The notes under the pieces were generated by a model. That model had not been told where the DNA came from. It did not search any database and saw only the letters and a program-made list of their open reading frames with translations. A stretch of 37,333 bases of DNA from Candidatus Thorarchaeota archaeon (GTDB taxonomy: Archaea; Asgardarchaeota; Thorarchaeia; Thorarchaeales; Thorarchaeaceae). Numbering within the stretch: the stretch's first letter is position 1; each line of letters opens with the position of its first letter. Where the stretch lies: positions 1 through 37,333 of the forward strand of contig DAOVDG010000005.1 of assembly GCA_030669595.1 (NCBI GenBank). Direction: 5' to 3'. Of this stretch, positions 1 through 37,333 are shown piece by piece. The position numbers and the translations under genes are program-made.

Positions 1-87
1 AGGATTGTACGAGTTTCGGGCAACGGCATGCGTGGTTAACCTCGAACAAGTAGATGCGTATTCACTGCATAAGTCATAGTCGGTAGC

Positions 88-97
88 TTTTTTTCTA
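88..97 (+). terminator. T-run, possible archaeal terminator
   Basis: A run of seven T residues followed by CTATT lies in the 120 bases ahead of the first gene. T-rich tracts act as terminators in archaea, so this may end a plus-strand gene lying left of the window. An open frame in bases 1-39 that stops at TAA could be the tail of that gene, but it is too short to identify. Confidence 0.25.
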
Positions 98-126
98 TTA
101 CTGTATTCGAGCGGACTGTGAGAAGG

Positions 127-1503
127 ATGACAGGAAATCTCTTCGGAACAACAGGTGTGAGAAAGGTCTACGGTACCGAGTTCAAGCTGGATATGGCAAT
201 TGGACTAGGTAAAGCTCTCGGAACATACTTGGGCAGCGGAACGGTCCTTCTCGCTCATGACGCACGAATCACAAGCCCCATGGTGGAGGATGCTCTTGCG
301 GCAGGAATAATGTCAACAGGAGTGAATGTTGTCAGAGCAGGTCTCATCCCCACTCCAACTCTGGCATTCATGACAAAGTACCACGGCTATGACACCGGCG
401 TCATGGTAACAGCGTCTCACAATCCGCCCGAGTATACGGGCTTGAAATTCTGGTCGAGGTCAAGCATGGGCTATACGCAGGCAGAGGAGGCACGCCTTGA
501 GGAGATCTACAACTCCAAGGAATTCCAGATTGCCGAATGGAACGAGCTGGGAACCGACGGGAAATTGGAAACCGCTGTCGACCGTCATATCAATGAGATT
601 CTCGCTGTCTGTGATGTAGACCTCATCAGATCAAGGGAATTCAAGATTATCATTGACCCGGGAAACGGCGCAGGTTGTGTCCTTACACCATATCTGATGA
701 GAGAGCTTGGCCGCAAGATGGTGACAATCAACGGGCAGACAGATGGCCATTTCCCAGGAAGAAGATCTGAGCCCGATGAGGAGTCGCTCGGAAACCTCGT
801 GAGCATGATCAAGAAGACCAGCGCGGACTTTGGCATTGCCCACGATGGGGATGCTGATCGCGTTGTCTTTGTGACCGAGTCCGGGGAGGTTGTAAGGGGT
901 GATAGGGTTATTGCGCTCATTGCACGCTACATTCTCAAGAGCTCCAAGAACAAGATTATCGTTACCACAGTGGACAGTTCCAGAGTCTTGGATGAGACCG
1001 TCAAAGCGGCTGGTGGAGAAACGGTTAGGACGCCAGTAGGGGATATTCAAGTGGCTATCAAGATGCGGGAAACCAATGCCGTCTTTGGTGGTGAAGCCTG
1101 TGGTGTATTCATTCATCCGGAGTTTCACGAAGCTCCCGATCCATTTCTTACATCATGTAGAGTACTCGAACTGATGGCAAAAACAAAACGCAGCTTCGGG
1201 GACTTGATGTCAGAGATTCCAGTCTATCCGCTCCTCAAGGCCAAAGTGGAATGTCCGAACAACAAGAAAGAAGCCGCCATGAAAGAGATCGCCAAGGCGC
1301 TGCCTGAGGCCATGAAGAAGACTGTAGACATTCTCACTGTTGACGGTCTTGGTGTTTTCCTCGAAGAGGGCTGGGTGCTTGTCAGGCCTTCAGGGACAGA
1401 GCCAGTCATTAGGGTGACCTGCGAGGCTCCGACCCAAGAGATTGCTGACTCAATCATGTTGGATGCAAAAGGCACTGTTGAAAACATTGTTGAGTCTTTA
1501 TGA
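127..1503 (+). CDS. glmM: Phosphohexomutase (phosphoglucosamine/phosphomannomutase family)
   Basis: An alpha-D-phosphohexomutase of about 458 residues, the usual family length, acting in the cytoplasm to interconvert hexose 6- and 1-phosphates. All four family signatures are visible in order: the phosphoserine loop TASHNPP near residue 97, the metal-binding loop DGDADR near 240, the sugar-binding loop (here GEACG instead of the common GExSG) near 325, and the phosphate-binding RPSGTEP near 420. The ATG at 127 fits the family start (MTGNLFGTTGVR); a GTG nine bases earlier is an alternative. GlcN, Man and Glc specificity cannot be separated by eye. Its position next to the bacillithiol genes suggests phosphoglucosamine mutase activity feeding UDP-GlcNAc, the BshA substrate. 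The symbol is a best guess resting on that context. Confidence 0.85.
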   Translation: MTGNLFGTTGVRKVYGTEFKLDMAIGLGKALGTYLGSGTVLLAHDARITSPMVEDALAAGIMSTGVNVVRAGLIPTPTLAFMTKYHGYDTGVMVTASHNPPEYTGLKFWSRSSMGYTQAEEARLEEIYNSKEFQIAEWNELGTDGKLETAVDRHINEILAVCDVDLIRSREFKIIIDPGNGAGCVLTPYLMRELGRKMVTINGQTDGHFPGRRSEPDEESLGNLVSMIKKTSADFGIAHDGDADRVVFVTESGEVVRGDRVIALIARYILKSSKNKIIVTTVDSSRVLDETVKAAGGETVRTPVGDIQVAIKMRETNAVFGGEACGVFIHPEFHEAPDPFLTSCRVLELMAKTKRSFGDLMSEIPVYPLLKAKVECPNNKKEAAMKEIAKALPEAMKKTVDILTVDGLGVFLEEGWVLVRPSGTEPVIRVTCEAPTQEIADSIMLDAKGTVENIVESL

Positions 1504-1531
1504 TGCAGTGACGCGTTACTATGCAGGCAAT

Positions 1532-1539
1532 CTTTATAG
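1532..1539 (+). promoter_or_regulatory. TATA-like box ahead of the VASP-like gene
   Basis: CTTTATAG sits about 41-48 bases ahead of the ATG at 1580. A start of transcription some 25 bases downstream would leave a short leader carrying AAGGGG at 1566-1571, eight bases before the ATG, a good ribosome binding site. The gene therefore probably has its own promoter and does not rely on the upstream mutase. Confidence 0.5.
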
Positions 1540-1579
1540 CGAAAGTGCCAAACTCACACAAGAAAAAGGGGCTTAAGCT

Positions 1580-1972
1580 ATGTCTGGTGACGATGAAGAC
1601 TTCATTGTTGATGAATTTGAATGGGCTCTCAAAGATCCCACCGAAGAGAAGCTTCGAGCCCTCGGGGACGTTGTAAGCACGATTACAAAGAAACTGGTAG
1701 ATGCGATAGGAGACCTAGATAAGCGCCTGTACGATCTTGAAACAAAGCTTAACGGAATCGATTCGAAGGTCAACCAAATCGCTAGCCGCGGAGTTGCACC
1801 CCCGTCAGCAGCCTCAGCTGCCGCTTCTGCTGCCCCTGATATGGCTAGTGCCCCGATAGCCAAGGCGCCCTCAGCACGACCCCCACCAACTGGAGCTGGA
1901 GGCGGGCTCATGGGCGAGTTGAAGACCCTTCTTGCAGCTCGAAGAAGAAAAGCTGACGCTAGCAGCGAGTAG
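1580..1972 (+). CDS. Small coiled-coil protein with VASP-like actin-binding motif
   Basis: 130 residues in three parts. Residues 1-30 are acidic. Residues 31-69 form a heptad-patterned coiled coil (LDKRLYDLETKLNGIDSKV) of the kind in BRK1/HSPC300 and CCDC53, the small subunits of the WAVE and WASH complexes. Residues 72-104 are an Ala/Pro-rich linker. The C-terminal segment, residues 107-124 (GGGLMGELKTLLAARRRK), closely follows the F-actin-binding block of eukaryotic Ena/VASP proteins, which I recall as GGGGLMEEMNAMLARRRK. The match is from memory and by eye. If real, this is a cytoskeletal protein that oligomerises through the coiled coil and contacts actin through the basic tail, with the Pro-rich linker available to profilin. 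The alternative is an unrelated coiled-coil protein with a chance basic amphipathic tail. The gene model is secure because of a good ribosome binding site and start. Confidence 0.85.
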   Translation: MSGDDEDFIVDEFEWALKDPTEEKLRALGDVVSTITKKLVDAIGDLDKRLYDLETKLNGIDSKVNQIASRGVAPPSAASAAASAAPDMASAPIAKAPSARPPPTGAGGGLMGELKTLLAARRRKADASSE

Positions 1973-1990
1973 AAGAATGACTGCCAAAGA

Positions 1991-2659
1991 CTAGATTAAA
2001 CTTCGGACGCTGTTGGCAGGATAAAATGGGCCTGCATGTCCTAGAGGTGATAGACCAAAGGCTTCGGCTCGGTCACAGGCAGCTTGCACTCCACGAAGGC
2101 GGGTGCGTGCATCGTATAGATTGTGGTAAAAGCCACTCGCTTTGGACATCTGGGATTTGTGCTGCCTAAGAGCTTGCACAGAAGTATCGTAGCAGTCAGA
2201 AATATCGACCATAACGCTTGGACGCGAAAGAAGGGAGTTGATCTCCATATTGTATATGCGCTCAACCGTGTGGGCATCATCAAAGATTGTGACGTGGGAA
2301 GCCCATTCCACTGCTTCCACTACGATTTGCGCACAGAGAATGTGATTGCGGTTGTAGTCCTCAACAGAATGAGTGATTATGATCTTGGGACGGGTCCTGA
2401 GGATTGTCTGCGCAATTTCATGCGAGAGTGACCAGTCGACATCAAAATCACCGCGCATACTGGTGTGCACCTCTGCCACACCAAGCGTTTTGCAGGCTTT
2501 GTTCAGTTCAACATTGCGCTCATTATTCCCAGTGAGACATAGAACACTCACAGGAACCCCGAGCTCCACATGCCTTCTGATTGTACCGCCCGCTCCAAGA
2601 CACTCATCATCAGGATGAGCAACAACAACGAGCATGGAGGCCTCATCCGCATCACTCAT
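1991..2659 (-). CDS. bshB: PIG-L family deacetylase, bacillithiol pathway (BshB)
   Basis: A zinc-dependent LmbE/PIG-L N-deacetylase. The AHPDDE metal motif lies about 14 residues from the chosen start, and THSVEDYNRNH supplies the catalytic Asp/His region in mid-protein. The family also includes mycothiol and GPI-anchor deacetylases; the call as BshB, which removes acetyl from GlcNAc-malate to give GlcN-malate, rests on the divergent bshA-bshC next door. The frame is open to a TTG at 2689. The ATG at 2659 has a close GAGG, and a third ATG at 2635 lies just before the AHPDDE region, so the exact start is uncertain. The intergenic region up to bshA is about 110 bases and presumably carries both promoters. 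No transmembrane segment is seen; the protein should be cytoplasmic. Confidence 0.85.
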   Translation of the reverse strand: MSDADEASMLVVVAHPDDECLGAGGTIRRHVELGVPVSVLCLTGNNERNVELNKACKTLGVAEVHTSMRGDFDVDWSLSHEIAQTILRTRPKIIITHSVEDYNRNHILCAQIVVEAVEWASHVTIFDDAHTVERIYNMEINSLLSRPSVMVDISDCYDTSVQALRQHKSQMSKASGFYHNLYDARTRLRGVQAACDRAEAFGLSPLGHAGPFYPANSVRSLI

Positions 2660-2772
2660 ATCCTCGTGTTCAAGTTGGTGTCTAATCAAGCTTTGGCCCG
2701 CTGGTCAGTCGAGGACCGCTCAAACCACAAAGCCCACGGGCATAAGACGACTTTGCTGAAAAGGTGACACGC

Positions 2773-3936
2773 ATGCGCATTGGTGTGAATCTATACCCCT
2801 CGATGGGAGGATCCGGATATCTGGCAACCCGTCTTGGACAACATTTGACACATCGAGGCCATGTGATACACTTCATCACCTACGAGCGCCCGTTCTCGTT
2901 GATGTGGGAGCAAACGCGAGGGGTCCACGTGGACCTTGTCGATCGCTTTGACTACCCGTTGTTCAAGGATGTAGGACCACCATATACAATGGCATTGACA
3001 TCAAAGATAGTTAAAGTAGCCAAGGATTCCAATCTAGACCTTATTCACTCGCACTACGCAATACCACACGCGATGTCAGCTTACATGGCCCGGGAGATAT
3101 GTGGCATCCCCTACGTGGTCACTCTACATGGTTCAGATGTGCACTCACTCGGTCAGGACCCTGCCTACAGGCCAGTGGTCGAACATGTCGTTCAAAACGC
3201 CGATGCCGTGACAACAGTATCCAAGTTCCTCAAGAAGAAGATAGTCGAGGAGTTGGGGGTTACACGGGAAGTACATGTTATACCGAACTTTATCGATGTA
3301 AAGAGATTCGCACCCAAGAGCGACTTTAAACTGGTAGTTGAGAGTGGATGTGTCTCTGTAAGGAGCACAGAAGAGGCCCAAGAGATTAGTCCCGGAGAGA
3401 TAGTCCTGCTTCATGCTTCAAACTTCCGCAAGGTGAAACGGGTCGTTGAGCTGGTTGACATCATGCGGATAGTTATCGACCATCATCCGAACACCCGTCT
3501 TCTGATTGCCGGCGACGGTCCAACAAGAATAGAGGTTGAGAGACGAATAGATGCACTTGACCTCTGCAATAATGTTCATCTTCTGGGGATAAAAAGCAAC
3601 ATGCTGGAGATTATGTGCTCTGCGGATGTATTCCTGCTCAACTCGATGCTCGAAGGCATGCCACTCGTTCTCCTAGAGTCTATGTCGTGCGGTCTACCAG
3701 TGGTCACTACTCCTGCAGGAGGTATTCCAGAGCTTGTTCGACCCGGCAAGGATGGGATTGTCACCAAGGGATTCGAGCCTGAGGAGTTTGCGGATGCAGT
3801 CATCGAGCTCTTGGACAAAGAGAAAATGAGGACGCAGATGTCTGCTGCTGGCAGAAAACGAGTGGAAGAACACTTCGCAGCCAAAGCGATCGTTCCCAAG
3901 TACGAAAAAATCTTTGAGGAAGCCATTAACAAGTAG
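2773..3936 (+). CDS. bshA: N-acetyl-alpha-D-glucosaminyl L-malate synthase (BshA)
   Basis: A GT-B, GT4-family glycosyltransferase of 387 residues that transfers GlcNAc from UDP-GlcNAc to L-malate, the first step of bacillithiol synthesis. The whole N-terminal half follows bacterial BshA: IGVNLYPSMGGSG at residues 3-15, the HVIHFITYERPF stretch, the LDLIHSHYAIPHAMSAYMA block, and TLHGSDVHSLGQDP near 118. The C-terminal domain has the retaining-GT motif EGMPLVLLESMSCGLPVV near 294. These blocks are more specific than general GT4 similarity. The ATG at 2773 is preferred over the in-frame GTG at 2764 because AAAAGGTGA sits five bases before it and the product then begins MRIGV as the family does. 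It is followed after 17 bases by bshC, so the two are almost certainly co-transcribed. Confidence 0.93.
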   Translation: MRIGVNLYPSMGGSGYLATRLGQHLTHRGHVIHFITYERPFSLMWEQTRGVHVDLVDRFDYPLFKDVGPPYTMALTSKIVKVAKDSNLDLIHSHYAIPHAMSAYMAREICGIPYVVTLHGSDVHSLGQDPAYRPVVEHVVQNADAVTTVSKFLKKKIVEELGVTREVHVIPNFIDVKRFAPKSDFKLVVESGCVSVRSTEEAQEISPGEIVLLHASNFRKVKRVVELVDIMRIVIDHHPNTRLLIAGDGPTRIEVERRIDALDLCNNVHLLGIKSNMLEIMCSADVFLLNSMLEGMPLVLLESMSCGLPVVTTPAGGIPELVRPGKDGIVTKGFEPEEFADAVIELLDKEKMRTQMSAAGRKRVEEHFAAKAIVPKYEKIFEEAINK

Positions 3937-3953
3937 GAAGGTAGGAGAGCAGC

Positions 3954-5669
3954 TTGAAACCCAGTGTGACGAGTGTTTATCAGGAGTTCATCTGGAGTGG
4001 CACACAGCCAGATCTTGCAGCTGATCTTTATGGTACTCCAATCATCACGATGGGAGAGATCGTGTCAGAGTTTCCGAAGATACTTGCTGAATACAAGGAT
4101 AGACTCTGGCATACCGATGAGCGAATGAAACTGCTCCGAAAGACATTGATTGAGGCCAATCGCGGGCTTGCATGTTTAACCCCCAGTGTGGAGGAGAACA
4201 TCAAACGACTCGGCAATGGAGTTGTCGAGGCGGCTCACCAGAGTGTAGTGATGGGAGGTCCTGCCTACATTCTCAACAAGGCAATCACTGCAGAACGAAT
4301 CAGCAGTTTTGGCGTTCAGCGAGGACTCGATGTCGTTCCGGTCTTCTTTGTTGCAGATTATGATATCGTTCAATCGGAACTGACCAATATCAGAACTCCA
4401 AACATGGGACCCGAAGGCAACCTCCTGAGCCTTCCTGTGCCAAGAGGCTATGAGCACTCGCCTGTCAGCGTTCTCCCTCTGCCTGAGGCCGAATGGTACA
4501 GCGCGATTGAGGAGAGCCTTCAACATAGCTATAGACCCCTTCTCAAGCCCCTCGACAAACCTGTGCGGACACTCTTTGAAGAAAGGCTCGAACAGGCGCT
4601 GGCAATTACGCGCTGGGGATTTGTCAACTCCAAAACCCTTGGCGATTGGGCTCGGAAAATCATTGGTCGACTTCTGAATATCGAGGGGAACTTGGGTATC
4701 CCGATTATCCCGGCATCAGATGAGGTATTCCGAGACCTAATGGTTGAGGGAATGGAATTCCTCTTGGCCAAGAAGCAAAGAGATGTCTTCCTTAAGATCC
4801 ACGAGAGAGCCACAGACCTCATTGTGAAGAGCGGATTCAGACCGGGCGCGGGATCTAGAAAGCCCAATTACGTGCCATTCTACTATGAATGTCCGGAGAA
4901 AGAATGCAATAGGAGTAGGATCGAGCTATTCTACAAGGAGAAGGGCACGGAGGCTGTGTTGACAGGTAGATGCCCATCCTGCGGTCAGAATGGCGAAATC
5001 GAAACATTGGCCAAGGATCCGTTTCTTGGTGAAGTGGGACGTTACCTATCACCTAGAGTTGATTCCAGACAATTAATTGTCGACACGGTCTTGCCCATCG
5101 TTGCCCATGTGGGAGGTGGTGGTGAAACCGCATATTATGCACAGGTCATTCCCATTGCGAAAGCACTGCCTGCGCCCTTCCCCGCATTTCTGAAGTATCC
5201 GCGAGTCTACTTCAATACTCCTTGGAACGAGAGCCTTGCGGGCGTATTGAAGGAGAAAGGGCTACCAACCCTTCACAAGCCAGATATGTTCCGACTGATG
5301 GGGAAAGCTAATCGCTTCAGAAAGAAAGCTAAGCATGATGAGATGAACGAGAGTATTCAATCTCTCTCGAGTATGATACTGGAGAGTCACCAGAAATTGA
5401 ATGCATCACTCGAAGACCTGAGGAAGCAACGCAAGACCACCACCGGAGATGAACTGAAACAGCTCTTGACTGACATTCGAGATATCGAGCGATATCTGAG
5501 CTGGGTGTTTGGCCAATATGCTGAGAACAAGCTTGGCCAGGAGGTATCCTGGTCTTGGGTTGAATGGATGCTCAACTCAGGTGTTCATGATTTATTCGGA
5601 CCCTATCGCCGCGCATATGTACCGAACATGAAGAACGGCGCAACGCTCTTCATTAATTTCTCCTTGTAG
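3954..5669 (+). CDS. bshC: Putative cysteine ligase of bacillithiol synthesis (BshC) with a zinc-ribbon insert
   Basis: 571 residues, slightly longer than Bacillus BshC (about 540). BshC adds cysteine to GlcN-malate to complete bacillithiol. The N-terminal Rossmann part has the family blocks AAHQSVVMGGPAYILNKAI and VPVFFVADYD, matching AGQQAGLLTGPLYTIHKII and VPVFWVAGEDHD in B. subtilis as I remember them. A mid-protein block (LPIVAHVGGGGETAYYAQ) matches the bacterial FPTLAFVGGPGEIAYWAEL. Residues about 460-520 are coiled-coil-like, as in BshC. Unusual is CPEKEC (C313, C318) paired with CPSC (C340, C343), a zinc-ribbon-like insert in place of a short hairpin. The TTG start has TAGGAG six bases upstream. 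It ends convergently eight bases from the aminotransferase gene. Confidence 0.9.
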   Translation: MKPSVTSVYQEFIWSGTQPDLAADLYGTPIITMGEIVSEFPKILAEYKDRLWHTDERMKLLRKTLIEANRGLACLTPSVEENIKRLGNGVVEAAHQSVVMGGPAYILNKAITAERISSFGVQRGLDVVPVFFVADYDIVQSELTNIRTPNMGPEGNLLSLPVPRGYEHSPVSVLPLPEAEWYSAIEESLQHSYRPLLKPLDKPVRTLFEERLEQALAITRWGFVNSKTLGDWARKIIGRLLNIEGNLGIPIIPASDEVFRDLMVEGMEFLLAKKQRDVFLKIHERATDLIVKSGFRPGAGSRKPNYVPFYYECPEKECNRSRIELFYKEKGTEAVLTGRCPSCGQNGEIETLAKDPFLGEVGRYLSPRVDSRQLIVDTVLPIVAHVGGGGETAYYAQVIPIAKALPAPFPAFLKYPRVYFNTPWNESLAGVLKEKGLPTLHKPDMFRLMGKANRFRKKAKHDEMNESIQSLSSMILESHQKLNASLEDLRKQRKTTTGDELKQLLTDIRDIERYLSWVFGQYAENKLGQEVSWSWVEWMLNSGVHDLFGPYRRAYVPNMKNGATLFINFSL

Positions 5670-5677
5670 GCGGGGAT

Positions 5678-6949
5678 CTAAAGCTCTTTTGACAGAAGAT
5701 GGCCCAGTTTTGAAATGCCCTCTGAAATAACTTCGGGCGTCACATAAGAGAAACCTAGACGCATTGTGTTGAGCTCTGGCATACTAGGAATAAGGTCATT
5801 GCCACTATCATTAATTGCGTAGCCAGTGATTGGATAGAATGGTTTCCCAGGAACGTAGAGCAGGTCGTTGGGGATTGCTGTCTTTTCCAAGAATGCGCCG
5901 CTATCAAAACTCTTGCTCTCACTCTGCCACCATATGAAGAACCCGCCCGTTGGATCAGTTCGCTCTCCTGCAGGAAATGATTCGTCGATAGCTGCGGCCA
6001 TCGCCTCGTAGCGCTTCTTGTACCTAGGAATGCCCACGCGCATGGCTTCATCGATGTGCTTTGCGTAGTACTCATTCAATACACGCTGAATCATGGTAGA
6101 TGTGCAGAGGTCTAGGTAGCCCTTGTCCTTCAACACCTCTTCTCTAACGTTTGGTGGCAGGACAGAATACCCAACTCTTAGCACTGCGGCCTCCTTGCTT
6201 GTAGTGCCTAGATACGCAACACGCGAGTTGTCCTTGTCGAGAACCTTTATGGGCTTGGGCGTCTTCTTGAACTGAATCTCAGCGTAGGCTGAATCCTCAA
6301 GCAACAGAATGTTGTGAGTCTCGCAGATATCAAAGAGTTCCTGACGCCTCTTCTGAGGCAGAGTAGTTCCCTTTGGGTTATCCGAGTCGGGGACCACATA
6401 GAGAATGTCAGGAGTCTTACCGAACTTGATTCCAGATAGCTGAACCGCTTTCGTTACGTACTCGGGAATAATTCCATCAAGGTCAGTGGGTACTGTAATG
6501 ACCCGCGCACCAAGTTTTACCGCGGGAACCAGAAAACCCAGATATGCTGGCGAAGGGGTGATTATGACATCACCAGGATTGACCATGGTATCAAGAATGG
6601 CATAGAGAGCTTGCTGTGACCCGCTTGTTATGGATACGCACTCCCACTCTGATTCACAGTCTATGGGGATTTTCCTAACATCGTGGAGCCGTTTCGCCAA
6701 GGTCTTCAAGAACCAAGGTTGTCCACCAGTTGGCCCATAGTTGAAATCGTCCAAAGCCATCTCAGGGTCCTTGCTATATCGCTCACTCAGGTCACCTAGT
6801 ATCTTTGCGAAAATATCAGTTGGAATGATTCCTGGTTTCCCACCAGCAAAGTAGTATTTGACCGTGTACTTCAACAGTGCTCTAATCTGGGACTCCGCAA
6901 TGAAGGAAGTCCATGTTGCGAATTGATACCCGTTCTTGCTATCGGCCAT
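5678..6949 (-). CDS. Class I/II PLP-dependent aminotransferase
   Basis: A fold-type I aminotransferase of about 423 residues in the subgroup that includes 2-aminoadipate and valine-pyruvate aminotransferases. Visible family features are SGSQQALYAILDTMVNPGD in the cofactor phosphate-binding region, VVPDSDNPKGTTL (Asn contact to PLP), LLLEDSAYAEIQF, and TTSKEAAVLRVGY containing the Schiff-base lysine. The amino donor and keto acid cannot be named from sequence alone. The frame opens at an ATG at 6964, but the ATG at 6949 has GGAG nine bases upstream and is preferred. The 213-base upstream region carries repeated TGTACA boxes that may regulate it. It is convergent with bshC and is not obviously part of that pathway. 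Confidence 0.9.
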   Translation of the reverse strand: MADSKNGYQFATWTSFIAESQIRALLKYTVKYYFAGGKPGIIPTDIFAKILGDLSERYSKDPEMALDDFNYGPTGGQPWFLKTLAKRLHDVRKIPIDCESEWECVSITSGSQQALYAILDTMVNPGDVIITPSPAYLGFLVPAVKLGARVITVPTDLDGIIPEYVTKAVQLSGIKFGKTPDILYVVPDSDNPKGTTLPQKRRQELFDICETHNILLLEDSAYAEIQFKKTPKPIKVLDKDNSRVAYLGTTSKEAAVLRVGYSVLPPNVREEVLKDKGYLDLCTSTMIQRVLNEYYAKHIDEAMRVGIPRYKKRYEAMAAAIDESFPAGERTDPTGGFFIWWQSESKSFDSGAFLEKTAIPNDLLYVPGKPFYPITGYAINDSGNDLIPSMPELNTMRLGFSYVTPEVISEGISKLGHLLSKEL

Positions 6950-6979
6950 CGGAATAGACTCCATGTCTGTTGATGGTCA

Positions 6980-7122
6980 TGTACATCCAGTCCCTGTTGT
7001 TGCGCAGCGTGTACAGAGTTGTACATCACCACTGCAAACAGAGGATACTCGGCCTTTATCTATTTCGAGATTGCTGCAATCTCTGGTGAGCGCTTGGAGG
7101 CCACAGTGTACAACAGTGTACC
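6980..7122. promoter_or_regulatory. Cluster of TGTACA boxes, putative operator
   Basis: The palindrome TGTACA occurs at 6980-6985, 7010-7015, 7020-7025 and 7108-7113, and TGTACC at 7117-7122. Two pairs are spaced about one helical turn apart (10 and 9 bases). The left three lie between the aminotransferase start (6949) and a TATA-like GATAAA read on the minus strand near 7055; the right pair is upstream of that box. This is the layout of a repressor operator with an upstream accessory site. The region is non-coding between the aminotransferase and pyrF. The regulator is unknown. Confidence 0.5.
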
Positions 7123-7177
7123 TTACTGTGAGGCTCTCGAAGAGGTGGTTCGATGTCTGCGGTGATAGAGTGCTGCT

Positions 7178-7963
7178 CTATTGAGTTTCTGCAGCGATGC
7201 TCGCGGCGACTTCTGCCGGATCGTCAGATTCCACAATCGACCTCGCGGCAATGACGTAGGATGCCCCGGCCTCGATTGCTTGTCGTGCGCCGCCACCCTG
7301 CGTGCCTATGCCTGGACTTATGATTGGGATAGTAGAGCCAAGCACACTCCTAACCTCAGCTATCTTTTCGGGATATGTTGCGCCTACAATAACACCATCG
7401 GTTCGCCAGTCCTTGGCGCGCTGTGCAAAAGTCATGTACAGCGGCTCGCGTGCCTTCTTGTTCCTCTCAGAGGTCACGTACAGTCCGTAGCCCTCATCAG
7501 CAGCTGGATGGGACATGTAGCAGAGCGTGATGACACCTCTATCTTGGCTCTCGGCCATCTCAAAGACTGAGTCGAGCCCGCCCTCCCAGCCGACAAGCGG
7601 ATTCACTATCACAGCATCGAACCCGGCCTCAAAGTAGTAACGAGAAATCCACGAGTTCGTGTTGCCAATATCGTTTATCTTGCAGTCCATTATGGCAGTC
7701 AGGCCTATGTCATGAATGGCGTCAATAATCTTCGGAACTCCGTCGAACACGCCAAGAGGAAGGACCAATTGGCGATTGAACTTGAAAGCAATTGCATGCT
7801 CAGCAGTCAGTGATACGATTCGTAACGCCTCCTTCTCAAGGCGATCTATTTCGGCCCTGCGTTTGATTGCCATATCTGCAGTCAAGTCAAGTCCAACTAT
7901 CAACCGACTCTTCCGAACATAGGACGCTGCAGAGAGCTTCCTTTTGAATGATTGACTAGTCAA
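7178..7963 (-). CDS. pyrF: Orotidine 5'-phosphate decarboxylase
   Basis: The last step of de novo UMP synthesis, converting OMP to UMP and CO2 in the cytoplasm. The TIM-barrel signature is clear: VGLDLTADM near residue 23 (first substrate Asp), AFKFN near 59 (Lys), the catalytic Asp-Lys-Asp array in MDCKINDIGNTN (D93, K95, D98), and ISPGIGTQGG plus AARSIVES for phosphate binding. At 261 residues it is within range for OMPDC. It stands alone, with a minus-strand TATA-like box (GTTATAAG, about 8001-8008) roughly 40 bases ahead of the ATG. No other pyrimidine gene is present nearby. Confidence 0.93.
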   Translation of the reverse strand: MTSQSFKRKLSAASYVRKSRLIVGLDLTADMAIKRRAEIDRLEKEALRIVSLTAEHAIAFKFNRQLVLPLGVFDGVPKIIDAIHDIGLTAIMDCKINDIGNTNSWISRYYFEAGFDAVIVNPLVGWEGGLDSVFEMAESQDRGVITLCYMSHPAADEGYGLYVTSERNKKAREPLYMTFAQRAKDWRTDGVIVGATYPEKIAEVRSVLGSTIPIISPGIGTQGGGARQAIEAGASYVIAARSIVESDDPAEVAASIAAETQ

Positions 7964-8000
7964 CTCTAAAGCACCACGACCAAACTATCTGCCGTGCATA

Positions 8001-8008
8001 CTTATAAC
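8001..8008. promoter_or_regulatory. Shared divergent TATA element
   Basis: CTTATAAC reads as a TATA-like box on both strands, between pyrF (minus, start 7963) and the membrane protein gene (plus). For pyrF it gives a transcription start near 7978 and a short leader. For the plus strand it predicts a start near 8030, which would favour translation from the in-frame ATG at 8056 over that at 8014. Confidence 0.45.
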
Positions 8009-8013
8009 ACATT

Positions 8014-9102
8014 ATGATACCGAGGTTCCGGCGACGAAAAGTGAAATCAGACTGGATGATGACCCGCATCACAATAGTCGCAACGGCATTGATCACTCCA
8101 GTGTACTTCATATTGCTGGTCTTCCTGCTACCGCAGATGACTCCATTCTCAGACCCACTTCTTGATTGGATTTTCCACTACGCCGTTGCGCCAGCGGTCT
8201 TCTCAGTCCCGTGGTTAGCACTCTTGTACTACCAGCGCTATAGGCTAGCAAACACCATCCAACTAATGCAAGACAGTACCACTGCAGTGCCTTTGCGATG
8301 GCGACTCTTCTACGGCACCAACGCAGCATTCGTGCTGATGTTCTTCATCCTCCCAATGGTAACTGCGCCACTGGCAATACTTGGGGGTCTTGCGGTGGCT
8401 GGACATGTCTTCTACGGTATAGGGGTTGGCAGATTTGGAGGAGGGAAACCAGCAGCTGCTCTCGCGGCTGTAGTTGCCATTGTGCTCTGTATCATTCCCA
8501 CCATTGTATTGCTCAATTTCATACCAATGTATCTGCAAGTGTGGGAGGCTATTCTGCTCAATTGGAAGACATTCTGGTTCAATGTCGTCTATGGAGTTGC
8601 ACAGAGCTTGGTGAATGCCTTGAGCTTTGGCGCGCCGGTCTATTTCATTTACTATGCGGCCAGTGAATATGACAAGGGTGTCTATGGGGTATCCTATACC
8701 AAACCCCCGACAAAGTGGATTCGAATTGGTGAACTCCTGCTTTTCTTCATCTTCGTAGCGTTGTGGTTACCGCCGGTTCCCACCCCATTCGGCACAATCC
8801 CCTTCTTCGATATGAGCTGGCTTTTCACCAGCTACATCAACAACATCTCCCTGATTATCGTCGTCATCATGATTCTAGTAAGAAAAGGACTCAAGGTAAA
8901 AGACACAAGTACAATGGGAGGCGCCTTGAACATCATCATCGTAGGCATGTTTCTCGTTGTGGAGGGCCTCTTCAAGGGAAGCTCATTCCTTCAAGCGTAC
9001 GAGGTGCCTGTCAAGACCCTGATTATTTGGCTCGCTTTTCTAATCTTCGCGATAGTCATCATAACCAATTTCTTGCGGGCATCCCCAAGGGAGCTGTATT
9101 GA
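8014..9102 (+). CDS. Multipass membrane protein of unknown function
   Basis: 362 residues with about nine to ten hydrophobic segments spread along the chain (for example ITIVATALITPVYFILLVFL, VLMFFILPMVTAPLAILGG, LIIVVIMILVR and LIIWLAFLIFAIVIITNF), so an integral membrane protein. The N-terminus is strongly basic (FRRRKVK), which predicts it stays inside. I recognise no family motif. The start could be 8014 or the paired ATGs at 8056/8059; the position of the TATA-like box favours the later ones. The next gene, a Nudix hydrolase, begins one base after the stop, so they form an operon. Confidence 0.8.
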   Translation: MIPRFRRRKVKSDWMMTRITIVATALITPVYFILLVFLLPQMTPFSDPLLDWIFHYAVAPAVFSVPWLALLYYQRYRLANTIQLMQDSTTAVPLRWRLFYGTNAAFVLMFFILPMVTAPLAILGGLAVAGHVFYGIGVGRFGGGKPAAALAAVVAIVLCIIPTIVLLNFIPMYLQVWEAILLNWKTFWFNVVYGVAQSLVNALSFGAPVYFIYYAASEYDKGVYGVSYTKPPTKWIRIGELLLFFIFVALWLPPVPTPFGTIPFFDMSWLFTSYINNISLIIVVIMILVRKGLKVKDTSTMGGALNIIIVGMFLVVEGLFKGSSFLQAYEVPVKTLIIWLAFLIFAIVIITNFLRASPRELY

Positions 9103-9103
9103 G

Positions 9104-9544
9104 ATGCATCGAAACCCAGCACTGGCTGTTGATGTCGTAGTAGTTAAGGGAAACAAGATACTGTTTGTGGAAAGGGGACAACCCCCGCATCAAGGTGAGT
9201 GGGCATTGCCCGGCGGATTTGTGGAGTATGGCGAAACGTTGGAGGCGGCCGCTAAGAGAGAGGTTCAAGAAGAAACAGGAATAGCGATTGACCTCAGTGC
9301 GATATTGGGGGTCTACAGTGACCCAGAGAGAGACCCTCGCAGCCACACTGTATCAGTAGTCTTCGTTGGGAAAATGATTGGTGGTCAACTGCAGGAAGGG
9401 GACGATGCGGCTGATGCCAGGTGGTATGATATAAATGACCTGTGCGAGGAGCAGCTCGCTTTCGATCATGAGATGATAGTTCAGGATTTCAGACAATGGT
9501 TGAAAAACCGTACGACATTCTGGTCCACGATGGACCGTGACTAG
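9104..9544 (+). CDS. Nudix hydrolase (ADP-ribose pyrophosphatase-like)
   Basis: A 146-residue single-domain Nudix protein that hydrolyses nucleoside diphosphates linked to another moiety using Mg2+. The Nudix box Gx5Ex7REUxEExGU is complete: GGFVEYGETLEAAAKREVQEETGI, about residues 37-60. The preceding WALPGG and the following YSDPERDPRSHTVSVVF strand resemble the ADP-ribose/MutT-like subgroup, but the substrate cannot be fixed by eye. Its ATG follows the stop of the upstream membrane gene by a single base, indicating translational coupling. Confidence 0.93.
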   Translation: MHRNPALAVDVVVVKGNKILFVERGQPPHQGEWALPGGFVEYGETLEAAAKREVQEETGIAIDLSAILGVYSDPERDPRSHTVSVVFVGKMIGGQLQEGDDAADARWYDINDLCEEQLAFDHEMIVQDFRQWLKNRTTFWSTMDRD

Positions 9545-9568
9545 GCCCAGAGATCAAGGGAATCGTGC

Positions 9569-9985
9569 CTATATGTCCAGTAGCTCCAGTTTCTCAGCCA
9601 GCTTGATTATCGGAAGGTAAGCCACCCTTGGTTCGGACTCAATAGAGTCAACAAACCCAACAGATTCCTTTGGGCGAGTATTGTATGCCAAGTAATTCCC
9701 GGCAGGAGCGGACTCACCCTCGGTGTAGACCCACAGCGGGATTCCTTGCATCTCATAGTAACCGTGGTTCGATATGAGCGTGCCGTAGATGTGTTTTCCT
9801 TTGTCCTCGAAATACAGCATGCTTGCCGCTCGGTCTCTCTGGGACCAAGACACTAGCATTCGAGCCAGATCAGCCAATGATGCTAACCTAAGATTCACGG
9901 GTGGTCGAAGGTCGGATTTGCTCATGCTCTGCACCAAGCCGGCAAACTGCGGCTGCACCTTATAAGCTAATAGTAATGGCTCCAA
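9569..9985 (-). CDS. Uncharacterised protein next to HerA
   Basis: 138 residues, soluble, with no family I recognise. It has a mixed alpha/beta look: an Arg/Leu-rich helix (LASLADLARMLVSWSQRDRA), then strands around MLYFEDKGKHIYGTLISNHGYYE and IPLWVYTEG. It lies 40 bases downstream of the HerA-family gene on the same strand, so it is probably co-transcribed and may be a partner or regulator of that ATPase. That link rests on position only. Confidence 0.7.
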   Translation of the reverse strand: MEPLLLAYKVQPQFAGLVQSMSKSDLRPPVNLRLASLADLARMLVSWSQRDRAASMLYFEDKGKHIYGTLISNHGYYEMQGIPLWVYTEGESAPAGNYLAYNTRPKESVGFVDSIESEPRVAYLPIIKLAEKLELLDI

Positions 9986-10025
9986 GCGTGCATTCGTGAA
10001 CAGAGAACTTGTGAGAGTTTTCCGC

Positions 10026-12185
10026 TTAGCTCATCGCCCTTCGAACCTTGTCAACCATCTGAACAACTGAGGCACGGTTATTTCCTACGATTACAACTGG
10101 CGAACATACTATTGAACCACTCACGCCGGTTGCGAAGACACCTCGCAATCCATTCTTGCTGAACATGACGAAAGTAATCTCGTCATCATCCTCAAGTTTC
10201 TCGATTGTTAAGCCAGCTGAAACAAGCCCTGAGGCCAGCCATTCTACCAGGTCGGACGGTGTTATGTTTTGAATCTGCACCGGAATTGTGTCTCTATAGA
10301 AGGGACCCTTAGTGAAGAGATACCTGTGTGACTGCTTGGAGTAGAGTATCTTTCTTGTAATTGCTTTCAAGAGCACTGATGGCGAGAGAGGGGCAAATTG
10401 CCGAACTCGCACCTTTGAACTATCAATCACCTGAGTGGCTACACTGGCCATAGAAGGTTCAATGACATGAGGTGTTGCTTCAGACTCCTGCTCAGTCGTG
10501 GGCTCGGCGGCTCTTGGGGCGGGCTCATCCGTGATTGAGAACTCCTGCCGCTCCCTCTCGAAGAGGACCCGAATATACTCCTGAATCCAGTCATCAAGCG
10601 TATTCCAGTCGTCCTTGCTTAGCTTAAGTGGAGGACGAGGAACCTCTGAAAGCCCTTCAGTCAATTCGCCTGCGGTTTCGTCGGCGATTCCTTCCAAGTC
10701 CCACTGGAGATCTAACTCTTCTGGGGTTCCCTCAGGAATCATCAGCCGGGCTGCTTCAAAGAGACTGGACAGTCGATCCGTGCCTCCGTGCTGTGACAAT
10801 CGAGGGCGAATCTGAGTGATGAATCCGCGCTTATTCTCCGTGCTCTGATCAAAGACCAGCGCCACGCCGCGCGGCAGACTACTGATGAAAATCTTGTCGC
10901 GGAACATATCAGGCATTACTGCTGGAGCTCGTTGCTGAAGAGCGCGAATATCACTATCATGAGAAAGGGAATGTGAGATAATGATGTCAGCCTGAGATAT
11001 CGCCTCGTCAGCCACTGCAGATGGTTGTTGCGTACACAGGACCAAGCTGCATCCGAACCGTCGCCCAAGCTTTGCGTAGCCCACAATAGCAGCCTTCGCG
11101 GGAGTTGCGCTGCCCTTTGGGACCAGTGTATGAGCTTCATCGATGATTAGCCATGTAGGAGGAAGCTCCTCTCGTGCGCTTGTCCCCTCTTCTGTCCATG
11201 CCATTCTATATGTCAGAACCTGCCTGCAGAGCATGTTGGTCAGAATCGCGAGGACAACCTCTGCATCAGACCCAAGTGGTGCTACATCGATTATCGTGGT
11301 TTGGCCTGCTACTGCAAGATCTTGAGCGCTTGTTCCACCATGATGGAAGACTCCTAGTCTTGCAGCCCTCTTGAGCCTTTGAATCATTGCGGTTCTTGTT
11401 GATGCCTTGTAGAGCTCGGTGATGGAAGGATTCGACTCTATGCACTGCATCATATCCCTGATGCTGAAGCTACGTTTCAATGCAACGTGTTCACCGGACT
11501 CCAGAGCGTACCCTCGGCGAATGCTCTCAAGGAGATCTCCTATGAGGTTCTCCATTGCTGTGCTGAGCTGACCCCCCTTCTCAAGCACGTAGCCCCAATC
11601 ACTCACAGTCAGTTCGCGTGGGCTTATTGCTAATGGATGAAGATGGGCTTTCGTCCGGACCTCCTCTGGAAGACTGTTGTACGTTTTTCGCGGGATGAAA
11701 ACAGCTACTGGAAATCCCCTGGACTGCAAGTTCCACTTTTTCAGGAGAGCATCTTGATCCACATTGGGCTCAACCGCTTGCCGGAAGACATCGACAGTAT
11801 CAATCACAACGGTTGCGACCTCAATCTCCTTACGCTCCATCGCAAAGGCAAGCTCCTCAATCAGGATTCCAAGCGTGTAGCTCTTACCTGACCCCCTCTT
11901 CCCTGAAACGAATATGACGTGCGGACTCACCATGTCCAGATTTACTGGCATTCCCAGCAGCGATGTAAGAATGTCATCCGAGGTTTCCGCGATTGCACCA
12001 ATCGTTCCCAGACCCGCATTTCGATATTTCCGGTGAAAGGAGTTGGACCGGCCCAGAACCACGCCAACGCTCAGATCCACAAACAGGTCCGGTGGGTCTC
12101 CGACGCGGGGTCGATACTCAAGGATATTCTTTGGAATAAGCTCTATCGGACGGTCAGATTCCAAGGTGTCGGAATCCAGAGTCAT
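10026..12185 (-). CDS. HerA/VirB4-superfamily ATPase
   Basis: A hexameric-type motor ATPase of about 719 residues. It has an N-terminal beta-barrel-like region (DLSVGVVLGRSNSFHRKYRNAGLGTIG), a Walker A motif GKRGSGKS near residue 95, a Walker B/DEAH-like WLIIDEAH near 343, and an arginine-rich sensor region (YAKLGRRFGCSLVLCTQQPS). The last 220 residues form an additional, variable domain. HerA proteins drive DNA in archaeal end resection with NurA, Mre11 and Rad50; none of these is in the window, and some relatives act in other DNA or defence processes, so the precise role is open. The frame is open to 12347, but that extension is Cys-rich and overlaps trmI, so the ATG at 12185 is chosen. Confidence 0.87.
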   Translation of the reverse strand: MTLDSDTLESDRPIELIPKNILEYRPRVGDPPDLFVDLSVGVVLGRSNSFHRKYRNAGLGTIGAIAETSDDILTSLLGMPVNLDMVSPHVIFVSGKRGSGKSYTLGILIEELAFAMERKEIEVATVVIDTVDVFRQAVEPNVDQDALLKKWNLQSRGFPVAVFIPRKTYNSLPEEVRTKAHLHPLAISPRELTVSDWGYVLEKGGQLSTAMENLIGDLLESIRRGYALESGEHVALKRSFSIRDMMQCIESNPSITELYKASTRTAMIQRLKRAARLGVFHHGGTSAQDLAVAGQTTIIDVAPLGSDAEVVLAILTNMLCRQVLTYRMAWTEEGTSAREELPPTWLIIDEAHTLVPKGSATPAKAAIVGYAKLGRRFGCSLVLCTQQPSAVADEAISQADIIISHSLSHDSDIRALQQRAPAVMPDMFRDKIFISSLPRGVALVFDQSTENKRGFITQIRPRLSQHGGTDRLSSLFEAARLMIPEGTPEELDLQWDLEGIADETAGELTEGLSEVPRPPLKLSKDDWNTLDDWIQEYIRVLFERERQEFSITDEPAPRAAEPTTEQESEATPHVIEPSMASVATQVIDSSKVRVRQFAPLSPSVLLKAITRKILYSKQSHRYLFTKGPFYRDTIPVQIQNITPSDLVEWLASGLVSAGLTIEKLEDDDEITFVMFSKNGLRGVFATGVSGSIVCSPVVIVGNNRASVVQMVDKVRRAMS

Positions 12186-12333
12186 CTCCGGGGCGTGCTT
12201 CTTACTGTTATCGTCCAAGGGTCTCACTCTCTTGGCCCAGCAAAGAGTTCTCGGATAAAGCTTTGTAGGTTGGCGCGAGTTGACCTGATGAGAGCAGGAA
12301 CACTCAAAACGACTGCACGTGAGTTGGCTGCTC

Positions 12334-13116
12334 ATGCAGGACCCCATTCAGGATAGCAGTTACATCTACATCTTTCTTGATGCTAAGAGGTACTGGATAA
12401 GGAAGGTCAAGGCAGGAGAAGAATTCCATTCCAACAAGGGCATCATCAAATACGATGATATCATCGGCCGTCCCTTCGGTATCAAGGTGGAGAGCCATTC
12501 AGGTCAGACCTTTCAGATACACAAGCCCAGTCAAACAGACATTCAGATTTCGATGGGTCGAAACACTCAGATTGTCTATCCAAAGGATGCAGGCACCATC
12601 TTGATTGAAGCAGGGATATCTGCGGGATGTAGAGTTGTTGAGGCAGGAACTGGATCCGGTGCGCTCACATACATACTATCCAAAGCTGTGGGTCCGCAAG
12701 GTCATATCTACACATACGAAGCCCGAGAGAATCATTACATCCAAGCCGAGAAAAACTTGAAGCGGCACAACGCGTTGGACAACGTGACTATGCATCTGAA
12801 GGACATCATCGAAGGTATCGAAGAGAAGGCGGTTGACGCCGTGGTCTTGGACTTAGCAACACCCTGGTTGGTAATTGACACGGCTCACAATGCGCTGAAG
12901 CCAAGCCATTATCTTGCGAGCTATAGCCCCACAATCGAACAGGTCATGAAGACCTGCAAGGCCATGGGCGAGAGCAGACAATGGGGCATGATTAGAACTC
13001 TGGAAGTACTTGAGCGAGAAATCATGGTCCGCGAGAACAAGACGCGTCCAACGACGTGGATGATTGCACACACAGGGTACATGACTTTCGCCAGAACCCT
13101 TGCCGAATCCACTTGA
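12334..13116 (+). CDS. trmI: tRNA (adenine-N1)-methyltransferase TrmI
   Basis: A class I SAM-dependent methyltransferase of 260 residues that methylates A57/A58 in the tRNA T-loop. Family features: an N-terminal small beta domain (YIYIFLDAKRYWIRKVKAGEEF) with FGIKV, the archaeal IVYPKDAGTILIEAGI block, SAM motif I VVEAGTGSGALTYIL near residue 105, YEARENHYIQAEKNL (ribose-binding acidic residue), and DLATPWLVIDTAHNALKPSHYLASYSPTIEQV, typical of TrmI. The ATG at 12334 gives the expected N-terminus; a GTG at 12319 is in frame. It is transcribed divergently from the HerA-family gene. Confidence 0.92.
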   Translation: MQDPIQDSSYIYIFLDAKRYWIRKVKAGEEFHSNKGIIKYDDIIGRPFGIKVESHSGQTFQIHKPSQTDIQISMGRNTQIVYPKDAGTILIEAGISAGCRVVEAGTGSGALTYILSKAVGPQGHIYTYEARENHYIQAEKNLKRHNALDNVTMHLKDIIEGIEEKAVDAVVLDLATPWLVIDTAHNALKPSHYLASYSPTIEQVMKTCKAMGESRQWGMIRTLEVLEREIMVRENKTRPTTWMIAHTGYMTFARTLAEST

Positions 13117-13198
13117 GAATGCTACAGGTTCGCATAAATAATCTTATAACAAAATGTTGCTAATTGTTGATTGTTGTTGACGACGCCGGTGGCATACC

Positions 13199-13567
13199 TT
13201 GGTTTACCAACATAAGAGCAAAAAACACGCAAAGAAGACCAAAGACATCTTGGCTGAAGAAGTCGCAGATTCAAAGAAAACAGAATACGACGAGATTGAT
13301 GTGCTAGAATCTGATCAGACCAAGTCTCCGCTACTTGACGTGATTCAGAAGGAGCGCGACCAGAATGTACTTCCAGGAGATAGTGAAGATCTCTCCGCTG
13401 ATGCTGAAGAGGAAGTTGATGCGGCCTCCAGTTCAATGATTGAAGAGGATTGCCCGGACTACTCGTCAACTCAAGAGATTCATTTTGAATCCGAAGAAGC
13501 AAAGGAAATCTTCGAGAAGAAGAAGAAACGCAGCTATCTCGAGTTTCGAGAGGGGCATAATAAGTAG
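13199..13567 (+). CDS. Acidic hypothetical protein
   Basis: 122 residues with no recognisable fold. A Lys-rich start (KSKKHAKKTKDIL) precedes a long acidic, low-complexity middle rich in Asp, Glu and Ser, and the chain ends in a basic patch (FEKKKKRSYLEFREGHNK). It looks largely disordered. The start is TTG with GGTGG about nine bases upstream. It is followed after 11 bases by the winged-helix gene, so the pair is likely an operon and this protein may partner the regulator. Confidence 0.6.
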   Translation: MVYQHKSKKHAKKTKDILAEEVADSKKTEYDEIDVLESDQTKSPLLDVIQKERDQNVLPGDSEDLSADAEEEVDAASSSMIEEDCPDYSSTQEIHFESEEAKEIFEKKKKRSYLEFREGHNK

Positions 13568-13578
13568 AGGGGAATCAA

Positions 13579-13971
13579 GTGTCGAAAAACTATGAAATCG
13601 TAGGGCTTCGGGATGAGATCAAGGAGCTCAGAAAGACTGTAATGATGCTTCATGAAACTATGAACGAATTGGCCTCGAAACTGAAACAGACACCTCCAGG
13701 AAAGACAATGCCCACGGATGCGAATCAATACAACGTTTTCGCGAATCAGGAGAGTTGCATTGCACGAGATGTAGCTTGGGAGAGGTTGATTGACCTGATT
13801 CAACGTACAGATTCAGGGTCTACGGCTGCTGAACTTGCCAGACAATGGGGAAAGTCCAGGTCCAGGACCAGCGAGGTGTTGAACCAGCTGGTCGAAGAGG
13901 GAAGATTAGCCAAGTTCAGAGATGGCCGAAGCATTAGGTTCAAGCCAGCTGAAGAGCTGAATACAATCTAG
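13579..13971 (+). CDS. Coiled-coil plus winged-helix DNA-binding protein
   Basis: 130 residues. Residues 1-40 form a short coiled coil (IVGLRDEIKELRKTVMMLHETMNELASKL), and residues about 72-125 form a winged helix of MarR/ArsR type: AWERLIDLIQR, then the turn-recognition helix AAELARQWGKSRSRTSEVLNQLVEEG and the wing RLAKFRDGRSIRFKP. A dimeric transcription factor is likely, but the targets are unknown. The GTG start has AGAGGGGA about eight bases upstream, clearly supporting it. Confidence 0.82.
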   Translation: MSKNYEIVGLRDEIKELRKTVMMLHETMNELASKLKQTPPGKTMPTDANQYNVFANQESCIARDVAWERLIDLIQRTDSGSTAAELARQWGKSRSRTSEVLNQLVEEGRLAKFRDGRSIRFKPAEELNTI

Positions 13972-14067
13972 CAGGTTCCGATTCGACTGAATCGATGCGT
14001 AATCCACTCTTCTGAGTCATATTCTTTGAGTCCTGCCTAGGTACTCTTAATAGATGCAGATATCTTG

Positions 14068-16416
14068 GTGAAATGGAAAGCTGTTCTCCTAAAGGTGCTC
14101 TCCTTGAGTAACACGCGTCCGCAAAAAGAAGACCTGACAGATGATGTGACCGTCCATACTAGCAGATTGTACGAGCTGAATATCCTAGCGCAAGACGGCG
14201 TCAAGGAGTTCGCACTAACTGATATCGATGATAAGGAGACCCTCGAAAGAAAGCGAATCCTCATGCACGATGCATTCACTGAGCTCTATGACGAGATAGC
14301 AACGTTCAGCGAGCAGATGATGAGTGATGATTTCGAAATAACATACCTAAGAGAACGACATCGTACTGCAGAGGGAGAAGCAAAGGAACAAATCAAGGAA
14401 GCACTCGAAGACAGCACATTACAGCACCAAGGCGATCTGGCAGTTGTATGGATGGCAAAGGTCATGGCATGGCTCCACCAGGCTGGTGCTGCAAGTGGCC
14501 CGTTTGTTGAGCAAGAGAGCGAGGAAAAGGGAAAGGAAGCATCGCGCTACTTGGCCGCTGTCTACACAATGCTTGAGAAGCCGTTCTCAGCAATCCCATC
14601 AAAGGTGGACGGCACCCAGAAACTCAGGAGAGTGGCGCTGGGTCACAAGGCGCACAGTCTTGTACGAGAGGCTGGAGATGTAGGAGAGAAGGAGCTTGCA
14701 GAGATCCGTGGTAAGAATAAAGCCGCGGAGGCAGAATTCTATGATGAATTTCTCAACGATTTGATTGGACAAGAGAGTACATTTAGACAAGCTTTCAATC
14801 CGTTCGACGAGCTGATTTGGAGGGACATCCTTAGCTCATTCATCTTCGAGCAGGCTACCGATCTGTACAACGAAGCCATTCCGCTTTTCAGAGAGAGTAA
14901 GGCAGTTAGCAAGCAGAAGTTGTCCGGCCTAGATGTGTGGAAATTTAATACTGCAGGTCTTAGTGAGGTATACCTAGCGATGACCTACAATGACATTGCC
15001 GACGCTCAGATGAGAGCCGGGAATCTCGAAGACGCAGCTAAGCTCTACACTTCCGCGTCAGATGCGTTTGGTCGGGCTGAGAAGTGTTTTGGACGGGTCA
15101 TTTCATTGCAGCCCAATGCAGCACAGTCTCGCAACGATAAGGAGCACAAGAAGGCTCAAGCTCATTTCTGCGAGGCAGAGACCTCATCCATGGAACTATC
15201 ACAATTGCTAGTAGTCAACAACAAGAAAGGAGCGGCAGCAGTTCTCAAGGGGTTACTCAAGGATTTGAAAAAGGCAGAAAAACTTTCGAAGACAAGAGAG
15301 CTTACGGGCGCCATAACCGAGAACCTGAAGACATTCTTATTCGTAAAAGACCTCCTTAAGCAGTCTGATAACATCCGAAGCATCACGAGTCAGATCGATT
15401 TCGCAAAAGACCTGCGTAAGACTGGGCTCATTAAGGATGTGAACAAAGCGCTGGATGAGGCTCTGAAGCACATGGGCACCAACCCTGCGGAATCCTTAGA
15501 GGCGATTCGTGAAGGACTGGCCAGTCTCGGGATACTGTTGAGCGTTGAACCTGAAGATGAAGAAGTGGGTAATCTAAGGAATAAGACCCTCGCAATCCTC
15601 AATAATGTAAAATATGTCATCCAGTTCCAACTGAGCTCGCATCTTCAGCAGGGCGTCAAGTTCATCATGTCGCGAATCCTAGAGAATCTTCACGCTGCGG
15701 AAGCCGCGTCATATTACAAGGTAATCGGAGAGATGGGAACAGCTGAAGAACTGATGGACCTTGGCAGGCTCGCATTGGCTACTGCATTCGCGTCCGAGGC
15801 TCAAGTATTTGCTAAGCAATCTGAGCAGGGGGCATTAAGGGCTCAGATTGAGAGGAATAATGCCTTCGTCAAGCTTGCTGATGAACTTGCTGAGTTCGAG
15901 GACGAAGACGGCCTTGATGAGGTCATTCAAGCTCACGACAACACTCTCCTGAAAATCAAGCAAGCAGTAGTTTCATTTGAGTCCGCTGCAAACGAGCTCG
16001 CCAGTGTGAAGCTAGAATCGATTCGTCAGAAGAACAATGTCGGTGAACAGGTCAAGCAACTCCAAGGTGTTGTAATGAAGTTCAGGGGAGACCTGTTGCG
16101 CATGGAGGGAGCAAAGAGCGACTTCTTGGCTGAGTACCTTTTTAGAAAGGGAGAGAAGACCAAGGCAAAGAAGCACTACTCCAATGCAAGTGACCAGCTC
16201 AGAGAGGCAGTGGGTAATTACAGTTTTGCCGCACAGGTATTCCAGCAGATTGGTGACACTCAAGCGGCACAGAGTGTCGAAACAAAGGCAAAGACCACTG
16301 ATCTTCTGGCGAGGGGTGTATGGGACAATAAGCAAAGGCTCGGCCGGGATCAGGACCCGATGTTCAAGCAAGATGCGGAGCTCGCTGTTTTGTATCTGGG
16401 CGGCGCAGGACAGTAG
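14068..16416 (+). CDS. Large all-helical TPR-like protein of unknown function
   Basis: About 782 residues, almost entirely predicted helix, without signal peptide or membrane segments. TPR-like repeats are visible, for example AGNLEDAAKLYTSASDAFGRAEKCF in the middle and KGEKTKAKKHYSNASDQLREAVGNYSFAAQVF near the C-terminus, between charged coiled stretches. It is probably a scaffold or binding protein; I recognise no family. The start is unsure: TTG 14065, GTG 14068 and GTG 14095 are all in frame, and a TATA-like CTTAATA at 14045-14051 would put transcription close to 14073, favouring a later or leaderless start. It is convergent with the ATP synthase subunit I gene, with a 20-base gap. Confidence 0.75.
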   Translation: MKWKAVLLKVLSLSNTRPQKEDLTDDVTVHTSRLYELNILAQDGVKEFALTDIDDKETLERKRILMHDAFTELYDEIATFSEQMMSDDFEITYLRERHRTAEGEAKEQIKEALEDSTLQHQGDLAVVWMAKVMAWLHQAGAASGPFVEQESEEKGKEASRYLAAVYTMLEKPFSAIPSKVDGTQKLRRVALGHKAHSLVREAGDVGEKELAEIRGKNKAAEAEFYDEFLNDLIGQESTFRQAFNPFDELIWRDILSSFIFEQATDLYNEAIPLFRESKAVSKQKLSGLDVWKFNTAGLSEVYLAMTYNDIADAQMRAGNLEDAAKLYTSASDAFGRAEKCFGRVISLQPNAAQSRNDKEHKKAQAHFCEAETSSMELSQLLVVNNKKGAAAVLKGLLKDLKKAEKLSKTRELTGAITENLKTFLFVKDLLKQSDNIRSITSQIDFAKDLRKTGLIKDVNKALDEALKHMGTNPAESLEAIREGLASLGILLSVEPEDEEVGNLRNKTLAILNNVKYVIQFQLSSHLQQGVKFIMSRILENLHAAEAASYYKVIGEMGTAEELMDLGRLALATAFASEAQVFAKQSEQGALRAQIERNNAFVKLADELAEFEDEDGLDEVIQAHDNTLLKIKQAVVSFESAANELASVKLESIRQKNNVGEQVKQLQGVVMKFRGDLLRMEGAKSDFLAEYLFRKGEKTKAKKHYSNASDQLREAVGNYSFAAQVFQQIGDTQAAQSVETKAKTTDLLARGVWDNKQRLGRDQDPMFKQDAELAVLYLGGAGQ

Positions 16417-16436
16417 TGGTGGTCCTACCCGTATCG

Positions 16437-18653
16437 TTAGGGTACAGGATAGTTGGATTGAGCGAACCCTGACGTTATAGACACAGTGTGAATTCGTTTG
16501 GTCACAAACGGCTTGAAGGGTATGCCATCGCCATGGTAAAACTTGCTGAACCATTCGACATAGTGAAGCCTTAGCGTATGCATGAAAGCCAATAGACCCT
16601 CAAGCATGCCAACAACAATCGTTCCAACAATCGCACCCACTAGTGGTAGATGAGGCGCAACAGCGTGTCCATCGTGCATGAAGAACTCGGGAATTATCAC
16701 AATTCCGAATATCGTGAATGCTGAGAACGGGATGTCAATGATTCCAGGAATCAGATTGAAGAAGACGCCGCTGAGGATGACGTGAACGGTGTTCAAAGCG
16801 AAGATCCGGGCGTAACTCACAGTGTGGCTAACCATCCCGAGGGAGTACTCCATAAACTCTACCATACCATCAACCCCCGACAACAAGGAGGCCGCGCCCA
16901 TTATGACTAGAGGAAGGAAGAGAGCGACTATGGTGAACATCATAGGAGTGATAGGCAGTGGAGTATAGATTCCGTTGTTTCCTGAGCCGAAGCCTATTCC
17001 GGCAAATGGTATCCAGAGATTTACATGGCCAGTTGAACTGAACCACTGATTGATGTTATTGTAACTCACGGAGAGAAGCAGGTTGATGAATCCGAGATAG
17101 AGCCACAGAAAGGAGAATGGCACAATAGCCCGACGGAAATCGCGGTGATGCAATCTGTTGTATAGATTCAACACGATTCCCAAGGAAATTTGAACAGCAC
17201 CGACCTCAATGGAGAGCTTGAGCATGTGAGCTTGCCGCCATGGATTAGGGTCTCCATTCTCAAGAGTGTGTGCGAAGATAGGCCAAAGTGGCTCGATTAC
17301 AGTATGCGAACCAAAGAAACTCCCAAAGAGGAATCCGCCAAGCATCGAGCAGAAGCCCATCATAATCAGGCCTGTTGCGCCTGCCTGCAGGTACCCGAGT
17401 ATGTCCCCCCATTCCTCGCCCTTCTGTTTGGCCCTCCAAGCCGCCAGCCCTATCAACAGAATCAAGAAGCCCTGGCCCACATCCGCGAAGATGAGCCCAA
17501 ATATCAGAGGAAAGGAGAAGAACAGAATCTTTGTTGGGTCCAAGTCATGCCTAGACGGGGTGCCGTAAGCCTTGACCATCTCTTCTGCAGGTTCCATTAT
17601 TTTGGGGTTGATAAGGCATGTTGGTGACTCCAGTTCCGCGAAGTCAGGTTGCTCGAAGGATATCTGTACGGTTTCATCAGTTCTCTCACGAAGAAGCGCA
17701 ATGAGGCGATCTTCTAAGCCTGCAGGGATCCAGCCCCAAACCTTCACGGATTGTGGGGTATAGACAAGGTAGTTCTTGACATTGATTCTGCTCTTCTCTA
17801 CGTCGAGGGCTTCCCAAGCTGCTGAGATCTTCATTCGCCATTCTTTCGCTATGAACGCATTGCGTTTGCGGAGCTTCTTGAGCTCCGCTTCAAGCTCACC
17901 AATCCTACGAATTGCGTGGGCAGCTATCTCCTCAGGGCGTCCCGACACATCCTCGAAGACATCCACCTCTTCGAAACCCATGGCGGAGAGTATTCTCCGA
18001 ATGGTTCCCTTGTTCTCGATTGCCACACTAACGCTGATTACTGAAACGCCCCTCTCAAGGGGACGTGACCTGAATGCGAAAGCGTTCTCGGTGATTTCTT
18101 TCAGACTCCACTTGAGCAAAGATAATCTTCCCGAAGGGAGTATTCCGGCGGTTGTGAACGTGTACTCTGTGGATCCTAGGAGACTCATGTCAAGACCAAG
18201 TGGTCTGAGTGACTCCGCAACGTTTCTTTTGCTCATATGCCGTTCAATCTCAGCCACATTAGAGGCTGCATGCTCGTCGTATTCCAGAACTTCGGTTTCG
18301 ATTGCGTTCAAGACCCTTAGGGCGAAGTCAAGTGACTTTGCGAGTGTTGAATCGTCAATCTCGATGCGTTGTCCACTCCTCTTCCTCAGGTCTATGCCGA
18401 GCAAAGCAACTACTTTAGAGAGTCTTTCAAGAGCATCAAAAACGTCTTCTTCTATTTGTGATTTTTTTACTTCAATGAACTCAGCTTGAAGCTGCACATC
18501 TATGAATTCGAACTGACTGAACTGTCCCAAAGCTAGAATGACCTGTCTCTCAAGGTCACGATGAGAAACAACCTTGGCAACTACTGTGCTTTCGGGGCGC
18601 ATATTTGACATCACCGTCAGTGAGGGTCGTAGAAGAACGACCAGTTCAGACAC
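16437..18653 (-). CDS. atpI: A/V-type ATP synthase subunit I (a subunit)
   Basis: 738 residues: a soluble, coiled-coil-rich N-terminal half (stator contact) and a C-terminal half with seven to eight membrane segments. It forms the ion half-channels against the K (c) ring. Diagnostic C-terminal blocks are FFSFPLIFGLIFADVGQGFLILL, the GGFLFGSFFG loop and SYARIFALNTVHVILSGVFF, which holds the essential arginine of the channel. The start is GTG. It stands alone on the minus strand and diverges from the H-E unit, which is unusual since this gene is normally inside the ATP synthase operon. Confidence 0.95.
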   Translation of the reverse strand: MSELVVLLRPSLTVMSNMRPESTVVAKVVSHRDLERQVILALGQFSQFEFIDVQLQAEFIEVKKSQIEEDVFDALERLSKVVALLGIDLRKRSGQRIEIDDSTLAKSLDFALRVLNAIETEVLEYDEHAASNVAEIERHMSKRNVAESLRPLGLDMSLLGSTEYTFTTAGILPSGRLSLLKWSLKEITENAFAFRSRPLERGVSVISVSVAIENKGTIRRILSAMGFEEVDVFEDVSGRPEEIAAHAIRRIGELEAELKKLRKRNAFIAKEWRMKISAAWEALDVEKSRINVKNYLVYTPQSVKVWGWIPAGLEDRLIALLRERTDETVQISFEQPDFAELESPTCLINPKIMEPAEEMVKAYGTPSRHDLDPTKILFFSFPLIFGLIFADVGQGFLILLIGLAAWRAKQKGEEWGDILGYLQAGATGLIMMGFCSMLGGFLFGSFFGSHTVIEPLWPIFAHTLENGDPNPWRQAHMLKLSIEVGAVQISLGIVLNLYNRLHHRDFRRAIVPFSFLWLYLGFINLLLSVSYNNINQWFSSTGHVNLWIPFAGIGFGSGNNGIYTPLPITPMMFTIVALFLPLVIMGAASLLSGVDGMVEFMEYSLGMVSHTVSYARIFALNTVHVILSGVFFNLIPGIIDIPFSAFTIFGIVIIPEFFMHDGHAVAPHLPLVGAIVGTIVVGMLEGLLAFMHTLRLHYVEWFSKFYHGDGIPFKPFVTKRIHTVSITSGFAQSNYPVP

Positions 18654-18681
18654 CTTGAGGCTCAGGGCTTGTCCTCCAGAA

Positions 18682-18690
18682 ATAAACGTT
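18682..18690 (-). promoter_or_regulatory. TATA-like box for ATP synthase subunit I
   Basis: Read on the minus strand this is AACGTTTAT, 29-37 bases ahead of the GTG start of subunit I. The same nine bases occur in the opposite orientation ahead of the divergent subunit H gene, so both units may use one promoter signature. Confidence 0.45.
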
Positions 18691-18785
18691 GTGACTTATG
18701 GAACCGCTTCAAAGGTAAACCACTCACTATTCACAACCATGACCACGGGAATGAACCGCATACACCATTCATACCGGCTCAGGCT

Positions 18786-18794
18786 AACGTTTAT
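18786..18794 (+). promoter_or_regulatory. TATA-like box for the H-E unit
   Basis: AACGTTTAT, identical to the inverted copy at 18682-18690, lies 53-61 bases ahead of the subunit H ATG. A transcription start near 18815-18820 would leave a leader containing GAGGAAGGA, a plausible ribosome binding site. Confidence 0.45.
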
Positions 18795-18846
18795 CTTGAA
18801 TTCCAGTCAGGGATTTCTGACATAGTGCGTCACGAGGAAGGACTGC

Positions 18847-19167
18847 ATGCCCGAAGCTCAAGACATCAATCTGATTCACAAGGCAGAAGAGACAGCGGAG
18901 GACAGAATTCGCGCCGCGGAGGACAGTGCAAGAGAAATTCGGAAACAGACTGAGATTGATATCAAGAAGATAATGAAGGACAGTGAAGCCAAGGGTAAGA
19001 AGGCGGCTGAAGCCCGACTAGACGAGAACGAGGCAAAGAGAGCTGCTAGGGAACGTAAGTACCAGAAGAAGGTTGATAGAATAATCGCTCAGATACAGGA
19101 AGCCTCAAAGGATAGAAAGCCCGCTGCAGTGCATGCGATGGTAGAGATGATACTTGGAGGGGAGTGA
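18847..19167 (+). CDS. atpH: A/V-type ATP synthase subunit H (peripheral stalk)
   Basis: 106 residues, a highly charged continuous alpha helix (AEETAEDRIRAAEDSAREIRKQTEIDIKKIM and onward), as in archaeal AhaH/AtpH, which pairs with subunit E to form the peripheral stalk. The start is supported by GAGGAAGG about seven bases upstream. Its stop is four bases before the subunit E start, matching the physical pairing. By itself the sequence only says coiled coil; the ATP synthase context decides the call. Confidence 0.88.
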   Translation: MPEAQDINLIHKAEETAEDRIRAAEDSAREIRKQTEIDIKKIMKDSEAKGKKAAEARLDENEAKRAARERKYQKKVDRIIAQIQEASKDRKPAAVHAMVEMILGGE

Positions 19168-19171
19168 GGAT

Positions 19172-19801
19172 ATGAGCGGTGTTCAATCTATCATTGAGAT
19201 GATTAACAAAAAGGTGACCGAAAAAGAAGACACCATAATTAAAGATGCAAAGAAACTGAGAGAAACAAAGCTGCTCGACGCAAGGAAGAAAGGCAATGCC
19301 AAGAAGGCTGAAATGATGGTTGAAGCTGAGATACAATCTCGAATAGATAGTGTGAAGCGAGATGCCAATGCAAGATTGGCGGCGAGGCATAAAATCCTTG
19401 AAGCCAAAGAAGCCTTGATTACTGAGGTCCTAGAACTGGCGATTGAATCTCTGACGAAAAAACACAAGACAAAGGGCTATGCCAACATGCTGGTTGGCCT
19501 CGCCATTGAAGGCGGCTCAATCCTTGCTGTTGAGGAAGTTGAGTTGATGCTGCCCAAGGGTCAAAGCCCGCAGATGTACCTCACAAAAATAAGCCGGGAG
19601 ATCACAAGGCATACAGGAATTAAGACCAGAGTTTCGCTATCAAAGGAAAAAATCAGCTCCGCTGGAGGAGTCTTGGTCAAAAGCAAAGATGGTACAAAAT
19701 GGGTAGACAATACATTCGAGGGTCGCAGAGATCGAATGATGAGCGAGATGAGGAAGCTAATTTCACATATTCTTTTTGAAAACAATAACACGTCAATCTA
19801 G
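19172..19801 (+). CDS. atpE: A/V-type ATP synthase subunit E (peripheral stalk)
   Basis: 209 residues. The N-terminal half is a charged helix (IIKDAKKLRETKLLDARKKGNAKKAEM) and the C-terminal half a small alpha/beta domain ending in GGVLVKSKDGTKWVDNTFEGRRDRM, a good match to the subunit E C-terminus (GG...D..I..DNTFE.RL). It joins subunit H in the peripheral stalk and binds the catalytic head. The ATG at 19172 has GGAGTGAGG just upstream and overrides an earlier in-frame start at 19154 inside the H gene. Confidence 0.93.
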   Translation: MSGVQSIIEMINKKVTEKEDTIIKDAKKLRETKLLDARKKGNAKKAEMMVEAEIQSRIDSVKRDANARLAARHKILEAKEALITEVLELAIESLTKKHKTKGYANMLVGLAIEGGSILAVEEVELMLPKGQSPQMYLTKISREITRHTGIKTRVSLSKEKISSAGGVLVKSKDGTKWVDNTFEGRRDRMMSEMRKLISHILFENNNTSI

Positions 19802-19854
19802 TATCCGTGAAGATGTGTGTGACTGCAAGCTGATGACGCATCTTCGGGAGCATC

Positions 19855-20256
19855 TCACCCAACCATTAATGGAATGTAACCGACCAGCATGAAGGCGATG
19901 ACGAAACCGTAGATTGCGACTGCCTCGATGAACACCACATATAGAACAGTCTTGCCGAAAAGCTCCGGCCTCTCAGTGATTGCCCCAAGAGCTGCTGCAG
20001 ATGTCGTCGCCATCCCCAGCGCCGCGCCAACCCCAGCAGTACCCATGGTAATTGCCGCAGCCAACGCAAGACCAATAATCCCCAGAGTAGGATCTGCTAT
20101 TTGCAGCAACCTGAAGTCACGGCCCGGCATGACACTCAATGCGCTGGCAGCATACATCTCCATAACAAGAAACGCAAGTACTGACAAAGATAGAACCAAG
20201 ACTAGTGCACTGGCGACTAGTAGGGCAAGACTGGTTTTCAGGGAATAGATCTTCAT
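19855..20256 (-). CDS. atpK: A/V-type ATP synthase subunit K (membrane rotor ring)
   Basis: 133 residues. After a signal-like hydrophobic segment (residues 8-35) comes the two-helix hairpin of the c/K family: the Gly/Ala-rich helix LGIIGLALAAAITMGTAGVGAALGMATTSAAALGA and the helix VLYVVFIEAVAIYGFVIAFMLV with the ion-carrying glutamate in FIEAVAIYG. A single hairpin, not the duplicated form. I do not see the Gln-containing first-helix signature of Na+-binding rings, so H+ coupling is the weak default. It follows subunit C after 19 bases on the same strand. Confidence 0.93.
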   Translation of the reverse strand: MKIYSLKTSLALLVASALVLVLSLSVLAFLVMEMYAASALSVMPGRDFRLLQIADPTLGIIGLALAAAITMGTAGVGAALGMATTSAAALGAITERPELFGKTVLYVVFIEAVAIYGFVIAFMLVGYIPLMVG

Positions 20257-20275
20257 TGTTGGCTTCCTCCAATTA

Positions 20276-21343
20276 TCACCATATAGTAATCATCCGTCTT
20301 ATGATTGAGGGAGGCTCTCCTTTCTCGAGCCCTACTGCGATAGATAGCAAGTTTCGCACCTCAAGGTACTTGAGGTTGAAGAACCCAATCACAGTACCAA
20401 GATGGAATGGGAAACCAGTAATTTGCTTTTTAATCTGTTGTGCAATGTAATCTTCCACGGCCAGCTCGATCTCTGCCAAGTCTTGGGTATTGGCATATAT
20501 CCGCCTAAGTCTAGTAGCCATCCCGGTATGTTTGGTTTTCCTGAGTTGCATCAACACTCCGCTCCAAGAACCACGTTGGCGTATCGAGTCCCCGAATGCC
20601 TGTGAGTCTTCAGTGAATCGAACCATTGAAGCATTAATTATGCGTTGATTGAGACCCAGAATCAATGCGCGCAACATCATGATAACGTTACGCAAGTCCA
20701 CACGTGCTTCAAGAAGCTGAACTATCCTCTGCTTGTCTTCACTAGAGAATTCTTCCAGTGAGGCCATAATCTTTCGCAGGTACCACTCCTCAAGGGCCAC
20801 CTCAAGCGGTGCTGCGGAATCGAACTCTTCGTATGCGGGGAGTCTAGTGAGAAGTGCGACCTTCAGATCCAGAATCGGGATTTTTTCAATGAGTTTTTCC
20901 ACATTCTCCGTTTCGAGTAACTGCGCAAATATTCTTGACTGTGCGGGGGAGGTCGGTACCACAAATCTGAGTGTCTGGCCCTTCCCAAGCCCCACATGCT
21001 TCCCGCGAATCACAGTTTTCAAGCCCTCTATCAAGAAGACCAAAGAGTATGATTCAGCGAAGCGGCGTACCTTCCCGGACAAAGACCGGGTGAGCCTATG
21101 ACTGACATCAGCGTAGTCAATGGCTAAAACCAGCGCTAGCTCCTCAGGACTCGGCAGCTCCGCCGGGGTAGCAGCGCTTATGACTGGGCCGTAACGGGTT
21201 CCCCTCAATGCTCCGATGAACTTCTTGTAGTCTTTGGAGCATAAGAGTCGTTCAAAGTCAGCAATACTGAGCGAGCGTGCCAGATGTCCTCTAATTCTCG
21301 CATTGACGAATCCGTACTCTTTCGCAGCCTTGTAGGCTTTCAT
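20276..21343 (-). CDS. atpC: A/V-type ATP synthase subunit C (rotor-stalk adaptor)
   Basis: 355 residues, the usual length for the funnel-shaped, all-helical subunit C/d that connects the central stalk to the K ring. Family-type features include the N-terminal YGFVNARIRGHLARSL, the repeated three-helix lobes, VDLRNVIMMLRALILG near residue 215 and a C-terminal IGFFNLKYLEVRNLLSIAVGLEKG (the conserved KE..N...I..G segment). It is first in a C-K unit read from a clear TATA-like box at 21401. The F, A, B and D subunits are not in the window. Confidence 0.93.
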   Translation of the reverse strand: MKAYKAAKEYGFVNARIRGHLARSLSIADFERLLCSKDYKKFIGALRGTRYGPVISAATPAELPSPEELALVLAIDYADVSHRLTRSLSGKVRRFAESYSLVFLIEGLKTVIRGKHVGLGKGQTLRFVVPTSPAQSRIFAQLLETENVEKLIEKIPILDLKVALLTRLPAYEEFDSAAPLEVALEEWYLRKIMASLEEFSSEDKQRIVQLLEARVDLRNVIMMLRALILGLNQRIINASMVRFTEDSQAFGDSIRQRGSWSGVLMQLRKTKHTGMATRLRRIYANTQDLAEIELAVEDYIAQQIKKQITGFPFHLGTVIGFFNLKYLEVRNLLSIAVGLEKGEPPSIIRRMITIW

Positions 21344-21400
21344 GATAGACCCGCTCCGCTATTAGCCCGAAGAGGATTATTTGATTTCACCCACGCGATT

Positions 21401-21409
21401 GATATAAAG
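21401..21409 (-). promoter_or_regulatory. TATA box for the atpC-K unit
   Basis: On the minus strand this reads CTTTATATC, about 60 bases ahead of the subunit C ATG at 21343. It is the best TATA-like sequence in the 187-base gap between subunit C and the next gene. Confidence 0.5.
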
Positions 21410-21539
21410 TTGATGAACAGGCTCAACGAGTTTCATTCTCTGTAATGAATGCTTGAATATGGCGCAGTAGCTGGTACCGGGATAGGAAGTAGTAGAAGGA
21501 TTCAAAACTAGAAGATAACAGTTACCAAGTGTGGCCCAT

Positions 21540-22109
21540 ATGACGGACGAGGATACAAACGGTCAGTTCGACATTGGAGGAATGTTTAGGAACTCTGCGA
21601 CTATCACTTTCGTGGTGGAGATTCTATCAGTGCTAGTGATGGTGGGTTCTGTGTCAGCCTGGTACATTGGAGGCTTCCTGGACATAATCGCTCCTGAAAT
21701 TCAGATCTTGCTGTTGATGATTGGATGTATCATCACACTTGTTGTCTTTCTGGCTGCCTTTAGCTTCTTTCTCAGATTTTCTAGGAGGCTCAGCAATGCT
21801 GTGGTTGGACCCGGTCTCGAGCAGGTTAGAATGAACGCACCAAGAGTCAAGGGAGTCATCTTCATCTATGCACTCCTTGTAATGACCATGTTCATCACAG
21901 GGGTCTACACTTGGTATCTAACTGATCTGTGGTTCCTACAACCATGGGCTGAGTCTCATACTTCCATTTCTCTTCGGATATTCGGATATGCGCTGGGAGC
22001 ATTCTTCATTTCTTTTCTAGTTCAGGTCATTGTCGCACTGATAGGACGAACCTCCACTAGATTGATAGTTGAAGTACTGGACGCTGATGACTCTGAGTTT
22101 CTGAAATAG
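21540..22109 (+). CDS. Four-helix membrane protein, unknown function
   Basis: 189 residues with four hydrophobic segments: FVVEILSVLVMVGSVSAWYIGGF, IQILLLMIGCIITLVVFLAAF, VIFIYALLVMTMFITGVYTWYL and IFGYALGAFFISFLVQVIVALIG. No family motif is recognised. The ATG at 21540 is preferred to the GTG at 21531. It ends exactly where the convergent AtpZ-like gene ends, and sits beside the ATP synthase genes, but no functional tie is visible. Confidence 0.78.
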   Translation: MTDEDTNGQFDIGGMFRNSATITFVVEILSVLVMVGSVSAWYIGGFLDIIAPEIQILLLMIGCIITLVVFLAAFSFFLRFSRRLSNAVVGPGLEQVRMNAPRVKGVIFIYALLVMTMFITGVYTWYLTDLWFLQPWAESHTSISLRIFGYALGAFFISFLVQVIVALIGRTSTRLIVEVLDADDSEFLK

Positions 22110-22433
22110 CTACTCAGTACGTTTCTCGTAATCGGGAAACTCAACGTCCTCGTCAATCTCCTCCTGTGGAGGCTGAAAAGGTCGCATTATTGGACGATCT
22201 TGTTCCAGCTTATCGTAGTATTGAATCGTAATGTAGACACCGTAGAGGCCCAGTAGCAAACCGACAATCGCTCCAATCATGGCACCTGTCATTGCACCCT
22301 GTGGTCCCCACCAAGTCTGACCTAGAAGATGTCCGATAAAAACCATGATAATGACTGAACAAGGGAGTTCGGATGCGACTGCACACCATCGCCCCGCTTC
22401 TGCGAAGGTGCCATCACTATAGCGGCCGCTCAT
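22110..22433 (-). CDS. Small two-helix membrane protein, AtpZ/AtpI-like (tentative)
   Basis: 107 residues with two hydrophobic segments separated by a short Gly-containing turn: SVIIMVFIGHLLGQTWWG and GAMTGAMIGAIVGLLLGLYGVYITI, followed by an acidic cytoplasmic tail. The pattern (first helix, GxxLG, Gly-rich second helix ending in Tyr) resembles AtpZ/AtpI accessory proteins of bacterial ATP synthases, linked to Mg2+/Ca2+ transport or ring assembly. The assignment is by eye, helped by the nearby ATP synthase genes. It could equally be an unrelated small membrane protein. Confidence 0.7.
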   Translation of the reverse strand: MSGRYSDGTFAEAGRWCAVASELPCSVIIMVFIGHLLGQTWWGPQGAMTGAMIGAIVGLLLGLYGVYITIQYYDKLEQDRPIMRPFQPPQEEIDEDVEFPDYEKRTE

Positions 22434-22539
22434 GCTTCGGAGGTAACATCAAGAACGGATATCAGTATTGGTTTATCACTTGTGCAGAATAGTTAATCCT
22501 TTTCAAAGACCGTTCCATCCAACTTGTGAGGCAACTAGA

Positions 22540-23826
22540 ATGAAAGTGACTCTGAATTACGGCGATGGAACTGTTGACTTGCAGATTCCTGAGAAGAACC
22601 TCGCTGGAACAGTCGCGCCGAAGAAAGCCAAGACTGCAGAAAATAGTCTAGAGGAACTCAACAGGGTACTTGCGAATCCATACGGACCCGCCTTGACAGA
22701 TATCGTCAAGGGCAAGAGCGTCTGTGTCTTGGTGGAGGACCATACTAGAGATGAGCCTCGTTGGGCACTCCTCAGCGCCGTTGCCCCGAAACTGAAGGAT
22801 GCACGCAGGGTCCAATACATAATCACAACCGGGTCGCATGAAGTGGAACATCCCGAGAACTTGGAGATCGTGGATATGATAAAACAAGCGTCTGCTGATG
22901 CAGGGCTTGAGAACTACAAAGTGAAGATTCACGATTGCCAAGAACCTGACATGGCTGACTTGGGGACGACAAGCAGAGGTACGCCAGTCATTGTTAACGC
23001 CGCTGCTGTAGGTCACGATGTGTACGTCCCTCTTGCTGATATGAAGGCCCATTACTTTAGTGGATACTCCAACGCTATCAAGGACTTCTTGCCAGGAGTG
23101 TGTGGTTTTGCATCAATCGAGGCCAATCATTCAATGGCACTTGACCCCAAGTCGACCTTCGGAACACATCCATATCACCCAGACCCGGCAAGGCGAACAA
23201 ACCCTCTTGCGGATGACATGAGAGAAGCGGCTGAGATGATAGCCAAGGGTGCTACGGTCTTCACTCTCTCAACCGTATCGAATGGCGATAAAGTAGTATG
23301 GGCTGGCGCCGGTCGTATGGAGCCGGTGATAGCTGATGGTATTAAGGTGCTCGATGAAACTGCAAGCTTCACTGTAACCGCCAGACCACGGATTGTGGTG
23401 TCTCCAGGAGGTTACCCGCAAGACAAGAGTCTGTATCATGCCCAGAGAGCACTTGAACTCACTAAGAATGCAGTATCAGAAGGTGGAGAGATACTGTTTC
23501 TTGCTGAGTGCAGAGATGGCGTAGCACCCAAGAGTGCAATGGAGAATTTCTACAACAGATTGACTGCTCCACTTGACACTGTGATTGAATCGATAAGCGG
23601 GAAATATCATCTCTACGAGCACAAGGCGTACAAGTTCGCTGAGCTCCTGAAAAATCTCTCAAGCATTCAGATGTTCACAGAGCTCGACAAAGAAACCGTA
23701 GAATCAGCTCACTTGGACAAGGCGGAGAATCCACAAGCTGTGATCGATGAGTGGACATCAAATGACCCAGACGTAAAGATACTTGTTTTAGACAAGGGCA
23801 ACAAGCTGGCGATTTACTCGACCTAG
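22540..23826 (+). CDS. larA: LarA-family nickel-pincer enzyme (lactate racemase-like)
   Basis: 428 residues of the LarA family, whose founding member racemises lactate with the nickel-pincer nucleotide cofactor. The active-site set is intact: H100 (TTGSHE), H171, K181 (GYSNAIKDFLPG) and H197 (EANHSM). The 10 and 16 residue spacings equal those of H174, K184 and H200 in Lactobacillus LarA. GEILFLAECRDGV in the second half is also typical. Relatives act on many 2-hydroxy acids, so the substrate is open. The ATG at 22540 (MKVTLNYGDG) has GAGG eight bases upstream; the longer frame from 22468 is rejected. No larB, larC or larE cofactor genes are in the window. Confidence 0.9.
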   Translation: MKVTLNYGDGTVDLQIPEKNLAGTVAPKKAKTAENSLEELNRVLANPYGPALTDIVKGKSVCVLVEDHTRDEPRWALLSAVAPKLKDARRVQYIITTGSHEVEHPENLEIVDMIKQASADAGLENYKVKIHDCQEPDMADLGTTSRGTPVIVNAAAVGHDVYVPLADMKAHYFSGYSNAIKDFLPGVCGFASIEANHSMALDPKSTFGTHPYHPDPARRTNPLADDMREAAEMIAKGATVFTLSTVSNGDKVVWAGAGRMEPVIADGIKVLDETASFTVTARPRIVVSPGGYPQDKSLYHAQRALELTKNAVSEGGEILFLAECRDGVAPKSAMENFYNRLTAPLDTVIESISGKYHLYEHKAYKFAELLKNLSSIQMFTELDKETVESAHLDKAENPQAVIDEWTSNDPDVKILVLDKGNKLAIYST

Positions 23827-23855
23827 GATTTCTTGGCCGTTTCTTAGTAAAGAGA

Positions 23856-23970
23856 GTTGGCCCCCCGATGCATTCAAAGCGAAGACGAACGCATCCCACC
23901 GACGACCGTTGTACGTCGGGTCAGAAACGATCATCGTTGGGAAGTCTGTGGCGTCTATTACGCCAGTCAT
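23856..23970 (-). pseudogene. Remnant of an SBBP beta-propeller repeat gene
   Basis: The minus-strand frame over these bases encodes TGVIDATDFPTM, then TYNGRRWDAFVFALNASGG. This matches the consensus of the SBBP beta-propeller repeat as I know it (TG.T.S.DFPTT...D.TYNGG..DAFV.KLN..G). Such repeats come in long arrays in secreted proteins, and here a single unit is left with no start or neighbouring repeats. It overlaps the 3' end of the membrane gene at 23921-24409 in another frame. I read it as a relic, perhaps captured as the new tail of that gene. Confidence 0.5.
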
Positions 23971-24409
23971 GTGCTAGGAAGCCAAGCAACAAAATGGACT
24001 GAAGGGGGATTGGAATGGAGTATTTTATAGTCTGAATGGTTGGGCCCCACACATGGAACATAGGAGCTACAAGTGCAGAGGTCAATTGAACCGCCAGAGC
24101 TATCATACCTAGGACCCATGCATTCTTCGTTGATGATTGTGGAAACTTGTCAAAGCGTAATGCAAGTGAGATTATCAATCCAATACTGACCCAGAGTAGT
24201 GACATCCGCCTGTAAGGTGATGCGTAGAAATCAAGAAAATAGAACTGCTGATTGGAATATTCAAGGGTACCATAGACAAAAACCCAATAAACACTCATCA
24301 CGCTTTGCCATTCATCCACGTACCACACAGGCCTCTCAATACCAACAATGGTCGTGGGAGCTAGCAAGGATAACATGACCAGATATCCAACCAAGACAGA
24401 ATCTCTCAT
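23921..24409 (-). CDS. Four-helix membrane protein
   Basis: 162 residues with four membrane segments: DSVLVGYLVMLSLLAPTTIV, MSLLWVSIGLIISLAL, AWVLGMIALAVQLTSALVAPMF and ISIPIPLQSILLLGF-like near the end. No family is recognised. The ATG at 24409 is chosen over 24460 because it immediately precedes the first helix; a TATA-like TTATATTG near 24470 on the minus strand is at a fitting distance. Its last 15 residues (HDWRNRRHRLPNDDRF) overlap the SBBP relic out of frame, so the C-terminus may be new or truncated. Confidence 0.65.
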   Translation of the reverse strand: MRDSVLVGYLVMLSLLAPTTIVGIERPVWYVDEWQSVMSVYWVFVYGTLEYSNQQFYFLDFYASPYRRMSLLWVSIGLIISLALRFDKFPQSSTKNAWVLGMIALAVQLTSALVAPMFHVWGPTIQTIKYSIPIPLQSILLLGFLAHDWRNRRHRLPNDDRF

Positions 24410-24511
24410 TCTATAACCCTCTGTATCAGATGTCTGATGAAAGCATTGTATACTTACCAATTCTTCAATATAACTATACGTAGGGAACTACCTTTGACCT
24501 ACGAGCACTAA

Positions 24512-24660
24512 GCGGACAAATCCGTTGAGCTTCTAGAAGTCCTCTCAGGCATTAGGATGCTCACAGAGCATGCGGGCAGAAAGAGTACTCTATCCGCTCA
24601 CCCCAAGACGCACGCAGTCAAGGTTCCTTCTGGCGCAAGTCAAGTCATATCCGTCGTGAC
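24512..24660 (+). pseudogene. Degraded second copy of the larA 3' end
   Basis: The plus frame reads ADKSVELLEVLSGIRMLTEHAGRKSTLSAHP. This aligns with the end of the larA product about 0.9 kb upstream (YKFAELLKNLSSIQMFTELDKETVESAHL): LL, LS, I, M, TE and SAH keep their order. There is no start, no matching upstream part and no conserved end, so it is a decayed partial duplicate. Confidence 0.45.
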
Positions 24661-24668
24661 TCTACTTG

Positions 24669-24887
24669 CTATTCTGACCAAATGTCATCGCGTGCTTTCG
24701 TGTCTGCATCTTCTGGTCTTTCTATCCCATGACAACATATGATCAGCAGAAAAAGGAAAATTCCGCCTAGAAGTGCATGCAAGGCATATCTGGAAATGAT
24801 TTCCTCTAGGGTAAAGAATCCAAGGGCAATCCCTCCAACCAACCCCGCGAGTACCACAAGAATGAAGATGGTGTTTCTGTCAGACAT
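24669..24887 (-). CDS. Small two-helix membrane protein
   Basis: 72 residues from the ATG at 24887, with two hydrophobic segments (TIFILVVLAGLVGGIALGFF and ALHALLGGIFLFLLIICC) and a charged tail. No family is recognised. The frame extends to 24938, but the later ATG directly precedes the first helix. Small size and the decayed surroundings make it moderately uncertain as a gene. Confidence 0.5.
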   Translation of the reverse strand: MSDRNTIFILVVLAGLVGGIALGFFTLEEIISRYALHALLGGIFLFLLIICCHGIERPEDADTKARDDIWSE

Positions 24888-24956
24888 AGGCACCACAACC
24901 AGCAGACATTCGGATATTTGACTTTCCCATACGTCCAATGGGGCTGTCTGCTCGAA

Positions 24957-26480
24957 CTAGTCACCAGACCACTTGATGCTGGATATTGAAGCATAGAGCT
25001 GCTTGAATCGCGCAAATCCCTCGGCGTAGACATCGCGATTCACATCTTGAGGCTTCAAGGGCTTCAGTGGTTTCACCATGCTGTCAGCAGCTGCCACCAT
25101 TGAGTCAAACAAACCCACTCCTTTGCAGGCAAGGATTGCGGCTCCTAGAGCGCTAGCCTCTTCCATCTCAGTCCGGATTACAGGCACTCCAAGCACATCT
25201 GCCTGTATCTGCATCCACACTTGACTTCTGGCAGCACCTCCAGTCACACGAATTTCTGAGGCCGGAATCCCAATATCATTCATGACCTCGAGGTTGGTTC
25301 TGATCTCATAGGAAACGCCCTCCAAGATCGACCGCATGAGATGCTTTCTAGTATGGCCAAGGGCAAGACCGGCGAACACCCCACGCGCGTGTGGGTTCCA
25401 GTAGGGTGCACCAGCCCCTGCGAAATGCGGCAGGTGGATGACGCCCTCAGAACCAGCTGGAATCGCGTCTGCCCCTTCCGACATGATCTCGTACGGGTCG
25501 ATGCCCCGCTCTTTGGCAAGATTGCACTCTTCTGCACCCAGATTATCACGGAACCACCTAAGAGCTGAGCCTGTGGTGAACATACTAGCCTCCACAACAA
25601 ACGCGCCCGGGACAACATGGCGGCTGCAGAGCACGCGTATTTTGCGGTCGAATTCGGGAGTGTCAGAGTAGGCAAGCAGGAAAGTACCTGTTCCTGTAGT
25701 TGACTTGATTGAGCCCTCGCGAACCACACCCACTCCTAGTGCCGCACACTGCTGGTCTCCGCCTCCAGCAACCACAGGAGTGCCTTCCTTGAGCCCACAA
25801 TCATTGGCTGCCTTCGCAGTTACCTCTCCTGTGGGGGCACCAGACTGTAGAGGATCAGGGAGCTTCTCCCGCGGGATGTCAAATGAGTTGAGCATCTTTT
25901 CAGACCAACTTGCATCATTGATATCGAAAAGCATCGTTCTGCTTGCATTGGAATAATCAGTAATTGCGTTCCCCGTGAGCTTGAAGACCATGAAATCGTG
26001 AACCAAGAGGAACTTCCAAGCCTCTCTGAAGACTTCAGGCTCGTTCTCCTTGATCCAGAGAATCTTGGGAGCGGTGAAGTATGGATCAATGGTGAGCCCG
26101 GTGATCGAATGGACATCAGCTGGCGACATGACACTTCGAATCCAGTCGCATTGGGGCACGGTTCGACGGTCCTGCCACACAATGGCATTACGCAGTGCAT
26201 TGCCAGCATTGTCGATTGGAACAACCGTTTCACGTTGGTTGGTCACGCTCAGCCCACAGATACGCTCAGCGCTGACACCCGGGGTTTTGAGGCATTGCTT
26301 GGTTGTTACGCAGGCAGTGTCCCACCAGGTTTGTGCATTCTGCTCCACCCAAGAGGGCTTGGGATAGGAACTCTCGAACTCTTTGTAGGCTCGCGCGAGA
26401 ATAGCACCCTCTGTGTCAAAGACCATAGAACGAACTCCGGTAGTTCCGACATCCAACGCCAAGACCAGTTCAGTCATCAC
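24957..26480 (-). CDS. FGGY-family carbohydrate kinase (glycerol/xylulose kinase-like)
   Basis: 507 residues, full length for an FGGY kinase that phosphorylates a polyol or sugar with ATP. It has the phosphate-1 loop ALDVGTTGVRSMVFD, TNQRETVV and IVWQDRRT of glycerol kinases, ITDYSNASRTMLFDI, the catalytic-loop GGGDQQCAALGVGVVREG, and the C-terminal adenosine motif VTGGAARSQVWMQIQADVLGVPV. The first half leans towards glycerol kinase, while GVGVVREGS and the C-terminal half lean towards xylulokinase and related kinases. I therefore give no symbol. It is a single gene with no dehydrogenase or transporter alongside. Confidence 0.9.
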   Translation of the reverse strand: MMTELVLALDVGTTGVRSMVFDTEGAILARAYKEFESSYPKPSWVEQNAQTWWDTACVTTKQCLKTPGVSAERICGLSVTNQRETVVPIDNAGNALRNAIVWQDRRTVPQCDWIRSVMSPADVHSITGLTIDPYFTAPKILWIKENEPEVFREAWKFLLVHDFMVFKLTGNAITDYSNASRTMLFDINDASWSEKMLNSFDIPREKLPDPLQSGAPTGEVTAKAANDCGLKEGTPVVAGGGDQQCAALGVGVVREGSIKSTTGTGTFLLAYSDTPEFDRKIRVLCSRHVVPGAFVVEASMFTTGSALRWFRDNLGAEECNLAKERGIDPYEIMSEGADAIPAGSEGVIHLPHFAGAGAPYWNPHARGVFAGLALGHTRKHLMRSILEGVSYEIRTNLEVMNDIGIPASEIRVTGGAARSQVWMQIQADVLGVPVIRTEMEEASALGAAILACKGVGLFDSMVAAADSMVKPLKPLKPQDVNRDVYAEGFARFKQLYASISSIKWSGD

Positions 26481-26530
26481 TTCTCACCAGTCATTGGTTG
26501 ACATGCCCCGGATATGAAAACTAATCGGTC

Positions 26531-26818
26531 CTAGGGGGTGGTCTCTGAGCTCACGAGTCCTTGGAGATCTCTTCGGTCACCGACTAGGAATAGCTTAAGT
26601 CGTCGATTTCGTTTAATCTGACGCTCACGGCGAAGAGCACCACCTCTGGTGCTGCATTCTTCCACGTAGACGAGGTATTTGGGTTGGTGCATGTGGAAGT
26701 AAGCAGCTGACTTCGAGTTTCCAGATAGATGTTCGTTCAGTCGTCGCTCTAGATCATTAGTCTGACCAGTGTAGTAGGTGCCAGTTTCCGTTTCGATTAT
26801 GTAGACGTAGTAAGGCAA
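26531..26818 (-). CDS. GIY-YIG nuclease-domain protein
   Basis: 95 residues forming one GIY-YIG domain of the small stand-alone (UPF0213/YhbQ) type. The two signature strands are YYVYIIETETGTYYTGQTNDL, the conserved arginine and His follow in ERRLNEHLSG, and the later AxxxEr-type segment is GALRRERQIKRNRR. Such proteins are metal-dependent DNA endonucleases or their relatives, with poorly known roles. It starts 30 bases downstream of a shared TATA-like box, so it may be leaderless. Confidence 0.9.
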   Translation of the reverse strand: MPYYVYIIETETGTYYTGQTNDLERRLNEHLSGNSKSAAYFHMHQPKYLVYVEECSTRGGALRRERQIKRNRRLKLFLVGDRRDLQGLVSSETTP

Positions 26819-26846
26819 GTCTGGTCACATTGGAGCGCCCGGCGCG

Positions 26847-26854
26847 TGATATAG
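26847..26854. promoter_or_regulatory. Shared divergent TATA element
   Basis: TGATATAG (CTATATCA on the other strand) lies 29-36 bases from the GIY-YIG start (minus) and about 60 from the membrane gene at 26915 (plus). It is the only TATA-like sequence in this 96-base divergent gap. Confidence 0.4.
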
Positions 26855-26914
26855 TTCTTTGGACTACATCCCATTCTAGGAAGAGATATCCGCGATACAG
26901 TTCACAGGAAAGGC

Positions 26915-27991
26915 ATGCAAGACTCAGAGAAACCAGCAGACTCAAAGTGGCCCCAGTTGGTGCTTATCGGCTTCCTGTCAATGGTGTTCGCTGAGGCGTT
27001 CTCGGGCGCATCCATTCTATGGTTCATCACCGAGTGGGCCTGGTTTGTCACGCTGCCCCTCTACTGGTCACACACTCTGCTCTTCCTGAACCTTGCCATG
27101 AGGTCCAAGAGAACGTCAGTGGGTCAACTGTACCTCTGGGGGATACTATTCGGACTCTATGAGTCGTGGGTCACAAAGGTACTATGGGTGGGGTACTTCA
27201 CAGAGCCACCTCTTCTTGGCACGGTCTTTGGGTTCGCAATTGCTGAGAGCATCGTGCTGCTCTTGTTCTGGCACCCAATAATGGCATTCGTTTTGCCGAT
27301 TCTGGTATTCCAGATTCTAGCTCAAGCAAGCAACACGTCGAATGAGGGAATGGAAACCGCCTTCCCAACTCACACCTCGTTCCTTCAGAGAAGTCGACGG
27401 AATTCAGTGTTTTACCTGTACGCCTTCATCATAGGATCCTTGTTCATGACGGTCAATTCTGGATACGACTTCATCGCAGCTGGGATTACAGCGCTTGGCA
27501 GCCTCGTCCTGATTCTGATCCCGTACTATATTATCAAAAGGCGCGGAGGAGGGTCGTTCTCGATTCAATCACTGAGATTAGGAAGGAAAGGTCTGGCTGT
27601 GACTGCTGCGTATGTTATCCTCCTGTACGCAATCACATTCCCGATTCTGCTACCTGAGCGCATTCCAGGTATTGAAACAATCATCGCTACACTCTTCATC
27701 TATGCCTTTGTGATCTTGCTCATCTATGCAAGTCCTCCAGTCGATGAATCCGAGTCCATTCCGAGGGGCGACTCCAAGCTGTTAGGAATGAAGGAGCTGA
27801 AGCGATGGTATGGCTTGCTTTTCCTCTTGCTACTAATCTGGGCAATCATCCCCGAAATCACGATTATCATAGGCACTCTTGTCTATCTGTCGTACTTAGT
27901 AATTGGTTCTCTGCTATTCATGTCGATAACGATTCGCGAACTAATTAGACGGGTCCGTTCTCGACCAAACCAGCAAGCAGGAAACCTTTAG
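26915..27991 (+). CDS. Nine-helix membrane protein, unknown function
   Basis: 358 residues. After a short polar start there are about nine hydrophobic segments, including LVLIGFLSMVFAEAFSGASILWF, WAWFVTLPLYWSHTLLFLNLA, YLWGILFGLYESWVTKVLWVGYF, MAFVLPILVFQILAQ and LLFLLLLIWAIIPEITIIIGTLVYLSYLVIGSLLFM. No family motif is recognised. It stops 16 bases before the beta-domain gene at 28008, so the two may be co-transcribed; a membrane export or anchoring role for that protein is a guess. Confidence 0.82.
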   Translation: MQDSEKPADSKWPQLVLIGFLSMVFAEAFSGASILWFITEWAWFVTLPLYWSHTLLFLNLAMRSKRTSVGQLYLWGILFGLYESWVTKVLWVGYFTEPPLLGTVFGFAIAESIVLLLFWHPIMAFVLPILVFQILAQASNTSNEGMETAFPTHTSFLQRSRRNSVFYLYAFIIGSLFMTVNSGYDFIAAGITALGSLVLILIPYYIIKRRGGGSFSIQSLRLGRKGLAVTAAYVILLYAITFPILLPERIPGIETIIATLFIYAFVILLIYASPPVDESESIPRGDSKLLGMKELKRWYGLLFLLLLIWAIIPEITIIIGTLVYLSYLVIGSLLFMSITIRELIRRVRSRPNQQAGNL

Positions 27992-28007
27992 ATTCACCCT
28001 GCAGTCA

Positions 28008-29195
28008 ATGGAGAACTGGAGTGTCTTGTACATGGGGATTCACGAGGACACACTCCCGGTCCTAGCGATATTGGGTGTGATATTGTCGATGACGGGAGTC
28101 AACCTGTTCATAATTAGAGACCCAATGCGAGCCATTTCAGCAGTGCCACTCTCACTGGTCCACGGGGGCATAAGTAATCGACTCTCAAGCATTCAGGTCA
28201 ATCTTTACGACGAGAACAAGAAGATTGCTGTGAGTCTCGAGATTGGCGACTACTGGGGAGGCGAACAGAAGCAGAGGTTGAGAGCGAGGTATTACCACGA
28301 GGATGGAAGCTATAAGGACCTTCACTCTGCGTACACGAATGGTGACTACTCAGGTGTTGCTCAGATTAGGTATGACCCATTGCAGGGAATAATGGCGAAT
28401 GTACCCGGCAAGTCAGAGAAAATGCTGTTCCTGTACGATCAGGTCAATGGAGAACGCCTGATCAAATATGTCGCGATACAGAGCTACCGGTACAGCGATC
28501 TGGACGAACATGATGAGAGGATTAACAACATCAGGCTGAGCTATGCCGGTTCTGAGTACACTGTCTTCCATGACAATTGCAATGACATGGACGGATTCCA
28601 TAAGGATCTTGACTTCGGATATGGAGTTCCCTCTGAAGGAGAATTCATCGTACCAACTGGAGCCAGCTACATGACTCCAGAAGATATTCCGAACAATCCC
28701 TCAGGATGGCACGGTCCAAACTTCGTTCACGTACTTGATAGGTCCTTCAGGCTATATCAGCTGAGCGAGTTCTCGGTGATAGGTCAACTCATCCAGAGCA
28801 GTTACACTCTAGGGAAGACCTATGTCGCACTTTTCGACGAGAATAAGCAGATTGTGATGCTCATCCACTGGGGTGACGCTTGGTATGGAAGCAAGAAGGC
28901 GTGGTTCAACGTCTACTTCTATCCGCAGAACGGCGGAGGCTACGCTCAGTCGTCAGGTTACATCTACAACAGCGGCTTCACGAAGACTGGCAAGCTCTGG
29001 TGGGGAGGGGGCGCTGGTGGTGACGGTGCCATCTACTCAAGCATTGACGGGTCTGGTGATGCCTATCCCATTGGCGAGTGCGACAAGGCCTCCAGGATCA
29101 TCAAGTACGTGATGCTGCTGGGATACAAACATTCGCACTACAACCTAGTGGATATGAGGATTCACGACATCAACGTCGTCGCGGACCCAGATTAA
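28008..29195 (+). CDS. Repeated beta-domain surface protein, copy 1 (two domains)
   Basis: 395 residues. One hydrophobic N-terminal segment (LPVLAILGVILSMTGVNLFII, about residues 16-36) looks like a signal anchor. Two related beta-rich domains follow. In domain 1, VNLYDENKKIAVSLEIGDYWGGEQKQ corresponds to VALFDENKQIVMLIHWGDAWYGSKKA of domain 2, and RLIKYVAIQSYRYSD to RIIKYVMLLGYKHSH, so the protein arose by internal duplication. Domain 2 also carries an insert (NCNDMDGFHKDLDFGYG up to GWHGPNFVHVLDRPFRLYQL) shared with the other copies. A lectin-like beta sandwich is a fair guess; I do not recognise a named family. This is the only copy that keeps the putative anchor. It converges on the nuoN pseudogene. 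Confidence 0.82.
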   Translation: MENWSVLYMGIHEDTLPVLAILGVILSMTGVNLFIIRDPMRAISAVPLSLVHGGISNRLSSIQVNLYDENKKIAVSLEIGDYWGGEQKQRLRARYYHEDGSYKDLHSAYTNGDYSGVAQIRYDPLQGIMANVPGKSEKMLFLYDQVNGERLIKYVAIQSYRYSDLDEHDERINNIRLSYAGSEYTVFHDNCNDMDGFHKDLDFGYGVPSEGEFIVPTGASYMTPEDIPNNPSGWHGPNFVHVLDRSFRLYQLSEFSVIGQLIQSSYTLGKTYVALFDENKQIVMLIHWGDAWYGSKKAWFNVYFYPQNGGGYAQSSGYIYNSGFTKTGKLWWGGGAGGDGAIYSSIDGSGDAYPIGECDKASRIIKYVMLLGYKHSHYNLVDMRIHDINVVADPD

Positions 29196-29445
29196 ACCGC
29201 AGCTCCTAGGGGGTTCCAGCAGCCAGAATTGCACTAACAATATCCACGTAGTTGTACAGCGCACTACCTGCAGCTTCGGCAATGCTGTAGATTGGGGCGG
29301 GATACACACCTATGACCAACAGGGCAACCGCGAGAATCCCCATCTCCAGGATGACTGAAGGACTAGCACGATGCGCGCTTCTGACCTTTTCAGACATCAG
29401 CCTAAACCGGGCTACCTTGCTTGCCTATCCTCAGGAAATAGCCAA
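29158..29445. repeat. Direct repeat, left copy (beta-domain 3' end plus nuoN 3' end)
   Basis: This segment is repeated in the same orientation at 36993-37283. It spans the last codons of the beta-domain gene (IHDINVVAD), the short convergent gap with TCCTAGGG, and the nuoN-like 3' end. The nuoN-like part agrees at about 80-85% of positions by eye, so the duplication is not recent. Confidence 0.8.
29206..29445 (-). pseudogene. Truncated nuoN-like gene fragment
   Basis: The frame from 29397 down reads SEKVRSAHRASPSVILEMGILAVALLVIGVYPAPIYSIAEAAGSALYNYV, nearly the same as the C-terminus of the gene at the window end. Upstream of it the match goes on as LDIGYFLRI (against LGLGYYLRM), but with an indel and stop codons, and then it is lost. 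NuoN is the ND2-type proton-pumping membrane subunit of complex I-like dehydrogenases and needs about 14 helices, so this piece cannot function as such. Confidence 0.82.
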
Positions 29446-29574
29446 TGTCAAGTGGAAATCGATTTCTCTGGCTGGTTGTTCCACCTCTCTCGAAAAGACT
29501 GGCATCCCAGCTTCCAAGAACCAGAGCCCTAGCTAGGACATGACTCCCGTGACCGGGAGTGTTCCATGACGAGG

Positions 29575-30003
29575 TCAACCCGACTCAATCTCTTCTTTGA
29601 AACTGTCAATCAAGGAGAATGCCTTGCTTGCCTGTTGAACGGCTCTCTCGGCATCGACCTCTGTAAACATATCTCCGGCAGGGGTGTCTGTGGTTTCGTC
29701 ACCATACATTGCCATTCCTCTTAGTGAGAACAGCTCATGCGACACAGTTGCCATCTCGTCTATGTTATCGTTAAGCCATTGAGGAAACCGTTCCCTATAC
29801 CTAATGAGAACGTACCCGACATCATGGCTCTTCGGATACTCGATGCCGACGAGTCGAAGTCCGCTCTTCAACGTGAGTTCCACGCATTCCTGTGAATAGC
29901 GAATGGCTTCAGGATACCTACTCTCATCTCTCGCTCTCTCAGCATCGGTCAGCCTTGATTGCGCTCGAAGAAGCAGGTCGAATGCCATCCTGTCCCTCTT
30001 CAT
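29575..30003 (-). CDS. HEPN-domain protein, partner of MNT nucleotidyltransferase
   Basis: 142 residues of the HEPN superfamily: helical bundle with AFDLLLRAQSRLTDAERARDESRYPEAIRYSQECVELTLKSGLRL and the PKSHDVGYVLIRY segment. In the C-terminal helix, where toxic HEPN RNases carry Rx4-6H, it has LRGMAMYGDE, with Arg but no His at the usual spacing, so RNase activity is doubtful. The ATG overlaps the stop of the upstream MNT gene (ATGA), which ties the pair translationally. The likely role is a toxin-antitoxin or nucleotidyl-transfer module. The start at 30003 is preferred over 30048 for this overlap. Confidence 0.85.
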   Translation of the reverse strand: MKRDRMAFDLLLRAQSRLTDAERARDESRYPEAIRYSQECVELTLKSGLRLVGIEYPKSHDVGYVLIRYRERFPQWLNDNIDEMATVSHELFSLRGMAMYGDETTDTPAGDMFTEVDAERAVQQASKAFSLIDSFKEEIESG

Positions 30004-30740
30004 GCGGCAAACACCTCGCTGAGCGGCATGCCCTTTCTCAACTCCCATAGGTGTCCGCCTTCTGGTAGGGCAATCCGCTTACCCCCAACATCCTGTAGCC
30101 GTGTTCTCAGGCGGCTAAGAATCTCAGCGAAGAAATCGTTTCTGTCGTAGATGATTACCGCGTCCAGCGTCATGTCAAGATAGAGCGGCCTTAGGGTCTC
30201 TGACTCCGTTGTATCCAGTGCATACCACTGGATGCTTGAATAGATTCCAGAATGCTCCCATAGTCGGATTATCATCTCTCCTGTGTGTCGTGTAGTGTCT
30301 ATGAGTGTACTCACCCTTGACGTCATGCGCTCTTTCCAATCTCGGACAATGACAGCTATGTCTATGTCACTAGTTTCATGGTAGTCCCCTCGTGCTACAG
30401 AACCGAATATGGCCACGGTCACGAGTCTGCTCCCAAGGCCATCAAGCAGGCCAGACATCAAAGCATCAAGCACATCCTTGTAGGGACTGTTGGCGAGCTT
30501 ACCCAGATTGACCTCACCTGATACTGAGGCCACGATATGTGCGGGGGACCATAACTGATATTCACCACGCCGCACTCGCGTGCCATAGTCCGACCTCACC
30601 AGCCTGCTCAGAATGTTGAGTAATACACGGCGTTCAACATTGAGCTTAGCTTGCGCCTGATTCAGTGTGATTATGCTTCCTCCAAACTCCTGCCAGAGTT
30701 TTGCATACGCCTTGCCAAGCCACTCAGGAAGCCATCTCAT
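30000..30740 (-). CDS. Winged-helix plus MNT nucleotidyltransferase
   Basis: 246 residues. Residues 1-70 look like a winged helix (IITLNQAQAKLNVERRVLLNILSRLVRSDYGTRVRRGEYQLW) that could bind the module's own promoter. The central minimal nucleotidyltransferase domain has the complete motif GSVARGDYHETSDID (GSx10DxD) that binds NTP and metal. MNT proteins paired with HEPN act as antitoxins by modifying the partner. The start has GGAG seven bases upstream, and two CCAAATAG direct repeats flank the TATA-like sequence ahead of it. Confidence 0.88.
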   Translation of the reverse strand: MRWLPEWLGKAYAKLWQEFGGSIITLNQAQAKLNVERRVLLNILSRLVRSDYGTRVRRGEYQLWSPAHIVASVSGEVNLGKLANSPYKDVLDALMSGLLDGLGSRLVTVAIFGSVARGDYHETSDIDIAVIVRDWKERMTSRVSTLIDTTRHTGEMIIRLWEHSGIYSSIQWYALDTTESETLRPLYLDMTLDAVIIYDRNDFFAEILSRLRTRLQDVGGKRIALPEGGHLWELRKGMPLSEVFAA

Positions 30741-30749
30741 AATAATCTC

Positions 30750-30775
30750 CTATTTGGATATAATATACTATTTGG
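30750..30775 (-). promoter_or_regulatory. Promoter with direct repeats ahead of the MNT-HEPN pair
   Basis: On the minus strand CCAAATAG occurs twice (30768-30775 and 30750-30757), 18 bases apart, enclosing the TATA-like TATATTATAT. The second copy runs into the ribosome binding site GGAG. Repeats around the promoter are typical of autoregulated toxin-antitoxin operons; the winged-helix part of the MNT protein is the obvious candidate to bind them. Confidence 0.5.
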
Positions 30776-30786
30776 GAATAAACTTT

Positions 30787-32202
30787 GTGTTTCTGGTACA
30801 TGACAACTGCAACGACATGGACGGGTTCCACCAGGATCTTGACTTCGGCTACGGAACCTCGTCAGATGGAGAGTTCATAGTGGAATCTGGAAACAGCTAC
30901 ATGACTCCAGAAGACATTCCGAGCAGTCCCTCAGGTTGGCACGGTCCTAACTTCGTTCACGTACTTGACAGGCCCTTCAGGCTCTACCAGCTGAGTGAGT
31001 TCTCGGTGATAGGCCAGCTCATCCAGAGCAGTGGTACCTTGGGGAAGACCTATGTCGCACTCTTCGACGAGAACAAGCAGATCACACTGCTCATAATGTG
31101 GGGTGACTCCTGGCTAAACAGCAAGAAAGGGTACTTCAACGTCTACTTCTACCCGCAGAACGGCGGAAGCCACTCTCAGTCGTCAGGTTACATCTACAAC
31201 AGCGGCTTCACGAAGACCGGCAAGCTCAGGTGGGGCGAGGGCATGCTTAGTGACGGCGCCATCTACTCGAGTATCGACGGATCTAATAGTGTCATCGGCA
31301 GTTGCGATAATGCATCGAGGGTCATCAAGTATGTTGTGCTGCTAGGATACAGGTACTCCCACTACAATCTCGTGAACATGAGGATTCACGACATCAACGT
31401 CGTCGCGGACCTAAACGCTCATGACCCCAATGCCCCAAATCCTGATGAGCCAGTGGAGCATGATGGAACCTATGAGTCGCGGATAAAGAGCGCAAAGACA
31501 GCTGCTGGCCCCTATGTTACCAACGCTGAAAGCTCTGTCACCTTCTACTGGACCGGGTGGTGGCCATGGTGCCATATTACGGTGTATCTTGTTACTTCAC
31601 CGGCGTGTACTCTTGACATGCATGTGAAGGTCGACCTGATTGGTAGCTTTGAAGTCGTGGATACCAGATCGAACTTCTTTGGACTTCAGGCGATGACTGA
31701 GAGTGAACAAGAAACAGCTGAGCATGAAACAATCATCAACACAGACTCTGTATGGGATGACACCTCGAATGTCCTGGCAGTTGCTTTTGCCATAGCCTCT
31801 CTGGCACTTATAGTGACTACTATTGCGTACCAGCTCACAGGTGTATGGCAACCATGGCTGCTTTCCTTGGGTGTATGGTTTGGAATAGGTCTTGCGTTCA
31901 TGCTGGTTATGCACCAAAAGTGGTTAGCAAAAGAATGGACAGGTGAATATGCGGGACTCAAGTACTTTCTGTTGGTCGCGTCACTCCTTGGAACCATTGC
32001 TGGCGCTCTTGGAGGACTGCTTTTGATTGGCTGTCGGAGCGTAACAAGATTGATTCAGTACTGGACCTATGCCAGGTATTTCACTGCAGTTTCCGCGGCT
32101 GGTTGGAAGGGGCGTTCGAATTCCGGAAACCTTGTTTGCGCCCTTATTCTATTCGCCGTGCTAGTTGGACTATCGTTGCACATAGCTTTCGGGAGTAGTT
32201 AG
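30787..32202 (+). CDS. Repeated beta-domain protein, copy 2, fused to a membrane tail
   Basis: About 471 residues if read from the GTG at 30787. Homology to copy 1 begins abruptly at HDNCNDMDGFHQDLDFGYG and runs through NMRIHDINVVAD, so the N-terminal anchor and first domain are missing. After a Pro/Asp/Glu linker come a beta-like segment (TFYWTGWWPWCHITVYLV) and four membrane helices ending at the C-terminus (VLAVAFAIASLALIVTTIAYQL, PWLLSLGVWFGIGLAFMLV, YFLLVASLLGTIAGALGGLLLIG and VCALILFAVLVGLSLHIAFG). The frame stays open back to 30667, across the promoter of the MNT gene, but nothing there looks coding. The 5' end is probably truncated, and expression is uncertain. Confidence 0.68.
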   Translation: MFLVHDNCNDMDGFHQDLDFGYGTSSDGEFIVESGNSYMTPEDIPSSPSGWHGPNFVHVLDRPFRLYQLSEFSVIGQLIQSSGTLGKTYVALFDENKQITLLIMWGDSWLNSKKGYFNVYFYPQNGGSHSQSSGYIYNSGFTKTGKLRWGEGMLSDGAIYSSIDGSNSVIGSCDNASRVIKYVVLLGYRYSHYNLVNMRIHDINVVADLNAHDPNAPNPDEPVEHDGTYESRIKSAKTAAGPYVTNAESSVTFYWTGWWPWCHITVYLVTSPACTLDMHVKVDLIGSFEVVDTRSNFFGLQAMTESEQETAEHETIINTDSVWDDTSNVLAVAFAIASLALIVTTIAYQLTGVWQPWLLSLGVWFGIGLAFMLVMHQKWLAKEWTGEYAGLKYFLLVASLLGTIAGALGGLLLIGCRSVTRLIQYWTYARYFTAVSAAGWKGRSNSGNLVCALILFAVLVGLSLHIAFGSS

Positions 32203-32237
32203 AAAGATTCAACACTCTGCAGGAGCGAGTAATAAAT

Positions 32238-32624
32238 ATGGAAATAATGGAATGGGCTCCTTTGGGCGCTTTGCTTTCAATATGCATATTCCTATTCTTT
32301 GGATACGTTTTCTTCAGGGGTATTGGAATTATCGCTGATTTGAGAGCAGGTAAAGATCGAGAAGTTACTGGCTTAGCGCGGCTATACGTTGGAGCCAAAG
32401 AACGGAGATCAACAGAGGTGGGTTTCTATTTGCTGTTCTTTGTTCTCCCTCTTGTTGGCGTCTTCCTGCCAGGATTGATTCTCGTTCCCGAAGAGGCAAT
32501 AGCCCTAATGATAGACAATTGGTACGTGTTTTTTGGTAGCATTTTGCTGTCCATCTCACTTCCAGTTTGCTATTCCGAAACAGGGGAAGAAGAGGAGGAG
32601 TGGGATTCTGCCAAGGAACCCTGA
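32238..32624 (+). CDS. Three-helix membrane protein, unknown
   Basis: 128 residues with three hydrophobic segments (LGALLSICIFLFFGYVFFRGIGII, VGFYLLFFVLPLVGVFLPGLILV and WYVFFGSILLSISLPVCY) and an acidic tail (GEEEEEWD). AGGAG lies about 12 bases before the ATG. No family is recognised. It follows copy 2 by 35 bases and precedes a beta-domain relic. Confidence 0.6.
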   Translation: MEIMEWAPLGALLSICIFLFFGYVFFRGIGIIADLRAGKDREVTGLARLYVGAKERRSTEVGFYLLFFVLPLVGVFLPGLILVPEEAIALMIDNWYVFFGSILLSISLPVCYSETGEEEEEWDSAKEP

Positions 32625-32642
32625 TATCTTCAAGAGCGGCAT

Positions 32643-32750
32643 GAAAGAGTCATCGAGTACGTGGTGCTGCGGGGGATAAAGTACTCGGGAGACTTTCTGG
32701 TGGACATGAGGATTCACGACATCAACGTCATCATCAGCCTCACTATGGCA
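32643..32750 (+). pseudogene. Relic of the beta-domain gene 3' end (fragment A)
   Basis: The plus frame reads ERVIEYVVLRGIKYSGDFLVDMRIHDINVIISLT, which matches the end of copies 1 and 2 (RVIKYVVLLGYRYSHYNLVNMRIHDINVVAD) and the variant end of copy 3 (SVIEYVVLRGIRYSGNVPVNMRG). No upstream part of the domain and no start are present. The 226-base gap 32625-32851 otherwise holds only the vapBC promoter. Confidence 0.8.
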
Positions 32751-32806
32751 TCATTGAGTGCTTTGATCTATTGGAATGCAGCAGCGCAGTTTGTTGGACC
32801 GTAATC

Positions 32807-32817
32807 CATATATATAG
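32807..32817 (+). promoter_or_regulatory. TATA box of vapBC
   Basis: CATATATATAG, a strong archaeal-type TATA element, centred 40 bases ahead of the vapB ATG at 32852. GTGGAG at 32838-32843 then serves as ribosome binding site. Confidence 0.6.
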
Positions 32818-32851
32818 TGCTACATGTAGTGAATCATGTGGAGATTTTCCA

Positions 32852-33067
32852 ATGGGCCAAAAAAACATCCCCGTCGATGAGAGGACCTACGAGATGCTGA
32901 AATCGATGAAGCATCCCAATGAATCATTTCGTGAGCTCATTATTCGACTTGTTGAGCAACAAAGAGGCCGGATATTGAAGCATTTCGGAAACTGGACGAT
33001 GACCGATGAAGAGGCCAAGATCCTATTTGACTCTCTAGAGGAAGGCTGGGCAGGATGGAGACCTTGA
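32852..33067 (+). CDS. vapB: VapB-type antitoxin
   Basis: 71 residues. The N-terminal part (KNIPVDERTYEMLKSMKHPNESFRELIIRLVEQQ) is the ribbon-helix-helix-like dimer and DNA-binding unit of archaeal VapB antitoxins, and the charged C-terminal tail (WTMTDEEAKILFDSLEEGWAGW) would wrap the toxin. The ATG at 32852 has GTGGAG eight bases upstream. It overlaps the toxin gene by 13 bases, the usual coupling. Autoregulation through the TATA region is expected but not shown. Confidence 0.85.
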   Translation: MGQKNIPVDERTYEMLKSMKHPNESFRELIIRLVEQQRGRILKHFGNWTMTDEEAKILFDSLEEGWAGWRP

Positions 33068-33471
33068 GGTATGCCTGTCTTGACACCACAATCCTTGTTG
33101 ATCTAGAACGAGGAAGGCAATCAGCGTACGACCTGATAGAATCGCTTGTTTCGAAGTCGTACAGACTGGTTACGACTGCAGTAAATGTGTTTGAGATGTC
33201 GTATGGCGCCCACAAATCAACAAAGAGTAAAAAGAATCTGGAAGGGCTGATTGCATTAGTAGAAGACCTTGCAATCTGGGATTTCGACGTGGAAAGTGGG
33301 CTACTATCTGGCAAGATTTTGCATGAGGCTGAATTGAAGGGAGAAACAATCGGATTCAGAGATATCTTCATCGCGTCAATTGCGCTTGCTAATGGATGTC
33401 AAAGAGTTGTGACAAGGAACAAGAAGGACTTTGAGAGGATTCCTGGGATTCATGTTATCACCTATGAATAG
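33055..33471 (+). CDS. vapC: VapC-type PIN-domain toxin ribonuclease
   Basis: 138 residues, one PIN domain that cleaves RNA with Mg2+. The acidic active-site residues are in place: D10 (CLDTTILVDL), E47 (NVFEMSYGA), D103 (IGFRDIFIAS) and D125, with the usual TRNKKDF ending (N122). Length and order after vapB are standard. The RNA target cannot be read from sequence. It lies within the island of beta-domain copies. Confidence 0.93.
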   Translation: METLRYACLDTTILVDLERGRQSAYDLIESLVSKSYRLVTTAVNVFEMSYGAHKSTKSKKNLEGLIALVEDLAIWDFDVESGLLSGKILHEAELKGETIGFRDIFIASIALANGCQRVVTRNKKDFERIPGIHVITYE

Positions 33472-33503
33472 TGACTCGCTGTCGACAGCCTTGAGATGGT
33501 GGA

Positions 33504-33927
33504 GTGACAAGTAGTGATAGAGTCAGTTGTATTATTCTGCTCATGTTCTTGGGTTTGGCACCCATGATATTCGCATGGGTGGTTCCGATGACATTCCAGC
33601 AGAAGGTCACCACCTATCTCTCTAGTTCGGTCGAGGAACCGACCAGTAATGGACATGTTGGGCTAAACGCAAGGTGCGCTGCAATCTACACTAGTAAGCA
33701 GCCGGGCATTAGCATTCTGCTTGATGTAACTGTCTTGCCAACTCCTGTCCTTGCACTCCTTTGGAGGGAACTCTGGTTTCAACCTCTTCTCGTATCGATG
33801 GGGGGGTGTCTATAGTCGCGGATTTATCTTCGCACTTGTCTTGTTTGTACTTCTTGTGGCCATTGCCTTTATTCGCGATGAATATATCCTCAAGACTCGG
33901 CTGGCCGAAGAAGGCCATTTGCCATAA
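33504..33927 (+). pseudogene. Two-helix membrane protein gene broken at a G7 run
   Basis: The first frame (GTG 33504) has a hydrophobic segment (CIILLMFLGLAPMIFAWVV), then about 60 residues that would be outside, and stops at 33815 just after a run of seven G (33800-33806). One base less in that run continues the frame as GGVYSRGFIFALVLFVLLVAIAFIRDEYILKTRL to a stop at 33927, giving a second membrane helix with a positive inner flank, which is the natural end of such a protein. This is a frameshift mutation, a homopolymer sequencing error or a phase-variable switch. No family is recognised. Confidence 0.55.
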
Positions 33928-33949
33928 AGAAATGTGCTCGGACAACGCC

Positions 33950-34035
33950 GTTCATATCGATACAACTAATCCATTGGCGGTCATCAAGTACGTGGTGCTG
34001 CTGGGATGTGGGTCCAGCAGCTGCATGCTCTATGA
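33950..34035 (+). pseudogene. Relic of the beta-domain gene (fragment B)
   Basis: A stretch reading PLAVIKYVVLLGC matches RVIKYVVLLGYRYSH of copy 2, and about 25 consecutive bases differ from copy 1 at only one place. The surrounding bases (CSDNAVH) vaguely recall the preceding GECDNAS. The rest is lost. No gene is convincing between 33928 and 34128. Confidence 0.7.
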
Positions 34036-34128
34036 GCACAATAATCTAATTCATCTGGGGATGTGCAGTATTCGTGTTCCTAGTTGTAACAAGGTTAAAG
34101 GGCCTAGTGGACAAATACCTAGCCGCCG

Positions 34129-34590
34129 TTGGTCAGACGCGACAAGGTGTGTGACACTATTCCCGCTATCTCAGAAACAAGAACTAAGCGATATCTCATG
34201 AAGATCGAGCACGGCAGGAATAGAATTGCTCTCATAAGGAGTTGGCTGGGGGAGGAAGACCCACAGCGTGACATAAAGACCGTCTTGGCCATCAGCAAGG
34301 CGTTCCAAGAGGTCGCGGAAGTCTCGGTTGACCTGATTGCCATGCTCTTGAAGGACAACTCCTTGCTACCACTTGATGACTATACGAACATCGACCGAGT
34401 ATTGGAGATAGGAGTTTTATCCGCTGATCAAGGCCCAATGCTGCGTGAGACCAATGGACTTCGGAACAGGCTCATTCACGTGCACAATGGTCTTAGCGTC
34501 GATGTCCTTCTTGAGAGTATCAAGCGTCTTCTTCCTGGGCTTGGGTCGTATCTGGAGGTGATTGAGGGATGGTCGAAACAGACATCTTAA
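34129..34590 (+). CDS. HepT-like HEPN toxin with altered RX4HXY motif
   Basis: Up to 153 residues (TTG 34129); an ATG at 34198 is an alternative start. The all-helical HEPN (DUF86-type) core ends in the RNase motif LRNRLIHVHNG: R112 and H117 give Rx4H, but the position that is Tyr in HepT (RX4HXY) is His (H119). In the known HepT/MntA system MntA adds AMP units to that Tyr to silence the toxin, so here the target would be absent or different. The gene overlaps the following MNT gene by 22 bases, supporting a toxin-antitoxin pair. Confidence 0.83.
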   Translation: MVRRDKVCDTIPAISETRTKRYLMKIEHGRNRIALIRSWLGEEDPQRDIKTVLAISKAFQEVAEVSVDLIAMLLKDNSLLPLDDYTNIDRVLEIGVLSADQGPMLRETNGLRNRLIHVHNGLSVDVLLESIKRLLPGLGSYLEVIEGWSKQTS

Positions 34591-34958
34591 GGCTAAAGGA
34601 CAATCTCCAAGGATTAATGTCAATTCCAGAGGTGGATGCAGTTCTCCTCTTTGGTTCTCATGCAAAAGGGGAGGCATCAGAACGCAGTGACACAGACATC
34701 TGCATTGTTGCCCCAAGTGCTACCACAGTTGTGCAAAAAGCTAAGTTGCTGGGCTTGATCTGGCAGCGGATCAACGCAAGCCTGTTCGATGTCTGGCTCT
34801 TCGAAGAACTCCCACTCTATATGCAGATCGATATCATTGAGTGTCATATCATAGTCCATTGCCGTGATGCTCCTTCGCTCTATGAGTACTTCTATAGATT
34901 CAGAAGGTGTTGGAGTAGCCAATCACTTCGTCATGAACAAGCTTTGGAGACCAAGTGA
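34569..34958 (+). CDS. MntA-like nucleotidyltransferase antitoxin
   Basis: 129 residues, a minimal nucleotidyltransferase domain with VLLFGSHAKGEASERSDTDICIV: GS at 29-30 and Asp at 41 and 43 (GSx10DxD), complete for NTP and metal binding. A third acidic position is probably in the DVWLFEELP strand. It overlaps the HEPN gene by 22 bases. The C-terminus is short and ends only 18 bases before the beta-domain copy 3 frame. Confidence 0.88.
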   Translation: MVETDILRLKDNLQGLMSIPEVDAVLLFGSHAKGEASERSDTDICIVAPSATTVVQKAKLLGLIWQRINASLFDVWLFEELPLYMQIDIIECHIIVHCRDAPSLYEYFYRFRRCWSSQSLRHEQALETK

Positions 34959-34976
34959 TTCACTCTCTCCTCATGG

Positions 34977-35798
34977 ATGTTCTGCTGGATATCTTGTAAC
35001 GTGGCGATGCAAAGATCAGACATTCACCAGAGAGTATTCGAGGGATTATGGAGTCTCGATATCGCCCCTAACCTTAGCGGCTCCGAGTACACAGTTTCTC
35101 ACGACAACTGCAACGACATGGACGGGTTCCACAAGGACCTTGACTTCGGCTACGGAGCTTCGTCAGATGGAGAGTTCATCGTGCCATCTGGGGCCGGCTA
35201 CATGACTCCAGCAGACATTCCGAGCAGTCCCTCGGGATGGCACGGTCCCAACTTTGTTCACGTACTTGATAGGCCCTTCAGGCTATACCAGCTGAGTGAG
35301 TTCTCGGTGATAGGTAAGCTCATCCAGAGCAGTAGTACCATGGGGAAGACGTACGTTGCACTCTTCGATGAGAACAAGCAGATTGTGATGCTCATCCACT
35401 GGGGTGACGCTTGGGAAGGAAGCAAGAAGGGCTGGTTCAACGTGTATTTCTATCCACAGAATGGTGGCAGTAACTACCAAGCGTCGGGCTACATCTACAA
35501 CAGCGGCTTCACGAAGACCGGCAAGCTCTGGTGGGGAGAGGGCTTTGGTGGTGACGGCGCCATCTACTCGAGCATCGACAAGTCTGGCAGTGCATATCCG
35601 ATAGGAGAGTGCGACAATGCCTCCAGTGTCATCGAGTACGTGGTCTTGCGGGGAATCAGGTACTCGGGAAACGTCCCGGTGAACATGAGGGGCTGTGACA
35701 TCAAGAACTTTGGTAAACCCGAAGTGGTTCGCCCAGGTAAATTCCATGGGTGTTGCAACACCATCAGAGTCTATCATGTAAGTGGTTATGATGAGTAG
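34977..35798 (+). CDS. Repeated beta-domain protein, copy 3
   Basis: 273 residues as an open frame from the ATG at 34977. The first 32 residues are unlike the other copies; homology begins at GSEYTVSHDNCNDMDGFHKDLDFGYG, matching copy 1 from AGSEYTVFHDN. The core agrees with copy 1 at most positions through VDKSG-like and GECDNAS. Then the end diverges (VEYVVLRGIRYSGNVPVNMRGCDIKNFGKP), and a Cys/His-containing tail follows. No signal peptide or membrane segment is visible, so this copy either stays inside or is a 5'-truncated, possibly silent copy placed behind the MntA-like gene. Confidence 0.68.
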   Translation: MFCWISCNVAMQRSDIHQRVFEGLWSLDIAPNLSGSEYTVSHDNCNDMDGFHKDLDFGYGASSDGEFIVPSGAGYMTPADIPSSPSGWHGPNFVHVLDRPFRLYQLSEFSVIGKLIQSSSTMGKTYVALFDENKQIVMLIHWGDAWEGSKKGWFNVYFYPQNGGSNYQASGYIYNSGFTKTGKLWWGEGFGGDGAIYSSIDKSGSAYPIGECDNASSVIEYVVLRGIRYSGNVPVNMRGCDIKNFGKPEVVRPGKFHGCCNTIRVYHVSGYDE

Positions 35799-35845
35799 AG
35801 CGCTCTTGACTCCGATCAGGTTCAACGAGCTTGTTATCAATCAAT

Positions 35846-35856
35846 CTTATATCTTA
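35846..35856 (+). promoter_or_regulatory. TATA-like box of the third MNT-HEPN pair
   Basis: CTTATATCTTA lies about 21-31 bases ahead of the GTG at 35877, so the message would be leaderless from that GTG or have a very short leader to the ATG at 35886. GGAG at 35870-35873 is suited only to the ATG. Confidence 0.5.
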
Positions 35857-35876
35857 ACATTGGGACATAGGAGAGT

Positions 35877-36329
35877 GTGGAACAGATGAAGCAATCTCAA
35901 GAGCTTGTCGAGTCGATTCGTGAGGCGGTGAACAGAGTCGCTGCTAGGCTGGTGAACGAGTTCTCTGTGAGATTCTTGGTACTGTTCGGGTCTGCAGCCA
36001 CAGGAGAAACTGGGCCTATGAGTGATATCGACTTGGCAGTCTATATTGACCCTGATCATCACAAGTCAGGTAACATCGAGGCTGTCCTTGAGATTGGCCT
36101 TGTACTTGAGAGAGCCATCGGCGAAGGGAACGTAGATGTGGTGATTCTTAATGACGCTACACCAGCAATCAAGTTCAATGTGATCAGGACTGGCATTCAG
36201 ATTATATCGACTGAACAGGGAGATTATGAGGACTTCTATGTCAGAACGCTCGCGGAGTACTACGATTTCATCCCATTTCTCAACAGGCAGTATGAGAGCG
36301 CCAAGGCATCTCTGAGAGGAGGCATGTGA
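35877..36329 (+). CDS. mntA: MntA-type nucleotidyltransferase antitoxin
   Basis: 150 residues. The MNT domain has LVLFGSAATGETGPMSDIDLAVYI, with GS at 38-39 and D50/D52, the exact GSx10DxD motif of MntA; VDVVILND may give the third acidic residue. In characterised systems MntA transfers AMP to a tyrosine of HepT and blocks it. The GTG start is used, and ATG 35886 is possible. The HEPN gene starts one base after the stop, so the pair is coupled. Confidence 0.9.
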   Translation: MEQMKQSQELVESIREAVNRVAARLVNEFSVRFLVLFGSAATGETGPMSDIDLAVYIDPDHHKSGNIEAVLEIGLVLERAIGEGNVDVVILNDATPAIKFNVIRTGIQIISTEQGDYEDFYVRTLAEYYDFIPFLNRQYESAKASLRGGM

Positions 36330-36330
36330 A

Positions 36331-36750
36331 GTGAGTGATGCTGAGCTTAAATCAAGAGTTGTTTCTCTGCACGAGTCTCTGAGGAAACTGAGAGAACTTA
36401 GAAAGACTAGTCAGAAGAAGTTCCTGAATAGCTATGTCATTAGTGATGCAGTACTGCACAATCTGCAACTCACTATTGAAGCCCTAACCGATATAGGAAA
36501 TTATGCCCTGAGAAGAGGAGGACACAGGATTCCTGAAACAAGGGCAAGCGTGTTTGAGCTGCTCTGTTCGGAGGGTTATCTTGCAGAAGAGTCGCGTGAT
36601 GAGCTTGTCAAGATGGCTCGATTCAGGAACCTTGTGGTACATGGATACGCAGAGTTGAATCTAGAAATGGTATTCGATATTCTCCAAAGACAAGCGTCCT
36701 TTTTGCAGGAAGTAGCGAGTAGACTCGTTCAGAGCATTGAGAACAGATAG
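36331..36750 (+). CDS. hepT: HepT-type HEPN toxin ribonuclease
   Basis: 139 residues, all helical (DUF86/HepT family). The C-terminal motif FRNLVVHGY has R99, H104 and Y106, i.e. the full RX4HXY of active HepT RNases, with Tyr106 as the expected AMPylation target. GGAGG lies nine bases before the GTG, at the end of mntA. The module is therefore complete, unlike the pair at 34.1-34.9 kb, which lacks this Tyr. Confidence 0.93.
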   Translation: MSDAELKSRVVSLHESLRKLRELRKTSQKKFLNSYVISDAVLHNLQLTIEALTDIGNYALRRGGHRIPETRASVFELLCSEGYLAEESRDELVKMARFRNLVVHGYAELNLEMVFDILQRQASFLQEVASRLVQSIENR

Positions 36751-36845
36751 AGAGAAAGGAGTCGTCAGGCCAAGTAGGCCAGACACAGCAAGCGTGCCCA
36801 GATTCGGAATTGGGAGGTCGTAGAGAACACGGTCTTCAGTGCTAC

Positions 36846-37036
36846 GGACTGGCTTGGCCCCAACTTCGTGCATGTTCTGGATGGCCCGGTGCCGGAAACT
36901 TGTACAATCCTGGACACCAATGTGCAAATTCTTGATAGCTGTTGCATACTCCTGCATATTTGACATGCCTCTGTATGACCGCAAAAGGTGGAATGAGGGT
37001 TCACGACATCAACGTCGTCGCGGACCTAGGATGGAC
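36846..37036 (+). pseudogene. Relic of the beta-domain gene (fragment C)
   Basis: Two pieces remain in order: DWLGPNFVHVLDGPV at about 36846-36890 (copy 1 has GWHGPNFVHVLDRSF) and the end MRVHDINVVADLG at 36993-37030. The core between them is deleted or scrambled. It stands before the nuoN-like gene just as copy 1 stands before the nuoN pseudogene, so it marks the second end of the duplication. Confidence 0.82.
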
Positions 37037-37283
37037 CACATCTCCTAGGGAGTTCCAGCAACCGTAATTGCAAGCACAAGGCGCCCGTAGTTGCATAGCG
37101 CACTGCCCGCAATCTCAGCAATGCTATAGATTGGAGCGGGATACACACCTATGACCAGTAGGGCGACAGCAAGAATCCCCATCCCCAGGATAACTGAAGG
37201 ACTGGCACGATGCGCGCTTCTGACCTTTTCAGACATTGGCTCAAACCAGACAGTCTTGATCATCCTGAGGTAGTAGCCAAGGC
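36993..37283. repeat. Direct repeat, right copy
   Basis: Counterpart of 29158-29445, in the same orientation, carrying the beta-domain 3' end and the intact nuoN-like 3' end. The two copies are 7.8 kb apart. Confidence 0.8.
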
Positions 37284-37333
37284 CAAGCAACGCGTTGAAC
37301 AGGGCAACGACTGTGAACAGCAGGTAGTAGCCA
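37045..37333 (-). CDS. NuoN-like proton-pumping dehydrogenase subunit (partial, C-terminus)
   Basis: The last 95 residues of a membrane protein, open to the window edge. It reads YYLLFTVVALFNALLGLGYYLRMIKTVWFEP, then a charged loop (SEKVRSAHRASPS) and a final helix ILGMGILAVALLVIGVYPAPI. The ALxxxYYLRxIKxxWF stretch is the typical end of NuoN/ND2-type antiporter-like subunits of complex I or F420H2 dehydrogenase. Which complex it serves depends on genes beyond the window. A truncated duplicate lies at 29206-29445. Confidence 0.8.
   Translation of the reverse strand, partial: GYYLLFTVVALFNALLGLGYYLRMIKTVWFEPMSEKVRSAHRASPSVILGMGILAVALLVIGVYPAPIYSIAEIAGSALCNYGRLVLAITVAGTP

Follow-up and report, generated by a model that had tools for sequence, protein, structure and literature searches.

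To our knowledge, bacillithiol, a small protective thiol, has so far been known only from bacteria, and no major thiol has been established for the Asgard archaea. The bacterial pathway, formed by BshA, BshB1 and BshC, operates in Bacillus, Staphylococcus, Deinococcus and members of the Bacteroidota. Turning to archaea, the relevant passage of a 2020 review (Rawat and Maupin-Furlow, PMC7278568) lists 39 archaeal InterPro matches each for BshA and BshC, mostly from Asgard archaea, and describes bacillithiol as undetected in archaea at that date. A 2025 survey, based on BLAST searches from Chlorobaculum tepidum proteins with an E limit of 1e-20, reported no archaeon with BshA, BshB and BshC (PMC12719100). 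In our own literature search on bacillithiol and BshC in archaea, we came across no measurement of the thiol in any archaeal organism.

A bsh gene cluster on a Thorarchaeota contig

The stretch of DNA analysed here (the window) is a whole contig of 37,333 bases from a metagenome-assembled genome that is 84.6% complete, with 4.5% estimated contamination. All three bsh genes were confirmed in this contig, with family matches far stronger than chance would give, and the features relevant to the analysis are as follows.

118-1503, plus strand: glmM, archaeal-type phosphoglucosamine mutase, a conserved neighbour (TIGR03990, synteny)
1580-1972, plus strand: small conserved open reading frame of 130 aa, a conserved neighbour with no family match in Pfam/NCBIfam scans (synteny)
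1991-2689, minus strand: bshB, putative PIG-L/LmbE deacetylase, probable start ATG at 2659 (PF02585, 72.2 bits)
2342-2359, minus strand: bshB active-site motif DYNRNH, residues 111-116 of the 232-aa frame (alignment and motif scan)
2764-3936, plus strand: bshA, GT4 GlcNAc-malate synthase, likelier start ATG at 2773 (TIGR03999, 367.6 bits)
3937-3953, plus strand: bshA-bshC gap of 17 nt with GGAG (sequence)
3954-5669, plus strand: bshC, archaeal-type homologue of the cysteine-adding enzyme, 571 aa (PF10079, TIGR03998, structural model, profile-profile comparison)
4890-4982, plus strand: zinc-ribbon-like Cys4 insert of BshC, C313, C318, C340 and C343 (invariance in 34 of 34 sequences)

The bshB gene is transcribed divergently from bshA and bshC. 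An AAGGTGA-type site precedes the bshA ATG at 2773, while bshC begins with TTG 17 nt after bshA and has GGAG ahead of it—a spacing consistent with co-transcription of the two genes. Along the contig, glmM and the small open reading frame are followed by the bsh cluster and then, on the other strand, by an aminotransferase-like gene and pyrF. The original prediction had placed next door a phosphohexomutase able to feed UDP-GlcNAc into the pathway; the gene proved to be, specifically, an archaeal-type GlmM (TIGR03990, 520.6 bits against a cut-off of 439). Elsewhere on the contig lie genes for a pair of A/V-type ATPase subunits and a gene of the GCD14/TrmI type; judged by BshC, its closest named relatives (87-90% amino-acid identity) are all titled Candidatus Thorarchaeota. 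The contig thus belongs to the Thorarchaeota, within the Asgard archaea, and the assignment of these genes to an archaeal chromosome stands on the archaeal-type GlmM, the A/V-ATPase genes and synteny among Thorarchaeota.

BshA passes the equivalog threshold

The GT4 protein scored 367.6 bits with the BshA equivalog model TIGR03999 (cut-off 273.7), and its best matches in the PDB were the BshA structures 2jjm, 3mbo and 5d00, with E values from 3e-71 to 2e-69. The same cut-off was passed by all seven other archaeal sequences scanned, from Bathyarchaeota and the Asgard families f6, f7, f8, f11 and f12. In a tree with five GT4 outgroups on long branches and one bacterial BshA, a BshA clade of 22 rows was set apart from the other GT4 enzymes with support of 93/92. 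The predicted identity of the window protein as BshA is thereby borne out, and its acceptor would be L-malate by analogy with the bacterial enzymes. Within the clade, the family f11 sequence joins Bernardetia (Bacteroidota; 99/97); those of Thorarchaeota, Bathyarchaeota and f12 do not.

BshB conserves the metal motif and has substitutions at two active-site positions

The deacetylase candidate matched the PIG-L family PF02585 with 72.2 bits (cut-off 28) and fell below both equivalog cut-offs, scoring 82.5 against 182.5 for BshB1 and 61.8 against 195.3 for BshB2. The LmbE metal motif, HxDD plus a further His (AHPDD and DYNRNH in the window), is present in all 17 full-length Thorarchaeota BshB sequences. 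The second part of this motif reads DYN-x-[NA]-H in Thorarchaeota and DRHPDH in bacterial-type BshB1. Accordingly, the window protein keeps the metal-binding His116 and has Asn113 and Asn115 at the positions equivalent to His110 and Asp112 of the bacterial enzyme, respectively. The counterpart of His110 is Asn in 17 of 17 full-length Thorarchaeota sequences, and that of Asp112 is Asn or, in two relatives, Ala. A His110 counterpart is retained in BshB of Bathyarchaeota and of families f7, f12, f19 and f20, and the alignment shows it in f8 too. The roles of both residues are taken from work on the Bacillus anthracis enzyme, in which the H110A replacement significantly reduces activity (PMC4101496). 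Because the Thorarchaeota proteins have no counterparts of His110 and Asp112, deacetylation is the weak link of the predicted pathway. The sequence is nevertheless clearly conserved among Thorarchaeota, so we regard the protein as a putative deacetylase that is not decaying.

BshC is a true, highly divergent homologue with a Cys4 insert

The 571-aa protein belongs to the BshC family, as predicted, with 63.4 bits for PF10079 (cut-off 27); it failed the equivalog model TIGR03998 (67.1 against 265.8). The claim of family-specific sequence blocks therefore held for BshA at equivalog level, whereas for BshC it reached only the level of Pfam. A profile built from the BshC alignment retrieved the Bacillus subtilis BshC structure 4WBD from the PDB, where phmmer with the single window sequence found no relative, and a profile-profile comparison with bacterial and bacterial-type Asgard BshC gave a probability of 99.6% (E 4.6e-24) at 18% identity. 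An AlphaFold model of the protein (pLDDT 92.6, pTM 0.93) had 4WBD as its sole PDB match at E<0.001 (E 1.2e-17, TM 0.68/0.72), with the fold shared along the entire chain; the root-mean-square deviation of 13.8 over 596 columns indicates that the domains are placed differently in the two structures. Weaker fold matches were to class I aminoacyl-tRNA synthetases and MshC. Moreover, the segments GGPxY..NK, GGxGExxYYAQ and GQE align with the bacterial GP.Y..HK, GPGE..Y and PQER, respectively. The protein had no Pfam match to the C-terminal coiled-coil domain PF24850 (CC_BshC), yet the model contains long helices and the PQER-like GQE segment aligns. Since the alignment profile, the profile-profile score and the AlphaFold model all point to BshC and 4WBD, the window protein is a true but very divergent BshC homologue at fold level; by analogy with the bacterial enzymes, it would ligate cysteine to GlcN-malate. 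Such divergence may explain why BLAST searches started from a bacterial BshC fail to pick up the archaeal one.

C313, C318, C340 and C343 are present without exception in the 34 BshC sequences from Thorarchaeota and Bathyarchaeota, and canonical BshC has no cysteines in the segment aligned to this insert. Families f9, f10, f12, f19 and f20 and two f8 members likewise have all four, whereas the set is reduced in f5, f6, f7 and the remaining f8 members. The insert probably binds zinc in a structural role, a zinc ribbon being the natural reading of its sequence.

Distribution, co-occurrence and origins among archaea

The search for the cluster in related archaeal genomes was fruitful: 31 of the 36 Thorarchaeota loci share the bshB-bshA-bshC arrangement in synteny, and the genes are clustered in rearranged form in Bathyarchaeota (all three within 5 kb of each other at 4 of 4 loci) and in the Asgard families f7, f8 and f12. 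Pfam identified BshC-type genes in 105 of 228 Asgard genomes, and the archaeal profile, applied at E<=1e-10, did so in 110 of 226; BshA scored over or near its cut-off in 91 of 226. The two occur together in 88 of the 91 BshA-positive genomes (Fisher P 9.5e-32, a genome-level value that overstates the evidence because the genomes are related). The three genomes with BshA and no BshC are drafts, and in two of them BshA sits at a contig end. At family level, all 8 families with BshA fall within the 13 with BshC (chance 3e-4, with f24 scored from its partial gene). In families f19 and f20, which have no BshA, the archaeal-type BshC is accompanied by BshB1 and a GT2 glycosyltransferase, so this family of ligases does not depend on the presence of BshA.

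In the BshC tree (51 rows, three of them bacterial), the archaeal-type sequences form a single clade with 100/100 support, apart from the bacteria and from f11 and f24; viral contigs searched for bacterial BshC to include in the tree yielded none. The notion that tight clustering hints at transfer finds no backing in this tree, where BshC of this lineage lies in the archaeal clade, apart from the three bacterial rows. As the bacterial rows are few, the archaeal-type BshC of Thorarchaeota, Bathyarchaeota and most Asgard archaea may still derive from an old transfer from bacteria. Both the BshC and the BshA trees separate f11 from the archaeal type, and we conclude from this phylogenetic pattern that the Asgard archaea have two or more bsh systems.

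These data contradict the statement in PMC12719100 that no archaeon has the pathway. The matches counted in PMC7278568 very likely include this lineage, so archaeal homologues of BshA and BshC as such were already known; the linked deacetylase, the BshC subfamily and the distribution described here are additions to the relevant passage of that review, which does not cover the cluster, BshB, the subfamily, the residues or the distribution.

Candidate genes for thiol use

DinB enzymes use other thiols besides bacillithiol. DinB_2 proteins, assigned at superfamily level, were present in 41 of 47 Thorarchaeota-family genomes, with up to 13 per genome, and in none of four archaeal control genomes; across the phylum, strong DinB matches are associated with BshC (38 of 42). 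The copy in the window genome retains EH...HNTHH, with His residues that fit a metal triad. The reference for DinB-type proteins in thiol use is from B. subtilis (PMC5815605). The proposed search for bacilliredoxin or Bst-type genes thus succeeded on the side of the DinB superfamily and failed for bacilliredoxins, BrxA/B and BrxC each being found in 0 of 226 Asgard genomes. YpdA, the bacillithiol disulfide reductase, exceeded its cut-off in family f8 alone (370 against 340), a family that carries the archaeal-type BshC, and in no Thorarchaeota genome.

A predicted archaeal branch of the bacillithiol pathway

Given the observed identity of BshA, the fold-level identity of BshC, the metal motif of BshB, and the clustering and co-occurrence of the genes, we read the cluster as an archaeal branch of the bacillithiol pathway that makes bacillithiol or a near relative, with a probability of roughly 70%. 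By analogy with the bacterial enzymes, for each reaction as well as for the product and its use, GlmM would take part in UDP-GlcNAc synthesis for BshA, which would couple GlcNAc from UDP-GlcNAc to L-malate; BshB would then take the acetyl group off the product, and BshC would condense cysteine with the free amine to give bacillithiol (Cys-GlcN-malate) or a near relative, which may act as a low-molecular-weight thiol in the cell and provide the cofactor for the DinB-type S-transferases. The original prediction of a complete bacillithiol set holds in that the three core genes are adjacent, archaeal and conserved; with BshC so distant and BshB devoid of two active-site residues, "complete" describes the gene set and not a proven pathway.

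Further, and more tentatively, the cluster could be part of an old Asgard and Bathyarchaeota branch of Cys-GlcN thiol synthesis, built on the Cys4-bearing BshC and yielding at least one undescribed thiol. This Cys4-bearing BshC family occurs in about half of the sampled Asgard genomes, in part with BshA (where the product would be bacillithiol-like) and in part without it, in the GT2-BshB1-BshC operons of two families.

Given how much BshB and BshC differ from their bacterial counterparts—BshC lying under its equivalog cut-off at 18% identity in the profile alignment, BshB having no His110/Asp112 pair—the cluster might instead make a different Cys-GlcN thiol, in which the aglycone is not malate, the acylation differs or the product is modified further. 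The f19 and f20 families, in which archaeal-type BshC and BshB1 accompany a GT2 enzyme rather than BshA, fit such a product; the Thorarchaeota BshA, however, passes the malate-synthase equivalog by a wide margin and co-occurs with BshC, and we therefore consider this alternative rather unlikely. Less probable by far is a non-thiol conjugate of glucosamine to which BshC would add an amino acid other than cysteine: the specificity of BshC is not readable from sequence, and Thorarchaeota have neither bacilliredoxins nor YpdA, but the DinB-type S-transferase superfamily is enriched in the same lineages and f8 combines YpdA with an archaeal-type BshC. Finally, the shortness of the contig (37 kb) and the estimated contamination of its genome would speak for contaminating bacterial DNA or for genes recently acquired from bacteria, but this origin is effectively excluded because the cluster is syntenic in Thorarchaeota across many assemblies and recurs in Bathyarchaeota and other Asgard families, while the contig carries archaeal-type GlmM and A/V-ATPase genes and, in both trees, its proteins fall among those of Thorarchaeota and separate from the bacterial ones.

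Two further candidates were rejected on their scores or match lengths. The mycothiol pathway was ruled out at 77 against 462 for MshA and 33 against 224 for MshB. Gamma-glutamylcysteine ligase, considered as a rival thiol source, was represented in Thorarchaeota by PF04107 matches of 25-50 residues that we judged spurious; these fragments lie mostly inside large frames, often of about 1150 aa.

Comparison with known systems

As a conserved cluster, the locus names a specific and testable candidate for the major thiol of the Asgard archaea, relatives of eukaryotes. It shares with the mycothiol pathway (MshA, MshB and MshC) the logic of a GT4 enzyme, an LmbE deacetylase and a cysteine ligase, but the window BshC is not MshC, to which it bears a weak fold similarity only. 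The bacterial-type operon of Asgard family f11 (and G214, f24) is likewise archaeal and clustered; unlike the window locus, it has the order bshC-bshB1-bshA, with BshC (380 against 266) and BshB1 (228 against 182.5) both over their cut-offs, and it is probably a separate bacterial acquisition, as its BshA groups with Bernardetia. Compared with the bacterial bacillithiol pathway itself, the Thorarchaeota system stands out by a very divergent BshC with a Cys4 insert, by a BshB below cut-off without the His110/Asp112 pair, and by the clustering of all three genes in genomes without BrxA/B, BrxC or YpdA; at the same time, it draws on the same three enzyme families, with BshA above the equivalog cut-off and a BshC that adopts the fold of 4WBD.

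Variant BshC loci in Asgard genomes

An operon-like run encoding a GT2 glycosyltransferase, BshB1 and an archaeal-type BshC was observed at loci L123-L126 (Asgard families f19 and f20), as exemplified by:

L124:4246-7571, GT2-BshB1-BshC run

An amidohydrolase gene adjoins this run in L124 and L126, and both BshB1 proteins scanned from these families scored above the equivalog cut-off (213 and 206 vs 182.5); a search of the genomes carrying L123-L126 for the GlcNAc-malate synthase BshA returned nothing above threshold. The run possibly yields a different Cys-GlcN thiol.

Loci L115-L119 (families f9 and f10) likewise encode BshC of the archaeal type, with the four-cysteine Cys4 motif present; neither bshA nor bshB was found inside the fetched stretches, and no BshA was found in the corresponding genomes.

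Among Thorarchaeota loci, nearly all retain a small ORF between glmM and bshB:

Window 1580-1972, ORF of 130 aa, no family

DinB_2 proteins, the superfamily of Bst-type S-transferases, are abundant in Thorarchaeota (G000 and its relatives; up to 13 per genome) and were absent from all four archaeal control genomes. Two records titled Candidatus Lokiarchaeota (L076 and L081) group with Thorarchaeota by BshC and gene order, and these titles are probably label errors. At locus L083 (G035:C1:356627-358015), the BshC match starts at residue 108 within a 1240-aa frame, with neither bshA nor bshB found upstream—a rearrangement or an assembly error.

Finally, the Asgard genomes of L026-L034 and L127-L129 (families f11 and f24) hold a bacterial-type operon in the order bshC-bshB1-bshA, and the tree neighbour of the f11 BshA is Bernardetia, a member of the Bacteroidota.
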